Shown here piece by piece: positions 1-63,757 of a stretch of 63,757 nt of DNA. The notes below the pieces were generated by a model, which worked only from the letters and a program-made list of their open reading frames with translations, searched no databases and was not told the DNA's origin. Source of the DNA: an uncultured Granulosicoccaceae bacterium (lineage in GTDB: Bacteria > Pseudomonadota > Gammaproteobacteria > Granulosicoccales > Granulosicoccaceae). Position numbers and translations under genes: made by a program. Every line of letters starts with the position of its first letter. The stretch's first letter is position 1. Where the stretch lies: positions 1 to 63,757 of the forward strand of contig CALIMV010000047.1 in NCBI GenBank assembly GCA_938045275.1, in the 5' to 3' direction.

Positions 1-849
1 TGACTCTTCGTAGTAACCCCATTCGATCATGCCGCCTTCGGGTGTTGTTGGGTCGCCTGTGTCACGCAAATAGGCTGAATTGCCTTGATCACGCAGCAGC
101 GGGTAGCCAATGTCTTTACCGGTGCCTTCGAATTCTTTGTATGGGCCGAACCACAATAAAGGATGATCGACAGGCATCACCGGTAAATCTTCACCAGCCA
201 TCTCAGCGATAAGTCGACCCCAAAGGCCAGCGCACACAACAACATAGTCTGCGGCTATGGGACCTCGTGAGGTCTCGACGCCAATAATTTTGCCATTGTC
301 GATTTTTAATCCCGTTGCAGAGGTATTGGCAAAGGCTTTGAGTTTTCCGGTTTTTACGGCTTGCTCAACAAGTTCACCTGCCACCACTTGAGATCGTGGT
401 GTTACTAAGCCAGCATCAGGATCCCACAGTGCACCTTGAATTTGATCTTCTTCCAGCAGTGGCATTTTTTCTTTTGCCTGTGCCGCGCTAATCATGTGCG
501 CGTTTGTTCCGAACGCTTTTCCTGAAGTGACTTTCCGTTTTAATTCGGCCATACGCTCATCATCCCCCACTCGAGCGACTTCAAGGCCGCCTACTTTTGC
601 GTAGCGTCCCATTTTCTCGTAGAAGTCGATGCTGTACATGGTGGTGTGACAGGTCATGTGATCGTGAGCGGTTGCATAACAGAAATCAGATGCATGCGAA
701 GTAGAGCCGATATCAGTTGGGATGGCCGATTTGTCGATACCCACGATATCGTCCCAACCGCGCTCTATAAGATGGTGGACGACCGATGCACCAACGATGC
801 CTCCCTGGCCAACGATGACGACTTTTGCTTTATCTGGAAAATTGGCCAT
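1..849 (-). CDS. FAD-dependent oxidoreductase, dimethylglycine/sarcosine dehydrogenase-like (C-terminus cut by window edge)
   Basis: The gene reads leftward from an ATG at 849 and stays open to base 1, so only the first 283 residues are visible. The N-terminus carries a Rossmann dinucleotide-binding motif (VIVGQGGIVGASVVHHL, about residues 9-25), followed by a stretch resembling the DAO flavoprotein fold (GSTSHASDF), as in dimethylglycine and sarcosine dehydrogenases. The visible C-terminal part (GMIEWGYYEES) resembles the end of the DAO domain of DMGDH-like proteins, which in that family is followed by FAO and GcvT folate-binding domains. Those would lie outside the window. Such enzymes N-demethylate glycine derivatives and pass C1 units to tetrahydrofolate. 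The MttB homologue 3 kb away fits methylated-amine metabolism. The substrate cannot be told from this half. Confidence 0.8.
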   Translation of the reverse strand, partial: MANFPDKAKVVIVGQGGIVGASVVHHLIERGWDDIVGIDKSAIPTDIGSTSHASDFCYATAHDHMTCHTTMYSIDFYEKMGRYAKVGGLEVARVGDDERMAELKRKVTSGKAFGTNAHMISAAQAKEKMPLLEEDQIQGALWDPDAGLVTPRSQVVAGELVEQAVKTGKLKAFANTSATGLKIDNGKIIGVETSRGPIAADYVVVCAGLWGRLIAEMAGEDLPVMPVDHPLLWFGPYKEFEGTGKDIGYPLLRDQGNSAYLRDTGDPTTPEGGMIEWGYYEES

Positions 850-1103
850 ATATGTGATTCGTACTCGTTTTGGAGAGCCAGACTATAGCGCTCTCAATTG
901 CTAACTTTATGATTGAGCCTGCATCAATGCGGCATTTTTGTACCGTCTTGCGACGATACCAACCATAGATGCCGGTGCAGCGATAAAAAGCCGTGGTTAG
1001 GCTGATCAATTCGTTAGATTATCACGCAATTACACGCCGTTACATTGTCTATAAACGGCAGTGTTAGACTTTTCTTATGTAAGCGAAAAAGGTGATATTC
1101 GCG

Positions 1104-2123
1104 ATGGCGTTGCAATCTGGAAGTTTGAGAAGAACAGGGCCATGGTACTTATGCGCAGGAGTGGGTATTTTTGCCAGTGCGCTTGTGTACTATGTGGTTT
1201 TTCGATCACAACTACCTTGGCCTATTCATCTTTTTGATCTTGAGTGGGTGCGCCTTAGTCAACTGAACGACTACAGTAACGGCAGCTATCCGAGCTTCGC
1301 TTTTGCGCTGAGCATGGGGCTCATCGCAGTCGGCTTGTTCTCTACACAGCGTTCTTCAACAGTTAAAGCCATATTGGGAATTTGGGCGGTTGGTCTGCTG
1401 CATGAAATATGTATCAGCATTTTCACTCTGACCGACGTATTGGCTGGTACCCTGGGTGCGGTAGTGGCATTGTGCATAGGAGTCATTGCCACTATAAAAT
1501 CGTTGCATCCGGTTTCGTCCTCATCATCCGATATGCCGGCAGCTGCAAAGCAAACAGTTTCGTTTTTGCCAACCATTTCTGATCGAAGCAAACTCACCCT
1601 ATTATTGTTGTCATCAATAGCGTTTGCCACAGGTACATCGCCGTACCGGGAGACAAGCACAAGCCATTGTCTTGAATCCGATGTAAATGGTACCTGCATT
1701 AGCACGTCTACTCAGGGCACGCCTGTTTACATGAGCTACGCTGAATTGCGCAGTGCGGTTAAAATCGTTGAATCCAGAACACTGACATCAGTACAACGCA
1801 TCAATTTATACGGAAGCTATTTGTTCGCAAACGAACTCAATACAGGCGTTCATATTATAGATAACAGTAATCCTGCCTCTCCAAAACGGCTTGGGTTTAT
1901 CGAAATTCCAGGCAATTTGGACATTGCAATCAGAGACGGTGCGCTCTATGCAGACAGCTACATAGATCTGGTTACGATAGATATCAGTGATATTGAAAAC
2001 ATCTTTGAGGTTAGTCGAGTAGAAGGCGTGTTTCCGTACAACTCAAGACAGAATATTCCTGACGATGTAGAACTGATTGGGGAAATTGATAAAAGTCTCG
2101 GCGTTGTTGTTGGATACCGATAG
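1104..2123 (+). CDS. Membrane protein with VanZ-like transmembrane domain and LVIVD propeller repeat
   Basis: The protein has 339 residues from ATG 1104, preceded by AAAAAGGTG. An in-frame GTG at 1092 is possible but has poorer spacing. The first 145 residues hold four hydrophobic segments. The SYPSF motif and the DVLAGTLGAVVAL segment resemble VanZ-like membrane domains. A fifth hydrophobic segment (TLLLLSSIAFATG) precedes an extracytoplasmic part containing GVHIIDNSNPASPKRLG and VTIDISD, typical of LVIVD beta-propeller repeats. The C-terminus has too few repeats for a whole propeller. The downstream lipoprotein starts 9 bp later and carries more repeats, so the two may act together on the cell surface or in the periplasm. 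No enzymatic motif is visible, and the VanZ relationship is a visual match only. Confidence 0.6.
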   Translation: MALQSGSLRRTGPWYLCAGVGIFASALVYYVVFRSQLPWPIHLFDLEWVRLSQLNDYSNGSYPSFAFALSMGLIAVGLFSTQRSSTVKAILGIWAVGLLHEICISIFTLTDVLAGTLGAVVALCIGVIATIKSLHPVSSSSSDMPAAAKQTVSFLPTISDRSKLTLLLLSSIAFATGTSPYRETSTSHCLESDVNGTCISTSTQGTPVYMSYAELRSAVKIVESRTLTSVQRINLYGSYLFANELNTGVHIIDNSNPASPKRLGFIEIPGNLDIAIRDGALYADSYIDLVTIDISDIENIFEVSRVEGVFPYNSRQNIPDDVELIGEIDKSLGVVVGYR

Positions 2124-2132
2124 GGGGAGAAC

Positions 2133-2981
2133 ATGAATCTCATTATTAATACGAATATTGTGCGTGTGGCTACGATTGCTTTTGTATTGGTGGTAGTTAG
2201 TGCGTGTGAAGGTGAAGGCAGTTCTTCTTCTGGAAGTACTGGTAGTGTAACAGGCGTTGCCGGTTCAACTTCACGCATGGCAATTCAGGATGATTATCTG
2301 TACGCAATTGCAGACAACAAGATACAACTATTTCTGATTGACATTCCCAAGATACCCAACCCATGGGCAACCGTACCGGTTGATTGGGGTATACAGACGT
2401 TGTTTCCGTACGAAGATTATCTGTTGGTCGGTGCAGCGGATGGCATTCATATTCTGGACAACAGCGACCCGGCCAATCCGAGCGTGGTAGGTGGTTTGAC
2501 GCATGCCCGTACCATTGACCCAGTCGTCGCAAAAGATGGATATGCATATGTGACGCTTAAAAATGATCCTCAGGCGAGTAATCAGGTTGCCGACCAAATG
2601 AATGTGGTTGATCTGGCTGATATAAGAAACCCGCAGCTGGTTAAGGAGATCGGGATGCTATCGCCTGAGGGCCTGGTCGCGATAGACAACCGCTTGTTTG
2701 TTTGTGATGGGCCGGCTGGGTTAAAGCAATATAACTTAGATGATCCAGCTAATCCGTTATTTGTGGACGTGATCCGTGATGTCGATTGTAACGATGTGAT
2801 CGCTACTGGCGGTGTTGACCGATATATCACGTCCGCGAATATACTTTATGTGATTACCGATACAAGCTTGCGACAGTACGACTACAGCGTATCGCCACCG
2901 GCTTTACTCAGTATCATTGAAACGGAGTCTATGTCTGCTGATGCTTTAATCAAGGCATTGAGCGGTAAGATGCAGATCTAA
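2133..2981 (+). CDS. Lipoprotein with LVIVD beta-propeller repeats
   Basis: This 282-residue protein has a clear Shine-Dalgarno (GGGGAGA) before its ATG. A hydrophobic signal peptide ends in a lipobox (VVVSAC, Cys25), followed by a Ser/Gly-rich linker, so it should be lipidated after export. The body contains repeats of the form GIHILDNSDPANP, MNVVDLADIRNPQ and LKQYNLDDPANPLF, which define the LVIVD repeat family of bacterial surface beta-propellers. It is almost certainly co-transcribed with the membrane protein 9 bp upstream, which carries a similar motif. The role is unknown; LVIVD proteins are generally thought to mediate binding at the cell surface. The C-terminus ends without an anchor. 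Confidence 0.7.
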   Translation: MNLIINTNIVRVATIAFVLVVVSACEGEGSSSSGSTGSVTGVAGSTSRMAIQDDYLYAIADNKIQLFLIDIPKIPNPWATVPVDWGIQTLFPYEDYLLVGAADGIHILDNSDPANPSVVGGLTHARTIDPVVAKDGYAYVTLKNDPQASNQVADQMNVVDLADIRNPQLVKEIGMLSPEGLVAIDNRLFVCDGPAGLKQYNLDDPANPLFVDVIRDVDCNDVIATGGVDRYITSANILYVITDTSLRQYDYSVSPPALLSIIETESMSADALIKALSGKMQI

Positions 2982-3083
2982 TTAGCGCACTTGGTAACAG
3001 GTTGCTAATTGAGTAACGCATGTATTTGCCTGTGATTCAAACGTTGAGTTCATGAATCACGCCAAAGTCAAATTCGGTTGGGT

Positions 3084-3869
3084 TCAATCTTGGCGTCCAT
3101 AAAATGTGGTACGAGCCGACGCTGATAAACTAATACCTGGCTCGGTATTATAGGCAAGCACAGCTAGCATCCGCGTAGTATCACCGCTGGTTGGTGTCAC
3201 GCGGTGCAGCGAGTTTCGACCACGAAACAGTGCCAAGTCACCTGGATTTATATCAAGTGTGTCAACGGAAATTTGCCCATCCAATACCTTACCAACAAGT
3301 TCAAAGTTCATATCACCGGCATCGGCATTTCTAGCATCTTTTACATACTGAAAAACACCACCGCCTTCTGGTTTTTGAATTAACAGTGTGATAGCAAAAG
3401 AGGAGTTGTCAAAGTGCCAGCCAAGTTCTTGGCCATCAGCGGCATAGTGAAGATTGATCGATGAAAGTGGATCGGCGTATTCGTAAAGTCCAGGCTCTGC
3501 CAGCACTACGCATAAAAATTGCTTAAATGCTTCACTGTTGTAGAGCTCCTGCAGCACAGATGTCGCCGGGATTTGATCTGTAGTTATACAACCTTTGGAT
3601 GAGGTGACACATCGATTTCTAGGGTGCTCTGCGGCATAGTTTGTGTCCTTGTCGGCGAGGTAGACATTATGAGAACTATCTTTAAAGTATGCCAGGTGAG
3701 CGTTCTGTTCACCTTCAAGTCGGATGGAATCTACAGCGGCATCGGTCAGTAAGTCGCGAAGCAGCAACACACCGTCTTTATCTAACAATTGTTGGCATTG
3801 GATAGCATATTGTTTATCTCTAATTGGGTGTTGGCTGAGGTTTAGGAGTCTCGAAAGGTCGTTTTTCAT
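3084..3869 (-). CDS. Fe(II)/2-oxoglutarate-dependent oxygenase family protein
   Basis: The protein has 261 residues. The metal triad is visible as WHFD (His152, Asp154) and LHRV (His222), and Arg233 in the TTRML segment is the expected 2-oxoglutarate ligand. The ligands sit on a jelly-roll-like core (TLLIQKPEGGGVFQYV, then GDLALFRGRNS). Members hydroxylate small molecules with oxygen and 2-oxoglutarate. The gene stands alone, between the propeller lipoprotein (convergent) and the MttB homologue (divergent). It is one of four Fe/2OG oxygenases in the window. The substrate is unknown. The start ATG at 3869 is the natural one for the reading frame. Confidence 0.75.
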   Translation of the reverse strand: MKNDLSRLLNLSQHPIRDKQYAIQCQQLLDKDGVLLLRDLLTDAAVDSIRLEGEQNAHLAYFKDSSHNVYLADKDTNYAAEHPRNRCVTSSKGCITTDQIPATSVLQELYNSEAFKQFLCVVLAEPGLYEYADPLSSINLHYAADGQELGWHFDNSSFAITLLIQKPEGGGVFQYVKDARNADAGDMNFELVGKVLDGQISVDTLDINPGDLALFRGRNSLHRVTPTSGDTTRMLAVLAYNTEPGISLSASARTTFYGRQD

Positions 3870-4149
3870 TGGGTATTTTCAGAATTGTCTATTGCTAAAG
3901 TATATACAAAGGTGGCTGATGTCGCGGTTGACTTTGGTCGATAAGATTGTAAGTAGCGACAAAATCGTGATTATGAGAATCGTACTTGCAGGCACAGCAG
4001 CACGTTTATTCCTGTTGTATTCAATTCAGCGTCCTTGGTTACTTATTTGCCAAAGTGACGCTAATAGTCAACAATGCGGTAAAGATCGCTGGTTTTATCC
4101 ACACTGACGAATTTATACGGCAAGTTAGCTGGACTGGGTTGAGAAAAAA

Positions 4150-5739
4150 ATGAGTAAGAACGATAGAACTACCGATTCAGCAGCTGCATCAATTCGGCCT
4201 AGGAAACGCCGAAAAAGAAGGCCAGCCCCCGCTAGTGCAACTATCCCACAAATGCCACGCATGCAGTTGCGCAGTCCCTTTCAAGCACTCAGGCCTTTGA
4301 GTGAAGAGCAACTGGAAGACATCCATGTTGCATCAATGCGTTTGCTAGAAGAGCAGGGTATTGAAGTGATGGGTGAGCTAGCGCTCCAGAAATTCAGGGA
4401 TGCCGGCGCTGCGGTGTCGAACAAGGGTATCGTGCGCATGGAGCGTGAGTTGGTGATGCAAACTATTTCCAGTGCGCCGGAGTCATTTAGTCTTGAACCG
4501 CGCAATAAGGAAAACGCCATTATCTGCGGCGGTGATGCGATTAATTTTGGGTTGGTGTCAGGTCCTCCCAACGTACACGACTGCGTTAATGGGCGACGTG
4601 CTGGCAATATCGAAGACTATAAGAAACTCATTCGCTTGGGACAGCATTTTAACGTCATCTCATTTTTTGGTAACCAGGCACTGGCGCCAACTGATCTGGC
4701 GGTAAACACGCGGCACTTGGATACCACTTACTACAATCTTGTGTTAGCTGATAAAGCCATGCTTGCCACTGGTATTGGTGGGGGGCGTGCCAGAGATGCT
4801 GTAGAGCTCAATGCCATTGCCAAAGGTATGAGCCTCGATGAAATTCAGCATGTACCATCGGTCATGACCAACATTAATATCAATTCTCCGCGCAAACTGG
4901 ATGATTCGATGGCCTATGGTGCTATGCAAATGGCAATGCTGGGTCAGCCCACGGTGGTAACCCCGTTTACTTTAATGGGTGCTATGACACCGGCTACAAT
5001 GGCCGGAGCGCTAGTGCAACAAAATGCCGAAGCTCTACTGGGTATTGCGTTGGTTCAGTTAACCCGTCCGGGTGCACCTGTGGTTTATGGCGCATTTACA
5101 TCTAACGTCGATATGCGATCAGGTTCACCCGCTTTTGGTACTCCTGAAAATGCGTTGGCTAATATCGCCAGCGGTCAGCTCGCCAGACGTTATAAGTTAC
5201 CGTATCGTACTAGCGCTTGTAATGCGTCCAATACAACCGATAGTCAGGCCACATGGGAAACTCAGATGTCATTATGGAGTGCTGTAATGGGGCATGGCAA
5301 TCTGATATACCACGCCGCAGGTTGGCTTGAAGGTGGTCTGGTAGCCTCTTTCGAGAAGCTGGTTCAGGACTGTGAAATGTTGCAGCATATGTCAAAGATG
5401 CTTCAACCAATAACCATTACATTAGACGAAATTGGATTGGACGCAATGGAGGAGGTAGGTCCTGGTGGCCATTTTTTTGGTTGCGATCATACTATGCAAC
5501 GTTTTAAATCAGCCTTTTACGAACCCATTTTGAGTGATTGGCAGAATCATGAGAATTGGCAATTGGCAGGAGCAAAAGATGCCACAACACGAGCAACGGA
5601 AGTTTGGCAAAAAGCGTTGAATGAATATGAAGAGCCAGCCATTGACCCGGCAGTTAAAGAGGCGCTGGCAGACTATGTTGCAAATAAAAAAGAGTCTATG
5701 GGGCGCGACGAGCCTTTGTTGGAACCGGTTCCGCTTTAA
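4150..5739 (+). CDS. MttB-family (trimethylamine methyltransferase-like) protein without pyrrolysine
   Basis: This 529-residue protein has an Arg/Lys-rich N-terminal extension (about 40 residues, PRKRRKRR), then the TIM-barrel fold of the MttB family (LSEEQLEDIH at about 54, followed by a Gly/Ala-rich barrel). True trimethylamine methyltransferases read an in-frame amber codon as pyrrolysine. Here the frame is uninterrupted with no internal TAG, so this belongs to the non-Pyl branch, which includes glycine betaine:corrinoid methyltransferases and many uncharacterised aerobic homologues. No corrinoid protein (MttC/MtgC type) lies next to it. The DMGDH-like gene at the left edge supports a methylated-amine or betaine theme. 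It is separated from both neighbours by more than 180 bp and is probably monocistronic. Confidence 0.8.
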   Translation: MSKNDRTTDSAAASIRPRKRRKRRPAPASATIPQMPRMQLRSPFQALRPLSEEQLEDIHVASMRLLEEQGIEVMGELALQKFRDAGAAVSNKGIVRMERELVMQTISSAPESFSLEPRNKENAIICGGDAINFGLVSGPPNVHDCVNGRRAGNIEDYKKLIRLGQHFNVISFFGNQALAPTDLAVNTRHLDTTYYNLVLADKAMLATGIGGGRARDAVELNAIAKGMSLDEIQHVPSVMTNININSPRKLDDSMAYGAMQMAMLGQPTVVTPFTLMGAMTPATMAGALVQQNAEALLGIALVQLTRPGAPVVYGAFTSNVDMRSGSPAFGTPENALANIASGQLARRYKLPYRTSACNASNTTDSQATWETQMSLWSAVMGHGNLIYHAAGWLEGGLVASFEKLVQDCEMLQHMSKMLQPITITLDEIGLDAMEEVGPGGHFFGCDHTMQRFKSAFYEPILSDWQNHENWQLAGAKDATTRATEVWQKALNEYEEPAIDPAVKEALADYVANKKESMGRDEPLLEPVPL

Positions 5740-5840
5740 AACCTAATTGTTCCCCGGGTTTTAGGTGCTCACAGCATTCGGTTGTACAAATTCAGTTGAA
5801 TGGCAATATTCACGCCGAGTATTCTGTTCTGCGGCAGCTA

Positions 5841-5869
5841 AGCACATTTGCCCGTACAGCAAATGTGCT
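5841..5869. terminator. 11-bp perfect hairpin between convergent genes
   Basis: AGCACATTTGC and GCAAATGTGCT form a perfect 11-bp stem around a 7-nt loop. It lies between the convergent ends of the MttB homologue and the DUF1127 gene. There is no T-run on either side, so it may be a bidirectional 3'-end hairpin rather than a classical intrinsic terminator. Confidence 0.5.
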
Positions 5870-5928
5870 CGCCCACACAGTATTTCATCAGATCAATATC
5901 CCGTGGTTAACATTAATATTTGACCGTT

Positions 5929-6309
5929 TTATGCGACTTCCTGTCGTGCTCCGCTGCCAGTTGGGCTGTGCGTTGGTTGGTCGGTATCGTAGGTCGGGCG
6001 CCCGTTTATAACGGCGTCAGTGATCATGCCGCGATTGATGCCAATATCTTGCAGTTCACGATCTGAGTAATGACTTAGCTCACGAATAGCCTTAAGTTGT
6101 TTAATTCGCTGGCTGTCCAGCTTCTGCTTGGTTGCCGAGCCATCCCATGGCCAGTTTTGAATGCCGCCAAGCAGCTCGTCACGTAAAATACCAATGTCTT
6201 GTAGCGTCTTTTTGTCTTGCATTAACAGTATTCTGCGAGCTGCAATACGACCGCGTCTGATCATGTAATTTTCGTAAATTGTGCCAAAGGCTTTAAGTTG
6301 TTTAAACAT
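5929..6309 (-). CDS. Protein with two DUF1127 (YjiS-like) modules
   Basis: The protein has 126 residues. DUF1127 proteins are usually 45-90 residues with one arginine-rich helical module. Here two copies are visible: ARRILLMQDKKTLQDIGILR at about 24-43 and REL.HYSDRELQDIGINRGM at about 76-95. They share the DRELxDIGIxR core and are separated by a linker with a Trp-rich segment. The C-terminal 20 residues are polar and probably disordered. Single-module relatives in alphaproteobacteria have been linked to RNA binding and phosphate or carbon signalling, but nothing here shows the role. It is transcribed divergently from the LysR-type regulator and ends convergently with the MttB gene. Confidence 0.7.
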   Translation of the reverse strand: MFKQLKAFGTIYENYMIRRGRIAARRILLMQDKKTLQDIGILRDELLGGIQNWPWDGSATKQKLDSQRIKQLKAIRELSHYSDRELQDIGINRGMITDAVINGRPTYDTDQPTHSPTGSGARQEVA

Positions 6310-6461
6310 TTTATTCTCTCATTCGAGTAAAGTTACAAGTGTTCCGAGCTCGAAACCTATACAGTGTTTCGGCTTCACGCAAGGAAGATAAAGGCTATCG
6401 GCAGCCTCTACAAACGATAGTTTTTTGCACCCATGATTAGAAAATCTATAGGCAACTTCTG

Positions 6462-7397
6462 ATGGCCGGACCGCTACCCTTTAATGCACTCCACGCTTTT
6501 GTTGTGGCTGCCAGGCACGGTAGTTTTAGTAAGGCTGCGGAGGAAATGCATGTAACACCCGCTGCTGTTAGTCAGCAAATTAGAACTCTGGAAGACTTAC
6601 TAGGTGTGCAACTGTTTCATCGGCTGCATCGTGGTCTGACGCTTACCGACGCGGGTCGAGCCGGTTTGGACCAGATGCAGGACGGGTTCGATAGTTTGTA
6701 CGCTGCCGTTCATCAGATTACCGATGGGCCGGCACAGCTTGAGCTTAATATCTGGGCATCGCCGACCTTCGCATCCAAGTGGTTGATGCCGCGCATGCAC
6801 AGGTTTCGTGACGCTCACCCTGAAATAGATCTTCGTATTTCTGGCAGTGCCAGCTTGATCGATTCCGAAGCAACCGCACCCTCATTGAGCGCTGAAATAT
6901 TAAAGGCGCATAATATCGATGTTGCCATACGCTTTGGCAGCGGCAATTATCCTGGATGTGTAGTCGATCGAATTATGGAAGTCGATGCAATCACTTTATG
7001 TAGCCCAGCCTTGCTTCAGAACAAAAATGGTCCGTCCCTTGAGAAACCCGAAGATCTCATTCATCACACACTTTTACATGATGAAAGCCCGTATGAAGGA
7101 CGACCCCAATGGAAAAGTTGGTTTAAAAACGCAGGAATGGAAAAAGTAACTTGCCAGAGCAACCTTTATTTCAATAGTGTGCAACTTGCGTTGTCAGCAG
7201 CTATCGAGGGGCAAGGGGTAGTGCTAACGCTCGATAAGTTGTCTCAATACGATATTGATAAAGGCCACTTGGTACGAATATTTGATATGCCGATGGAAGT
7301 AGAGCACGGATATCATGTGGTAAGCCTTGATGGTGCCCAGAGTGATCCATGTGTTATCGCTTTTAAGCGCTGGTTGATGGACGAAGTGTTGCTCTGA
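6462..7397 (+). CDS. LysR-type transcriptional regulator, GcvA/GcdR-like
   Basis: The protein has 311 residues. The N-terminal winged helix (PFNALHAFVVAARHGSFSKA to about residue 65) is of the GcvA subgroup, followed by a periplasmic-binding-protein-like effector domain (about 90-305). It ends 78 bp from the 3' end of glutaryl-CoA dehydrogenase, which is convergent. LysR regulators beside gcdH (GcdR-type) control glutarate and lysine degradation in other proteobacteria, and a T-N11-A dyad lies in front of gcdH (8708-8732). Regulation of gcdH by this protein is therefore likely but inferred. The usual arrangement is divergent; the convergent order here is less common. Confidence 0.85.
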   Translation: MAGPLPFNALHAFVVAARHGSFSKAAEEMHVTPAAVSQQIRTLEDLLGVQLFHRLHRGLTLTDAGRAGLDQMQDGFDSLYAAVHQITDGPAQLELNIWASPTFASKWLMPRMHRFRDAHPEIDLRISGSASLIDSEATAPSLSAEILKAHNIDVAIRFGSGNYPGCVVDRIMEVDAITLCSPALLQNKNGPSLEKPEDLIHHTLLHDESPYEGRPQWKSWFKNAGMEKVTCQSNLYFNSVQLALSAAIEGQGVVLTLDKLSQYDIDKGHLVRIFDMPMEVEHGYHVVSLDGAQSDPCVIAFKRWLMDEVLL

Positions 7398-7475
7398 TTT
7401 CGGCGAAAAATGCTGGATTACAGCCAGTGGAAATATCAACTAGCCAATTCTCTAGCACCAAATTATAAAATACTT

Positions 7476-8690
7476 CTAAAAGAACGCCTGCAATCCGGTC
7501 TGTGCTCTGCCAAGTATTAGAGCATGAATATCGTGTGTACCTTCGTAAGTGTTGACAGCCTCCAGATTCATCACGTGGCGGATAACACCGTATTCATCTG
7601 AAACGCCATTACCGCCGTGCATGTCGCGTGCTACTCGAGCGATATCGAGCGCTTTACCGCAGTTGTTGCGTTTCATTAGTGAGATAAGTTCTGCTGGCGC
7701 TCTGTGCTCATCAAATAGACGACCAAGACGCAAGCAGCCTTGAAGTCCGAGCGATATCTCAGTTTGCATGTCAGCAAGTTTTTTCTGAATTAACTGATTT
7801 TGCGCTAACGGGCGGCCAAACTGTTTGCGGTCCATAGTGTATTGCCGGGCTGCGTGCCAGCAAAATTCTGCAGCTCCCATACTGCCCCATGAAATACCAT
7901 AGCGCGCTCGATTCAGGCAACCGAATGGTCCCGGCAGGCCGCTGACATTGGGTAACAAATTATCTTCAGTGACAAAAACCTCGTCCATGTGGATCATGCC
8001 TGTTATCGAGGCACGTAAACTGAATTTGCCTTCGATCTTTGGTGCAGATAATCCCTTCATACCTTTTTCAAGTACAAAGCCTTTGATTTTACCTTCGTGC
8101 GCATCTGATTTTGCCCAGACGACAAACACATCTGCAATAGGAGAATTAGTAATCCAGTTTTTAGCGCCTGATAAAGAATAACCACCATCAACAACTTTCG
8201 CACGAGTAAGCATGCTGCTCGGGTCTGATCCATGATCGGGTTCGGTTAAGCCAAAGCACCCAACATGTTCACCAGTGGCAAGTTTGGGTAAGTATTTTTC
8301 GCGTTGTGCGTCGGTGCCGTATGCGAAAATAGGGTGCATGACCAAACTGGATTGAACCGACATAGCTGAGCGATAACCGCTGTCTACACGCTCAACTTCA
8401 CGGGCTACCAAGCCATAGGATACATAGCTGGCATCAACACCACCATACTGTTCAGGAATGGTTGAACCCAATAAGCCCAGCTCCCCAAATTCATTCATAA
8501 TATTGCGATCGAACACTTCGTTTCGATTGGCATCAACTACGCGCGACATCAAGCGGTCCTGACAGTAACTACGCGCCGTGTCACGAATCATCCGCTCTTC
8601 TTCGCTCAATTGTTCTTCGAGCAGAAAAGGGTCTTCCCAGGCGAGTTTTGGATTCTTGGCTCGGGCAGTTTCTGGTGAATTCGTGGCCAT
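7476..8690 (-). CDS. gcdH: Glutaryl-CoA dehydrogenase
   Basis: This 404-residue acyl-CoA dehydrogenase has the features of the GCDH branch: an N-terminal [15 protein letters not shown] segment, [14 protein letters not shown] in the FAD-binding middle domain, the [18 protein letters not shown] signature, and the catalytic glutamate in TYEGTHD (Glu383) near the C-terminus. It oxidises and decarboxylates glutaryl-CoA to crotonyl-CoA with electron transfer flavoprotein as acceptor, in lysine, tryptophan and glutarate degradation. No glutaryl-CoA:CoA transferase follows it, although a CaiB/BaiF transferase occurs at 30.6 kb. An inverted repeat with LysR-box spacing lies 18-42 bp upstream of the start. 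Confidence 0.92.
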
Positions 8691-8707
8691 GCAGTTAGTC
8701 TCTGAAA

Positions 8708-8732
8708 TATGCTTGTCAATCTAACAAGCATA
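8708..8732. promoter_or_regulatory. Inverted repeat with LysR-box (T-N11-A) spacing upstream of gcdH
   Basis: TATGCTTGT, a 7-nt spacer and ACAAGCATA form a perfect 9-bp interrupted dyad. Within it T8714 and A8726 are separated by 11 nt, the T-N11-A pattern of LysR-type recognition sites. It lies 18-42 bp upstream of the gcdH start, and the LysR gene is directly downstream of gcdH. It could also act as an mRNA hairpin. Confidence 0.55.
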
Positions 8733-8891
8733 GTACTATAAAGGGGAGCTTTGTACTTTTGAACTACACTGCAATCAAGTGGGTATTCTGTGAACGAATA
8801 CAAGCTGTCTGTAAAACACTATAAGCGGGGTAGATTAGTTTGGCGGCTATTGCCTTTGTGCTCAAAAATAGACAGTCATACTGTTCGGTGT

Positions 8892-9917
8892 TTAGCCCAA
8901 GTTTTCTTTCAAAACGATTTCAATTCGAACGCGCTCTTGCGAGCTGTCTATTTCCACTTGATCGCTTTTAGCCCTGAGAACCCGCACCGCACTTCGAACG
9001 ATATGGCCAGTGTTCTGGGTTATTACTGCATCGATAGACTCATTCTGGAGCGCTTTTCGGGTGTGGCTGGTTAGCTCATGGGCAACAACGACCAACGGGG
9101 CTGGAAACTTGTCAGATGCGAGGTCCTGCATAATGGCTCGATTTCCAGAACTCAGAGAATAAACGCCAACAACATTGTCGTAATTACGCGTAGCGTTGGT
9201 TAGCGCTTGCTTGACTCTGTTTCTGTCATTGTGTCCTTCCAGTGTTGGTAACACCATGAGATGAGAAAAACGCTCACGCATGGTTTCGTCAAAACCCAGT
9301 CTTCGATCAACACTGTCATGTGATTGCAAGGAATTTGTGATCACTATAATTTTGCCGGGCTTATTAGGTACAAACCTACCCATCAACTTTGCAGCCGTTC
9401 TGCCTGCTGCAACATTGTTGATTCCAATGAAATGATCACATTGGCTTTTTGGTTGGTCAGACACCAGCGCTACAACGGCAATATTGTTTTCTTTTAGTTC
9501 GCTAATGGCATCTCGTACTTGAGGGGTTTCCGGCGCCATAATCGCAATACCGTCAACACGTCTGCGCTGACATTTTCTCAATTCTTTTACCAATGCATGT
9601 GGGTCATTCGGCGGCACCTTTATAAGCTGAATGCTTGAACGCTCTGATGAGGCCCGTATTGATGCCGACTCGATTTCTTCAGTAAGGGTTTTTTGAAATT
9701 GGGACGAATCGTCAGGGAGCACGAAAATCAGTTTGTACTGGCGTTTTTTTGCCAGGTTCGCTGCAGTCACATCTCGGGTGTAGCCTAATTTCTTAATTGC
9801 AGCATTGACACGAGCCTGTGTTTTGGCACTGACACCAGCCCGGTCATTAAGAACTCGATCAACGGTTGCCAGGCTCACATCAGCTTCACGTGCCAAATCA
9901 TTAGTGGTAGGTCGCAT
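8892..9917 (-). CDS. LacI-family transcriptional regulator of the adjacent sugar operon
   Basis: The protein has 341 residues from ATG 9917; a GTG codon immediately precedes it. The N-terminal helix-turn-helix (TTNDLAREADVSLATVDRVL, about 4-23) and hinge helix (TAANLAKKRQY) are typical of LacI-family repressors. They are followed by a periplasmic-binding-like sensor domain of about 270 residues (MAPETPQVRDAI, AAGRTAAKLMGRF). The LATVDRVLNDRAGVS pattern is that of LacI proteins that sense carbohydrates via substituted sensor domains. It is divergent from an ABC-kinase-isomerase operon whose leader holds a perfect 18-bp palindrome with a central CpG, the classical LacI-family operator shape. 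It very likely represses that operon and releases it with the transported sugar or a derivative. Confidence 0.87.
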   Translation of the reverse strand: MRPTTNDLAREADVSLATVDRVLNDRAGVSAKTQARVNAAIKKLGYTRDVTAANLAKKRQYKLIFVLPDDSSQFQKTLTEEIESASIRASSERSSIQLIKVPPNDPHALVKELRKCQRRRVDGIAIMAPETPQVRDAISELKENNIAVVALVSDQPKSQCDHFIGINNVAAGRTAAKLMGRFVPNKPGKIIVITNSLQSHDSVDRRLGFDETMRERFSHLMVLPTLEGHNDRNRVKQALTNATRNYDNVVGVYSLSSGNRAIMQDLASDKFPAPLVVVAHELTSHTRKALQNESIDAVITQNTGHIVRSAVRVLRAKSDQVEIDSSQERVRIEIVLKENLG

Positions 9918-10125
9918 CACAGTTCTCGTGTCTGTTTAAGCGCATCTGTCGCTAACTGGCTTACTTGATTGTTGTTCAACGACTTACGCATTGAGGCACC
10001 CGCGTAAACAGCGCCTTTCAGCTGTTTTTCTAGAGCACCAACACGCAAGTAGGCCAGTTAGCAGTTCTTAGACAAAAAGGTTATGGACAAAATTAATCTT
10101 CATGGTTACGCTTCATAATACAATT

Positions 10126-10143
10126 TTGAGGTACGTACCTCAA
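10126..10143. promoter_or_regulatory. Perfect 18-bp palindromic LacI-type operator
   Basis: TTGAGGTACGTACCTCAA is a perfect 18-bp palindrome with a central CG, as expected of a LacI-family operator. It is 60 bp upstream of the binding-protein start and just downstream of a possible -10 box (CATAAT, 10114-10119), a position suited to repression. The divergent LacI gene starts about 210 bp away. Confidence 0.75.
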
Positions 10144-10203
10144 GTTTTAGTCTGCTAGGCTAAGGTCGAAAAAACGGCCGCTCAACAATTGGAGGAATAT
10201 AGC

Positions 10204-11520
10204 GTGAAAATAAAACAACTTGCATCTGCTTTGCTTTGTGTTGGTGCCGGAATGGGTTCAGCGCCGGCCATGGCTGAAGACCTGACCCTTTGCTGGGCAG
10301 CGTGGGATCCAGCCAATGCACTTGTAGAGTTAAGCAAAGATTTTGAAGCTCAGAGCGGTCACAAAATGAGTTTTGAATTTGTACCCTGGCCAAACTTTGC
10401 TGATCGAATGCTCAACGAGCTAAATTCGGGAGGTCAATTGTGCGATCTGCTGATCGGTGACAGCCAATGGATAGGCGGCGGTGCCGAGTCGAACCACTAC
10501 GTTAAGTTAAACGATTTTTTTGATTCAGCTGACATCAGCATGGATGACTTTGCACCAGCCACTGTGTATGCCTATTCAACTTGGCCAAAAGGTACGCCTA
10601 ATTACTATGCTCTACCTGCAATGGGAGATGCCAACGGATGGTTTTATCGTAAAGACTGGTTCGAAAATGAAGAACTGCAAGCAGAGTTTAAATCTGAATA
10701 CGACCGCGATTTAGCAGAACCCAAAACACAAAAGGAATTATTGGAAATAGCCAAATTTTTCCAGGGGCGCGAAATAGACGGCAAGAAAGTGTATGGCACA
10801 GCTATATTCACTGAACGTGGTTCAGAGGGTATAACCATGGGCGCAACAGGTGCCTTGTATGCATGGGGTTTCAAATATGAAAATACACCCGGCGAGTACG
10901 ATATGGAAGGTGCTGTGAATTCTGCGGCTGCAGTAGAAGCGCTCGAATTTTATAAAGAGTTGTACAAATGTTGTACCCCACCTGGATACACAGATTCCTA
11001 CATGGGAGAGAGTTTGGATGCCTTTAAATCGGGTCAGGTAGCTATGGCAATGAACTGGTTTGCATTCTTTCCAGGGCTTTACGCCGATCCAAATACCGGT
11101 GGCGATAAAATCGATTTCTTTGTTAATCCGCCACAAAACAACCCTGGCTCAACACTGGGCGGGCAGGGCATCTCTGTGGTCAGTTATTCGGAAAAGCAAG
11201 ACGCAGCGCTTGAGTACATAAAATGGTTTGCAGACCCGGCCGTTCAGGCAAAGTGGTGGTCAGTTGGTGGCTATTCCGCCCATAACTCAGTACTTAACGA
11301 CCCAGGGTTTGTTAGCAGTCAACCTTTTGCAGGAGACTTCCTGGAAGCAATGGCGAATGTTCAGGATTTCTGGCAGGAACCAGCGTATGCTGAATTGCTG
11401 CTGGCCATGCAAAAACGGCTGCACGATTATGTTGTCGCTGATAAAGGCACGGCTCAGGAAGCGCTGGATTTGTTGATCGAGGACTGGACAGAAGTTTTTG
11501 AGGATGAAGGAAAACTATAG
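10204..11520 (+). CDS. Carbohydrate ABC transporter substrate-binding protein (family 1)
   Basis: I place the start at GTG 10204, which has GGAGGA eight to thirteen bases upstream; the in-frame TTG at 10189 would overlap this ribosome site. The product is 438 residues with a Sec signal peptide (KIKQLASALLCVGAG, cleavage after AMA) and a family 1 extracellular solute-binding fold (LTLCWAAWDPANALVELSKDFEAQ onward). It should bind a sugar or polyol in the periplasm and hand it to the two downstream permeases. Conserved tryptophans are numerous (for example in WQEPAY and WFADPAVQAKWW), as in sugar binders. It is the first gene of an operon that also encodes a kinase and an isomerase. The ligand is unknown. 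Confidence 0.87.
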   Translation: MKIKQLASALLCVGAGMGSAPAMAEDLTLCWAAWDPANALVELSKDFEAQSGHKMSFEFVPWPNFADRMLNELNSGGQLCDLLIGDSQWIGGGAESNHYVKLNDFFDSADISMDDFAPATVYAYSTWPKGTPNYYALPAMGDANGWFYRKDWFENEELQAEFKSEYDRDLAEPKTQKELLEIAKFFQGREIDGKKVYGTAIFTERGSEGITMGATGALYAWGFKYENTPGEYDMEGAVNSAAAVEALEFYKELYKCCTPPGYTDSYMGESLDAFKSGQVAMAMNWFAFFPGLYADPNTGGDKIDFFVNPPQNNPGSTLGGQGISVVSYSEKQDAALEYIKWFADPAVQAKWWSVGGYSAHNSVLNDPGFVSSQPFAGDFLEAMANVQDFWQEPAYAELLLAMQKRLHDYVVADKGTAQEALDLLIEDWTEVFEDEGKL

Positions 11521-11635
11521 TCGCCTTTAATGACAGCACACTCACTGTGTAGCCTTGCACAGTGAGTGGCTAGTTAAATCAGAATATCCACACACAAATC
11601 AATGCAATTTTTCGAATCTTCAAGAGCGTTTTGTA

Positions 11636-12571
11636 ATGTCGAACGGATCAGCTAAATTGCATTCACCAAAAGCTGGCAAAACAGTTAAAGGGCTTTCCGA
11701 TAAGGCCATTGCATGGTTGTTTGTCGGACCCACCGTTTTTTTATTGCTTGCCATCAATATCTTTCCATTGCTATGGACTGTTTATCTCAGTTTCACTAAC
11801 TACAAAGCCAACAGACCAAATCGCGAAATAAAATATATTGGTTTCAGGAATTACGAACGCATTCTTAACGATGCCGATATCTGGCTAAATATGCAGGCAA
11901 CGGCCCACTTTCTTATCTGGACGATTGTTTTACAAGTGCTTATCGGCTTTACGCTCGCATGGCTTATAAATAAAAAATTCAGGGGTAATGATTTGTGGAC
12001 AACAATTATCGTATTGCCAATGATGTTGTCGCCAGCAGTTGTCGGTAATTTTTGGACGTTTTTCTATCAGCCGCAAATCGGATTGTTTAACTACGTTGTT
12101 AGTTTTTTCACAGGAGTTGACCCGTCTTCATTTGAAATGCTTGGCTCGGTAAGCCTTGCTCCGTGGGCCATTGTCATCGTTGATACCTGGATGTGGACGC
12201 CGTTTGTTATGTTGATATGTTTGGCTGGTCTACGATCAATTCCGGATTATATCTACGAAGCCGCCGAGATTGATCGTGCATCAAAATGGAGGCAGTTCTG
12301 GACAATCACTGTGCCTATGGTATTGCCATTTCTTATGTTGGCGGTATTGTTTAGAGGTATCGAAAACTTCAAGATGTTCGATCTGGTTGTGCAACTCACT
12401 GGCGGGGGGCCAGGTTCAACGACAGAACTTGCCTCAATAAATTTGAAAAGAGAAGCATTTGAAAAGTGGCGTACCGGCTATTCGTCGGCGTTTGCGATCA
12501 TATTATTCGTTACGGTGTTTGGGCTTGCCAGTATTTATGTAAAGGCTCTCAATAAGGTGAAAAACCGGTGA
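11636..12571 (+). CDS. Sugar ABC transporter permease (MalF-type)
   Basis: The 311-residue product starts at ATG 11636. An upstream in-frame extension to 11555 has no hydrophobic or conserved content and is rejected. Six transmembrane segments are visible, beginning with WLFVGPTVFLLLAINIFPLLWTVYLSF without the large MalF periplasmic loop. The EAA loop that docks the ATPases reads YIYEAAEIDRASKWRQFWTITVPM (about residues 204-227). It forms the inner-membrane channel with the next gene and is translationally coupled to it by a GTGA overlap. Confidence 0.85.
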   Translation: MSNGSAKLHSPKAGKTVKGLSDKAIAWLFVGPTVFLLLAINIFPLLWTVYLSFTNYKANRPNREIKYIGFRNYERILNDADIWLNMQATAHFLIWTIVLQVLIGFTLAWLINKKFRGNDLWTTIIVLPMMLSPAVVGNFWTFFYQPQIGLFNYVVSFFTGVDPSSFEMLGSVSLAPWAIVIVDTWMWTPFVMLICLAGLRSIPDYIYEAAEIDRASKWRQFWTITVPMVLPFLMLAVLFRGIENFKMFDLVVQLTGGGPGSTTELASINLKREAFEKWRTGYSSAFAIILFVTVFGLASIYVKALNKVKNR

Positions 12572-13506
12572 GCTACTCCATTACAGACCCATCGAAACGC
12601 CAGAAGAGAGTTGCTGCGTTTCTAGTCATAGCTTATGCGATGATAACTCTGGTACCGCTGCTATGGGTATTCATGACTGGCTTTAAAACCCCTCCCGACA
12701 GCATCAGCTATCCACCAAAGATTTTTTCTGAACCGTCGCTGGAAGGCTACGTCAATCTATTTACCACCAGAACCCGAGTTACACCGGAGCGTTTAGCAGA
12801 GCTACCACCGCCCGAGAACTTTGCACAAGAAATTGTGCGTAATCGAGACATGGTAATCGCAGGAAAATCCAAATACGGAGCGCGATTTTTAAATTCTGTC
12901 ATTATTGGTTTTGGGTCAACGTTTCTTTCTATATTTCTTGGCACTCTGGCTGCCTACGCATTCTCTCGATTTAAAATTCCGCTGAAAGATGATTTACTTT
13001 TTTTCATTCTCTCCACGCGCATGATGCCACCTATTGCCGTCGCCATTCCCATATTTCTCATGTATCGAAAAATAGGCCTCTCAGATACGCATTTGGGGAT
13101 GATTCTGCTCTATACGGCGGTGAATATTTCCCTTGCAGTATGGTTACTGAAAGGGTTCATAGACGAAATACCCAGAGAATACGAGGAAGCAGCGTTAATT
13201 GACGGGTACACGCGTTTTCAGGCCTTTTATAAGGTGGTACTTCCGCAGGCAGCAACCGGTATTGCGTCTACAGCTATTTTCTGTTTGATTTTTGCCTGGA
13301 ACGAGTATGCGTTTGCGGTGTTGTTGACAACGGGTACAGCGCAGACCGCGCCACCATTTATACCGACCATCATAGGCGTTGGGGGCTTGGATTGGCCTGC
13401 TATGGCAGCAGGAGCCACGCTATTTCTGTTGCCGGTATTGGTATTCACTGTTTTGCTTCGAAAACATTTGTTACGCGGTATAACATTTGGAGCAGTTAGA
13501 AAATGA
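12568..13506 (+). CDS. Sugar ABC transporter permease (MalG-type)
   Basis: The 312-residue product starts at GTG 12568, overlapping the stop of the previous permease by 4 nt. Six transmembrane segments are predicted. The first periplasmic loop is long (about 60 residues, rich in Pro and charged residues around TPERLAELPPPENF), longer than in minimal MalG-type permeases and shared by some polyol transporters. The EAA loop is YEEAALIDGYTRFQAFYKVVLPQ. It pairs with the upstream permease. Its stop overlaps the next start (ATGA), so translation runs straight into the small membrane protein. Confidence 0.85.
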   Translation: MSYSITDPSKRQKRVAAFLVIAYAMITLVPLLWVFMTGFKTPPDSISYPPKIFSEPSLEGYVNLFTTRTRVTPERLAELPPPENFAQEIVRNRDMVIAGKSKYGARFLNSVIIGFGSTFLSIFLGTLAAYAFSRFKIPLKDDLLFFILSTRMMPPIAVAIPIFLMYRKIGLSDTHLGMILLYTAVNISLAVWLLKGFIDEIPREYEEAALIDGYTRFQAFYKVVLPQAATGIASTAIFCLIFAWNEYAFAVLLTTGTAQTAPPFIPTIIGVGGLDWPAMAAGATLFLLPVLVFTVLLRKHLLRGITFGAVRK

Positions 13507-13691
13507 TTGGTTTTATTTCAGGCCTGTTTGGGTTAAGGCGCGGGCCGTGGGAAATAGTGGCAACCATTATCATTGCCGTTGGAGTGGTGATGTTAATGCA
13601 ACCTTTTGTCATGTGGGCATTCACTTATTCCTTTATAACCACGCTCGTGGGTACTGTCTTGTTTATTGTTGTAAGTCATTTTCGAGAATAG
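13503..13691 (+). CDS. Small two-helix membrane protein inside the ABC operon
   Basis: This 62-residue protein begins at ATG 13503, overlapping the permease stop (ATGA), and ends 3 bp before the first ATPase. It consists of two hydrophobic helices, IVATIIIAVGVVMLMQPFVM and SFITTLVGTVLFIVVSHF, joined by a short turn, with a short polar N-terminus. The tight coupling at both ends argues that it is a real gene and probably an accessory part of the transporter. Small membrane proteins at a similar place occur in some glycerol and polyol ABC operons. I do not recognise a named family and make no functional claim. Confidence 0.7.
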   Translation: MIGFISGLFGLRRGPWEIVATIIIAVGVVMLMQPFVMWAFTYSFITTLVGTVLFIVVSHFRE

Positions 13692-13694
13692 GCT

Positions 13695-14783
13695 GTGGCA
13701 CAGATAAGAATAAAAAATCTGCGAAAGGACTTTGGTGATTTTAATGCCGTTAAGTGCTCAACATTCACTATTGAAGATGGCGAGTTTTTTATGCTACTCG
13801 GGCCATCAGGTTGTGGAAAAACAACGACATTACGCATGATCGCTGGTTTGGAATTACCCAGTGCCGGTGAGATACATATTGGTAATGAAGAGGTGAGCAA
13901 TTTACCAGCCTCAAAGCGTGATATCGCGTTCGTCTTTCAAATGTTTGCTTTGTATCCGCACATGAACGTGCGTCGTAACTTGAGTTACCCGCTTATCAGC
14001 CAGGGAATGCGAGGCAAAGATGTCAAGGCAAAAGTAGCCGAAGTCGCAAAAATACTGAATATCGAAGGCATTTTATCGAGTCCTGTTGGTGGGCTTTCAG
14101 GCGGTGATCGACAACGCGTTGCATTGGGCCGCGCTATTGTGCGAGACCCGCAAGCATTTTTAATGGACGAACCCTTAGGTGCACTTGATGCCGAGTTTCG
14201 TGAGCACATGGCCGAAGAGCTTAGGGCCTTACACGATCGCATGAATGCAACTACCGTCTACGTAACGCATGATCAACTTGAAGCCATGCAAATGGGCGAC
14301 AAAATTGTGGTTATGAACAATGGTGTAGTGGAGCAGTTCGGGACACCACAAGAAGTGCACGACGACCCTGCAACATTATTTGTAGCTAGCTTTATCGGGT
14401 CTCCTGCGATGAATTTATTACCGTTTACTGGTGCCGTGTCCGCAGGGCAAACCGAACTGAGATTCGACGAAGGCCAATTTGTAATACCCAGGATGCTTGA
14501 AGGTGGGCAAGGTGAGCTTGTACTTGGTATTCGGCCAGAGCATGTGTCTTTACACGATGCAGGTGAGTTTAGGGGGCGTATTGTTACAAGTGAATACCTT
14601 GGAACAACACAAGTAGTCACTCTGGACACGGCTCATGGTGCGACCAAAGCTCGCATCAGCGCAGATATTGATGTACAAGTCGGCGCAAGTGTAGCGCTTC
14701 AGTTCACACCGGATGCGATAAAGATATTCGATAAAACATCAGGTTCAGTGTTGGCTTCACAACGTGATCAGGTGAGGGCATAG
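13695..14783 (+). CDS. Sugar ABC transporter ATP-binding protein (first of two)
   Basis: This 362-residue ATPase starts at GTG 13695. Walker A is GPSGCGKT (36-43), the signature is LSGGD (134-138) rather than LSGGQ, and Walker B ends in MDEP (157-160). A C-terminal MalK-like TOBE domain (about 240-355, with LGIRPEHVSL) follows. It energises import through the two permeases. The paralogous ATPase starts one base after its stop, so the transporter probably uses a heterodimeric ATPase pair, as in glycerol-type Glp ABC systems. The H-loop reads YVTHDQ. Confidence 0.87.
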   Translation: MAQIRIKNLRKDFGDFNAVKCSTFTIEDGEFFMLLGPSGCGKTTTLRMIAGLELPSAGEIHIGNEEVSNLPASKRDIAFVFQMFALYPHMNVRRNLSYPLISQGMRGKDVKAKVAEVAKILNIEGILSSPVGGLSGGDRQRVALGRAIVRDPQAFLMDEPLGALDAEFREHMAEELRALHDRMNATTVYVTHDQLEAMQMGDKIVVMNNGVVEQFGTPQEVHDDPATLFVASFIGSPAMNLLPFTGAVSAGQTELRFDEGQFVIPRMLEGGQGELVLGIRPEHVSLHDAGEFRGRIVTSEYLGTTQVVTLDTAHGATKARISADIDVQVGASVALQFTPDAIKIFDKTSGSVLASQRDQVRA

Positions 14784-14784
14784 C

Positions 14785-15837
14785 GTGGCGACTGTTGAGC
14801 TACACAACGTATCAAAGACGTTTGGCACGGGCAAAACCAGTGTTCAAGCAGTTGACTCAATCGATCTGACCATACCCGACGGCAGTTTTGTGGTGTTGCT
14901 CGGACCAACAGGTGCCGGTAAAACGACAACCTTACGACTTATAGCCGGGTTGGAAACGGCCGATAAGGGCGACATTTGCGTAGCTGGTGAAAGTGTTGTT
15001 TCTGCCACTCCTGCGCAGCGCAATGTAGCGATGGTATTTCAACAATACTCGCTGTATCCACATTTAAGTGTGAAAGACAACCTCGCTTTTCCTCTTAAGT
15101 CGCCTATTTTACGGATGGCCAAAGCAGACATAACCAAACGAATCAATGAGGTGGCTGCTGTTTTACAAATTACCGACAAGCTCAACAATAAGGCGACGGA
15201 GCTTTCCGGCGGCGAGATGCAGCGTGTGTCTATTGGCAGAGCGCTAGTACGTAGCCCATCTATATTTCTTATGGACGAACCACTAAGTTCGCTCGATGCT
15301 AAACTTCGATCTGAGTTGCGACTTGAACTTAAGCATCTGCAGGCTAACCTGGGAGCAACCTTTCTATACGTGACTCACGATCAAATTGAAGCCATGACAA
15401 TGGCGACCCATGTTGGTGTATTAGACGAAGGTAAATTGGTGCAGTTTGGCACGCCTAGAGAAATCTATGAAAATCCGGTGAGTCAATATGTTGCTTCGCG
15501 ATTAGGTTTGCCTCGTATAAATATTGTGCCTATTGACTCTATTTCGTCTGATATTGATGCATCAAATTTTAAAGATAATGCACCTCATGGTGTTACGACA
15601 GTTGGACTTCGTCCAGAAAACATCATTGTAAATAACCCTGGCGAGACTCCCCATTTCAGTGCCTTGGTAAAACGCATAGAACCGCTGGGAGATCAAACAA
15701 GATTGCATTTGAGTATTGCCGATCAAGTAATAGTCACGTTGGTTGAGCCGCATTCCGGATTGGTGACGGGCGATAGCGTTAAGGTGTCGCTGCGGAAACC
15801 ATTGTTTTTTAATGCGCTAGGTGAGCGAGTAAGTTAA
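14785..15837 (+). CDS. Sugar ABC transporter ATP-binding protein (second of two)
   Basis: This 350-residue paralogue of the preceding gene starts at GTG 14785. Walker A is GPTGAGKT (40-47), the signature is LSGGE (140-144), Walker B ends in MDEP (163-166), and a shorter C-terminal TOBE domain contains VGLRPENI. Both ATPases have changed the usual Gln of the signature (Asp and Glu). It probably forms a heterodimer with the upstream subunit. The kinase gene follows after 10 bp with a good ribosome site. Confidence 0.86.
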   Translation: MATVELHNVSKTFGTGKTSVQAVDSIDLTIPDGSFVVLLGPTGAGKTTTLRLIAGLETADKGDICVAGESVVSATPAQRNVAMVFQQYSLYPHLSVKDNLAFPLKSPILRMAKADITKRINEVAAVLQITDKLNNKATELSGGEMQRVSIGRALVRSPSIFLMDEPLSSLDAKLRSELRLELKHLQANLGATFLYVTHDQIEAMTMATHVGVLDEGKLVQFGTPREIYENPVSQYVASRLGLPRINIVPIDSISSDIDASNFKDNAPHGVTTVGLRPENIIVNNPGETPHFSALVKRIEPLGDQTRLHLSIADQVIVTLVEPHSGLVTGDSVKVSLRKPLFFNALGERVS

Positions 15838-15847
15838 GGAGATAACA

Positions 15848-17461
15848 GTGAATCAATTTTTCAATACAAAAGAAACGCTGGTAACCGAAGCTGTTGATGG
15901 ATTATTAGGCAGCAGTGACAAGCTAGCTCGTTTAGATGGCTACCCCCATATAAAGGTAGTGGTCAGAACGGATTGGGATAAAAGTAAAGTGGCACTGGTT
16001 TCGGGCGGTGGGTCGGGTCACGAACCTGCACATGCAGGATTCGTGGGCCAGGGTTTATTAACAGCTGCGGTATGTGGCGATGTATTCGCATCGCCATCTG
16101 TTGATGCTGTATTGGCTGGCATTCTCGCAGTCACTGGCAAAGCCGGTTGTTTGCTTATTGTAAAAAACTACACTGGCGATCGTTTGAACTTTGGATTGGC
16201 CGCCGAACGTGCGCGAGCATTTGGTTTGGAAGTGAACATGGTTGTGGTCGACGATGATATAGCTTTGCCAGATTTACCACAGGCGCGTGGTGTTGCAGGA
16301 ACCTTGTTTGTGCATAAAGTTGCTGGTGCGTTGGCTGAGCAGGGTGCCTCGCTGCAAGAGGTTTCCGACGCTGCCCAAGGGGTTATCAAAGAGGTCATTA
16401 GTATTGGTATGTCGCTAAATACATGCACCATTCCGGGGTCGCCTAAAGAGGAACGAATTGGTGAAGGTATGGCAGAGCTTGGTCTGGGTATTCATGGTGA
16501 ACCTGGTGTTGAACAAGTCGAATTTATTGGTGCAGAGAAAGCGATTACTCAAGTCATCGATAAACTGGCGGCAAAGCAATTATCTGGAGACTATGTTGCG
16601 TTGGTGAACAATCTGGGCGGTGCGACCCCACTTGAAATGTCGATACTCACAAACGAATTACTGAACTCCTCTCTTGCTAAAAACCTTATGTATATTGTTG
16701 GTCCTGCACAGCTTATGACCTCGCTTGATATGCGTGGTTTTTCTATTTCGCTATTGCCCTTAACAGACACCAACCGTTCATTGCTGGCGGCCGATGTTAT
16801 GCCAGTGGCCTGGCCCGGGATGCAAGCACTGCACAGCCCCAAGGTCTTGCCATTGCCAGATGGCCTGTCGCCAATAAAAGCAGTTCCGTCGGCTAATGAC
16901 GAGCGCAAAGCATTTATCAGTCAGTGTTGTGACATTTTAATTAGCCACGAAAAAGCATTAAACGCCCTTGACGCTCGATCAGGCGATGGTGATACCGGTT
17001 CAACTCTGGCATCGGCAGCCCGAGCGATGAAGAGCTCGCTTGATGAGCTACCGTTGGCCGACATGACACAGTTGTATCGAGCCATGGGTATGCAGCTCAG
17101 TCAAACCATGGGAGGTTCCTCCGGGGTTTTGTTGGCTATTTTCTTTGCTGCAGCTGGCGACGCGTCCGCTACAGGGCAAGATGCGGCTGGTTCGTTGACC
17201 GCCGGGCTGGAAAGGATTCAACAGGTCGGTGGCGCCAGACCAGGTGATCGTACTATGATAGACGCTCTCAAGCCGGCACTGGAGGCGCTGCCTGATGGAT
17301 TGGGAGCGGCCAGGAAGGCAGCCAGAGACGGGGCTGATTTTACCTCTACTATAGTGCGAGCAAAGGCTGGTCGGGCAAGTTACATTTCTGCTGACAAACT
17401 TAAAGGCCACAACGACCCTGGCGCAGAAGCGATTGCTTTGCTACTTGAAGGATTAGATTAA
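15848..17461 (+). CDS. Fused DhaK-DhaL (dihydroxyacetone kinase-family) sugar kinase
   Basis: This 537-residue protein starts at GTG 15848 after AAGGAGA. The DhaK part (about 1-335) carries GGGSGHEP (His58) and GIHGEPG (His216), the histidine that binds the keto group covalently. The DhaL part (about 350-537) carries the nucleotide and metal motifs GDGDTG (379-384), MGGSSG (421-426) and GDRTMID (466-472). This is the ATP-dependent architecture, not the PTS form. Family members phosphorylate dihydroxyacetone, but erythrulose and apulose kinases of tetritol and apiose pathways share it. As the only kinase in a sugar ABC operon, it likely phosphorylates a ketose derived from the transported compound. 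No polyol dehydrogenase is present in the operon. Confidence 0.87.
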   Translation: MNQFFNTKETLVTEAVDGLLGSSDKLARLDGYPHIKVVVRTDWDKSKVALVSGGGSGHEPAHAGFVGQGLLTAAVCGDVFASPSVDAVLAGILAVTGKAGCLLIVKNYTGDRLNFGLAAERARAFGLEVNMVVVDDDIALPDLPQARGVAGTLFVHKVAGALAEQGASLQEVSDAAQGVIKEVISIGMSLNTCTIPGSPKEERIGEGMAELGLGIHGEPGVEQVEFIGAEKAITQVIDKLAAKQLSGDYVALVNNLGGATPLEMSILTNELLNSSLAKNLMYIVGPAQLMTSLDMRGFSISLLPLTDTNRSLLAADVMPVAWPGMQALHSPKVLPLPDGLSPIKAVPSANDERKAFISQCCDILISHEKALNALDARSGDGDTGSTLASAARAMKSSLDELPLADMTQLYRAMGMQLSQTMGGSSGVLLAIFFAAAGDASATGQDAAGSLTAGLERIQQVGGARPGDRTMIDALKPALEALPDGLGAARKAARDGADFTSTIVRAKAGRASYISADKLKGHNDPGAEAIALLLEGLD

Positions 17462-17523
17462 TCTCTACATTTCCCTGTTGACTAAACTGAAACAACACCG
17501 CTGAATAAATTAGGAAACTATCA

Positions 17524-18582
17524 ATGAAATCGATCAAAGGCCCTGCATTGTTTCTGGCTCAATTTGCCGGAGACGAAGCCCCGTTTGACTCATGGGATGC
17601 AATCACAAAGTGGGCAGCAGAGTGCGGCTATGAAGGTGTGCAAGTGCCTAGTTGGGATAGTCGCCTGATCGATCTGGATAAAGCAGCTGAATCGCGAGAC
17701 TACTGTGATGAGTTCAAAGGTATTGCAAAAAACAATGGTGTGCAAGTGACGGAGCTCTCGACTCATTTGCAAGGTCAGTTAGTGGCTGTTCACCCGGCCT
17801 ACGATGATGCTTTCGACGGTTTTGCAGCTCCAGAGGTACGAGGCAACCCTGTACAACGTCAGAAGTGGGCGGTTGAGCAGGTGGTTAAAGCCATAAAAGC
17901 ATCTAACAATATGGATATTCATGCGCATGCAACGTTTTCAGGGGCATTGGCATGGCCATATATTTATCCCTGGCCGCAGCGACCTGCCGGACTGGTCGAG
18001 ACAGCATTCGATGAGTTGGCGAATCGATGGCGCCCTATACTCGATGTAGCTGAAGAAAACGACGTCGATATTTGCTATGAAATTCATCCAGGTGAAGATC
18101 TGCACGATGGCATTTCGTTCGAAATGTTTTTGGAACGGGTCAATAATCATTCGCGATGTAACATGCTGTACGACCCCTCACACTATGTACTACAAGCGCT
18201 CGATTATCTGGCTAATATCGATATTTATCATGAGCGTATAAAAATGTTCCATGTAAAAGACGCAGAATTCAATCCGACTGGTAAGCAAGGTGTGTACTCG
18301 GGTTTTCAAAATTGGGTAGATAGAGCTGGTCGTTTTCGAAGTCTTGGTGATGGCCAAACAGATTTTAAAAGTATTTTTTCAAAATTATCTGCATACGATT
18401 TCGACGGATGGGCGGTGGTTGAATGGGAATGCTGCTTGAAACACCCTGAAGATGGGGCGGTAGAAGGGGCTCAGTTTGTGCGCGATCATATTATTCGAGT
18501 CACTGAAAAAGCATTCGATGACTTTGCGGATGGTGGGACAGACGATGTCGCTAACCAACGTATGTTAGGGATAAAAAGTTAA
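17524..18582 (+). CDS. Sugar phosphate isomerase/epimerase family TIM-barrel protein
   Basis: This 352-residue protein belongs to the xylose-isomerase-like TIM-barrel superfamily, in the longer (about 350 residues) branch. Metal-ligand-type positions are visible in CYEIHPGEDLHDG, LYDPSHYVLQ, FHVKDAEF and AVVEWECC, the usual Glu/Asp/His/Glu pattern. Members isomerise or epimerise ketoses or their phosphates; erythrulose-phosphate isomerases in tetritol pathways belong to the same superfamily. It closes the ABC-DhaKL operon (62 bp after the kinase), so it most likely acts on the kinase product or on the imported sugar. The exact reaction is not deducible. Confidence 0.8.
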   Translation: MKSIKGPALFLAQFAGDEAPFDSWDAITKWAAECGYEGVQVPSWDSRLIDLDKAAESRDYCDEFKGIAKNNGVQVTELSTHLQGQLVAVHPAYDDAFDGFAAPEVRGNPVQRQKWAVEQVVKAIKASNNMDIHAHATFSGALAWPYIYPWPQRPAGLVETAFDELANRWRPILDVAEENDVDICYEIHPGEDLHDGISFEMFLERVNNHSRCNMLYDPSHYVLQALDYLANIDIYHERIKMFHVKDAEFNPTGKQGVYSGFQNWVDRAGRFRSLGDGQTDFKSIFSKLSAYDFDGWAVVEWECCLKHPEDGAVEGAQFVRDHIIRVTEKAFDDFADGGTDDVANQRMLGIKS

Positions 18583-18613
18583 GTCGAATTCCAGAATTGC
18601 ATTGAATTATCTT

Positions 18614-19264
18614 TTATGGAAAGGTATATCGCACCAGTAAGTCACTTATATCCAGCAAACCATATGTGTGGGCCAATGCTATAAAGCTAATTGCCCATAC
18701 CAACAATCCTGCAAGCATCCAGGCATAGTTGAATATCGTTAATCTATTGTTGGAAAACCCGGTCGGGTCTGAGTGACCAACATTTATCGCTTTTTGCACT
18801 TGGAGCAAAATGAAAAAATCAATCAATATAGTGGTGCAATGAATGATGGTGTCGATAGATTCATATGTTTTTAGGTGAGCTGCAGAATTGCCAAACGAAA
18901 ATTCGTTTAGCATGGTGAAAATACCATATGCAAGCCCAGACAGAACATACATCGTGGCCCACAGTGGCGGATTCCATTTATGGTCGATCTTTTTTTCTTT
19001 TAATCGCTCGTCAATTGCAAAAATGAGGGTGTGAGTAAAGAAAATTGGAAACAGGGCTCTAGCGATTGGCCAAACGGAGACCCCTGTTGATTTTCTATGT
19101 CTATACCAATTAATAAATAGCCAATAGTACGCATAAAAGCCCCATGTCGAAAAATACAACAGCGTGAATTTTAATTTTGAAACAACATAGAACTGTTGTC
19201 CCTGCTCATTAAATTCTGGCGCAAGTGGGTCAGACTCCGGTGATTTATACGGATTGTTTGTCAT
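18614..19264 (-). CDS. Conserved multi-pass membrane protein, function unknown
   Basis: The 216-residue protein begins with MTNNPYKSPESDPLAPEF, an NPYKSPE-type polar leader common to many unrelated small bacterial membrane proteins. At least four hydrophobic segments follow (TLLYFSTWGFYAYYWLFINWY, RALFPIFFTHTLIFAI, WATMYVLSGLAYGIF and AWMLAGLLVWAISFIAL). The first segment, with its FSTWGFYAYYW pattern, resembles DUF4234-like proteins. It is transcribed alone, convergent with the sugar operon and upstream of the NfeD gene on the same strand. No function is assigned. Confidence 0.65.
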   Translation of the reverse strand: MTNNPYKSPESDPLAPEFNEQGQQFYVVSKLKFTLLYFSTWGFYAYYWLFINWYRHRKSTGVSVWPIARALFPIFFTHTLIFAIDERLKEKKIDHKWNPPLWATMYVLSGLAYGIFTMLNEFSFGNSAAHLKTYESIDTIIHCTTILIDFFILLQVQKAINVGHSDPTGFSNNRLTIFNYAWMLAGLLVWAISFIALAHTYGLLDISDLLVRYTFP

Positions 19265-19354
19265 GGAATGTACAGCATCGATTAACTATTAATGCTGCGC
19301 CCAAACAGCCAAAAGCCGATCGAGATTTACTTTACTGGAAAGATATTCGTTTTG

Positions 19355-19804
19355 CTAGATAGGCTTGATAAGAAGTCGTATTCCTTCAACCGATACCACC
19401 GTTGCTGCATCTCCAACTGATAAAGTAGCCGATTCACCCTGCGCAAGCTCAGCTTGCCAATCGCTGCCTGACCAGCTGACCGTGCCACGACGTGAAGGTC
19501 CAACTGATTCTTTTATGGTGACTTGCTGACCCACGGCATTGTTACCGGACATAGCTGAAGGCTTTTTTTGCCAGCGACGTATAGGGGCAAAAAACAGGAT
19601 CGTGAATGCCACGGAAGCTACAAGAAAAACGATCAGTGTTGCGGTGTAAGTTACATCAGCGGACAGAAACGCATAACCAGCAGCCACTAACGAGCCTAGT
19701 CCGATAAAGAACAACCAAAAGGCGGTAAACTGAAACACCAGTACTTCGGTGGCTATCAACGCTATACCGATGATTAGAAAAAGCCAAAACGGGTTTAAAA
19801 TCAT
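19355..19804 (-). CDS. NfeD-family membrane protein
   Basis: The 149-residue protein has two or three N-terminal transmembrane segments (FWLFLIIGIALIATEVLVF, then FWLFFIGLGSLVAAGYAFL and a third around residue 55) and a C-terminal OB-fold domain (about 85-149, GQQVTIKESVGPSRRGTVSW). This is the short NfeD type that partners with stomatin/QmcA proteins. It starts 5 bp after the stop of the stomatin-like gene, forming the usual NfeD-SPFH pair that organises membrane microdomains. Confidence 0.87.
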   Translation of the reverse strand: MILNPFWLFLIIGIALIATEVLVFQFTAFWLFFIGLGSLVAAGYAFLSADVTYTATLIVFLVASVAFTILFFAPIRRWQKKPSAMSGNNAVGQQVTIKESVGPSRRGTVSWSGSDWQAELAQGESATLSVGDAATVVSVEGIRLLIKPI

Positions 19805-19809
19805 ACTAA

Positions 19810-21144
19810 TTAGCCACCAGTGAACGTTGTATTATTTGATGTTGGTTGCTCAGTTCCCATGGCAGTTTTAATACCGTTGAATGCGGTATAGGCTTTGGCA
19901 ACCATAGCAGCTACGTCAGTGCTGTCTGCTGGCAGCAAGGCGATGGTGCCTTCACGCGCCAATTTTTCAAACGCTGAAACGTACTGTTCTGCAAGTTGTT
20001 GAGCAACCGCTGCAGAACCACCTTCCGCATTAATAGCCTCTGAAATTTTAGTAATGGCTTCTGCACGTGCACTGGCTTCAATTGTTAAAGATTCAGCAGT
20101 ACCCTGGGCACGTAAAATTTGTGCCTGACGATCACCTTCAGCCTGGTTTATTTGAGCTTGGCGATAACCTTCAGAGGTTGTTACTGCAACACGTCTTTGA
20201 CGTTCAGCACCCATTTGCTTCTCCATTTCTTCCAAAATGGATGCTGGTGGGGTTATGTCTTTGACTTCGTACCGTAGTACTTTAGTTCCCCATGATTCAG
20301 ATGCTTCGTCAATTGCCCGAGTAACTTGCGCGTTAATAACTTCACGCGATTCAAAGGTATCGTCCAGCGAAAGCTTACCGATTTCAGCACGCATACTGGT
20401 TTGCGCAAGCTGCGTTATGGCAAACTGCAGGTTTTCAACACCATAGGAAGCTGCCCGCGCATCCATAATTTTCAAGTATAGAACACCATCGATACCGAGC
20501 ACGACGTTATCCCGTGTAATGGCATGCTGCGAGGCGACATCGACTGCGTATTCTTTTAACGAATGTTTGTAAGCCACTTTCTCTATAACTGGAATAGTGA
20601 CGTTAAAACCTGCCAGCAGGGTGCGATCGTACTTTCCAAGTCGCTCCACCACGTATGCCTCATTTTGAGGAACAATGCGAACAAACGCGCGCAGGAACAG
20701 GATGAGCAAAATTACAGCGCCCAATAACAGCGCTAAGCTCATGGATTCGAACATATTTATTCCTCCGAAGAAATCACTTATTTGAGTGATGATTGAATGA
20801 GTATTTGATGGTAAATCGTCGTTTGACGAGCTTGTTGGGTTGCTTTCAGTGGTTATTTTAAGGCTTGAGCCAACACTTCCTGACGGCCCTTTTAATGCCG
20901 ATAAAATGTAGTTTCCGAAAAATATCAAGATTGCAGTTGCTATCACAATATAAAGCAAGTACCTGCGGCGTTTCGGTTGGTCTGATGGGTCAGTATCGAT
21001 AGTGGCGTTGTCTTTTGGTGGAAGCGATTGGGTGCGATCAGCACCTTCTGGGCGCTTTTGTGGAGGTTCAGAGCGACCACGCAATTTATTGATCAGTTCT
21101 TGGAAAGCCTCGTCTAAATCTGGTGGGACCCCATTATTTGCCAT
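19810..21144 (-). CDS. Stomatin/QmcA-like SPFH protein with HflK-like N-terminal extension
   Basis: The frame gives 444 residues. From residue 131 on it is a standard stomatin/QmcA-type protein: a transmembrane segment (SLALLLGAVILLILFLRAF), a Band-7/SPFH domain (about 155-320, YVVERLGKYDRTLLAGFN), and a coiled coil rich in Ala, Glu and Gln (QAEGDRQAQILRAQGTAE). Residues 1-130 are unusual: PPDLDEAFQELINKLRG near the N-terminus closely resembles HflK, followed by a second transmembrane helix (YLLYIVIATAILIFFGNYIL) and a Ser/Asn-rich linker. A strong Shine-Dalgarno sits exactly before codon 131, so a short form starting at 20754 is likely too. It is paired with nfeD. HflK proteins restrain the FtsH protease, which may hint at the role of the long form. 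Confidence 0.83.
   Translation of the reverse strand: MANNGVPPDLDEAFQELINKLRGRSEPPQKRPEGADRTQSLPPKDNATIDTDPSDQPKRRRYLLYIVIATAILIFFGNYILSALKGPSGSVGSSLKITTESNPTSSSNDDLPSNTHSIITQISDFFGGINMFESMSLALLLGAVILLILFLRAFVRIVPQNEAYVVERLGKYDRTLLAGFNVTIPVIEKVAYKHSLKEYAVDVASQHAITRDNVVLGIDGVLYLKIMDARAASYGVENLQFAITQLAQTSMRAEIGKLSLDDTFESREVINAQVTRAIDEASESWGTKVLRYEVKDITPPASILEEMEKQMGAERQRRVAVTTSEGYRQAQINQAEGDRQAQILRAQGTAESLTIEASARAEAITKISEAINAEGGSAAVAQQLAEQYVSAFEKLAREGTIALLPADSTDVAAMVAKAYTAFNGIKTAMGTEQPTSNNTTFTGG
20752..20766 (-). promoter_or_regulatory. Internal ribosome binding site and ATG inside the stomatin-like gene
   Basis: On the minus strand, GGAGGA (20766-20761) is followed by a 6-nt spacer and ATG (20754-20752), in frame with the long product at Met131. 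This is an ideal initiation site and coincides with the normal N-terminus of QmcA-type proteins. It could give a 314-residue short form besides the 444-residue long form. Confidence 0.6.
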
Positions 21145-21276
21145 GTGGAATTATACCGCTTTATAGAGCTTGAAACGCTATAAAGAAACATTGGGGTTTA
21201 GTATTACATTTTTCAATAACTTAGCTACTGCCTATTTAGTTCCCCATCATTCCGTTTATTTTTAAAGAAACAAAAC

Positions 21277-21288
21277 CTGTTCGAACAG
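21277..21288. promoter_or_regulatory. 12-bp palindrome upstream of degQ-like gene
   Basis: CTGTTCGAACAG is a perfect 12-bp palindrome in the divergent region between the stomatin-like and protease genes, about 98 bp before the protease start. A second GAACAG lies close by (21296-21301). It is a candidate operator; no known regulator is implied. Confidence 0.3.
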
Positions 21289-21385
21289 CGAATGTGAACA
21301 GCTGCAAACGTTGCTTGCAAGTAACGAAACTGACTCCAGATTAACCAGTCATTGGTAGCAAGTTTATTTGGACTTTATTTTAATT

Positions 21386-22798
21386 ATGAAACTCAATACA
21401 AAAAAATACACTCAGTACTCTAAATCAATTTTAACAGCTGGGATATTACTTTGCGCTAGTGCGGGTGCTCAAGTACACGCACAAGCTTTACCCGATTTTG
21501 CAAGCCTGGTTGAAAATGAGGGGAGTGCCGTTGTCAATATTGCTGTAACGCCTGCTGTTCAACCAGCTTCTTTATCCGGTCAGCCTAATCTAGAACAAAT
21601 ACCAGAACAGTTCCGGCATTTTTTCGAGCAACCGGGTCCGCAACAGCGAGGCGAGCCAAGCCCACGATCAGGGGTGGGATCAGGGTTCATTGTTTCTGAC
21701 GACGGCTATATTCTTACCAATGCGCATGTTGTCGATGATGCAGCGAATATTACCGTTAGACTGCGCGACAGAACAGAGCTGGAAGCTTCATTGATTGGGC
21801 TTGATACTTTAACCGATGTTGCACTAATCAAGGTAGATGCAGATCAGTTGCCTACAGTACGTATTGCTAATTCAGATGATATTGCAGTCGGCGAATGGGT
21901 TTTAGCGATCGGCTCGCCATTTGGTTTCGACCAAACGGCAACTCAGGGAATCGTATCTGCTGTATCCAGAACGTTACCGTCGGCCGACTACGTACCATTT
22001 ATTCAAACAGATGTCGCAGTAAATCCGGGTAATTCTGGTGGCCCATTGTTCAATACCGACGGTGAGGTCATTGGCATCAATTCGCAAATATATTCAAGAA
22101 CGGGTGGGTATCAAGGTTTGTCTTTTGCTATTCCAATCGATATTGCAATGAATGTTGCTGAACAATTGAAGGAGAGTGGGTCGACTAACCGGGGATGGTT
22201 GGGTGTCGGTATTCAAGATGTTAGTCCAGCGTTGGCTGAGTCATTTGGACTCGATCGTGTAGCCGGTGCCTTGGTTTCCAGTGTTAGCGAAGGTAGTCCA
22301 GCCGAGCGTGGTGGCGTTCAAGAGGGTGATATTGTTATCACATTCAATGGCAAAACTGTCAACCGATCTGGTGAGTTACCGTCACTGGTGGGTTCGGTAC
22401 GCAGTGGCGAAAAGGCCAATTTGACCGTTTTTCGTAATGGCGACAATTTGGACCTTGTTGTAACGATCGGTCAGCGGGGAGTAGAGTCTGTAGCGTCTGC
22501 CGATTCGGATTCAATATTGGGTATGACCTTAGCCAGTGTCTCTGAACAAGAGCTTGATCAAATGGGAATTGACCAGGGTATGAGGGTTGTTGAACTTGAG
22601 GCAGAAAGCGTCGCAGCAGATTCAGGTATTCAGGTTGATGATGTCATTGTTAAGTTAAATGGCGCTGCTGCAAACACCATCGACAACCTTGCACAAGCAG
22701 TTGACACTCTGCCGGTCGGCAAGCCAGTTCCGGTGTTAATACAGCGAGGCGACAATGCGTTGTTTCTAACACTGCAATTAAAAAACACTGTCGAATAG
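21386..22798 (+). CDS. Periplasmic DegP/DegQ-family serine protease (Do-like)
   Basis: I start at ATG 21386; an in-frame TTG 18 bp upstream would only add residues before the signal peptide. The 470-residue product has a signal peptide (ILTAGILLCASAGAQVHA, cleavage before QALPDF). The trypsin-like domain has the triad His114 (TNAHVVDD), Asp144 (LTDVALI) and Ser217 (GNSGGP), followed by two PDZ domains (about 275-365 and 380-465). It is a stand-alone HtrA-type quality-control protease of the periplasm. DegP and DegQ cannot be told apart here. The LA loop (about 55-95) is short and Gln/Pro-rich. A hairpin follows the stop. Confidence 0.9.
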   Translation: MKLNTKKYTQYSKSILTAGILLCASAGAQVHAQALPDFASLVENEGSAVVNIAVTPAVQPASLSGQPNLEQIPEQFRHFFEQPGPQQRGEPSPRSGVGSGFIVSDDGYILTNAHVVDDAANITVRLRDRTELEASLIGLDTLTDVALIKVDADQLPTVRIANSDDIAVGEWVLAIGSPFGFDQTATQGIVSAVSRTLPSADYVPFIQTDVAVNPGNSGGPLFNTDGEVIGINSQIYSRTGGYQGLSFAIPIDIAMNVAEQLKESGSTNRGWLGVGIQDVSPALAESFGLDRVAGALVSSVSEGSPAERGGVQEGDIVITFNGKTVNRSGELPSLVGSVRSGEKANLTVFRNGDNLDLVVTIGQRGVESVASADSDSILGMTLASVSEQELDQMGIDQGMRVVELEAESVAADSGIQVDDVIVKLNGAAANTIDNLAQAVDTLPVGKPVPVLIQRGDNALFLTLQLKNTVE

Positions 22799-22812
22799 AC
22801 TGACATTGGTGC

Positions 22813-22849
22813 GGTATTTGGCGCTTATTTTGAAACGGCGCCAAATACC
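22813..22849 (+). terminator. 12-bp perfect hairpin after the protease gene
   Basis: GGTATTTGGCGC and GCGCCAAATACC form a perfect 12-bp stem around a 13-nt loop, 14 bp after the protease stop. No T-run follows (CGCCTTACTGC), so it may be a weak terminator or an mRNA 3'-end stabiliser. Confidence 0.55.
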
Positions 22850-23011
22850 CGCCTTACTGCATTATTAACACACCGTTTTCACCTCCCTGCGTGGAAACAA
22901 CATCACCGTTTTTATCTCCAAGTTTGATAAGAAGCTAATCTAGCCCAAAAATACCAACACTAAATTGCTTGCACGGGTATCCTGTCTTTACTCAGTTTCA
23001 GGCTCGCTGCA

Positions 23012-23629
23012 ATGGATGAAGAACAAAGGCTAAACGCAATTGTTAACCGACTCGTTGGCGCCACTGACCCTGAAGAAGTTAAACGCACATATCGAGATTG
23101 GGCGAACACCTACGACAACGATTTGCAATCTTTCGGTTATGTTGCACCTGCAGTCGGTGTGCGGTTGTTGTCGTTAATAGTAGTTGATAAAAGCGCACTG
23201 ATTCTTGATGCTGGTTGTGGCACTGGTTTGGTTGGCGCTTTGTTGAATAAGCTAGGTTACGGTCAGTTACATGGCTTCGATTTTTCATCCACTATGTTGG
23301 ATAAAGCATCCTTGACTGGTCATTACTCCGATCTTCAAATAAAGGATTTTAGTGGCCCCATAGCTACTGAATCCAACACCTATGACGCGGTAATATCAAT
23401 AGGCGTATACACAAAAAGGTTCGACCAGTATTTTATTGCAGAGATGATACGAATTACGCGACCTTCCGGTCATTTTATATTCAGTTGCAGAGAGATGTAT
23501 TTTAAAGAAGTAATGGATTCAGTTTCATTGTTACTCAAATCAAAAACAGTAACCAGAGTAGCGGTTGAACACGATGATTATATGACCGGGCAGGATGCTT
23601 CAGCCTACTACGTTTGCATTAAAAAATAG
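23012..23629 (+). CDS. Class I SAM-dependent methyltransferase
   Basis: The 205-residue protein has the SAM-binding motif I DAGCGTGLVGALL (about 68-80), an acidic end of strand 2 (LHGFDFSS), and motif IV in YDAVISIGVY. The first 40 residues (TYRDWANTYDNDLQSFGYVAP) have the YxxWAxxYDxD pattern of small-molecule methyltransferases of the UbiE/Williams-Beuren-related type. The substrate is unknown. It lies upstream of an AEC transporter on the same strand, with 32 bp between them, and could be co-transcribed with it. Confidence 0.75.
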   Translation: MDEEQRLNAIVNRLVGATDPEEVKRTYRDWANTYDNDLQSFGYVAPAVGVRLLSLIVVDKSALILDAGCGTGLVGALLNKLGYGQLHGFDFSSTMLDKASLTGHYSDLQIKDFSGPIATESNTYDAVISIGVYTKRFDQYFIAEMIRITRPSGHFIFSCREMYFKEVMDSVSLLLKSKTVTRVAVEHDDYMTGQDASAYYVCIKK

Positions 23630-23661
23630 CCCAGTGTGTAACTAGCAAAACGAATTGCGTC

Positions 23662-24594
23662 ATGTTTTCGCTTATTGTGAATATTGTTGGTCCTGTTTTT
23701 TTACTTGTGTTTGTGGGCTTTATTGTCGTCAAGTTTTGTATATTGTCTGACAATGCAATTGATGGGGTGATGGGCTTCGCCACTCACATTGCAGTTCCCT
23801 GTTTATTGTTTAGAGCAACATCAACTATTAACCTCTCTACAGCATACGACTGGCGTTTGCTGGTTGCCTATTTTGGCACAGCAGGTGTATGTTTTGGCTT
23901 GGCTTGCTTCTCATCTCAACAATATTACGGACGGCGACCAGGCCAAGCTGTTGCGGTTGGCTTTACCAGCTTGTATTCAAATTTGCTACTGATTGGTGCT
24001 CCGATAATTGATCGCGCTTTTGGGCAAGAAGCACTGGTATACGCATTCGCACTTGTGTCCCTTAATGCACCAATTTGTTATCTGGCAGGTATAACCGTTA
24101 TGGAGAAAGTGCGTGCTGATGGTCGCTCGACGGCGGATACAGCCAGTGTGATTGTTAAAACCACTTTAAAAAATAGCCTGATGATTGGTATTCTGCTTGG
24201 GCTAAGTGTAAATTTGATTGGGCTTGAACTACCAATCATTCTAACTGATTGTGTTGATATGCTTAAATCAGCAGCTTTACCTTGTGCGCTGTTCGCTCTG
24301 GGCGGTGTACTTACGCGTTATTCGCTGTCGAACTCGCTTCACGAGGCGTCAATGCTGTCAGTGATATCACTGGCATTGCAACCGGTAATGGCGTATGTGG
24401 TTTGTACGCTGCTGGGTCTGAATGAACTCCACCGAGATGTGGTTGTGTTGATGTCGGCCATGCCAGTTGGGTTAAACGCATTTTTATTCGCTAACTTTTA
24501 TTCTCGCGGCATTGCTACGGCGGCAAACACAGTGTTGCTATCCACTATCGTATCAATTATTTCGATTAGCGCGTGGCTTTGGTTTTTGGTCTAA
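23662..24594 (+). CDS. AEC-family (auxin efflux carrier-like) transporter
   Basis: The 310-residue protein has about ten transmembrane helices in two halves, with the Asn/Pro-rich breaks typical of the AEC family (FATHIAVPCLLFRATS early, SAMPVGLNAFLFANFYSRG late). AEC proteins such as MdcF-type carriers move organic anions. The gene follows the methyltransferase and converges with NAD synthetase. The substrate is not deducible. Confidence 0.8.
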   Translation: MFSLIVNIVGPVFLLVFVGFIVVKFCILSDNAIDGVMGFATHIAVPCLLFRATSTINLSTAYDWRLLVAYFGTAGVCFGLACFSSQQYYGRRPGQAVAVGFTSLYSNLLLIGAPIIDRAFGQEALVYAFALVSLNAPICYLAGITVMEKVRADGRSTADTASVIVKTTLKNSLMIGILLGLSVNLIGLELPIILTDCVDMLKSAALPCALFALGGVLTRYSLSNSLHEASMLSVISLALQPVMAYVVCTLLGLNELHRDVVVLMSAMPVGLNAFLFANFYSRGIATAANTVLLSTIVSIISISAWLWFLV

Positions 24595-24649
24595 AAATAT
24601 GTAATTAACATAACTGAATAAAAACGGGCCATTGTTTTTTTAAGCTAAG

Positions 24650-26701
24650 TTATTCGTCCAGCGAGTCTAACCATGCAGCAGCAGAAGCATCGCTCGGCAT
24701 ACGCCAGTCGCCACGAGGCGATAGGCTTAGCGATCCGACTTTTGGCCCGTTGGGAACATCGTCTCGTTTGTATTGTTGGCTAAAAGCCCGTTTTATATTG
24801 ACTTTAAGCCATTTCTTTAATTCATCTGTTGAATAGTCTTTAGACCAACCTTCTGCTTGATCGGCCAAAAACAGCACCTTTTTTGGGCTAAAGCCGTATC
24901 TTGCTATATTAAACATGAAGAAATCATGCAGCTCGTATGGGCCAACGGTGTCTTCAGTGCTTTGTGCCTCCTGAGTTGACTCACTAACAGGTAGTAGTTC
25001 CGGTGAAATCTTTGTATTGGCAATTGACAATAATGTATCTTGAACTTCTCCGTCGAATTGGTTCACAGCTACATACTCAACCAAGAATTTCACCAGCGTT
25101 TTTGGAATAGAGCAATTCACGTTATACATACTTTGATGATCGGCGTTATAAGTACACCATCCTAACCACAGCTCAGACATGTCGCCTGTGCCAAGTACGA
25201 AACCCATGTTCATCAGTAGCTCAGTGCGTCTGCGAGCTTGAACGTTTTCAAATACCAGGTCATGCTGCTCTGATTCTGGAATCGCACTAACCAGTTGCAT
25301 AAAATCATCAATACCTAGATTGTTGTTCTGGTTGGATAAAAGGTCAATTTCTCCGAACGGTTGATAACCAGTAGCACGCGCGAGATCATAAAATTCCTGC
25401 AACGATGCCTTGCGTATATCTATTTCACTCACTTCTACATCAAGATGCTTCATCAGGTCGTGTGCATTGTTTAGAGTATGGCTGGTGGTGCCAAAACCTG
25501 GCATAGTCACACCCCGGATGTTTCGTCTGGGAATACCCATTAAATCGCAGGTTTTTGTGGCTACTAACAATGCCAGAGTTGAATCAAGACCACCGGATAT
25601 ACCAATGACCATTTTCGGGTCGTCGCCTAAGCACTCGAGCCTTTTCGCTAACGAGGCTGTTTGAATGCCAAACACTTCGGTACAACGAGCGGCTAAGGTG
25701 TCAGGGTTACTTGGTACGAATGGCATGGCATTAACAGTTTGAATCAAATCACTGTTACCAGTAGTAAGATCGAAAGATACGCGTCTGAATTTACGATCTC
25801 CCAGGTACCGTTCACTATCTATGAATGTGGTTGTATTTCGCCGCTCGGTTTGCAACATTTCGATATCAACATCGCTTGTAATAGCGTAAGAATCGCGTTT
25901 AGTTGTTTGTGAGTCGCCAACGCGACTTGATTCAGAAAGCAAGTGACCACCTTGAGCGATAATTGCATGACCACCGTATACAAGATCTGCTGTGCTCTCG
26001 GTGGGTCCGCAACTCGAATATGCGTACGCCGCAATACATCTGCCTGATTGGCCTGTCACCAGATTACGTCGATATTCGGCTTTTCCAATAGTTTCCGGGG
26101 ACGCCGAAATATTACACAGCACATTAGCGCCGGCGATAGCCGCCAGGCTGGAAGGTGGAATCGGCATCCAAATGGCTTCACAAATTTCTGTGTATACAAC
26201 TAATTCAGGTTGCCCATGGCCTCCACCGTGAGTGAATAGTAGCTGCGTGCTAAATGGTATATCGTTTTCACCAATCCTCACCGTTGAGGCCGTTGATACA
26301 TCGCCTGAGGCGAAGTAGCGCGACTCATAGAATTCGTTGTAGTTCGGTACAAACTGTTTTGGGGTAGCGCCAATAATTTTGCCATTGTTTATAACAACCG
26401 AGCTGTTATACAACGCAGTACCAGAACGAAGGGGCGCGCCTACGATGATCAGCTGTTTTTTGTTCGGCGCATCGTTGGCTAACCTTTGTAACTGAACCTC
26501 CGTTTCATCCAACAAGGCTTGTTGATGGAATAACTGACCGCAGCAGTATGAAGAAATTGATAGCTCAGGGAAAACGACAATATCGGAGTCTGGTAAGCCA
26601 TCGAGCATGGTGAGCATTTCAGCTGTATTAGCAGCAGGGTCTGCAACGCTTACTTTTGGAACTGCCGCTGTTACTCGTACTAAACCAAATTGTCTATTCA
26701 T
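24650..26701 (-). CDS. nadE: Glutamine-dependent NAD(+) synthetase
   Basis: This 683-residue two-domain enzyme has an N-terminal nitrilase-type glutaminase domain (about 1-300) with Glu46 (VVFPELS), Lys115 (GATPKQF) and Cys174 (TEICEA). The C-terminal synthetase domain has the PP-loop SGGLDS at 369-374 and GTGDMSELWLGWCTYNADH. It converts nicotinic acid adenine dinucleotide to NAD+ using glutamine and ATP. The length fits the long actinobacterial/alphaproteobacterial-style NadE rather than the short ammonia-dependent form. It stands alone, convergent with the AEC transporter. Confidence 0.93.
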   Translation of the reverse strand: MNRQFGLVRVTAAVPKVSVADPAANTAEMLTMLDGLPDSDIVVFPELSISSYCCGQLFHQQALLDETEVQLQRLANDAPNKKQLIIVGAPLRSGTALYNSSVVINNGKIIGATPKQFVPNYNEFYESRYFASGDVSTASTVRIGENDIPFSTQLLFTHGGGHGQPELVVYTEICEAIWMPIPPSSLAAIAGANVLCNISASPETIGKAEYRRNLVTGQSGRCIAAYAYSSCGPTESTADLVYGGHAIIAQGGHLLSESSRVGDSQTTKRDSYAITSDVDIEMLQTERRNTTTFIDSERYLGDRKFRRVSFDLTTGNSDLIQTVNAMPFVPSNPDTLAARCTEVFGIQTASLAKRLECLGDDPKMVIGISGGLDSTLALLVATKTCDLMGIPRRNIRGVTMPGFGTTSHTLNNAHDLMKHLDVEVSEIDIRKASLQEFYDLARATGYQPFGEIDLLSNQNNNLGIDDFMQLVSAIPESEQHDLVFENVQARRRTELLMNMGFVLGTGDMSELWLGWCTYNADHQSMYNVNCSIPKTLVKFLVEYVAVNQFDGEVQDTLLSIANTKISPELLPVSESTQEAQSTEDTVGPYELHDFFMFNIARYGFSPKKVLFLADQAEGWSKDYSTDELKKWLKVNIKRAFSQQYKRDDVPNGPKVGSLSLSPRGDWRMPSDASAAAWLDSLDE

Positions 26702-27159
26702 TGAATTAAATTGCCGAGACTTGCCGAATGGAACATTTTACCTGAAGCGTGTTTGCAAATTGCGTAATAATGGCCCGAATCATGATGTTGAATGAAGGGC
26801 TGTTGTTGACTTTAAATATGCGAATTACCAGCCATTTTGTGCAGATTGCTGGCTTTGTCGATTCACAATGTCATCAACTCAGCTTCTGTCAAGCAATTAT
26901 AGGCATTGCAGGCCAAAATATCGCAAAATACTCGACCGTTCGCGTTAGGCCGCGCAGATTATGCTAGGTGTACCGACTTCCCATTTAGTATATATGGCAG
27001 CGCCATATTCTGTTCGGACACAGTGTTTTTGTTGATTAAATAGGCTTATCAGGCTAATTTGCAGGTATCAGGCATGCCGATGGGCAATGAACTGAGCAAT
27101 GTTTGGTTAAACCGGATCAACCTGAGTCAGAAATAAAATCTTTTGGAGAATATTGAGTG
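26702..27159. other. Intergenic region between nadE and the amino-acid ABC operon
   Basis: This divergent region of about 458 bp must hold both promoters. Open frames here (such as one at 26749-26967 on the plus strand) lack a ribosome site and a recognisable product. The only structure noted is an interrupted palindrome at 26992-27008. No RNA gene was seen. Confidence 0.5.
26992..27008. promoter_or_regulatory. Interrupted palindrome upstream of amino-acid ABC operon
   Basis: ATATGGC and GCCATAT are arranged around AGC, giving a perfect 7-bp dyad about 150 bp upstream of the binding-protein start. It is a candidate operator for the operon; no regulator gene is adjacent. Confidence 0.3.
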
Positions 27160-27999
27160 ATGAATTTTAAAAAACTTGCGCTAGCTGGAATTGTTGCTGG
27201 TACTGTTGGAAGTATCTCAACTGTTGCACAGGCTGCGTGCACAAATGATGTTTGGAATAAAGTTATGTCTCGCGGCAAAGTTGTTGTTGGTGTTAAGGCA
27301 GATTACAAACCATGGGGCTATAGAAACACCGATGGTAGCATTGTAGGTATGGAAGTCGACCTTGCACAAGCGGCTGCTGATGCGATGGGTGTGGAATTGG
27401 AAACAATCGCAGTGCAATCATCGAATCGAATGCAATTCCTTGAGCAAGGCAAAATAGACTTAATGATAGCAACCATGTCTGATCGCGCTGATCGGCGCGA
27501 CATTGTTGGTATTACCCAACCAAATTATTATACTTCTGGTACAAATGTTATGTCACCCAAGGCATTGGGTATTAAAAATTGGGAAGAACTAAAAGGTAAA
27601 CCTGTTTGTGGAAAGCAGGGGGCGTTCTACAATGAAGTTGCCACAGAACGTTATGGTGTAGAGATTGTTGCGTTTGTAGGTAATGCAGAGGCAAAACAGG
27701 CTTTACGCGATAAAAAATGCGTCGCATGGATTTACGATGACTCATCAATAGGTTCAGATCTCTCGTCTGGTGAATTTGAAGAGTTTGAAATGCCTTTGGT
27801 GTCTGAAGACGATAATCCTTGGGGTTTGGCAGTACCACTTGCTGAAAAGGATTGCATTTTTGGTCATTTCATGTCTGGGTTAACATTTAATATGCACCAG
27901 TCGGGCAAGCTAATTGAACTCGAAGAGAAGTGGGGAATCCAACCTACCCAATACTTGAAAGACAAAAATGCCGCTTATAGTGATTGGCTAGTCGAATAG
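27160..27999 (+). CDS. Polar amino-acid-type ABC transporter substrate-binding protein (family 3)
   Basis: The start is ATG 27160, with GGAGAA ten to fifteen bases upstream; a GTG directly before it is an alternative. The 279-residue product has a signal peptide (KKLALAGIVAGTVGSISTVAQA) and the family 3 solute-binding fold (VVVGVKADYKPWGYRNTDGSIVGMEVDL). It likely binds an amino acid or related polar compound in the periplasm. A hairpin lies between it and the permease genes, which may let the binding protein be made in excess. The ligand is unknown. Confidence 0.87.
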   Translation: MNFKKLALAGIVAGTVGSISTVAQAACTNDVWNKVMSRGKVVVGVKADYKPWGYRNTDGSIVGMEVDLAQAAADAMGVELETIAVQSSNRMQFLEQGKIDLMIATMSDRADRRDIVGITQPNYYTSGTNVMSPKALGIKNWEELKGKPVCGKQGAFYNEVATERYGVEIVAFVGNAEAKQALRDKKCVAWIYDDSSIGSDLSSGEFEEFEMPLVSEDDNPWGLAVPLAEKDCIFGHFMSGLTFNMHQSGKLIELEEKWGIQPTQYLKDKNAAYSDWLVE

Positions 28000-28018
28000 T
28001 AGAAAGCTGACAGTCTAT

Positions 28019-28051
28019 AGATTAAGGGGCGTACGTTACGCTTCTTAATCT
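28019..28051 (+). terminator. 15-bp hairpin after the binding-protein gene (attenuator candidate)
   Basis: AGATTAAGGGGCGTA and TACGCTTCTTAATCT pair over 15 positions (two are G-U) around a 3-nt loop, and the stem is followed by TTTGT. It lies 20 bp after the binding-protein stop and 64 bp before the first permease. Such hairpins often reduce read-through or protect the upstream message. Confidence 0.65.
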
Positions 28052-28115
28052 TTGTCCAATGTATTGACATAGCGAACATCCAATAAATCAACATCTAAAA
28101 CCGAGAGCGATTTGA

Positions 28116-28874
28116 ATGCTTGAAGCTTTTATTGAATTTTTCAGGCAATTGGCTGATGATTACCCGCGCTGGAACTTTATTTTTTTTCACGAACCCAGGC
28201 AATGGGCGCGTATAGTCAAAGGTCTTCAATACACATTAGTGCTCTCTATTGCATGCGTAATTTTCTCCGTTATTATCGGTGTGGTTGGCGCGTGGTTGCA
28301 AAGCTCACCATCTAAATTGGTACGACACATTGTTCAGGGGTATATACAGTTTTTCCGTAATACACCACCTTTCGTACAATTACTATTTTTCTATTTCGCC
28401 TTAGGCCAGTTTACTCCTTCTATCACCGGACCAGATGGCTGGACTGAGGTTCCTATTATCTCCAATGTAGGCTGGGCGATTATTTCATTGTCTTTTTTTG
28501 CAGGTGCATTTAATGTTGAGATATTTAGATCTGGCATTGAGGCTGTACCAGAATCTACACAAGAAGCAGCCGAGGCATTGGGATTTTCCCGACTACAAAC
28601 GTATAAGGAAATCGTCTTGCCATTGGCATTCAGAGTCTCCCTGCCGGCACTTAATAATAATCTGGTTAACTTGGTTAAGACAACGACTCAGGCGATAGGT
28701 ATTGCTGTGCCTGAATTATTGTATCAATCTGTCAGTATTTGGAGTGATTATCCCAGTGCGCAGTATCCAACCATGTTGTTGTTGTTTATTTCGTTTATTG
28801 TCATCGTTGGCGTGCTGGTGCTGGGTATGCACCGTTGGGAGAAAGCCATGCACATACCAGGCTACGGGGCATAA
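28116..28874 (+). CDS. Amino-acid ABC transporter permease (first)
   Basis: This 252-residue permease of the HisM/GlnP type has about five transmembrane helices and the EAA loop STQEAAEALGFSRLQTYKEI. The segment FRNTPPFVQLLFFYFALGQF is the family signature. It pairs with the next gene (start 2 bp after its stop) to form the channel. It lies after the binding-protein gene and its hairpin. Confidence 0.87.
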   Translation: MLEAFIEFFRQLADDYPRWNFIFFHEPRQWARIVKGLQYTLVLSIACVIFSVIIGVVGAWLQSSPSKLVRHIVQGYIQFFRNTPPFVQLLFFYFALGQFTPSITGPDGWTEVPIISNVGWAIISLSFFAGAFNVEIFRSGIEAVPESTQEAAEALGFSRLQTYKEIVLPLAFRVSLPALNNNLVNLVKTTTQAIGIAVPELLYQSVSIWSDYPSAQYPTMLLLFISFIVIVGVLVLGMHRWEKAMHIPGYGA

Positions 28875-28876
28875 CG

Positions 28877-29776
28877 ATGTATAAGAAATCACCCATTCCT
28901 GGCATTCAAACTGCACCTTCCACTGACCTACCAGTATTAAAGCCATTTAATGCCGTGGCAGCTGGGTCGGCCGAAGATTTATTGTTCTCTCGCTGGTTGG
29001 CTTCAACGCCTGTGTGGATGTGGTTGCTACTGGGTGTACTAATATTGATCTGGCCTGGGGTAACCGCAGCGGCTGGTGGTTACACCATGACGCAGGCCTT
29101 TGAAGCATTATGGAGATGGTTGCCGTTTATCATGACAGGCGGCTTTTTCTACAACGTCATTATTTCGTTTTTTGCCATGCTTTTGGGAACAATATTTGGC
29201 GTGGTATTGGGCTTAATGCAAATTTCGCCTGCTAAACTAATTCGAATTCCAGCGCAAATAGTAACGCAGATATTCAGAAATTCTCCCTGGCTGGTGTTGT
29301 TGTTCATTGTCTTGCTGGCGCTGCCGTATGAAATTGAATTTGGCGATACCATTATTCGTATACCAGATTGGGTAAAGGCTGTATTCGGTTTGTGTTTACC
29401 TATTATGGCGAATATTTCCGAGGTAGTCAGAGGCGCTATCAATTCTGTGCCTAGTGGTCAATGGGAAGCTGCTAACTCGCTGGCGTACACTCGACAACAA
29501 ACGTTATGGCAGATAATCCTGCCGCAGTGTTTTAAGAGAATGATTCCACCCTGGATGAATTGGTATGCCATTCTGACGATGGCAACACCCTTATGTACTT
29601 TGCTTGGTGTTGAAGAATTGATTACATTAAGCCGACAGGCGATTGAAGCTGAGAATAATCGGCCAGAGTTGCTAGTGCCGTTCTACGGTTTTGCTCTTCT
29701 GGTTTTCTTCGCATATTGTTATCCCATTGCTAGGGCCACCATTGCGCTTGAACGACGTTTTGCCGTAAAACTTTAG
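28877..29776 (+). CDS. Amino-acid ABC transporter permease (second)
   Basis: I place the start at ATG 28877, 2 bp after the preceding stop; an upstream in-frame start at 28835 would overlap the first permease by 40 bp. The 299-residue product has a polar N-terminal tail of about 45 residues, then the HisQ-type core with [21 protein letters not shown] and the EAA loop [20 protein letters not shown]. It forms the second half of the channel. Confidence 0.85.
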
Positions 29777-29787
29777 GTGATATAACC

Positions 29788-30543
29788 ATGCCAACAGACA
29801 ACTGGACCGATAGCCAGCCCATAGTTTCAATTAAGGATGTACACAAATCATTTGGTGATTTGGAAGTACTTAAGGGGATTTCGTTTGATGTAATGAAAGG
29901 AGAGGTTGTTTGTATTATCGGGCCTTCAGGTTCTGGAAAATCAACACTTATAAGATGCATTAATGCGTTGAACGATATTCAAAAAGGGTCAATTAAAGTA
30001 GAAGGCATTGAGGTGCATGATAAGCACCTTAACAAACTGGAACTACGTAAAAAAGTCGGTATGGTTTTTCAACAGTATAATTTGTTTCCGCATAAAACAG
30101 CTTTGGAGAATGTCATGATGGCACCTATAAAGGTCCTGAAAGAGTCTCCAGCAGAAGTTGAGGCCAAAGCACGTGATCTAATTGAGAAGGTTCGGCTGCA
30201 AGGCAAAGAAAATAGTTATCCTGGAGAGCTTTCTGGTGGACAGCAACAGCGAGTTGCCATTGCACGATCGCTTGCCATGAACCCAGATATTATGTTGTTT
30301 GATGAGGTAACAGCAGCTTTGGACCCGGAAACAGTGAAAGAAGTGCTGGTCACTATAAAAGACCTCGCAGAAGATGGCATGACGTGCATGCTTGTTACGC
30401 ATGAAATGGGTTTTGCAAAAGAAATTGCCGATCATATCTATTTCACCGATCGAGGTGTCATCGTCGAGCACGGACCTCCGGCAACCTTTTTCGAACAAGC
30501 CAAAGATGAACGCACGAAAGAATTTCTAAGTCAAATTCTGTAG
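29788..30543 (+). CDS. Amino-acid ABC transporter ATP-binding protein (GlnQ-type)
   Basis: The 251-residue ATPase has Walker A GPSGSGKS, signature [12 protein letters not shown], and Walker [14 protein letters not shown] (Val where DEPT is most common, as seen in some ectoine-type importers). It energises the two permeases 12 bp upstream. Its last codons are part of a 13-bp tandem repeat that runs through the stop and on toward the CoA-transferase gene. Confidence 0.9.
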
Positions 30544-30593
30544 TCAAATTCTATGGTCAATTTCTTTAGTCAAATTCTGTAGTGGAATTTTTT
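30529..30593 (+). repeat. Five tandem copies of a 13-bp unit spanning a stop codon
   Basis: Units AGTCAAATTCTGT, AGTCAAATTCTAT, GGTCAATTTCTTT, AGTCAAATTCTGT and AGTGGAATTTTTT follow each other exactly. The first contains the last codons of the ABC ATPase, and the TAG stop (30541-30543) spans its junction with the second. The array fills nearly all of the 54-bp gap to the CoA-transferase start at 30598. Slippage replication is the likely origin. Confidence 0.85.
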
Positions 30594-30597
30594 AATT

Positions 30598-31806
30598 ATG
30601 AGCTCTAGTGTAAAACCTTTCGAAGGAGTTCGTGTTCTCGACTTAACACACGTATTTGCAGGTCCATTCAGTACCTATCAGCTTTGCTGTTTAGGCGCTG
30701 ACGTGATAAAAATAGAATCGATCAATTCCCCTGATATGACTCGCATGGAAGGGGTCAATGAAGAACAGAACGCGGCTTTGTATGGTTCCAGTTTTCAATC
30801 TCAGAATGCTGGAAAACGGGCTGTTACGATAAACCTGAAATCGGAACAAGGTCGTGAGGTTTTGTGGCGTTTGATTGGAACCGCCGATGTGCTAGTACAG
30901 AATTACGCTGGCGATTCACTTGAAAATCTTGGTTTTGGGTATGAAGCAGTATCAGAGGTAAATCCTGCACTTGTCTATTGCAGTATTTCCGGATTCGGTA
31001 GAACTGGGCCAAAAGCCGATCATCCGGCATACGATATTGTAGTCCAGGCCTTCTCGGGTATCATGGCAGCAAACGGAGATCAAAGCAGTACTCCGGTACG
31101 TGTAGGGCCACCGATGGTCGACTATGGAACCGGTGCTCAAGCGGCTTTTGCTATTGCTGCAGCACTTTATCAACGACAGTCAACTGGACTGGGGCAATAT
31201 ATTGATGTATCGATGCTTGACGCTGCGTTAATGCTATACAGTGCAAATGTGGTGGATGCGCTGCGCACAGGTGAAAAACCAGAAGTACATGGTAATACGC
31301 ATCCCAGCTATGCAGGCTATGCTGCTTATGACACAGCTGACGGAAAAATTATGGTAGGGGCATTTACTAACAAGCAGATGTGCTCTCTGCTAAAGGTATT
31401 GGGAGAACACGATCGTGCTGAAGAGGTATTACATACCCCTCGAGCTAAACTAAAAGATTCCCGAATCGCTGATGCGAAAATCATTTCGCGTCACTTACTA
31501 ATGCAAACGGCGTTACATTGGGAAGAATTATTGAATCGTGCGCATGTTCCGGCAGCAAAGGTTCGATCATTAGACGAAACGCTGCAAGAGCAGCAATTAA
31601 CTTATCGTGGCGTATTGCAGAAAGTCGAATACGCAAATGATAGCTGTCCTGATTTATTCCCTGTAACTGCTTTTACCTATGCTCATGGATCTCCATCTGC
31701 CGATGCACCCGCCCCTAAATTGGGTGAGCATACGCGAGAAGTGTTATTGGAGTCGGGACTGTCTGAAGATCAAATTCAACAGCTGGCTGACGATGGTGCA
31801 ATATAA
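30598..31806 (+). CDS. CaiB/BaiF-family (class III) CoA-transferase
   Basis: This 402-residue protein has the family start VLDLTHVFAGPFSTYQLC, GADVIKIE at 33-40, and the catalytic aspartate in PPMVDYGTG (Asp175). Class III transferases move CoA between organic acids via an aspartyl thioester. It follows a polar amino-acid ABC operon, so it may activate an acid derived from the imported substrate, but the tandem repeat in the gap leaves only a weak ribosome site. No partner dehydrogenase is adjacent. Glutaryl-CoA transfer (for gcdH at 7.5 kb) is an alternative substrate. Confidence 0.87.
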   Translation: MSSSVKPFEGVRVLDLTHVFAGPFSTYQLCCLGADVIKIESINSPDMTRMEGVNEEQNAALYGSSFQSQNAGKRAVTINLKSEQGREVLWRLIGTADVLVQNYAGDSLENLGFGYEAVSEVNPALVYCSISGFGRTGPKADHPAYDIVVQAFSGIMAANGDQSSTPVRVGPPMVDYGTGAQAAFAIAAALYQRQSTGLGQYIDVSMLDAALMLYSANVVDALRTGEKPEVHGNTHPSYAGYAAYDTADGKIMVGAFTNKQMCSLLKVLGEHDRAEEVLHTPRAKLKDSRIADAKIISRHLLMQTALHWEELLNRAHVPAAKVRSLDETLQEQQLTYRGVLQKVEYANDSCPDLFPVTAFTYAHGSPSADAPAPKLGEHTREVLLESGLSEDQIQQLADDGAI

Positions 31807-31826
31807 GCACCAGTTACTATGAGTGC

Positions 31827-32186
31827 TTACTTCATTTTTGAGCCGTTGGTTTCACGCACCGGTACGTCAGTGGATTGAAAATCAGCAAGACAACCGATAT
31901 TAATGCCGTAGTAGTCAGGTGTAACCCTTTTTCGATGAAATGGATAAATGCCGCATACATTACAAAAGTAATGTCGGGCTGTTGCAGTGTGGAATTGGTA
32001 TTCAGTTATGGAGTCTGCGCCCTTGATTAATTCGAATTCACTCTCATGAACCTTTAGCATCACGGCGTTTTTTCGTATGCAGATAGAGCAGTCACAGGTG
32101 GTAAGTTCGGTTACGGTTGTTAAAATCTTGAATTCCACCGCACCACAATGACAATTTCCAGAATAGGTTTGTTTGGTTTTAGACAT
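31827..32186 (-). CDS. GFA/CENP-V-family zinc-binding protein
   Basis: I choose ATG 32186; the longer frame to 32273 adds a basic non-conserved leader. The 119-residue product has the GFA cysteine motifs CHC (12-14), CDCSIC (31-36) and a later CNVCG, which bind zinc in the family named after glutathione-dependent formaldehyde-activating enzyme. Most members have no proven activity. It is convergent with the CoA-transferase. Confidence 0.8.
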   Translation of the reverse strand: MSKTKQTYSGNCHCGAVEFKILTTVTELTTCDCSICIRKNAVMLKVHESEFELIKGADSITEYQFHTATARHYFCNVCGIYPFHRKRVTPDYYGINIGCLADFQSTDVPVRETNGSKMK

Positions 32187-32491
32187 TGTTAGTACATCGT
32201 TAATACTATTGTTTTGGTGCTTGTGTTTGGTTGGGCCAGAAAAGCTTTTCTTGATTCTCGCCATAGCATACACCGATTTTCAGTTCCCAACACCATGATT
32301 ATGACAACCAAAATTGTTGATGAGCAAAAAATTGGGTTGTAGCTCTGTACTGAGCTTTACTACGGTTGTATCCTCAGCGACTATGATTCAACAAGTGGAA
32401 ATGTTTGCTTTTTCAAAAGCTCATTCGTGGGCTAATGTGCTTGAATTGAGCAGGGTAAAGTTGTTTTAAAATTTGTTTACGGAGAACTTAA
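32187..32491. other. Intergenic region before the CMD-family gene
   Basis: This 305-bp divergent region separates the GFA gene from the CMD-family gene. The only open frame is the possible upstream extension of the GFA gene to 32273. I saw no repeat, hairpin or RNA gene. Confidence 0.45.
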
Positions 32492-32887
32492 ATGAATAAT
32501 GAGCTATTTGATGAAGATCTGTTTAAAAAGGGATTGGAGCAACGTAAATCGACATTGGGAGCGGAGTATGTGGAAAATAATCTTGCTTCAGCGGATGAGT
32601 TTACGCGGCCATTTCAGGAAGCCATGACAGCATGGTGCTGGGGGTTTGGCTGGGGCGACGATGCTATTGAGCCGAAAACCAGATCAATGATGAATTTGGC
32701 CATGATCGGTGCACTTGGGAGAATGCACGAGTGGGAGATTCATTGCCGCGGTGCTATTAACAATGGAGTGAGTAAAGAGGAGATACGAGCCATCATTCAC
32801 GTCATTGGTATTTACTGTGGTGTACCAATGTCGCTGGAATGCTTCCGTGTTGCAAGGAGAGTACTGGAGGAGGAGGGTATATTATGA
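32492..32887 (+). CDS. Carboxymuconolactone decarboxylase (CMD)-family protein
   Basis: The 131-residue protein follows a good ribosome site (GGAG). It resembles PcaC-like CMD proteins: SADEFTRPFQEAMTAWCWGFGW, RSMMNLAMIGALGRMHEWEIHCRGAINNGVSKEEIRAII and the FRVARRVLEE end. The AhpD-type CxxC is missing, so a peroxidase role is unlikely. PcaC decarboxylates 4-carboxymuconolactone in the protocatechuate pathway, but the rest of that pathway is absent here. It overlaps the next gene by 4 nt (ATGA). Confidence 0.8.
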   Translation: MNNELFDEDLFKKGLEQRKSTLGAEYVENNLASADEFTRPFQEAMTAWCWGFGWGDDAIEPKTRSMMNLAMIGALGRMHEWEIHCRGAINNGVSKEEIRAIIHVIGIYCGVPMSLECFRVARRVLEEEGIL

Positions 32888-33324
32888 GCAGTATTACTGA
32901 TAAAAGAGCGCACTGGAGTTTTTGGCTTATCTGTATATTCTCATTGTTTTGGTATGTTATGAGTTGTATGAATTTTATGTGGCAATTAGATATAACACCA
33001 GACAAGCTAGCCATGCTCAGCGAAGCACAACATGCGCTTGTTGTTAATAAGCCCCTGTGGGCAACAGCTGGCTTCGCTGTTGCGGCATTCGGTGGAACAT
33101 TGGGGTGTTTGCTTATGTTGCTAAAACGATCAGCAGCACTGTATTTTTTGCTTCTATCGTTGGTTGGTGTCATTGTGAGTATGTTGCCCGTCTATAACGC
33201 CATACACTCGGGTATATCGTTCAGTGTTTTTGAATTTGGCATGTATGTTGTTGCCACGCCATTGCTTGGGCTGTTTCTGGTTTGGTATGCCAAATATGTC
33301 AAAAATAAAGGATGGCTTGGGTAG
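32884..33324 (+). CDS. Small four-helix membrane protein coupled to the CMD-family gene
   Basis: I start at ATG 32884, which overlaps the CMD stop (ATGA). The 146-residue protein has four hydrophobic segments (WSFWLICIFSLFWYVMSCMNF, ATAGFAVAAFGGTLGCLLML, LYFLLLSLVGVIVSMLPVY and FEFGMYVVATPLLGLFLVWY), each with a polar connection. It resembles uncharacterised small integral membrane proteins. The tight coupling suggests a role with the CMD protein. A tandem repeat starts 9 bp after its stop. Confidence 0.7.
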   Translation: MSSITDKRAHWSFWLICIFSLFWYVMSCMNFMWQLDITPDKLAMLSEAQHALVVNKPLWATAGFAVAAFGGTLGCLLMLLKRSAALYFLLLSLVGVIVSMLPVYNAIHSGISFSVFEFGMYVVATPLLGLFLVWYAKYVKNKGWLG

Positions 33325-33332
33325 CTCAGTAT

Positions 33333-33395
33333 CGAATATGATTTTTTCGAATATGATTTATTGCGAATATGAGTTTTTGCGAATATGATTTATAG
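33333..33395. repeat. Four tandem copies of a 15-16-bp unit after a stop codon
   Basis: The units are CGAATATGATTTTTT, CGAATATGATTTATTG, CGAATATGAGTTTTTG and CGAATATGATTTATAG. The array begins 9 bp after the membrane protein stop, in a convergent intergenic region. It shares placement, but not sequence, with the 13-bp array at 30529-30593. Confidence 0.85.
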
Positions 33396-33465
33396 AAGTG
33401 CAGCTCAATGCCTACACTTTAACGTTTATGAAGTAGCGAATTTGGCGTTTTGTTTAGTTTGCCAT

Positions 33466-34365
33466 TTACTTGCTAGTTTGAATATTTTTCGCAATGTTTT
33501 TCGCAGAGTCAAAAGCTTTGCGCCGTTGCTGGATTTCTGTTTCAGTGAGTTTGTCGGGGTTTGAATAGTCTTCCTTCCAACTCTGGTCTTCTGACCATTT
33601 ATAATCAGAGTGTACTGTGGTTCGCGCGCGCGTGGCGCTAGCGCTAAGTTCAAGTGCCATATGCAAAGTGTCAAACTGACATTCATGATCGTTTGGTTTG
33701 CCTGCAGCATTGCCCAGTGGAAAGTCGCTGAATAGAAAGCGAGGTACGCCAACATGTTCAATAATATCTTTCGCACAACCCATAATCACCGTTACGATTC
33801 CTTCTGCTTCAAGTGTTCTGGCTGCCAACGCTACGGATTGATGGCACACCGGGCAGTTTGGGACCAACAAAGCGATATCCACATGGTCTTCTATGCATAG
33901 ACCGAGCAATCGCTGGCTATCCTTTTCAATTGTTGTGCGTTTAGAGCGATTTGTCGGTAGGCCGTAAAATCGAGTCGCGACACTGCCAATAAGGTTTTCA
34001 CTAGCTGCTCGTTTTAATGCTTTTAAAGGAAAATAGGAACCCAGATCCTCTGCTGTGGTGTGGTCTCTGTCGATGGCTATGTGTGATATGCGTAAATCTG
34101 GCAGATCGCAAGTATCCATTGAATAGACGTCAAAGAATTTGGCTGCCGAATTGTAAGCTGCTCCTGGCCCTTGTTCACCTTTATCGCTTTGATATGGAGC
34201 AGCTGTGGTGACTATAGCAACAGTACAGGATGAGACTGGCTTTGCTAAAGTGGTGAATGGAGTGTCTTTGTATTGAGCCCAGTCGTAGGGCTTACCGTAC
34301 CCTAGTTTTTTGTAGTAGCGCCTTGTTCTTTGTATGTAAGCCAGTGGTTGATTGTTATCGCACAT
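33466..34365 (-). CDS. GrdB-like (glycine/sarcosine/betaine reductase selenoprotein B family) protein with Cys in place of Sec
   Basis: The 299-residue protein resembles the GrdB/PrdB family. The reductase motif, normally Sec-x-x-Cys, reads NCPVCHQS here (Cys171 and Cys174), with the preceding HVDIALLVP and the following GIVTVIMGCAKDIIEHVGVPR and DFPLGNAAGKPND as family landmarks. True GrdB is about 430 residues, needs GrdA/GrdC partners and acts in anaerobic reduction. None of these partners is present and no in-frame TGA is seen. Such Cys-type homologues are widespread in aerobic proteobacteria and are uncharacterised. It is divergent from the MBL hydrolase. Confidence 0.75.
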   Translation of the reverse strand: MCDNNQPLAYIQRTRRYYKKLGYGKPYDWAQYKDTPFTTLAKPVSSCTVAIVTTAAPYQSDKGEQGPGAAYNSAAKFFDVYSMDTCDLPDLRISHIAIDRDHTTAEDLGSYFPLKALKRAASENLIGSVATRFYGLPTNRSKRTTIEKDSQRLLGLCIEDHVDIALLVPNCPVCHQSVALAARTLEAEGIVTVIMGCAKDIIEHVGVPRFLFSDFPLGNAAGKPNDHECQFDTLHMALELSASATRARTTVHSDYKWSEDQSWKEDYSNPDKLTETEIQQRRKAFDSAKNIAKNIQTSK

Positions 34366-34476
34366 TTTCTCGGTTTTGCCAGAATATTAACGCGTTACTG
34401 TGGAGTATAATCTGATGGCAGAACATTATCACTTCACTATTTCCTGCCAGATACCTGAGGTACGCTCGCAGCGCGG

Positions 34477-35607
34477 ATGCAATTCGAATTGAAAAAACGA
34501 TACTGGATACCATTGGTCGCTATTTTAGCAATACCTATAACGTTGTATTTGGCATTGAAGCTACCAGTATTTGGAGGCCATCCATCGGCTGAAGATCGCA
34601 AGCGTTTCGCAACTTCTAATGCCTTCAATGTTTCCAAAGGTACATTTGAAAATCGGCGTCCGGAGCTTTTACAACAAATGCGTGAAAATAGCTTCAGTAT
34701 CGCAGTGTTGATAGAATGGTTTTCAGAACGAGACGAGGCGAAGCCTGCTGGCAAACTGCCAGAACAGGTACCTGATATCGCCGAATTTATAAAACCAGCT
34801 GAACAAACAAAACTAATCTGGCTGGGACATTCCACTTTTTTGATGAATATTTCCGGCACAATTGTACTTGTTGATCCGGTATTTTCTGGTTACGCATCAC
34901 CAGTGAGCTTTACAGCGAGAAGATTTCAGCCATCAGTTCTGTCGTTGGACGAGTTGCCGGATATAGATATAGTCTTAATCTCTCATGATCACTACGACCA
35001 TTTAGATCAGCATAGCATCGAGTACTTTGCCGATAAGCAAACGTTGTTTATTTCTGCCCTCGGTGTTAGCACACATTTGAAACGTTGGGGTATTACGTCG
35101 GATAGGATTGTCGAAAAAGATTGGTGGGACTCTCACTCTGTCCATGGGATAGAGTTCGTTGCCGCACCGGCACAGCATTTCTCGGGCCGGGATGGCATCA
35201 ACAATGATGAGACTCTTTGGGCATCGTGGATTATTATTTCGAATCAGAGTCGTATCTACTACAGCGGCGATTCAGGGTACGACACTCATTTTAATGAAGT
35301 AGGTGAACGCTACGGTCCGTTTAATTTATCCATCATGGAGAACGGTCAATATGACAAATCCTGGCCAGAAGTGCATATGTTTCCTGAACAAACACTTCAA
35401 GCACATTTGGATGTTAATGCAGAATTTTTAATGCCTGTTCATTGGGGCATGTATGAACTGGCATTTCACACCTGGTATGGCCCGGTAGAAACACTTGCCC
35501 GGCTTGCGCAGGAAAAAGGCGTAAAGCTGGTTACACCTGTATTTGGGCAGGTAGTTGTTTTAGATAATTCACCAAAGACAGGGTATTGGTGGAGAGAAGT
35601 TCGTTAG
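34477..35607 (+). CDS. MBL-fold metallo-hydrolase with N-terminal membrane anchor
   Basis: The 376-residue protein has one N-terminal hydrophobic segment (IPLVAILAIPITLYLALKLP), then a metallo-beta-lactamase fold of the UlaG/NAPE-PLD-like type: LIWLGHSTFLMN, VDPVFSGYASP, and the metal motif SHDHYDHLD (about 169-177). Later ligands are in SGDSGYDTHF and PVHWGMYEL. Relatives are lipid phosphodiesterases and lactonases. It is probably anchored in the inner membrane with the catalytic domain outside. The substrate is unknown. It stands alone between divergent and convergent neighbours. Confidence 0.82.
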   Translation: MQFELKKRYWIPLVAILAIPITLYLALKLPVFGGHPSAEDRKRFATSNAFNVSKGTFENRRPELLQQMRENSFSIAVLIEWFSERDEAKPAGKLPEQVPDIAEFIKPAEQTKLIWLGHSTFLMNISGTIVLVDPVFSGYASPVSFTARRFQPSVLSLDELPDIDIVLISHDHYDHLDQHSIEYFADKQTLFISALGVSTHLKRWGITSDRIVEKDWWDSHSVHGIEFVAAPAQHFSGRDGINNDETLWASWIIISNQSRIYYSGDSGYDTHFNEVGERYGPFNLSIMENGQYDKSWPEVHMFPEQTLQAHLDVNAEFLMPVHWGMYELAFHTWYGPVETLARLAQEKGVKLVTPVFGQVVVLDNSPKTGYWWREVR

Positions 35608-35653
35608 TATTCCCAGAATCGGTAAACGAGTTAATTTGTAAGCTTGACTAAAT

Positions 35654-36487
35654 CTATTTAGAGCCTGCAAATAGAAATTTATTCGACAGCGCTATATTTT
35701 TCTGTACCGATATTACTCTCTCAGGTGTCAGCACATCAGTGGGTGCATCAATCAAGTTGAAATGTCCGTGGTTGTCGTTTCCTGCAACCAGCATTGCGTT
35801 GGTTTTGTCGTGAGTGGTTTGTTTCATATCTGGGGTAATGTAACGAATTGCCAAGCCGATGCGTCTGTGATTGGATTGGTTTTTATGCGAGCCATGGAAT
35901 ACTTGTCCATGGTGCAGTGACATCTCACCGGGCTGCAAGACCACACTAACAGCGTCATTTTCGTCTACGTCGACCGCCAGCTCTTGTCCCCTGGAAAGTA
36001 AGTTGTTTTCAGAATACGTGTCTTTGTGATCGACGATACTGTGCTTGTGCGAGCCAGGTACAAATTTTACACAGCCACTTTCAACTGTGGACGGTGAAAG
36101 TGCGACCCATGCAGTTACCTCATGGCTATCAGTCAATCCCCAATAGGTGAGATCTTGATGCCAGCTGATGTAATCTTCCGTGTGTGCATTTTTAATAAAA
36201 AAGCTTGCATTCCATACCAATACGTTAGGACCCAATATGGCTTTTACGGGCTCAAGAACACTGGGCAGCCGCGTGATTTCATCGGCAAATGGTAAAACCG
36301 AATTTGCATGCCCAATTGCAAGTTTTTTTAGATCATCTTCTGATGCGTATTGGCTTTCGATAGCTTCAAGAGCCTTACGGTATTCATTAGCCTGATTTTC
36401 GCTCATTGCTGGAAGAGGGAAATGAAAGCCATTGTTGTTATAGTCTTCAAGCCAGCGTGTCTCTTTGCCGGTATTACTTTGAGGCAT
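35654..36487 (-). CDS. Phytanoyl-CoA dioxygenase (PhyH)-family protein
   Basis: The 277-residue protein has the Fe(II) ligands His110 and Asp112 (SWHQDLTYW) and His198 in VFHGSHKNQSNHRR, with an arginine at 208/209 for 2-oxoglutarate. Other family features are GCVKFVPGSHKH and the ALEAIESQYASEDDLKK N-terminal helix. It hydroxylates a small molecule using oxygen and 2-oxoglutarate. It is divergent from the benzoate-CoA-ligase-like gene. A second PhyH gene lies at 40.3 kb, and the two need not share a substrate. Confidence 0.82.
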   Translation of the reverse strand: MPQSNTGKETRWLEDYNNNGFHFPLPAMSENQANEYRKALEAIESQYASEDDLKKLAIGHANSVLPFADEITRLPSVLEPVKAILGPNVLVWNASFFIKNAHTEDYISWHQDLTYWGLTDSHEVTAWVALSPSTVESGCVKFVPGSHKHSIVDHKDTYSENNLLSRGQELAVDVDENDAVSVVLQPGEMSLHHGQVFHGSHKNQSNHRRIGLAIRYITPDMKQTTHDKTNAMLVAGNDNHGHFNLIDAPTDVLTPERVISVQKNIALSNKFLFAGSK

Positions 36488-36550
36488 CTGAACAATATCC
36501 TGAATGTGTGATAATAGAATATTAAGCTTATCAGTCCGAGTGTCAAGGAG

Positions 36551-36595
36551 CCTGAGCTGATTTGTGCGTAGCTAAGGGTTTAGCTCAGGTATAAT
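36551..36595. promoter_or_regulatory. Inverted repeat and TATAAT box between divergent genes
   Basis: CCTGAGCT (36551-36558) and AGCTCAGG (36582-36589) form an 8-bp dyad, with a smaller hairpin AGCTAA-GGGT-TTAGCT inside. The right arm is directly followed by TATAAT (36590-36595), a perfect -10 box facing the ligase gene, with no clear -35. A regulator bound to the dyad could activate or block this promoter. Confidence 0.35.
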
Positions 36596-36750
36596 CGATT
36601 AATATGCAGACTTGGGTGCCAAGCTCTGCATTGGTTATGCATGGAACAACGTATTCCGGTAGGTCTTATTCTTGCCTATCAACGCAATGCAAACTTTACA
36701 GTATTTTTTGCGCTAATACGGGCAAATGACAAGTCACACGGGAAGAAGTC

Positions 36751-38292
36751 ATGAGCAAACATCAGAATGAGAATGCCGCCTGTTATTTTGTCGATCGTCA
36801 TGTGGACAGTACAGTGGCGGACAAACTTGCCTTTATTGAAGCAGATGGGCAGCAACGCTCAATTACCTATTCGGCATTAGCACAAGAATCGGGCAAGTTG
36901 GCGGAGTTATTTGAAAAAAACGGGATTAAGAAGGGCGACCGCATTGCGCTATTAGTGCTTGATACCATCGAATTTCCGATAGTGTTTTGGGGCGGTATAA
37001 AAGCGGGTGTAATACCGGTGGCTATTAATACATTGCTTGCAACTGATGTTTACAAAACCATATTGAACGATTGCGAAGCAAAAGCTTTGTTCGTATCAGC
37101 TGCATTGCTACCCGTTGTTGAACCATTAATTCAAAATCACTCAAGTATCCGCAAAGTATTCATAGTGGATGGTGATGCAGGTGAATACCTGTCGTTTTCG
37201 TCGGAGTTATCCGTATGCACTGAGCGTTCTACCACCCTCGCTAATTCGAGTGATATCGCTTTTTGGTTATATTCTTCTGGGTCTACCGGTCAACCTAAGG
37301 GAGTTCGACATAGACACGGCAGTATGCAGTACACCGCTGATACTTATGGCCAAAAAGTATTGAATATCCAAACAAAAGATGTGTTGTATTCGGCCGCAAA
37401 ATTCTTTTTCGCGTACGGTTTGGGCAATAGTATGAGTTTTCCGCTGGCTGTTGGTGCTAGCGTGGTGCTGCTCTCGGGAAGACCGACGCCAGATGCTGTT
37501 GTCAATATACTCAATACACGCAATATTACTGTTTTCTTTGGTGTGCCTACCTTATATGCAGCAACGGTCGCTTATCTGGATGCAGGGCATGCAGTGTATG
37601 AAGCCAAGCTTCGCCGATGTGTATCTGCTGGAGAAGCATTGCCGGCAGAGGTAGGGAAACAATGGCAAAGAATGACGAATTGTGAAATTCTTGATGGTGT
37701 TGGCTCAACTGAAATGCTCCACATATTTTTATCTAATCAATCGAACGATGTGGTCTATGGAACGTCTGGTACAGCGGTTCCAGGGTATCAGGTTCGTCTG
37801 GTTGATGAGAATAATCAAGATGTAGCAGTGGGTGAGATAGGTGAGTTGTTGGTTAACGGTGACTCATCAGCAACCGACTATTGGAACCAGCCAGAGAAGA
37901 GCCAGGCAACGTTTAATGCGGGTTGGACGCGTACTGGTGATAAATACGAACAGCAGGAAGACGGTCGATTTATCTACTGTGGTCGTACCGATGATATGTT
38001 TAAAGTCAGCGGAATATGGGTATCTCCGTTTGAAGTCGAGCAAGCCATTATTTCACACCCGCGTGTGCTGGAAGCGGCGGTAGTGCCTGCACGGGATGAT
38101 CAAGGTTTGGAAAAACCTAAGGCCTTTGTGGTTTTAAAAGAACCAGATGTCAAGCATGATTTAAATGAAGCGTTAAAAGAACACGTAAAGCAGCAAATTG
38201 GCAAATGGAAATACCCTCGTTGGGTAGAGGTTGTTTCCGATTTACCGAAAACGGCAACTGGTAAAATCCAGCGTTTTAAACTAAGAAGCTAA
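36751..38292 (+). CDS. Benzoate-CoA ligase-family acyl-CoA synthetase
   Basis: This 513-residue adenylate-forming enzyme has the AMP-binding loop YSSGSTGQPKGVRH (about 177-190), the downstream motif DGVGSTEMLHIFLSN, and the C-terminal PKTATGKIQRFKLR with the catalytic lysine. The KFFFAYGLGNSMSFPL and FKVSGIWVSPFEVEQ patterns match the benzoate/aromatic branch. It would make an acyl-CoA from an aromatic or related acid. No benzoyl-CoA oxygenase lies nearby. The next gene, a PLP dehydratase, is 113 bp downstream on the same strand and need not be linked. Start at ATG 36751 with AGAAG just upstream. Confidence 0.85.
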   Translation: MSKHQNENAACYFVDRHVDSTVADKLAFIEADGQQRSITYSALAQESGKLAELFEKNGIKKGDRIALLVLDTIEFPIVFWGGIKAGVIPVAINTLLATDVYKTILNDCEAKALFVSAALLPVVEPLIQNHSSIRKVFIVDGDAGEYLSFSSELSVCTERSTTLANSSDIAFWLYSSGSTGQPKGVRHRHGSMQYTADTYGQKVLNIQTKDVLYSAAKFFFAYGLGNSMSFPLAVGASVVLLSGRPTPDAVVNILNTRNITVFFGVPTLYAATVAYLDAGHAVYEAKLRRCVSAGEALPAEVGKQWQRMTNCEILDGVGSTEMLHIFLSNQSNDVVYGTSGTAVPGYQVRLVDENNQDVAVGEIGELLVNGDSSATDYWNQPEKSQATFNAGWTRTGDKYEQQEDGRFIYCGRTDDMFKVSGIWVSPFEVEQAIISHPRVLEAAVVPARDDQGLEKPKAFVVLKEPDVKHDLNEALKEHVKQQIGKWKYPRWVEVVSDLPKTATGKIQRFKLRS

Positions 38293-38405
38293 TTGGTTGG
38301 TTTAACTTGGCAACCAGACAATACCCTTAACACTGAATAGCAATGCTTCAGGTACTTAGTCTATGATAAACAGATCGAACTAACTGAAGCGCCATTACCA
38401 TACAC

Positions 38406-39380
38406 ATGAGCATATCGATTGCAGGCACAAAACTCATCGAACCCGCTTTTGAGGATATTCTCGCTGCGCACAAGCGTATTAGACCATTTATTCATCGAAC
38501 TCCGGTTCTAACTTCAAGTTACTTAAATGAACTAACCGGCGCTGAACTTTTTTTCAAATGCGAGAATTTTCAGAAAACGGGTGCATTCAAGGTACGCGGT
38601 GCGTGTAACGCTGTTTTTGGACTCGACGATACTAAGGAAAAAAATGGTGTTGCAACGCACTCGTCGGGTAATCATGCCATGGCCTTAAGTTATGCTGCGG
38701 CCAAGCGCGGTATAGGCTGCACAGTGGTTATGCCAAACAACGCTCCAAAAGCAAAAAAGGCAGCGGTTGAGGGCTACGGTGGCTTTATTGTTGAATGTAC
38801 GCCTTCAAGCTCCGCTCGAGAACACGCTCTTTCCATGGTGGTGAAACAGACTGGAGCAGAATTCGTCCCGCCATACAACGATTTACGCGTAATTGCGGGT
38901 CAGGCAACCTGTTCGTTAGAGCTTATAGAAGATGTATCTAATCTGGATACTATCGTTGTACCAATAGGCGGTGGCGGCAACATTTCTGGTGCTACACTTG
39001 CACGGAATTACATGGCACCCAACATTTCAATAATTGCCGCTGAACCCGAACAGGCAAACGATGCCTATCGCAGTTTTAAGTCCAACTCACTTATTACTGA
39101 TGATGCACCATCCACTGTGGCAGATGGCTTGAAAGTATCGTTGAAGGAGATTACCTGGCATTTTGTATCCAATTATGTCAACGATGTCCAAACCGCTTCA
39201 GAAGTGCAAATTATTGATGCGATGAAACTGACGTGGCAACGCATGAAACTGGTTATTGAGGCCAGTTGTGCGGTGCCTTTGGCTGTCATTCTAAAACACC
39301 CTGATGCCTATCGTGGCAAACGTGTTGGCGTCATTATTACAGGCGGGAACGTGGACATGGATGCATTGCCGTGGAACTGA
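38406..39380 (+). CDS. PLP-dependent threonine/serine dehydratase-family protein
   Basis: The 324-residue fold type II enzyme has the PLP lysine in FQKTGAFKVRGA (Lys62), HSSGNHAMALSYAA, and the phosphate-binding loop PIGGGGNISG. It lacks the C-terminal ACT domain of biosynthetic IlvA, so it belongs to the catabolic dehydratase, serine racemase or EutB-like group. These deaminate hydroxy-amino acids such as threonine, serine or 3-hydroxyaspartate. The ligase upstream and the HAD hydrolase downstream (opposite strand) do not fix the substrate. Confidence 0.83.
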   Translation: MSISIAGTKLIEPAFEDILAAHKRIRPFIHRTPVLTSSYLNELTGAELFFKCENFQKTGAFKVRGACNAVFGLDDTKEKNGVATHSSGNHAMALSYAAAKRGIGCTVVMPNNAPKAKKAAVEGYGGFIVECTPSSSAREHALSMVVKQTGAEFVPPYNDLRVIAGQATCSLELIEDVSNLDTIVVPIGGGGNISGATLARNYMAPNISIIAAEPEQANDAYRSFKSNSLITDDAPSTVADGLKVSLKEITWHFVSNYVNDVQTASEVQIIDAMKLTWQRMKLVIEASCAVPLAVILKHPDAYRGKRVGVIITGGNVDMDALPWN

Positions 39381-39444
39381 TGCTCCTTTAATAATATGGG
39401 TAGCTGTTTTGTGTGAAGTTATCGCCTATGCACGCGAGGCGCAA

Positions 39445-40173
39445 TTAGCTGTTGCTGCTCAATTGTTGTTTATGTGCGCTTGCCAGATCAGCCATACTAT
39501 TGAATTGAAAATCCACTTCAGGTAAAGCTCCCGGATTCATAGTTGCGCCAAATCCGTTTTTGTCGTGGCGCCGGTAAATCCAGCAATTAGCAAGCTTATG
39601 TCTTTTCGCAGGTACATGATCATGGAACATGCTTTCGGCAGTATGCAGTATGTCCTTTTTATTCAGTCCGAGGTCTTTTAGCTTCTCAAGCATATAGTCG
39701 AAATTACGATCTGAAGGTTTGTACGAACCGATATCTTCTGCGGTGTAAATTGCGTCGAAGTCAACCCCTAACTGGCCACGACTTCCTTCAAAATTCAAAT
39801 TATCTACATTCGACAATATAATGAGCTTGTAGTGTTGCTTCAGGTATTGCAAGGCCGCTTTGCTGTCTGTAAACGCAGGCCAGTTTCTCACCGATTCCCC
39901 ATAATCTATGCATTCCCGATGTGAAACGCTAATGCGCCACTGTTCTGCCAATCGTTTATAAACAACTGATAACAAAGTTGAATAGCACATGCCTGGTGTC
40001 CAGTGTTGTTGATTTGACTCATGCTGTGCGTGTGCTTCGAGAATCTGGCTTCTTGTTAATTGCGGAGAGACTTTGGAAGTAAGTGGTTCGAGCGCGTTAA
40101 TCATGCCTGATTCCCAATCGACCAATGTGCCATAACAATCGAATGTTAATGCCTTAAAATCGGTCAGTTTCAT
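39445..40173 (-). CDS. HAD-superfamily hydrolase, haloacid dehalogenase type II-like
   Basis: I start at ATG 40173, which has GGGAG about 12 bases upstream; the in-frame ATG at 40197 has none. The 242-residue product has the nucleophile motif FDCYGTLVDWE, motif II LIILSNVDN, and the later DIGSYKPSDRNFDYML, a pattern of the (S)-2-haloacid dehalogenase type II group. Most such proteins in genomes have unknown natural substrates. It is convergent with the PLP dehydratase and divergent from the second PhyH gene. Confidence 0.8.
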   Translation of the reverse strand: MKLTDFKALTFDCYGTLVDWESGMINALEPLTSKVSPQLTRSQILEAHAQHESNQQHWTPGMCYSTLLSVVYKRLAEQWRISVSHRECIDYGESVRNWPAFTDSKAALQYLKQHYKLIILSNVDNLNFEGSRGQLGVDFDAIYTAEDIGSYKPSDRNFDYMLEKLKDLGLNKKDILHTAESMFHDHVPAKRHKLANCWIYRRHDKNGFGATMNPGALPEVDFQFNSMADLASAHKQQLSSNS

Positions 40174-40264
40174 ATCGTTAATTGCTCCCGAACTCATTTA
40201 CGTCTGTAGAATTCCCACTCGACGCATTATAATCCGCTGGTTAGTCACTGTCAGGTAGAAAAGT

Positions 40265-41059
40265 ATGAGTACAACGTATCTAGATGAAGGTCAAATAAGC
40301 GCGTATCGAACTGAAGGTGCCGTATTGATCAAGGGGCTGCTAGCTAATTGGGTAGAAACCCTATGTGAAGGAATAGACAGAAATATGCGGAACCCTGGTA
40401 CTTATGCCGCTGAGAATGTTGCCGGTACTGAAACCGGACGGTTTTTCGACGATTATTGTAATTGGCAACGCATACCTGAATTTGAGAACGTGATAAGAAA
40501 TTCTGAATTGGCTGCGGTCGCAGCAGAGCTAATGGATTCAGACACTGTGCAGGTGTTTCACGATCATGTACTTGTAAAAGAACCTGGTACCAGTAAAGCC
40601 ACTCCCTGGCATCAGGATTCACCCTACTATTTTGTCGATGGGATGCAAAATGTAAGCTTCTGGTGCCCTGTTGATCCTGTTACAGATGCAACGCTTCGAT
40701 GCGTCGCAGGCTCCCATTTATGGGAAAAGCCGGTTTTACCGGTACGCTGGTTAGCCGAAGACCAATTCTATGCAGATAATGATCAGTATCAGCCTGTTCC
40801 AGATCCGGACGCTCAAGCTATGTTGATAAGAGAATGGGACATGCAACCCGGCGATGTGGTGGCGTTTCATTTTAAAACGCTACACGGTGCACGAGGCAAC
40901 AATACCAATTCTCGTCGCCGCGCTTTTTCTGTTCGCTTTGTAGGGGATGATGCCTGCTTTGTGACCCGTCCGGGTAAAACCTCTCCTCCTTTTCCCGGCC
41001 ATAATATGAAAGAAGGGCAGCGGTTGCGTGAGGACTGGTTTCCGATAATTTATCCTTAA
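40265..41059 (+). CDS. Phytanoyl-CoA dioxygenase (PhyH)-family protein
   Basis: The 264-residue protein has the Fe(II) pair in TPWHQDSPYY (His116, Asp118), the distal histidine in HFKTLHGARGNN and an arginine in SRRRAF. The first 25 residues and ATLRCVAGSHLWEKP are typical of bacterial PhyH proteins. It hydroxylates an unknown small molecule. The EamA transporter begins 24 bp downstream on the same strand, so substrate uptake or product export is a reasonable inference. Confidence 0.83.
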   Translation: MSTTYLDEGQISAYRTEGAVLIKGLLANWVETLCEGIDRNMRNPGTYAAENVAGTETGRFFDDYCNWQRIPEFENVIRNSELAAVAAELMDSDTVQVFHDHVLVKEPGTSKATPWHQDSPYYFVDGMQNVSFWCPVDPVTDATLRCVAGSHLWEKPVLPVRWLAEDQFYADNDQYQPVPDPDAQAMLIREWDMQPGDVVAFHFKTLHGARGNNTNSRRRAFSVRFVGDDACFVTRPGKTSPPFPGHNMKEGQRLREDWFPIIYP

Positions 41060-41082
41060 TATTCCATGAAAATATCAAACAG

Positions 41083-42003
41083 GTGAACAGGCTGGCTAAC
41101 ACGCAAAGTGTATTACTTGTTGCTGTTCCGACGATTGTGCTGGCGATTTTTTTGTTTGATGTGCAAGGTGTGTTTATAAAGTACATGGGTTCGCGCTATC
41201 CTGTTGAACAAATTACATTATTCAGAAATTTTTTTGGCTTGTTTCCATACCTACTGATGTTTCTATTGTCCACCACTGGTAGTTCTGAGAAACGGCGTTG
41301 GAAAATTGAGCGATGGAAGCTGGGTTTGAGCCGTGGCCTGATGCTGATTGCTGCGCAGATGTGCTTTTATAACGCTATCGTCCACATGCAGCTTGCAACG
41401 GCGACTACACTGGCGTTTTGTGGTCCACTTTTCCTAACGGTGTTGTCAATACCGATGCTGGGGCACAAGGTTGGTGTTTGGCGATGGTTTGCGGTAACAC
41501 TTGGTTTAGTCGGTGTTGTGTTAGTAATGAAACCTGGCAGCGATGTTTTTAGCCCAGTAGCGTTATTACCCATAGGAGCGGCATTTTTTTATGCGACTGC
41601 AAGTTTATCTTCCCGGTTCTTTGACAGTTCGGTATCCACGGCATTAATCAGTATTTATGCAACGGCCGCATCTTCACTTTTGTCACTCATGCTAGTGCTT
41701 ATCACTGGAAACTGGATTCCAATAACCTCATCTAGTGACTGGCTGTGGTTTGTTGGTATGGGAACTGTGGGTGGTGTTGCGGTTCTGCTTCTGATAACGG
41801 CTTATCGAATGGCGGACCCAAGTCTACTCTCACCATTCGAATACTTCGGTATTCCTTTTTCATTTTTTCTTGGGTGGTATTTTTTCGCAGAAGCACCGTT
41901 CGATTCCCTGTTTCCGGGCGTACTTTTAATTGTGGCTGGGGGATTGTTGGTTATTTGGCGTGAGCGAGTAAATAGCAATTCTGTTAAATCTCTGCACCGT
42001 TGA
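41083..42003 (+). CDS. EamA/DMT-family transporter
   Basis: The frame opens at GTG 41083 and gives 306 residues with ten hydrophobic segments in two EamA repeats (for example ATTLAFCGPLFLTVLSIPML and LLSPFEYFGIPFSFFLGWYFF). DMT transporters of this type export or exchange metabolites and amino acids. It lies 23 bp after the PhyH oxygenase and could export its product. An ATG at 41067 leads to a stop after six codons and is not the start. Confidence 0.75.
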   Translation: MNRLANTQSVLLVAVPTIVLAIFLFDVQGVFIKYMGSRYPVEQITLFRNFFGLFPYLLMFLLSTTGSSEKRRWKIERWKLGLSRGLMLIAAQMCFYNAIVHMQLATATTLAFCGPLFLTVLSIPMLGHKVGVWRWFAVTLGLVGVVLVMKPGSDVFSPVALLPIGAAFFYATASLSSRFFDSSVSTALISIYATAASSLLSLMLVLITGNWIPITSSSDWLWFVGMGTVGGVAVLLLITAYRMADPSLLSPFEYFGIPFSFFLGWYFFAEAPFDSLFPGVLLIVAGGLLVIWRERVNSNSVKSLHR

Positions 42004-42106
42004 CTTCAAGACAGAACAGCGCCTTACCCTAATGGCATCACTGAAGCATCGGTTGTTTTATTCGCTAAAGTAAGCTGTTGTGGATTTAATGCGAAACAGG
42101 AAGCTG

Positions 42107-43198
42107 TTACGCGCTTAGCCCTATGTCTCTAGCCGGGTTTGCGAAAATTGCAGCAAGATTTGGGTGCGCAATAAGAATAGATTCGCATGATGGAATGCGG
42201 TCGGGGTACAGTTGGCCATTTTCCCATACTGGCACATCATCCAGGTAGATTGTTGGGTCAACAATGTTCCAGGAAATTTCCCCTGGCGCATATTCGCCAC
42301 AAGTGTGAAAATGTAAAAGGCGAGGGTTGCCAAATGCGGTGCCCGACCAGCGCAAAATATCAGCTTCTGCATTAGCATTAAACTGGCACGCTGGGTGAAT
42401 ACCCGCATGCCACGAATCAACATACCAAGGTTCGATATTATACTGACTACTGACATACTGGTAGTGTTGTTCAACTCGTTGCACTTGATCTTTAGCGCCT
42501 TCAAAACGAGTTATTCTATTACCGTCCACGCAAGCAATAATATTCTGGGGCAGGGACAAACAGTATGGTTCGTAGTAGTGCGAACCGGTGCCAAGTAGAA
42601 ACCGGCTCAACACGACTTTGCCTCGAAAGTCAGTTGCCGGTATTGGTCTGGGTACGAGTTGCGGAAATCGTTTTACACTAACCTCAATTCTTTGCTCGTT
42701 AGCTTGACATAATCGACCAGAATAACTTGTGCCCAGTGGGCAAGTCACATGAATGTGATTGGCTTTTTCAAACGCAATATCAATAGCATTCTTAATTTCA
42801 CACATGCCATGGTGACATGCCGTGCCGAATTCGGAATTTAATGACGCATCGTTGAGGATGTAGCACATAGTTGAAGAGGGTATGCCTAAGTTGGCAGAAA
42901 AGCGAATTTGATCACCAACCCGAGAAAAGAACACAACATGATCAAACCCGATGATTGATCTTAGTAGTTTGGCTCTGTCCTCGTCTGTACTTATCGACGA
43001 ATGCGTATGTGTTTCATAGACCAACACGCCCATTGCACGTGCGGCTGCAGCCACAAGTTTTGGCGCTTTTTCGTCGTAAAAGCCTATATCTTCCGTTTCA
43101 CAAACAATAAGCATACGCTCACCGGCCGTGGCACCTACGCAGTCGCGCACCAGGCTGGTCGCTCCATTGATGTCTGTTGTCTGAGCGGAATACGTCAT
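42107..43198 (-). CDS. NicX-like (2,5-dihydroxypyridine dioxygenase / M29-related) metal-binding protein
   Basis: The 363-residue protein resembles the NicX group, which is related to M29 metallopeptidases. Recurrent features are the N-terminal GATAGERMLIVCETEDIGF, the acidic-histidine stretch PWYVDSWHAGIHPACQ, and the C-terminal LLHFHTCGEYAPG plus DPTIYLDDVPVWENG, which matches the His-rich metal site and the IYLDD segment of NicX. NicX opens the ring of 2,5-dihydroxypyridine in nicotinate degradation. The overall match is partial, so the reaction is not assigned. It is followed downstream by nothing but lies next to a CMD-like protein and an IPNS-like oxygenase on the same strand. Confidence 0.6.
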   Translation of the reverse strand: MTYSAQTTDINGATSLVRDCVGATAGERMLIVCETEDIGFYDEKAPKLVAAAARAMGVLVYETHTHSSISTDEDRAKLLRSIIGFDHVVFFSRVGDQIRFSANLGIPSSTMCYILNDASLNSEFGTACHHGMCEIKNAIDIAFEKANHIHVTCPLGTSYSGRLCQANEQRIEVSVKRFPQLVPRPIPATDFRGKVVLSRFLLGTGSHYYEPYCLSLPQNIIACVDGNRITRFEGAKDQVQRVEQHYQYVSSQYNIEPWYVDSWHAGIHPACQFNANAEADILRWSGTAFGNPRLLHFHTCGEYAPGEISWNIVDPTIYLDDVPVWENGQLYPDRIPSCESILIAHPNLAAIFANPARDIGLSA

Positions 43199-43252
43199 GA
43201 ATACAAGTTAGTTCCGCTGGCTTTGTTCAACGTGTTGGTATATTCCATATGC

Positions 43253-43837
43253 CTAGTTGCCATCACTGGCGTAGTAGCCCACTGTGTCACCGTCGGTGGT
43301 GACGCCTAATCCGTTTAGTAAACGATTAACATAGTTAAAATACCCGATAATCTGATTGGCTTCGAGTATTTGCCCATCATCCAGACCTGCTGATTTGAGT
43401 TGCTGAACGTCTTGTTCGATCATATCACTGGGTGACAAGGTCAGTTTTTGAGCATAACGCATCAGTGCAAGTTCAACGCCGTCGAATACCGCCTCTGGGG
43501 TTCTGTTTCGCAGTGCCTGTTCAATATTGTCGGCTCTTTTATCATCGTTGATGAGGTGTTTTGCGTTAGCCCAGTGATTTGCCAAGGAGTAGTCGCAGTT
43601 GTTCAATATCGAGACATAAGTTGAAATGGTTTCCTGAAGCCATAGTGGTAGTGTGTTTGCATCGTCGTGCAAAGCAGCTCTATAAAGAGCGACATGGCCA
43701 CGCATTGTGTTAGGCCGATGCGAATGCACTCGCATAACGTTATCAACAGTGCCATGTGGTGTTCGCGCCAGTTGTAATGCATCTAAAAGATCTGCATCAG
43801 CGTTTGCATCGCTGATCATGTCAATCCATGCGCTCAT
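43253..43837 (-). CDS. Peroxidase-related / CMD-family protein (AhpD-like fold)
   Basis: I start at ATG 43837 (AAGAGA upstream); a GTG at 43858 would add seven residues. The 194-residue product resembles the uncharacterised peroxidase-related enzyme family in the AhpD/CMD superfamily: RPNTMRGHVALYRAALH and ETISTYVSILNNCDYSLANHW. The AhpD redox pair CxxC appears as CDYS, so the second cysteine is missing. The Glu and His of the AhpD proton relay are conserved. Function unknown. It sits between the NicX-like and IPNS-like genes, all on the minus strand. Confidence 0.7.
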   Translation of the reverse strand: MSAWIDMISDANADADLLDALQLARTPHGTVDNVMRVHSHRPNTMRGHVALYRAALHDDANTLPLWLQETISTYVSILNNCDYSLANHWANAKHLINDDKRADNIEQALRNRTPEAVFDGVELALMRYAQKLTLSPSDMIEQDVQQLKSAGLDDGQILEANQIIGYFNYVNRLLNGLGVTTDGDTVGYYASDGN

Positions 43838-43953
43838 CGAATAGTCTCTTGTTATCACTCAAATGAATTTGCAGAAACCAGTATTTACGAATAGCCACAG
43901 GCTTCGCTTTCGTTCCAGGCTTTGTTGTTGGGTACAACGCGCTCCACTGCTAT

Positions 43954-44925
43954 TTACGAACCCTGGGTTGAATGACGATATGAGAATGCTTTGCCAAACC
44001 GCCAAGTCAAGTAGTCGCCGCAAGTTATAGGTTCCTCAGCTGTCGTTAGCCCAGGAATGTCATTAGCATCGACTATTGTTTCAGGATTAGGGTCGAATGC
44101 CAGCACCAAAGAAAGTCGCTCTTTCCCAGATTTGTTGACAACGCGGTGTGGAGTCGATTTGTATTCGCCAGCTGTCCAACGACACAACAAATCTGCTACG
44201 TTTACAACGAGTGTATCGTCAATTGGCGGAGCATGAACCCATTCGCCGTTAATGTCTTGTACTTGCAACCCGCCAGTATCATCCTGACACAGTACTGTTA
44301 AAACCCCAAAGTCGGTATGTGGCGCTACACCAAATTGTTCGGGTCCTGAGTCTGATGTTTGTGCAGGGTAATACACAAACGAAGCTCTGCTTAACGGTCG
44401 ATCAGCGGTCTGTAAAAAAAAGTTTTTATCCAACTTAAGGCCCAATGCAAATCCTTGCATTAGCAGGCATGCAACTTGATGGGCCTGTTGGAAATACGTC
44501 ATAGCAGAAGCTTGCAACTCAGGCAGGAAGGGTGGCCATTGATTTTGACCACGCAGCGGATGTTCATCGAACGAGTCGTTGCGCGTGTTTTCAGTACCCC
44601 AGATAAAGCTCTCTTTTAAATCAGCCTTGGCGTCGTCATCCATTTTGGAAGCACCGGGTTTCAGCCATCCGCGGTGAGAGCTGGACACAAGAACTGTTGC
44701 CTTGTCGGCTTCACTGGATCGGAAAAAATCAAGTGCAAGTTTTCTGGCATTTTCGATGGATGATTGCGGGATTCCGTGGCCTTTCACATATATAAAACCC
44801 AGTGATTGACTGGCCGCGTGCAGCGCATCTGCAACATCAGCCGCACCGGATTCGTCGCGAAGCGCAGTCAAGTCGACCACGGGTATTGAGTCTGGTCGCA
44901 TTGTTTTGGCTGTAGCGTATACCAT
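43954..44925 (-). CDS. Isopenicillin N synthase-family Fe(II)/2OG oxygenase
   Basis: The open frame starts at 44964. The most likely methionines are at 44937, 44925 and 44901; none has a good ribosome site, and the conserved part begins at SIPVVDL. I chose 44925. The protein carries the IPNS-family core with the metal pair in APHTDFGVLTVL, the distal His in STPHRVVNKSG, and RLSLVLAF, the position of the co-substrate Arg/Ser. It is about 320 residues and acts as an oxygenase, oxidase or ring-modifying enzyme. A DMT transporter starts divergently 198 bp away. Confidence 0.8.
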   Translation of the reverse strand: MVYATAKTMRPDSIPVVDLTALRDESGAADVADALHAASQSLGFIYVKGHGIPQSSIENARKLALDFFRSSEADKATVLVSSSHRGWLKPGASKMDDDAKADLKESFIWGTENTRNDSFDEHPLRGQNQWPPFLPELQASAMTYFQQAHQVACLLMQGFALGLKLDKNFFLQTADRPLSRASFVYYPAQTSDSGPEQFGVAPHTDFGVLTVLCQDDTGGLQVQDINGEWVHAPPIDDTLVVNVADLLCRWTAGEYKSTPHRVVNKSGKERLSLVLAFDPNPETIVDANDIPGLTTAEEPITCGDYLTWRFGKAFSYRHSTQGS

Positions 44926-45122
44926 TGGATCGCGCATAGAGTAACTAAAAATCAATATAATCATCTAATCAATCAATGGTCAATAGCTGTAGGAGCCATT
45001 TGGCGACACGGTACCACTCTACAAGTGTCATTTGCCACGATTAAGTGTGCTTGTTTACACAGGTATGGTGTGTTTGCAAGTAAGATCGCCAGTATCTCTT
45101 TACGTAAACCGTGTCGTATTCT

Positions 45123-46004
45123 ATGAATGGCATTTTGTGGGGCTTAGCCGGTGCTGCATCTATAGGTGCATCGGATTGTATAGCTCGCGTTACGGCACAA
45201 CGGGTGTCATCCAGCATTCTTTTTCTAATCATTATGGGGCTGTCTTTGACGGTTCTGTCGATACAATTGTTATTGGTCGGCGATTGGCCAATTTGGCACT
45301 TTTGGGGTTGGACCGCTTCTGCAATTTCTGGTGTTTTGAATATTGTAGCGTTGTATTTTCTCTATAAAGCATTAACACACGGTCCGGTGGCCGTAGCATC
45401 GCCTGCAGCATCAACCTTTACGGTACTGCTGGTGCTTTTCAACATATTGGCTGGCGAACCTTGGTCATGGTTGCAGCTTGTGGCCATGATCGTTGTGTTT
45501 GTTGGTGTGGTCATGCTTGCACGACCAACTGCAATTGACGCAGAAGTTGAACACTACAATGCGCAATGGATTAGGGTAACGTTGTACTACGGTTTGGCAA
45601 CCGCACTGGCCGTTGCTTTTAGAATGTTTCTGGCGCAAGAGGCAGCATTGTTACTTGGCGCAATGCATGCGTTGTATCTGAACCGATTGTTTGCCTTACT
45701 TGGAACTTTGGTATTGATTGCCATAATCCTTGTTCGGCAGCAGAGCCTGAATTGGCCAAAAGGTCGAACAATTTGGCTGGTTTTGTTACAAGCTGTTTTT
45801 GAGACTGCTGCACTGGGTGCATTTCTTATTGGCTCAGCTGGTGGCGGGCGTATTTCCACAACAATCGGATTTTCTGCTTTTGCTGCTGCCACCGCCGTTT
45901 TTGCATGGATTTGGCTCGGCGAACGCATTGGTTGGCATCGAGGCTGCTGGATTTTAATTGTTGGATTTGGAGTAATGCTGGCTGTAGCCGGAAATGTAAG
46001 CTAG
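45123..46004 (+). CDS. EamA/DMT-family transporter
   Basis: The 293-residue protein starts at ATG 45123; a GTG at 45111 is a possible earlier start and neither has a strong ribosome site. Ten hydrophobic helices form two EamA repeats (LWGLAGAASIGASDCIAR at the start, TTIGFSAFAAATAVFAWIWL near the end). It is a metabolite exporter or exchanger of unknown substrate and the first of three same-strand genes with very short gaps: this transporter, an Atg22-like MFS carrier and an amidase. Confidence 0.78.
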   Translation: MNGILWGLAGAASIGASDCIARVTAQRVSSSILFLIIMGLSLTVLSIQLLLVGDWPIWHFWGWTASAISGVLNIVALYFLYKALTHGPVAVASPAASTFTVLLVLFNILAGEPWSWLQLVAMIVVFVGVVMLARPTAIDAEVEHYNAQWIRVTLYYGLATALAVAFRMFLAQEAALLLGAMHALYLNRLFALLGTLVLIAIILVRQQSLNWPKGRTIWLVLLQAVFETAALGAFLIGSAGGGRISTTIGFSAFAAATAVFAWIWLGERIGWHRGCWILIVGFGVMLAVAGNVS

Positions 46005-46014
46005 CATCAGGGAT

Positions 46015-47277
46015 ATGACAACTAAAACAACTCGACAACAGTTCTCATGGGCGTTATACGACTGGGCAAATTCGGCGTTTGCTACAACCGTTATGGCAGG
46101 CTTTTTCCCGTTATTTTTCAAAAAGTATTGGGCATCAGATCTAGCGGTGGAGAGCAGTACTTTTTACCTGGGGCTGGCAAACTCAACCGCCAGTTTTATT
46201 ATTATGATTCTGGCGCCTGTTTTGGGTTCTATTGCCGACTCGAGTGGTACGCACAAACGTCTGCTAATCTGTTTTGCGATGCTTGGTGTGCTTGCCACAA
46301 CCAGTTTTTTCTTTATCTCTCAGGGAATGTGGCCGGTTGCCTGTGTGGTTTATGTGGTATCAATAATCGGATTTTCCGGTGCGAATGTGTTTTACGATGC
46401 GCTGCTCCCGATTCTGGCTCCTCGGTCTAAACACCACAGTTTGTCGGCATTGGGTTTTGCGCTGGGTTATCTTGGTGGTGGTGTGCTGTTTGCGATCAAT
46501 GTTGCGATGACGCTAAAACCGTCTGCATTTGGATTGGCAGATGCATCCGAGGCGGTGCGATGGTCGTTTTTGAGTGTTGGGATATGGTGGCTGGTATTTA
46601 CGTTGCCACTGCTTTTTACGATCAAAGATCGGCCCGAGTCGGCGAATTCAAACATCACTATCAAGAGTTCATTGCGCGATTTGATAGCAACTATAAAGCG
46701 AATATTCGCCGATCGAAACCTGGCACTTTTTTTGGTTGCATACTGGTTTTACATTGACGGTCTTGCCACTATTATAAGAATGGCCGTAGACTATGGCATG
46801 TCCATAGGTTTACCTTCTAATAGCCTTATTCTTGCGCTACTCATCGTACAATTTATTGGTTTTCCGGCTACTTTATTTTTTGGACGATTAGGGCGTAAAC
46901 GAGGTGCGAAGTTTGGGCTCTGGATTGCCCTTAGTGCCTATGTAATAGCCACATTCGCAGCAGCGTTTATGCAAACAGTAACGCACTTTTATTTGTTGGC
47001 TGTTGTTCTGGGGTTAGTACAAGGTGGCGTGCAGTCATTAAGCAGGTCGCTGTTCAGCCACCTAATCCCACCGGAACGAAGTGGTGAATATTTTGGATTT
47101 CTGAATATGTTGGGCAAGTCTGCAGCAGTATTGGGTCCGGTATTAGTTGGCGTGGTCGCCGTTCAATCGGGCAGTACACGCATTGGCATAGTCTCAGTTG
47201 TTGTCCTGTTTATCGTTGGTATGATTTTACTTAAATTTGTCGAAGAACCGATAACACGAGAATCTGAATTGGCGTGA
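46015..47277 (+). CDS. Atg22/UMF1-like MFS transporter
   Basis: The 420-residue protein begins with FSWALYDWANSAFATTVMAG, the signature of the UMF1 branch of major facilitator proteins that resemble yeast Atg22. About twelve hydrophobic segments follow, with the central loop of charged residues around residue 210. Vacuolar Atg22 exports amino acids, but bacterial UMF1 substrates are not known. It follows the DMT transporter after 10 bp and overlaps the amidase start by 4 nt (GTGA), so the three genes form an operon. Confidence 0.82.
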   Translation: MTTKTTRQQFSWALYDWANSAFATTVMAGFFPLFFKKYWASDLAVESSTFYLGLANSTASFIIMILAPVLGSIADSSGTHKRLLICFAMLGVLATTSFFFISQGMWPVACVVYVVSIIGFSGANVFYDALLPILAPRSKHHSLSALGFALGYLGGGVLFAINVAMTLKPSAFGLADASEAVRWSFLSVGIWWLVFTLPLLFTIKDRPESANSNITIKSSLRDLIATIKRIFADRNLALFLVAYWFYIDGLATIIRMAVDYGMSIGLPSNSLILALLIVQFIGFPATLFFGRLGRKRGAKFGLWIALSAYVIATFAAAFMQTVTHFYLLAVVLGLVQGGVQSLSRSLFSHLIPPERSGEYFGFLNMLGKSAAVLGPVLVGVVAVQSGSTRIGIVSVVVLFIVGMILLKFVEEPITRESELA

Positions 47278-48659
47278 ATGAACTAATCAAACAATCAGCT
47301 TGTGAAGTAGTAGCCAGGTTGAAATCCGGCGAAATATCCATTAAAGATTCGCTGGATGCCCTGCAGGAACGAATTGATGTAGTTGACGAAAAAGTCAATG
47401 CCTTACCTATTCGTTGTTTTGAACGCGCGGTTAAGCACGCTACAAAGCTACAAAGTTTGCCAATGGATGAACGTGGCGATTTGTGTGGGCTGCCGGTACC
47501 CATTAAAGACCTAACCGACGTTGAAGGCGTACGAACGACTCACGGCTCTATGGTTTTTTCACAACGCATTGCACCGACTTCAAATCAACTTGTTACTCGC
47601 ATAGAAAAAAACGGTGGTGTTGTCTATGCTAAATCCAATACACCTGAGTTTGGGGCAGGGGGCATAACTTTTAATGATGTTTTTGGTATCACTCGGTGTC
47701 CTCACGATTTATCCAAAACATCGGCTGGGTCGTCAGGTGGTGCTGCTGCATCATTGGCTTCTGGCACGGCATGGTTGGCGCACGGTTCTGATATGGCGGG
47801 TTCATTACGAACCCCTGCGGCGTTTTGTGGTGTGACCAGCCTGCGCCCATCGCCTGGTACGATACGCTCCGATTCATTGCACCTTCCGTACGACGTTTTA
47901 GGCGCTGATGGCCCTATGGCCAGAAATATTGCAGATCTAGCGCTGTTCGCTGATGCAATGCGAAATGAAAACGGTTTTACAATGCAACGGGCTGTCGATT
48001 CGGGCAAAGACATGTCGCTCAAGAACATTAAGGTTGCTGTAAGTTCTGACTTAGGCATAACGCAAATTGCAGATGATGTTAGCGAGTTGTTTCAACGCTT
48101 TGTGGATACACATTTGTCCAGCTGTAACCATATGGTCGAATGTGCACCAGAGCTTGAAGGTGTACACGAGTCTTTCGATGCTTTACGAGCGCAATTCTAT
48201 GCAACGAACATTGAGCCGTTTCTCGAAGAAAATCGACATATAATAAAACCTGAAGTGGTGTGGAACGCAGATCAAGGTCTGGCTTTAACATCATTGCAAT
48301 TGCGTGATGCTTTACGCACGCAGGGCCGTATTGTCAGAAACGCTGCGCAGTTTATGGATAGTGTCGATGTGCTGATTTGTCCTGCAACCAGCTTAACTTC
48401 CGTTTCGGCCGAAGTGCGCTATCCAGGTGATCAGGGTGACGTTGCGCTACCAGACTATTACCGTTGGTTGGCCATTGCTTATGCTACGACCATGACAACA
48501 CTGCCTATTATCACTATTCCAGTCGGTACAACAAACGATGGTCTACCCTTTGGCGTGCAACTTGTTGGAAAGCCATGGGGAGAGGCTGAACTGTTTAAAG
48601 TAGCAAATCTAATAGAGACACAAGTCGCGCGCAGTAGTTTGCCTGTCGATCCGAAATAG
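47274..48659 (+). CDS. Amidase (amidase signature family)
   Basis: This 461-residue amidase starts at GTG 47274, overlapping the transporter stop. The catalytic Ser-cisSer-Lys set is visible: Lys78 (VPIKDL), Ser154 in TSAGSSGGAAAS and Ser177 in SDMAGSLRTPA. Family members hydrolyse amides such as acylated amines and small carboxamides. Coupling to an MFS and a DMT transporter suggests that it acts on an imported amide or on a compound whose product is exported. The N-terminal helix (SACEVVARLKSGEISIKDS) is typical of the family. Confidence 0.87.
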   Translation: MNELIKQSACEVVARLKSGEISIKDSLDALQERIDVVDEKVNALPIRCFERAVKHATKLQSLPMDERGDLCGLPVPIKDLTDVEGVRTTHGSMVFSQRIAPTSNQLVTRIEKNGGVVYAKSNTPEFGAGGITFNDVFGITRCPHDLSKTSAGSSGGAAASLASGTAWLAHGSDMAGSLRTPAAFCGVTSLRPSPGTIRSDSLHLPYDVLGADGPMARNIADLALFADAMRNENGFTMQRAVDSGKDMSLKNIKVAVSSDLGITQIADDVSELFQRFVDTHLSSCNHMVECAPELEGVHESFDALRAQFYATNIEPFLEENRHIIKPEVVWNADQGLALTSLQLRDALRTQGRIVRNAAQFMDSVDVLICPATSLTSVSAEVRYPGDQGDVALPDYYRWLAIAYATTMTTLPIITIPVGTTNDGLPFGVQLVGKPWGEAELFKVANLIETQVARSSLPVDPK

Positions 48660-48742
48660 AGTCTTGTGATAATGAGTAGTTCGCCTAGCACATGCTAATG
48701 CTCTTTTAATGTCCGATTCAATGGGCATAGCCAGGGGAGGGT

Positions 48743-50461
48743 TCAAGATCGCCATTGTCGTTCTGCATTGTCCCAGGCTTCTAGTGGCTGCAGGTCAGGC
48801 ACCCAAGCAAGCCCGGTTTTGCCATCAGACGATCGTGCATCGGGGCTGATCACAACATCAAGCAATGCTGGCCTATTAGATAATGCTCGCTCGATGGCAG
48901 GTGCCAGATCTTCTGCGCGTTCTACCCGCTCAGCGTGCATTCCGAAACCTCGCGCCATGGCAGCGTGGTCGGCCACTTGCAATTGGGTACCCACCACTTT
49001 GCCGTGATTGTCGCTTTGATCATGTACCTCGATCTGCCAGGCTCCGTTGTTTGCCACGACAATTAATATCGGCGCATCATGACGAACGGCTGTGTCAATT
49101 TCCATTGCGTTAAAACCGAATGCTCCATCACCTGTCGCAACGATAACCTGCCTGTTTGGTAGTGCGAGGCTTGCAGCGATACCAAACGGGGTGCCAACAC
49201 CAATACAGCCCAATGAGCCGGGGTCGAGGTATGTTGAACAGTTTAGCCCGATCCGGGCAAAGCTTAAAAAATCACCACCATCTGCTACCACCACGGCATT
49301 GGGTTGCATTTGTTGCTGCAGTTCATGAAGCAGTCGATTGGGGTGTATACGACCTTGATCATCAGAGGGTGCAGTGGCCATTGAGTTGTTAAGCTTTTCG
49401 GCTCGCTCCATGTGTTTGATACGCAATCCATCGGCCCACTTGCGATCAACTGACGCGATACGATTGCCAGCTGCCTGTACAATCGCGTTGAGCGTTGCCG
49501 CAGGTTGCGCAAGAATTTCCACATCACCACGACGGTTATCGCGCAACTCACCTGTGGTATCGCTAATGCGGATAAATCGAGCATCTCCGAATACGGCAGG
49601 GGAGCCATAGGCAAGCTGAAAATCCAACCGGCGACCGATAGTCACCACAACATCAGACTGGCTCATCACAGCACCACGCATGGCGGTGACCACGCTTGGG
49701 TGGGTATCCGGAATCAATCCCTTACTCTCACCGGTATCGAGATAAACCGCACCGAGTTTATCCAGCAGGGCAATGAGTTCCGCACCGGCTGTTCGCGCAC
49801 CTCGGCCGGAGATGATCAATGGTTTTTTTGCCGACCAAAGTGCGTTCACCGCTTGGTTAACAGCATCAGGGTCAGGTTGAACATTGGCAGGGGATTTGGG
49901 CCGAAAATACTCGGGCAACTGCACCGATTTCGGAACATCAGCTCGCAGTGTATCGGTTGGAAAATCGATAAACACAGGCCCGGGATCGCCACCGTCACCC
50001 AATGCGCTGGAAACCGCTTCGTCTAATTGAGACAGCACCAGTTCGGGTTCTGTCAGTGTTCTGGCAAACCGAGTAATGGGTCGGACCATATCGACATGTG
50101 GCAGATCTTGCAAACTACCTCGATGACTCTGTGGCAGTGGTGGGCGACCGCACAATACCAATAAAGGTGCGCGAGCGATGTGCGCATTGGCTATGCCAGT
50201 CATCGCGTTGGTCATACCGGGTCCAGCCGTTACTAGAGCCACGCCAACACGACCCGTAAGTTCTCCGTAGGCATGCGCCATATACACAGCAGCGCGTTCA
50301 TCCCGCACATCGATTATGTCGATACCTTCGGCATCTACTCGCATCCAGATTGGCATGATGTGGCCACCGCATAACGCGAACAGGCGATCAACTTGCCTCT
50401 CTTTTAGAAAGCGGGCGACAACGCCTGCCACGGTATTTGGTGTTAGAGCGGGTGGAGACAT
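48743..50461 (-). CDS. Thiamine-pyrophosphate-dependent enzyme, acetolactate synthase/2-hydroxyacyl-CoA lyase-like
   Basis: The 572-residue enzyme has the three TPP-fold domains: the activating glutamate in DVRDERAAVYMAHAYGEL (Glu55), AGPGMTNAMTGIANA, a central domain, and the cofactor motif GDGAFGFNAME...NNGAWQIE. It resembles the branch with acetolactate synthase, oxalyl-CoA decarboxylase and 2-hydroxyacyl-CoA lyase. The upstream gene, an AMP-forming acyl-CoA synthetase, ends 24 bp before its start. Activation by the ligase then C-C cleavage or decarboxylation by this enzyme is the likely pathway. No regulatory small subunit of acetolactate synthase is present, and the exact reaction is open. 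Confidence 0.8.
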   Translation of the reverse strand: MSPPALTPNTVAGVVARFLKERQVDRLFALCGGHIMPIWMRVDAEGIDIIDVRDERAAVYMAHAYGELTGRVGVALVTAGPGMTNAMTGIANAHIARAPLLVLCGRPPLPQSHRGSLQDLPHVDMVRPITRFARTLTEPELVLSQLDEAVSSALGDGGDPGPVFIDFPTDTLRADVPKSVQLPEYFRPKSPANVQPDPDAVNQAVNALWSAKKPLIISGRGARTAGAELIALLDKLGAVYLDTGESKGLIPDTHPSVVTAMRGAVMSQSDVVVTIGRRLDFQLAYGSPAVFGDARFIRISDTTGELRDNRRGDVEILAQPAATLNAIVQAAGNRIASVDRKWADGLRIKHMERAEKLNNSMATAPSDDQGRIHPNRLLHELQQQMQPNAVVVADGGDFLSFARIGLNCSTYLDPGSLGCIGVGTPFGIAASLALPNRQVIVATGDGAFGFNAMEIDTAVRHDAPILIVVANNGAWQIEVHDQSDNHGKVVGTQLQVADHAAMARGFGMHAERVERAEDLAPAIERALSNRPALLDVVISPDARSSDGKTGLAWVPDLQPLEAWDNAERQWRS

Positions 50462-50485
50462 AGGCTAGTTTCCCTCGTGCTGGTT

Positions 50486-52096
50486 TTAATCAATTGTTGA
50501 ATCCGTTCGGTTCATAGATAGAGCGTGGGTGTCATAGTGATCAGTGGCCAACCGTGATCGCAGCTCACGATGTAAAATTTTGCCGGTTGCATTGCGGGGC
50601 ATCTCTTCTGGTTTTAAAAACACGATCTCTCGTGGTCGCTTGTATCCTGCTATGTGTTCTTTGCCCCATTGCAGAATTTCTTGCGAACTGGCATTGGCAT
50701 CTGCCCGCAATACTACCGCCGCGGTTACTCGTTCCCCCCACAGTGGATCATGTTGCCCGATGACGGCTACATCGCTAATCAAAGGATGGGCGCCAAGCAG
50801 CGCTTCAACCTCTGAGGGATAAACGTTTTCTCCGCCGGAGATAATGACATTCTTTTTTCGATCAATCAGGCGAATGAAACCATCGTCATTGCGTTGCGCG
50901 ATGTCTCCCACAGACAAATACTTTTCGCGAAAAGCGGCTGCTGTGGCTTCTGGTTGTTGCCAGTAACCAACAAAACAATACGGCCCACATGAATACAACT
51001 CGCCGGGTGTACCATCTGGTACTTCATCGCCGTTGTCATCAAGCAGCTTAATGGGTTGGGAGCCAACCACTTCTCGCCCGACTGTGCCCAGCTTGTCAAA
51101 CTGTTCATGTGGATGCAGCATGGTTACCCATCCCGCTTCGGTCGAACCGTAGAGTTCGAAGAGTCCGGAGTTTGGGAACATCTCCATGATCGCTCGTTTC
51201 GTATCTGGCCGTGCCGGGGCCGATGAAATCATCAGCTTCTCGACGCGTGTATAGTCCGCGTGGACTTGTTGGTGTCGTTGCGCTTCGAGCATTAGCGTGT
51301 AGTGCGTCGGTACGAGGGAGGTGAAACTGGCGCCGGTTTGAGCAAAGGTGCGTAAACACAAATCGGGATCGAAACTTGGGCGCGAGAAAATAGTCACGCT
51401 CGCGCCACAGTGAATAAAGGCTGTGAAGAAGTTAAGCGAGTTTGCATGACACATGGGCATGACCAACAACGCGTTGTCGTCTCGCTGCAGCTGGAGCTCG
51501 ATCGCTGTCATTAAAGCAAGCATCGTCATACCGCGATGGCTGCGAATGGCACCTTTGGGTTGACCCGTTGTACCCGAGGTATACATGATGCACCACGCAT
51601 CGTCTGTGTGGACAACAGCAGGGCAGGTTGTATTGCGACCTTTGTTTAAAAACGATTCGTAGTCGAGGTATCCGCTAAAAGGTGTATTGTCAGAAATCGC
51701 AATTAACCGTTGTGTGCAGATGCCAAGGTTGTCACGGATAGGTTCAATGATGTCGATGAGCGCATGTTCCACTATAAGTGCTGATGCGGCACAGTGCGTC
51801 AAAATAAACTCTGCTTCGCGAGTCGTTAACCGAAAATTAATGGGTACCGCTATCAGGCCTGCTTTGCTAAGTGCCGCATAGATTTCCACCCATTCAATTC
51901 GATTGTAAGCAAGCAATGCTACACGTTGGCCAGGCTCCAATCCTAACCCGAGGAGGGCATTAGCTAATTGATTGGCACGTGCGTTTAACTGCCTGTAGCT
52001 CAGTGCTTTGTCTAAATCTTGGGCGGCTATTTTTTCTGGTTGGAGGCGCGAGTGTGTCGTGAGTACTTGTCCAAGCGTTAGCGGATTAACAATCAC
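50486..52096 (-). CDS. AMP-forming acyl-CoA synthetase (class I adenylate-forming)
   Basis: This 536-residue enzyme starts at a GTG (52096). The AMP-binding loop is IMYTSGTTGQPKGAIRSH, the motif YGSTEAGW follows, and the C-terminal PRNATGKILHREL holds the catalytic lysine. It activates a carboxylic acid of unknown identity to the CoA thioester. It is upstream of and probably co-transcribed with the TPP enzyme. The GntR regulator 138 bp upstream on the same strand may control both. Confidence 0.85.
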   Translation of the reverse strand: MIVNPLTLGQVLTTHSRLQPEKIAAQDLDKALSYRQLNARANQLANALLGLGLEPGQRVALLAYNRIEWVEIYAALSKAGLIAVPINFRLTTREAEFILTHCAASALIVEHALIDIIEPIRDNLGICTQRLIAISDNTPFSGYLDYESFLNKGRNTTCPAVVHTDDAWCIMYTSGTTGQPKGAIRSHRGMTMLALMTAIELQLQRDDNALLVMPMCHANSLNFFTAFIHCGASVTIFSRPSFDPDLCLRTFAQTGASFTSLVPTHYTLMLEAQRHQQVHADYTRVEKLMISSAPARPDTKRAIMEMFPNSGLFELYGSTEAGWVTMLHPHEQFDKLGTVGREVVGSQPIKLLDDNGDEVPDGTPGELYSCGPYCFVGYWQQPEATAAAFREKYLSVGDIAQRNDDGFIRLIDRKKNVIISGGENVYPSEVEALLGAHPLISDVAVIGQHDPLWGERVTAAVVLRADANASSQEILQWGKEHIAGYKRPREIVFLKPEEMPRNATGKILHRELRSRLATDHYDTHALSMNRTDSTID

Positions 52097-52233
52097 GTTA
52101 ATTGCACCGTACTACAAAAAGTGACAACAATGAGTTATGCGGACAACGGGTATAAACAAATCATCAGGAACAATTGTTATTCGGTAAGGTGTTCGAATTG
52201 ATACTCGGTAAATCAGCTGTCCTGGATTTACAT

Positions 52234-52950
52234 TCATCTTCGAACGCCTACTCTTTGAGTGCTATTTGAGAATTCGTTGTCTGCCGTCAACTCATTGATC
52301 AATGCTTCACTGGCATTGACGATATGATGTTCGGCAAGATTGTCTGCATTGTTGGCATCACCCGAAACGATCGCTTTTAAAATCGACTCGTGCTGCTGCC
52401 ATATTGAGGTAGGTGGCTGCGCGCGTCGCAATATGTCGCCCATTACCCGACGTAGAAAACGCCAATGCGTTTCAGCCGTCGATGCGATCAGCGGATTACC
52501 TGATATTGTGTAGATATATGAATGAAACTCTATATCGAGTCTGATCATGTCCTTGACAGCCTCTTTGGCTACCGCCTCAGAGCCTGCATCAATAATTCGC
52601 TGTCCTTTGTCAGTTACCACTTTCGCTTTAAGCGTTTTGTCTGCAATACGTTGCGCGGCGAGACGTGCAGCCAGGCGATCTAGTGAGCTTCGAATTTCGT
52701 AGTGCGAGCGCATCCTCGACAAATCGAGGGCAGGTACACAAAGTCCGCGGCCAGGCGCTTCTTCCAACAACCCGTCGCCTTTGAGTCTGGCCAGAGCCTG
52801 CTGAATGGGTTGGCGTGATACACCCAGTTGCTCTGCCAACTCCTCCTGAATCAGAGGAGTGCCGGCTGGCACCGACCCTTCGCAGATCTCATCCAGCAAA
52901 ATCTGATAAGCCTGTTCAGCACGGCTTTGTGGTACGGATAATCGTTTCAT
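52234..52950 (-). CDS. GntR-family (FCD/FadR-type) transcriptional regulator
   Basis: I start at ATG 52950; the TTG just before it is unlikely. The 238-residue protein has an N-terminal winged helix (YQILLDEICEGSVPAGTPL, then QEELAEQLGVSRQPIQQAL, about 11-48) and an FCD ligand domain (about 80-230, IRSSLDRLAARLAAQRIAD). FCD regulators often sense organic acids or acyl-CoAs. It likely controls the acyl-CoA synthetase-TPP operon just downstream. A 12-bp palindrome lies 13 bp before its start, compatible with autoregulation. Confidence 0.85.
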   Translation of the reverse strand: MKRLSVPQSRAEQAYQILLDEICEGSVPAGTPLIQEELAEQLGVSRQPIQQALARLKGDGLLEEAPGRGLCVPALDLSRMRSHYEIRSSLDRLAARLAAQRIADKTLKAKVVTDKGQRIIDAGSEAVAKEAVKDMIRLDIEFHSYIYTISGNPLIASTAETHWRFLRRVMGDILRRAQPPTSIWQQHESILKAIVSGDANNADNLAEHHIVNASEALINELTADNEFSNSTQRVGVRR

Positions 52951-52962
52951 CAATCTTTGAAC

Positions 52963-52974
52963 TCTGAATTCAGA
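52963..52974. promoter_or_regulatory. 12-bp palindrome upstream of the GntR gene
   Basis: TCTGAATTCAGA is a perfect palindrome 13-24 bp upstream of the GntR start, followed by TACTGTACA. FCD-type regulators bind short palindromes, so this is a possible autoregulatory operator. Confidence 0.35.
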
Positions 52975-53359
52975 ATACTGTACAACAGGTTGATTTCAGT
53001 TTCAAGAATCTGGTGTTACGAAATATCGAAGTTCCTTGTTTTACGTCTGCGTCAGATCTAGAGCGAGGTAAACGTAAGGATATTGGGTGGTTCTGGAATG
53101 TTACGGAGCCGGGACTTTAATGGCTCGATTGGTTAACACACAATCAGTACGTTAAAACACTGATGCTTAAACTGAAGGGAAGGATAAATTACTGGCTGAC
53201 TTCAAGTGCGCTTTCATATTGTTAAATGCGGCGAATATTGGTTGGGTACCAATGCCTTTTGCACAGACAGGGTCGTACAAATCATCGACAACTTTGGATG
53301 TTATGTCCAAAACGCTTGCTTGTACCAAGGCGAACCAGTGCGCTAATAGAAAAGTATTC

Positions 53360-53385
53360 AGCCTAAATTGAAAGCCAATTAGGCT
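53360..53385 (-). terminator. Hairpin downstream of the small membrane-protein gene
   Basis: AGCCTAAATTG and CAATTAGGCT can pair over ten positions with one bulged A. It is 25 bp past the stop of the minus-strand membrane protein. On that strand it is followed by GAATACTTTTC, a weak T-run. Confidence 0.45.
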
Positions 53386-53410
53386 GTACCAGTAGCATTA
53401 AGTCATGGCA

Positions 53411-53773
53411 CTATAATTCGGCCAACAAGCTAGCGCAGGCTTTGGCAACACCATCGGTAGCTTTATCACTACCAGGCAGAACGTCCCATCCGCCATCTTT
53501 GATGAAGCTGGTGCGTTTGTAAGAACTTAGTTCGACCAGTGCAGCAAGATTCGTATCAGCTTCAGATGAAGTTTGGAAATTGTTAACGCAGATGGGTGCC
53601 AAAGAAGTAACAAGCGCTTCACTTGTCTGTTCTTCCGCCATACGGGCAGATGTTGAGCCTAGAGTCCATCCGCCCCAATTAAAACCGACAACCATGGCCA
53701 AAACAGCACCAAAAACTGTGCCTTGTAGGAGACGGACGATCGATTCTCCTTTAAATAAAGCAGGTAGAGCCAT
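53411..53773 (-). CDS. Small single-helix membrane protein, function unknown
   Basis: The 120-residue protein has one transmembrane segment near the N-terminus (VRLLQGTVFGAVLAMVVGFNWGG) and an extracytoplasmic region with two cysteines (APICVNNF and KACASLL). The FKGESIVRLLQGTVFGAV start is shared by uncharacterised proteins of proteobacteria. No motif suggests an enzyme. It is monocistronic, between gene-poor DNA and a transposase remnant. Start at ATG 53773. Confidence 0.7.
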   Translation of the reverse strand: MALPALFKGESIVRLLQGTVFGAVLAMVVGFNWGGWTLGSTSARMAEEQTSEALVTSLAPICVNNFQTSSEADTNLAALVELSSYKRTSFIKDGGWDVLPGSDKATDGVAKACASLLAEL

Positions 53774-53940
53774 AACATTTCTCGAAATGAATATAGAGAG
53801 GGCCTGTACACTCAGAATTAAGTGGCAGGTGGATTCACTGTGTGGCAGGACTATGGAGGCTTTGTAAGATTAAAGCAATGTTTTTTAAAAATCATTTTCA
53901 TATTGGCCGATATGCTAGGTGAATTTGAGTCGCTTTATCC

Positions 53941-54399
53941 TTGGCCATTTGTGTGGCGCAATTATCTGCAAACGGCCACCTGGCGGCAGTATCGCAAAAG
54001 AAGTACGGTTACCGAGCCGATAAAAGTTGCGCTGCTAGGCACCAATTGTTCAAACAACTGAGCCCATTCATTGATGACAAAGCGTGTATCCATACTGATG
54101 AACACAAGCGCTACCCGGCTGTTTTCAAGAAACACATACCCAAAGCATTACACCGACAATACAAAAGCACCCAAGGCTGCGTCACAGGTCAGGGAGAACT
54201 TAAATAGACGCAGTTCGACCCACTGTTCAGCGTGAATCACACCCTGGCCATGTTGCGGTACAAGATCAACCGATTAGCTCGTCGAACCTGGTTTACAACC
54301 AAGCTAAATGATCGGCTTGATGATCATGTGGCGTTGTATGTCGATATGCACAATCGACATTTGATTGACTCTGGGGTGACGCGAATGGTGTCTTGCTAA
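53941..54399 (+). pseudogene. Decayed transposase remnant with in-frame amber stop
   Basis: One frame reads ALSLAICVAQLSANGHLAAV through DDKACIHTDEHKRYPAVF and GQGELK, an amber codon at 54205-54207, then TQFDPLFSVNHTLAMLRY and RLARRTWFTTK, ending at TAA 54397. The DEHKRYP aspartate and the GQGELK-x-FDPLFSxNH pattern resemble DDE-type transposases. The start is missing: upstream material (GEFESL, about 53915) is in another frame, consistent with a deletion plus frameshift. A 9-bp direct repeat (TAAGTGGCA) occurs at 53819 and 54397, possibly by chance. It is not functional and the IS family is not assigned. Confidence 0.55.
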
Positions 54400-55034
54400 G
54401 TGGCATTTGTTAGCGCGGGGTATTTCAGTATTTTTCCGCAGTGAAATAGGCCAGTTTAGATCGGTTGCGAAAGTACTGAAAGCAATGACTCAGTAGTCAG
54501 CATTGAAGCCGTGCCATTGTTCCACGTTGCGCTTAGCCCTAACTGCCTTGGTTAGGTGCCTACGCGCAGGCACACAGCAAACGCATCAAGATTTATACCG
54601 ACCGTAATTGAATTTGCTCTGCAACTTTAAACCAGCCGAATAGACTTGCTTTTATTCTGACTAACAAATTGCCGATTTTATCACCGTTAGCTAACCAACG
54701 TGCCTGGGCACGCGTTACCTTTGATCGGTTGATTGATCAACGGCGTCATCCAGCTTGTCGGTGGTAACTTCACTCGAATTAGCGTTTTATATTTTTCGTA
54801 AGCGAAGCTTAACTTGGCTGTAGGGCTGGCTTATCGTATCAAGCACAGCAATGTCGGTTTAACCAGCCAGCTTGTCTACGTTCTTTTGCTGCCCGTCGGT
54901 TCGATTAGCAGGCTTGTCCACATACCCAATTGGGCAGTATCGTTCTATTTTCCGAAATCCGTATTGGGTTAGCGGTTATGATGGGGAGAAGTTCTTAACA
55001 AAGCGTCTGTTCGATGCTAACCGGAGAAGGTTTA
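54400..55034. other. Gene-poor region after the transposase remnant
   Basis: About 635 bp with no convincing coding frame on either strand. Short open stretches exist but all are interrupted. It probably contains further decayed DNA and the promoter for the molybdenum hydroxylase operon, whose ribosome site GGAGAAGG lies at 55023-55030. Confidence 0.5.
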
Positions 55035-55895
55035 GTGCAATATGTAGCGCCAGAAACAACCAAGGATGCAGTGGCCATATTGGCTAAGGCCAGGGGCAGT
55101 ACCCACGTACTTGCCGGTGGTTCGGATTTACTTGTTCGAATGAAAGGCGGATACGTCGAGCCAGACCTAATTGTCGATATTAAGCGAATAAAAAAATTAC
55201 ACGAAGTAAGCAAAGTTGCCGGTGGTTTTGTCATCGGGGCCGCAGTTTCGTGTGCTTCAATGGGTTCAAACAAAGCACTCAAAAAAGCTTGGCCAGGTAT
55301 AGTTGAAGCAGCTAATTTGATAGGCTCCGACCAAATTCAGGGTCGTTGCACTATTGCTGGCAACATGTGTAATGCATCGCCAGCTGCAGATAGTGTGCCG
55401 GCTTTAGTCGCTGCCGGTGCTCGAGCAAAAATTGCAGGACCAAAAGGCAAGCGTGCGGTGTTGGTAGAAAAATTTGCCACGGCACCGGGTAAAACCTGCC
55501 TCAAAAAAGGTGAGTTTGTCGAGCGAATAGAACTTCCCAAGCGTTTAGCGAAATCTGGTGATGCTTATTTGCGATTTATTCCGCGCACCGAAATGGATAT
55601 CGCTGTTGTCAGTGCGGGTATTAACCTGACATTAGATCGTAAAGGTATTATTACTGATGCGCGTGTGGCGTTAGGCGCGGTTGCACCGACTGTTTTGTTG
55701 GTTGCGCCAGCAGCGAAAGCGATAGTAGGCACTGCACTCGACGATGATGCGCTCGAAAAATTAGGCGCGGCATGTTCCAATGCCTGTAATCCGATAGACG
55801 ATAAACGTGGCACGGTCGAATTCAGAATTCGGGTCGCTGCGGTACTGGCTAAGCGAGCTGCAAAACTTGCCTACACACGCGCAGGAGGAAAATAA
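55035..55895 (+). CDS. Molybdenum hydroxylase FAD-binding subunit (CoxM-type)
   Basis: I start at GTG 55035, which has GGAGAAGG 4 bases upstream; ATG 55014 is an in-frame alternative that lies upstream of this site. The 286-residue product has the CoxM fold, with YVAPETTKDAVAILAK and the FAD motif VLAGGSDLLVRM, then GRCTIAGNMCNASPAAD. It is the flavin subunit of a three-part enzyme of the xanthine dehydrogenase/Cox family and passes electrons from the iron-sulphur subunit. The next gene overlaps its stop (TAATG). Confidence 0.85.
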   Translation: MQYVAPETTKDAVAILAKARGSTHVLAGGSDLLVRMKGGYVEPDLIVDIKRIKKLHEVSKVAGGFVIGAAVSCASMGSNKALKKAWPGIVEAANLIGSDQIQGRCTIAGNMCNASPAADSVPALVAAGARAKIAGPKGKRAVLVEKFATAPGKTCLKKGEFVERIELPKRLAKSGDAYLRFIPRTEMDIAVVSAGINLTLDRKGIITDARVALGAVAPTVLLVAPAAKAIVGTALDDDALEKLGAACSNACNPIDDKRGTVEFRIRVAAVLAKRAAKLAYTRAGGK

Positions 55896-56368
55896 TGGCA
55901 CAGCTTGTTTCAACAAAAATCAATAATGACCCCATTCAGTTTGTTTGCGAACCTCAGGAACCTTTGCTTGATGCTTTGCGTGACCGCGTCGGTCTAACGG
56001 GTGTCAAGGAAGGCTGCGGTACAGGCGACTGTGGAGCCTGCAGCATTATCCTGGACGGCACTCTGGTGTGCTCCTGCCTGGTGTTAGGTGTCGAGGCCGA
56101 AGGTCGCGCAATAGAAACAGTAGAGGGTATGGCCGATGGGGCAACTCTACACCCGTTGCAAACAAAGTTTCTGGAGCACGCTGCATTGCAATGCGGTATT
56201 TGCACGCCGGGATTCCTGATTGCCGCAAAAGCGCTGCTGAAAAACAACCCGGCGCCTACTGAAGAGGAAATTCGGTACGCACTGGCAGGCAATCTTTGCC
56301 GTTGCACGGGCTACGACAAGATAGTCAGAGCAGTGCAAGACGCTGCCAAAGTAATGAGAAAAGGCTGA
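55895..56368 (+). CDS. Molybdenum hydroxylase [2Fe-2S] subunit (CoxS-type)
   Basis: The 157-residue protein overlaps the previous stop by 1 nt and follows GGAGGA. It has both [2Fe-2S] motifs: the plant-ferredoxin type EGCGTGDCGACSIILDG near residue 40 and the C-terminal type ALQCGICTPGF plus GNLCRCTGYDKI. It is the electron-transfer subunit between the molybdenum and FAD subunits, located in the cytoplasm. Confidence 0.92.
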   Translation: MAQLVSTKINNDPIQFVCEPQEPLLDALRDRVGLTGVKEGCGTGDCGACSIILDGTLVCSCLVLGVEAEGRAIETVEGMADGATLHPLQTKFLEHAALQCGICTPGFLIAAKALLKNNPAPTEEEIRYALAGNLCRCTGYDKIVRAVQDAAKVMRKG

Positions 56369-56372
56369 AATC

Positions 56373-58634
56373 ATGTCGAACAATACTAAATTTACAGGGC
56401 AATCGTTTAAATCTGTTGGTACTCGGCCGCTTCGCCCAGATGGCCTGGACAAAGTCACCGGTCGTGCCCGCTATGGCGCCGATATCCAATTACCAGGTCA
56501 ACTGACCGCGCTAATTCTGCGTAGCCCGCACGCACATGCAACGATAAAAAGCATAGACACCAGCAAGGCTGAAAAGCTTAAAGGGGTAAAAGCGGTTCTG
56601 ACATCGGCTGATCTGCCAGATAAGAACAAGGGTGATCAAGACCTGTTTGATATTCTTGATAACTGCATGGCACGTAAAAAAGTGCTCTACGATGGGCACT
56701 CGGTAGCGGCAGTTGCCGCGATTGATGCGGTGACTGCCAGGGCAGCACTCAAACTCATCAAGGTCGAGTATGCAATTCTGCCGCATGTAACCGATGTCGA
56801 TGAAGCAGTTAAACCCAAAGCTCCTCTACTGAACCGCAAGTGTATTACTCAAGGAGTGGAACCGACACCTAAAAAAGCATCCAATGTTGCTAAACGCACT
56901 GAGTTTGGCCACGGAAACACAGAAACAGGTTTTGCCGAAGCAGACTTTGTAAAAGAGCGGAATTTTAAAACTGAGCAAACGCATCAGGGTTATATCGAAC
57001 CACATGCCTGCGTAGCGAGTTATAGCCCCGATGGGACCGCTGAGCTGTGGGTCTGCACGCAAGGGCATTTCGTATTCCGTCAGCAGTGCGCAGCACTGCT
57101 TGGTATGGACGTGTCGAAACTGCGCGTGACGCCAACCGAAATCGGTGGTGGGTTTGGTGGTAAAACTCATGTCTGGGCAGAACCTGTCGCACTTGCGCTG
57201 TCGCGTAAGGCTAATCGTCCAGTCAAGTTGGTTATGTCACGAGAAGAAGTTTTTCGCGCCTCAGGTCCTACTAGCGCGACGTCTATCGATATTAAAATTG
57301 GCATTACAAAAGACGGCACTATCACTGCCGGTGACGCAACATTGCGTTATTCAAATGGTCCGTACGTCGGGCCTTGGGCCATGTTGGGTGCGATGACAGC
57401 TTTCGCCTGTTACGACCTGAAAAACGTCCGAACCGTAGGTTATGAAGTGCTCGTCAATCGTCCTAAAACTACGGCATACAGAGCACCTTCAGCACCAATG
57501 GCTGCCTTTGCGGTAGAAAGTGTCATTGATGAACTGGCAGCGGAAATCGGCATGGATCCGGTCGAGGTTCGCATCAAAAATGCCGCAAAGGAGGGTTCGC
57601 AGTCTTCTTATGGACCGGTGTACGGTCCTATTGGTATTGGACCGACATTGGAAGCTGCACAAAAACATCCGCATATGTCTGCCAAGTTGGGTAAAAATCA
57701 AGGGCGAGGCATGGCTTGTGGTTTCTGGTTTAACTTCGGCGGGCAAACTTGCACCGATCTTAATATTGCACCGGATGGTACTGTGACACTGACAGTCGGC
57801 ACAATTGATGTTGGTGGTGCTAGAGCATCATTATCACTGATTGCAGCCGAGGAACTGGGAATTAGTTATGAGGATGTCAAAGCCGTGGTTGGTGATACAA
57901 CCAGTGTCGGCTATAACGATATGACTGATGGGAGTCGCGGGACATTCTCGAGTTCCATGGCAACAATTATAGCTGCACGCAATGCGATAAGCATTCTCAA
58001 AGAACGTGCTGCAACGATGTGGGAAATTCCGGTTGACAAGGTTATCTGGGAAGAAGGTCATGCAAAAGCAACAGGCAAGAAGCACGGTAATCTTGCACCT
58101 TTGTCGCTTGCAGAAATAGCCGCAGAGGCGCCGAACACCGGTGGTCCGATTGCCGGACATAACGAATTGGTGGCTGACGGCGCCGGAGTTTCATTCGCAA
58201 CACATATTTGTGATGTGGAAGTCGATCGGGAAACGGGCCGAACCAAGGTGGTGCGCTACACCGTTATACAGGATGCAGGCAAAGCGGTGCATCCCACTTA
58301 TGTAGAGGGTCAGTACCAGGGTGGCGCTGCACAGGGTATCGGCTGGGCATTGAACGAAGAGTATATATACGGCGATGATGGTCGTTTGCAAAACCCCGGT
58401 TTTCTCGATTATCGCATTCCAGTGTGTTCCGATTTGCCAATGATCGATACACAGATTTTGGAAATTCCTAACCCGAATCACCCTTATGGTGTCCGCGGTG
58501 TCGGCGAAACCTCGATTGTACCGCCACTCGCAGCAGTTGCAAATGCAGTATCAAACGCCGCGGGTGTTCGAATGACGCATGTGCCCATGTCTGCACCCCG
58601 CATACTCAAGGCCATTGACTCCGCACAGGACTGA
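56373..58634 (+). CDS. Molybdopterin-binding subunit of xanthine dehydrogenase-family oxidoreductase (CoxL-type)
   Basis: The 753-residue catalytic subunit binds molybdopterin cytosine dinucleotide. It has a small N-terminal domain (RPLRPDGLDKVTGRARYGAD), the cofactor loop GGGFGGKTHVW, the active-site segment AYRAPSAPMAAF, and the catalytic glutamate in GVGETSIVPPLAA near the C-terminus. The CO dehydrogenase motif (AYRCSFR) is absent, so it is not a CO oxidiser. Genes downstream encode a MoaD-like protein and a sugar-acid dehydratase, pointing to an aldehyde or aldose oxidase. This is the third structural gene of the operon, 4 bp after CoxS. Confidence 0.87.
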   Translation: MSNNTKFTGQSFKSVGTRPLRPDGLDKVTGRARYGADIQLPGQLTALILRSPHAHATIKSIDTSKAEKLKGVKAVLTSADLPDKNKGDQDLFDILDNCMARKKVLYDGHSVAAVAAIDAVTARAALKLIKVEYAILPHVTDVDEAVKPKAPLLNRKCITQGVEPTPKKASNVAKRTEFGHGNTETGFAEADFVKERNFKTEQTHQGYIEPHACVASYSPDGTAELWVCTQGHFVFRQQCAALLGMDVSKLRVTPTEIGGGFGGKTHVWAEPVALALSRKANRPVKLVMSREEVFRASGPTSATSIDIKIGITKDGTITAGDATLRYSNGPYVGPWAMLGAMTAFACYDLKNVRTVGYEVLVNRPKTTAYRAPSAPMAAFAVESVIDELAAEIGMDPVEVRIKNAAKEGSQSSYGPVYGPIGIGPTLEAAQKHPHMSAKLGKNQGRGMACGFWFNFGGQTCTDLNIAPDGTVTLTVGTIDVGGARASLSLIAAEELGISYEDVKAVVGDTTSVGYNDMTDGSRGTFSSSMATIIAARNAISILKERAATMWEIPVDKVIWEEGHAKATGKKHGNLAPLSLAEIAAEAPNTGGPIAGHNELVADGAGVSFATHICDVEVDRETGRTKVVRYTVIQDAGKAVHPTYVEGQYQGGAAQGIGWALNEEYIYGDDGRLQNPGFLDYRIPVCSDLPMIDTQILEIPNPNHPYGVRGVGETSIVPPLAAVANAVSNAAGVRMTHVPMSAPRILKAIDSAQD

Positions 58635-58654
58635 CTACAAAACGGAAACGATTA

Positions 58655-58900
58655 GTGGCTGAAATTAAAGTGTGGGGTGGGCTTCGTCCAGCGATCGGCG
58701 GGGCGGCAACGCTCGACATCGAGGCCAGCACGATTCGTGAACTATTGCGTAAGCTCGAAGAGCAATACCCCGACACAGCGCCTTTTATAGAGGCTGGTAT
58801 TGCTGTTTCGATCGACGGCGTCATCTACCGCGACAGCTGGGGGCAAAAATTGCCTTCATCCGCTGAAATTTATTTGCTGCCTCGCATCGAAGGCGGCTAA
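58655..58900 (+). CDS. MoaD/ThiS-family sulfur carrier-like protein
   Basis: The 81-residue protein starts at GTG 58655 and ends with the diglycine GG that is adenylated in MoaD/ThiS carriers. It has the beta-grasp fold pattern (KVWGGLRPAIGG, TIRELLRKLEEQYPD, SSAEIYLLPRIEGG). General MoaD serves molybdopterin synthase with MoaE. A copy inside a molybdenum hydroxylase operon could be a dedicated carrier for cofactor sulfuration or maturation. No moaE or C-terminal protease is present here. Confidence 0.8.
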   Translation: MAEIKVWGGLRPAIGGAATLDIEASTIRELLRKLEEQYPDTAPFIEAGIAVSIDGVIYRDSWGQKLPSSAEIYLLPRIEGG

Positions 58901-58966
58901 AACGGTATGCCGCTCTGGCTGTAGCCATTAAGCACCGGCAAGCTAATACCCGAGAGTAAAATCCTG

Positions 58967-60724
58967 ATGAGTAGCAACGATAATCATACTAAACGTAAAA
59001 AATCCTACGAAGAGCTGCGCAGTTTTCAGTGGTTTGGCAAGCCGGACTTGCGCTCGTTTGGGCATCGATCGCGCGCCATGCAAATTGGTCATGACCCAGA
59101 AGACTGGATGGGCAAACCGGTCATCGGCATCCTTAACACATGGTCTGAAATAAACCAGTGTCATTCGCATTTCAAAGACCGTGTTGAATGGATAAAAAAA
59201 GGCGTGTTACAAGCTGGCGGCTTTCCCATTGAATTGCCAGTCATGACATTGTCAGAAGTTTTCCTCAAACCTTCTGCCATGCTGCACAGAAACCTACTGG
59301 CGATGGACTGCGAAGAAGTGGTGCGCAGCTATCCAATTGACGGCGTTGTATTAATGGGTGGATGTGACAAGACTACTCCGGCACTCATCATGGGTGCTAT
59401 CAGTGTGGACTTGCCCAGTATTTATTTTCCGGCAGGTCCTATGCTACGTGGTAACTGGAAAGGTGTGTCGCTCGGCAGCGGTACAGACAGCTGGAAATAC
59501 TGGGACGAGTTGCGCGCTGGCAATATAACCGAAGAAGACTGGAGCGAAGTGGAGCAGGGTATTGCACGCTCTAACGGTCATTGTATGACCATGGGTACCG
59601 CTAGTACCATGACTTCAATCGCCGAGTCCATTGGATATACGCTTCCCGGTGCCGCATCAATTCCAGCACCGGATGCAAATCATACACGCATGGCGAAGGC
59701 CGTGGGTCGACGAGCTGTTGAAATGACTTGGGAAGATCAAAAGCCTTCATCGTTCCTGACGCGAAAATCATTTGAAAACGGCATCACCGCTGCCATGGCC
59801 ATGGGCTGTTCAACCAACGCCATAGTGCATGTGGTTGCAATGGGGCGACGTGCCGGTTTTGATATCAGCCTTGAGGACTTTGATCGAATAGGACGCAAAA
59901 TACCGGTTATCGCCAACGTCAGGCCGAATGGTGACACGTTCCTGATGGAGGATTTTTATTATGCTGGTGGGTTACGCGCCATGCTAAAAACGATCGAATC
60001 AGATTTGCACTTGGAATGTGAAACCGTTAATGGCAAAACATTGGGTGAAAATATAGCAACGGCTCGTGTCTACAATGATAATGTTATTCGCTCCACTGAA
60101 AATCCTATATACGATTCAGGTGCGTTGGTTGTGCTTAAGGGTAATCTTGCTCCAGATGGCTGTGTAATGAAAGTTTCTGCAATGGATACGCGTTTTCTCA
60201 AGCATACAGGTCCTGCGTTGGTGTTTGATAGTTACCCCGACATGAAAGCTGCCATCGACGATGAAAACATTGATGCCACTGCTGACACCGTTTTGATTCT
60301 TCGCAATGCAGGTCCGCTTGGTGGTCCGGGTATGCCGGAATGGGGTATGTTGCCTATCCCGAAAAAACTCGTTAAACAAGGCGTGCGCGATATGCTTAGA
60401 ATTTCCGATGCCCGCATGAGCGGTACCAGTTACGGTGCTTGTGTGTTGCACGTAGCTCCCGAATCCTACATCGGCGGACCGTTAGGGTTGGTTGAAACGG
60501 GAGACATGATCGAAGTTGATGTAGAAGCCCGATCTATCACAATGCAAGTCACTGACGAGATTCTATCGAGCCGTAAAACAGCCAACCAACCACTTCCACC
60601 ACGTTATGAGCGAGGCTATGGGTATATGTATTCTCAGCACATAAACCAGGCGCCAGAAGGGTGTGATTTTGATTTTCTACGTTCTGATTTTGGTGCACCC
60701 GTTGAAGAGCCACCGATATTTTAG
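58967..60724 (+). CDS. IlvD/Edd-family sugar-acid dehydratase
   Basis: The 585-residue enzyme has the cluster-binding cysteines of the IlvD/Edd family in LMGGCDKTTPALI and GHCMTMGTASTM, with a third in NTWSEINQCHSHF. Its RSFGHRSRAMQ, EVFLKPSAMLHRNLL and SGTSYGACVLHVAPE patterns match the sugar-acid dehydratase branch (L-arabinonate dehydratase type) rather than dihydroxyacid dehydratase of valine synthesis. It would convert an aldonate to a 2-keto-3-deoxy acid. It lies 66 bp after the MoaD-like gene and fits as the second step after an aldose or aldehyde oxidase. The aldonate is not deducible. Confidence 0.85.
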   Translation: MSSNDNHTKRKKSYEELRSFQWFGKPDLRSFGHRSRAMQIGHDPEDWMGKPVIGILNTWSEINQCHSHFKDRVEWIKKGVLQAGGFPIELPVMTLSEVFLKPSAMLHRNLLAMDCEEVVRSYPIDGVVLMGGCDKTTPALIMGAISVDLPSIYFPAGPMLRGNWKGVSLGSGTDSWKYWDELRAGNITEEDWSEVEQGIARSNGHCMTMGTASTMTSIAESIGYTLPGAASIPAPDANHTRMAKAVGRRAVEMTWEDQKPSSFLTRKSFENGITAAMAMGCSTNAIVHVVAMGRRAGFDISLEDFDRIGRKIPVIANVRPNGDTFLMEDFYYAGGLRAMLKTIESDLHLECETVNGKTLGENIATARVYNDNVIRSTENPIYDSGALVVLKGNLAPDGCVMKVSAMDTRFLKHTGPALVFDSYPDMKAAIDDENIDATADTVLILRNAGPLGGPGMPEWGMLPIPKKLVKQGVRDMLRISDARMSGTSYGACVLHVAPESYIGGPLGLVETGDMIEVDVEARSITMQVTDEILSSRKTANQPLPPRYERGYGYMYSQHINQAPEGCDFDFLRSDFGAPVEEPPIF

Positions 60725-60797
60725 TTAAACAAATTGAATTGCCAAGCGTTTTGAAGCTACGCGACCTGATCACAATATAGGTTGGGGCGATGGTATG

Positions 60798-60863
60798 GAT
60801 CAACTGCACAATTACATCGAAACTATCAATAGTTGATCTGTGGCTTTACCAGGTGCACCTGGT
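60798..60863. promoter_or_regulatory. Two palindromic elements in a convergent intergenic region
   Basis: GATCAACT (60798-60805) and AGTTGATC (60831-60838) form an 8-bp dyad. Just after it ACCAGGTGCACCTGGT (60848-60863) is a perfect 16-bp palindrome. They lie between the IlvD-type gene and the MFS gene, which converge. No T-run is present, so these may be bidirectional 3' hairpins or protein-binding sites. Confidence 0.45.
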
Positions 60864-60978
60864 CGAATAATCGATGAGAGTGGATACGGGCAATGATCCA
60901 CATTACTCCTACCGACGACCAGTTCGAGAGTTAGTCCGAATTAGCCTGAAATGTCGAGATAGGCTGAAGTAAGGGAAG

Positions 60979-62211
60979 CTAGCTATGTTTGAGATTTAAC
61001 GGTGACGATCTATGCGAATACACGTACACCATAGAAATAACCGCAATAACTGACATAACAATCAATACGCCCATCGCGATAGAAAAATCTTGCGCACCAC
61101 CGAGTGCAACAATAATTGCCCCGGCAATTCCACCGGTGGCCATTTGCCACGCTCCAACCAGTCCAGTGCCGGTACCGGCATGCTCGCCGGCCGAAGACAT
61201 AGCGCCGGCTGTGGAATTGGCGACGACAATCCCATTGCTGAATCCAAACAATGCGCAAGGCAATGCAAGTGAAAGAGCGTGCGTATAGCCCATTGCTTGC
61301 GTAGCAAGTAATAACATTACAGAAATCATACTGAGCAAACACCCCATCAATGCGGTGCGTTCAATGCCGTGGTTAACAAACCACATTCTGTTAAGTGTGT
61401 TACCAATGATATAAAAAACAGGAGTAAGCGCAAACCAAAGTCCAAACTCTGCCATGCTATAGCCGTGTCGCTGATACTGATAGGCAAGAAAGGCGTTCAA
61501 TGAAAAGAATATACCGATCTGCATTGCTCCTGCCATTGTCCAGCACAGAAACACTTTCATTTTTAAAACAGCTGCATACGCTTCAAATACGGAACGTAGA
61601 TTTAGCTTACCAACGCGCTTAGTTTTGGACTCGTTCGCCAAAAAAAATCCCGATACAAACACCAGTACGCCACAGATAGATAATATTATCATCGCACCTT
61701 TCCAACCTGCGCTTTGCGCTAATACGCCGCCGAACGCCAGCGACAAGGCAGGGGCTATGGCAAGAACGGTTGATATTGTGGACATTTGACGAGCGGCATC
61801 GTCTCGCGTGTACAAGTCATTGACAATAGCGCGGCCCATAGACATACATGCAGCTGCACCGAGACCTTGTATAAACCGCAGTAAAACCAGAATACCAATG
61901 CTTTGGGTAAATAAGGTGGCAATTCCGGCGCAACTGAACAGTAAGGCACCGGCTAGCATGACTGGACGTCGACCGGTTTTGTCGGATACAGGTCCACAGA
62001 AAAGTTGCCCCACAGCCAAAGCAATCAAATAGGCAGTTAGTAATTGCTGAACAGCTTCGTCGGATGCATTCAGCTCAGTTTTTATTATTGGTAGTGCGGG
62101 AGTGACTAAGGTTAGTCCGATTACGGCACTTGCTGTACACAAAGCCAAAAACCAGATAGGTGGTGCCGTCGGGTTTTGGTCGATTTGCTTATTCTGAGTA
62201 ACAGCATCCAT
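60979..62211 (-). CDS. MFS transporter, Bcr/CflA-like
   Basis: The 410-residue protein has twelve hydrophobic helices and the first-loop motif LAVGQLFCGPVSDKTGRRPVML (Bcr/CflA-type motif A). Its ATG overlaps the CutC stop (TAATG). It lies at the end of a ROK kinase-CutC-MFS operon, so it may move the operon's sugar or amino sugar, although this family is usually annotated as multidrug efflux. The C-terminal tail (HRSSPLNLKHS) is short and polar. Confidence 0.82.
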   Translation of the reverse strand: MDAVTQNKQIDQNPTAPPIWFLALCTASAVIGLTLVTPALPIIKTELNASDEAVQQLLTAYLIALAVGQLFCGPVSDKTGRRPVMLAGALLFSCAGIATLFTQSIGILVLLRFIQGLGAAACMSMGRAIVNDLYTRDDAARQMSTISTVLAIAPALSLAFGGVLAQSAGWKGAMIILSICGVLVFVSGFFLANESKTKRVGKLNLRSVFEAYAAVLKMKVFLCWTMAGAMQIGIFFSLNAFLAYQYQRHGYSMAEFGLWFALTPVFYIIGNTLNRMWFVNHGIERTALMGCLLSMISVMLLLATQAMGYTHALSLALPCALFGFSNGIVVANSTAGAMSSAGEHAGTGTGLVGAWQMATGGIAGAIIVALGGAQDFSIAMGVLIVMSVIAVISMVYVYSHRSSPLNLKHS

Positions 62212-62933
62212 TAGTTATTTATAGTTTGCAGCGCTATTTGATATCGCTTAATGAGTTCAGCATCTGTAAATCGAGCGTTACTGGGAATAAAGCCAAACTT
62301 TGCAGACGTAATGTCAGTTACCTGAGGCTGGCTGCAGGACGAATGAAAAGCGGTTATACCGGTTTGCTGATTAATTGGCACAAGTGCAGATGGATTGAGT
62401 CCAGCGCCCGCCATAATTTGTATACGATCATTTGCTTTAACATTCAGCTCAGCCAGCATTTTTATTCCGTCCTGAGCACGTGGTTCACCACCTGAGCTTA
62501 AGATAGTACTAAAACCGAGATCAATTGCCTGTTCCATTGCGTCCAAGGGGTTTACCAACGTATCAATTACCCGATGCAGAGTAATTTTTGCATCGCCAGC
62601 GGCGTTGCTTAGTTTACGCAGCGCATTCACATTCAATGTGTCATCCCGGTTAGCCGCACCTATAACCACGCCGTCAACGCCGACGTCAACGGCATACGCA
62701 ACATCGTTGCACATTAAATCGACTTCGTTTTCGTTGTAGTAAAAATGACCTGCGCGAGGTCGGATGAGTACATGCACGCTAAAGGGACATGTTTTGGCCA
62801 ATTGAATAAACCCGACACTGGGTGTCAGACCACCGACTGACAAGGCAGAGCATAGTTCTACTCGCGTTACCTTAGTGCTTAGACAGGCATTTAAACCAAC
62901 AGTATCATCTATACAGACTTCGAGCGTTGTCAT
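62211..62933 (-). CDS. cutC: CutC-family TIM-barrel protein
   Basis: I start at ATG 62933, which overlaps the ROK kinase stop (ATGA). The 240-residue protein has the CutC features LEVCIDD, RVELCSALSVGGLTPSVGFI, VLIRPRAGHFYYNENEVDLM, LHRVID, and GGEPRAQDGI. The family was named for copper tolerance, but its biochemical role is not established. Context with a ROK sugar kinase and a transporter argues for a carbohydrate role here. It ends 1 bp into the MFS start. Confidence 0.85.
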   Translation of the reverse strand: MTTLEVCIDDTVGLNACLSTKVTRVELCSALSVGGLTPSVGFIQLAKTCPFSVHVLIRPRAGHFYYNENEVDLMCNDVAYAVDVGVDGVVIGAANRDDTLNVNALRKLSNAAGDAKITLHRVIDTLVNPLDAMEQAIDLGFSTILSSGGEPRAQDGIKMLAELNVKANDRIQIMAGAGLNPSALVPINQQTGITAFHSSCSQPQVTDITSAKFGFIPSNARFTDAELIKRYQIALQTINN

Positions 62934-63757
62934 TGCGTCGATTGAGCATGACAATGTATTGCTGCTCCCAATAGCCCTTGTTCAGGGCCACATTCTGCTG
63001 TGTGTAGTAATGGGTATCCTGGGTTCACCAGGCAACGCGAACGCACTTCCTGATCGAGTGCGCTGATTAGTGCATCTGCATTGGCCAGGCCACCGCCAAC
63101 AATCACTATCGATGGCCCCAGAAAATTTACAATGCTGGCCAGCGCACCGCCGACAATATCCAGCCATACATCGATTGCCTCCGATGCTGATTCATCACCA
63201 TTTTTCCATGCATCAATTACGTCTTCGCAGTCTGAGTGTTTGGAACAGATATGGGTGTGCAAACGCTCCAGACCCCGTGCACTACCCAGTGCATCGATGC
63301 ATTGCATTTGTCCGCACTGACAACGAATTCTGGGCAAACTTGCACCCGTGCGAGCAGTACTGGCAGGACCATGACCCCATTCCCCCGTGGTTCCACTTAG
63401 TCCGTCGAGAATTCTGCCGCTGGCAACAATGCCACCACCAACGCCTGTACCCAGAATAATTGCCAGCACTATATTGTGGTTGCGCGCTTTGCCAAAAGTA
63501 GCTTCAGCAAGAGCGAAAGCGTTTGCATCATTGACCACGTACACATCTCGATTGAGAAAGTCACTGAGCTCAGTGCCGAGTTTTTTACCTGAGAGGCACG
63601 GAATATTAACGCTGTTGATCAGGCCGTTTTCGGGCTGAATTACCCCCGCTACTGAAATACCAATAGGCTCTGTATTGTCCGGGCAGTGGGTTTCTAATAG
63701 CTGCAGGAAATCGGTGAATGATCTGACTGGCGTAGGCGCTCGTGCTTTTTCAAAGCT
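62930..63757 (-). CDS. ROK-family sugar kinase (N-terminus cut by window edge)
   Basis: The reading frame is open to base 63757, giving at least 275 residues; the start lies beyond the window. The visible part has the ATP-binding GISVAGVIQPENG segment, catalytic Asp in VNDANAFALAEA, IILGTGVGGGIVASG, and the ROK zinc-binding motif CQCGQMQCIDALGSARGL with its usual Cys cluster. ROK kinases phosphorylate hexoses, N-acetylhexosamines or allose-type sugars. It is translationally coupled to CutC and then the MFS carrier. The absence of an N-terminal helix-turn-helix cannot be checked. The substrate is unknown. Confidence 0.83.
   Translation of the reverse strand, partial: SFEKARAPTPVRSFTDFLQLLETHCPDNTEPIGISVAGVIQPENGLINSVNIPCLSGKKLGTELSDFLNRDVYVVNDANAFALAEATFGKARNHNIVLAIILGTGVGGGIVASGRILDGLSGTTGEWGHGPASTARTGASLPRIRCQCGQMQCIDALGSARGLERLHTHICSKHSDCEDVIDAWKNGDESASEAIDVWLDIVGGALASIVNFLGPSIVIVGGGLANADALISALDQEVRSRCLVNPGYPLLHTAECGPEQGLLGAAIHCHAQSTQ

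Follow-up and report, generated by a model that had tools for sequence, protein, structure and literature searches.

The open reading frame at 19810..21144 (minus strand) of the window, i.e., the 63,757-nucleotide stretch of DNA that we analyzed (contig C47 of a 5.75 Mb genome, 82% complete, of an uncultured Granulosicoccaceae bacterium), encodes a QmcA/stomatin-type SPFH protein of 444 amino acids that adjoins NfeD and carries a 130-residue N-terminal extension. The extension begins with a tail that appears HflK-like, and a second start codon is located exactly where the extension ends. In the reading that we consider moderately probable, a qmcA-type gene gained an HflK-like cassette and kept its old start, the two resulting products co-assemble, and the tails tether the resulting cage to an interaction partner of HflK. 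Sequence comparisons show the extension, the internal start site with its conservation, and the ancestry of the gene.

The core of the protein is of the stomatin/QmcA type and is linked to NfeD, as the original prediction had stated. Pfam matches comprise an SPFH/Band_7 domain at residues 157-337 (20134..20676, minus strand; 113.8 bits) and a Band_7_C domain at residues 366-426. The most similar known system is QmcA (YbbK)-YbbJ/NfeD (PDB 8z5g): QmcA is the best match among PDB sequences, where core residues 145-416 align at 192.6 bits, and also the best structural match with Foldseek. As in that system, an NfeD-like partner gene is adjacent; it is located at 19355..19804 (minus strand), 5 nt downstream of the long frame, and scores 31.9 bits with Pfam NfeD (cut-off 29.1). 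An NfeD-like frame also follows the stomatin gene in all five long-form orthologues from other genomes. However, QmcA has a single N-terminal helix, whereas the window protein carries a further 130 residues, which include the HflK-like tail and a second membrane helix, and its gene has an internal start. HflK (TIGR01933; HflK_N, PF12221) shares with the window protein the N-terminal PPDLDE segment and the order of tail, flexible linker, membrane helix and SPFH domain. Unlike HflK, the window protein has an SPFH core on the QmcA side (78 bits with the TIGR01933 hflK equivalog, versus a cut-off of 159.4), its gene is partnered with nfeD and has no adjoining hflC, and its extra helix is predicted to bring the SPFH domain back to the cytoplasm.

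Residues 1-130 are extra in comparison with a QmcA-type core and open with MANNGVPPDLDEAFQELINKL. The N-terminal segment is followed by a polar linker, a membrane helix (TM1, residues 59-84; 20893..20970), a variable, acidic and presumably periplasmic linker that ends in a predicted helix at residues 115-127 (linker residues 85-130; 20755..20892), and the anchor helix (TM2, residues 131-154; 20683..20754), all on the minus strand. Both membrane helices are indicated by hydropathy and by the AlphaFold model. A second membrane helix had been expected, and the extension indeed has a helix of its own, TM1; it has only this one, and the helix after it is the ordinary SPFH1 anchor of QmcA-type proteins. 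In the AlphaFold model of the 444-residue protein (mean pLDDT 76), the tail helix at residues 10-21 is confident (pLDDT approximately 85), the linkers are disordered, the predicted structure breaks at residues 128-130, and the anchor helix begins exactly at Met131. A positive-inside pattern is found in all six long forms, with 4-6 basic residues before TM1, an acidic loop, and basic residues after TM2. This charge pattern fits a predicted N-in, loop-out, C-in topology, in which the tail and the SPFH domain would both be cytoplasmic.

The first 25 residues of the protein read MANNGVPPDLDEAFQELINKLRGRS. An HMM search for the HflK N-terminal domain does give a match at residues 3-23 (21076..21138, minus strand), yet its score of 17.0 bits with the full protein is below the Pfam gathering cut-off of 22; the extension alone scores 19.6 bits. 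Scores with HflK_N are 17.0-20.3 bits, i.e., under the cut-off, with one orthologue (genome G011) above it at 22.3 bits. Singly, then, the Pfam match is weak. A custom model, for which we used the N-termini of 29 HflK proteins from relatives, gives a clearer answer, since all seven known extensions score 10.6-19.7 bits, compared to 9.7 bits for the best of 21,000 composition shuffles, which supports the predicted HflK-type N-terminus. HflK proteins of the same family read ...GGPPDLDEVFKNLKKKL, and the extensions follow roughly GGPPDL[DE]EVLKxLLxK. Each of the six long forms has the PPDL[DE] motif, a hydrophobic helix with 4-6 basic residues in the preceding 15, and an acidic loop. The PPDL codons vary silently among these six genes and the residues are constant, which shows that the N-terminal region of the long frame is translated and under selection. 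We describe the tail as HflK-like, a term that refers to its sequence and does not imply common descent with HflK.

The same long gene is present, with its frame open at full length, in five other Granulosicoccaceae genomes of the same genus (L066-L070; 69-74% identity); the long-form genomes in this comparison are metagenome-assembled. Further genes from this close family (L071-L078, L081, L087 and L107) are short forms; their start is the methionine aligned with codon 131 (MFESM), or lies a few codons away at most, and is preceded by a Shine-Dalgarno sequence of its own. In a tree of the core protein, the six long forms constitute one clade (100/99) that is nested in short forms. Since these sister lineages have only the short gene, with the same methionine and a good Shine-Dalgarno, the extension appears to have been added upstream of a working start, which was later kept. 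Relatives that start only at the internal ATG had been named as an observation that would count against the prediction; such relatives exist, but they are the background in which the long clade is nested, and so they explain the case. The proposed comparison of homologues thus finds the extension and the internal site together in six genomes and the short-only gene in sister lineages.

L079 (genome G030, 2833-3945) is a seventh long form, with a PPELDE tail, VANPQVPPELDEVFGRVKSYLGG..., in a compact extension of 57 residues that is read from GTG. It branches outside the six-member clade, and a single clade of all seven is rejected (p-AU 0.025), which would fit either two gains of the tail or one gain followed by several losses. 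The methionine of its old start has become isoleucine (ATT), and the short product is therefore not a general feature of tailed proteins, although an ATG four codons upstream has a site of -6.5 kcal/mol. Among 84 other SPFH1 loci, L079 is the only one with an in-frame PP[DE]L upstream. We found no separate tail-encoding gene upstream in short-form relatives. Our class and phylum searches were samples of a few hundred genomes each; none of the further matches listed from 369 sampled genomes of the class (193 with strong hits) extended into the N-terminal part without a break in the frame. The genomic neighborhood differs as well: most short-form relatives (L071-L078, L081, L087) have the gene just downstream of an MltA-like gene, according to our own reading of the sequences, and in the window's clade the stomatin gene is mostly divergent from a DegP/HtrA-like gene. 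The gain of the tail was thus accompanied by a change of neighborhood.

The sequence GGAGGA is present as predicted at 20761..20766, where it forms the codons of Gly127 and Gly128, and is separated by a 6-nt spacer from the ATG of codon 131 (Met131; 20752..20754). This ATG aligns with the only start of short-form relatives and is the predicted start of a 314-residue product (19810..20754) homologous to those relatives and corresponding to the ancestral QmcA/stomatin form (all on the minus strand). All six long genes have an in-frame ATG at the old start, preceded by GGAG with identical spacing. The energies of pairing between the internal Shine-Dalgarno and the 16S tail are -9.5, -6.4, -7.3, -11.4, -6.6 and -6.4 kcal/mol (window, L066, L067, L068, L069 and L070, respectively), and those at the long start, in the same order, are -3.3, -3.5, -4.5, -3.0, -5.6 and +1.3 kcal/mol, such that each gene has its weaker ribosome site at the long start. 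Other internal methionine codons (n=681) reach -6.5 kcal/mol in 6.6% of cases and -8.5 kcal/mol in 1.0%. Codon usage at the site is also unusual. Gly127 is encoded by GGA in all six genes, although this codon accounts for only 14% of glycines overall; of 16 invariant glycine columns, no other is GGA throughout. Among 86 fourfold columns with an invariant residue, just two have one fixed codon, of which Gly127 is one. The codon after it always begins with G, whether it encodes Gly, Asp or Glu. In pairwise comparisons of the long genes, 57-76% of the silent sites in the core differ, so that these sites are saturated. Maintenance of GGA and the following G at such divergence implies that conservation tracks the ribosome site, and not only the protein. 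In addition, the adjacent linker is full of indels, yet the spacing between ATG and GGAG is unchanged. We therefore favor the interpretation, on the basis of these alignments, that the internal start is kept under selection and is not merely a fresh relic.

Two alternative explanations concern the starts. It might be supposed that the gene truly begins at Met131 and that the upstream frame is open by chance, given that the Shine-Dalgarno is poor at the long start and stronger at the internal site. We consider this very improbable, because in six species the frame stays open for 117-169 codons and carries the same motif at its N-terminus, and because the synonymous codon changes, the membrane helix and the positive-inside pattern all lie upstream of Met131. 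Another explanation is that only the long protein matters, and that the internal start is an ancestral leftover whose product is absent or negligible. The short genes are indeed ancestral and use this same start, L079 is tailed but lacks the old ATG, and predicted RNA structure is neutral, in that the internal site is no more open than other internal methionines. However, a leftover should decay at saturated silent divergence, whereas the GGA, the next G and the spacing are kept in six of six genes, and the long start is the weaker ribosome site in all of them, so we regard this explanation as unlikely. The original prediction had offered two products or a recent fusion that left the old start. 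Fusion holds as the origin of the gene and two products are favored as its present function; a fresh relic, however, does not accord with a site that is maintained across six species with saturated silent sites.

The remaining alternative concerns the tail, which might be a convergent short linear motif that does not descend from HflK, and which may nonetheless bind the same partner. In favor of convergence, the likeness spans only approximately 21 residues, and the leading MAWNEPG...DPWG part of HflK is absent from the extensions. Moreover, tails were probably gained twice, as judged by the AU test against one clade (see above), and a PPDL tail also heads an unrelated 169-residue protein beside FloA (see below). 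On the other hand, GGPPDLDEVxKxLxKK closely matches HflK of the same family, and the succession of motif, helix, basic linker and membrane helix is that of HflK. We consider convergence rather unlikely.

Under our preferred reading, in which the gene is read from two starts, an nfeD-paired qmcA-type stomatin gene would have acquired an in-frame upstream cassette that comprises an HflK-like cytoplasmic PPDL[DE]E helix and one membrane helix, connected by a flexible linker. The old start, whose Shine-Dalgarno is now within coding sequence, would have been selected for. The short product would have the ancestral N-out anchor and a cytoplasmic SPFH domain. In the long product, the tail would be cytoplasmic, TM1 would lead out, the linker would be periplasmic, and TM2 would lead back in to a cytoplasmic SPFH domain. 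With the added helix, the SPFH domain could keep its orientation even though an N-in HflK tail has been placed in front of an N-out stomatin; the SPFH domain of QmcA is predicted to face the cytoplasm and those of HflK/C the periplasm (PMC10434171). We infer that both products are made and co-assemble. Because they carry the same oligomerizing core, mixed cages are expected, and these QmcA/NfeD-like cages would have HflK-type tails on some subunits only. A comparable arrangement is HrcQ/HrcQC, in which the full-length and internal-start products of one gene join one complex (PMC8553256). The likeness lies in obtaining full-length and C-terminal products from one gene, where the short form of the stomatin is only predicted, and the Hrc proteins are unrelated to stomatin. 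We found no SPFH proteins with internal start codons in the literature.

As a last step, the tails would bind the cage to a protein that HflK also contacts, most probably FtsH, alone or in its complex with HflKC. We place FtsH first because in E. coli both QmcA(YbbK)/YbbJ and HflK/C multimers interact with it (PMC2636767), and by this analogy it is plausible that the tail contacts FtsH or HflKC. Of the five other long-form genomes, four have a true hflK as a separate gene; the genome of the window, at 82% completeness, yielded neither HflK nor HflC. In the published FtsH-HflKC model, most HflK subunits start at residue 79 and residues 1-78 are omitted (PMC12048511), and we found no function for HflK's own N-tail in the literature. 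The natural transfer of this tail to another SPFH scaffold, with a tail-less version apparently retained, provides a straightforward means of probing the function of the tail. The gene would also exemplify a large membrane cage whose decoration depends on which of two start codons is used.

A broader and more speculative proposal, which we think improbable as it stands, is that the PPDL[DE] helix is a portable tag for recruitment to SPFH cages, being native in HflK, gained at least twice by QmcA-type stomatins, and found on a PPDL-headed protein after FloA in the window's genome. The internal start in the window's clade would then set the number of tags per cage, and would thereby link NfeD/stomatin cages to FtsH-type proteolysis with an adjustable dose.

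Upstream of the long start, positions 21145-21260 of the window contain a block like TTGAAAAATGNNATACT, approximately 65-75 nt before the ATG, and similar blocks occur in several orthologues; this block is possibly a promoter. We also considered leaderless translation of the long form from a TATAAT beside its ATG, and dropped this idea because the TATAAT is not conserved in orthologues.

The FloA-linked protein is encoded on another contig of the window's genome (L116; contig C363, 6093-9756, minus strand), in a run consisting of an SppA-like/NfeD-type gene of 534 amino acids, an NfeD-like gene of 163 amino acids, FloA (512 bits) and the 169-residue protein. The latter starts with MNANSNQGPPDLNVVFREVF, and this head resembles HflK_N, scoring 15.2 bits in the custom HflK model. 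FloA was found in none of 57 other relatives, 369 genomes of the class or 398 genomes of the phylum that we sampled, such that L116 looks like a horizontal transfer or a mis-binned contig. A conserved FloA operon with a PPDL protein was therefore rejected, as the pattern rests on one genome. Second, divergent hflK-hflC operons are present in genomes G012, G029, G032, G049 and G015 (L109, L110, L111, L112 and L113, respectively), and the HflK of each has a variant PPD[LF][DE] head.
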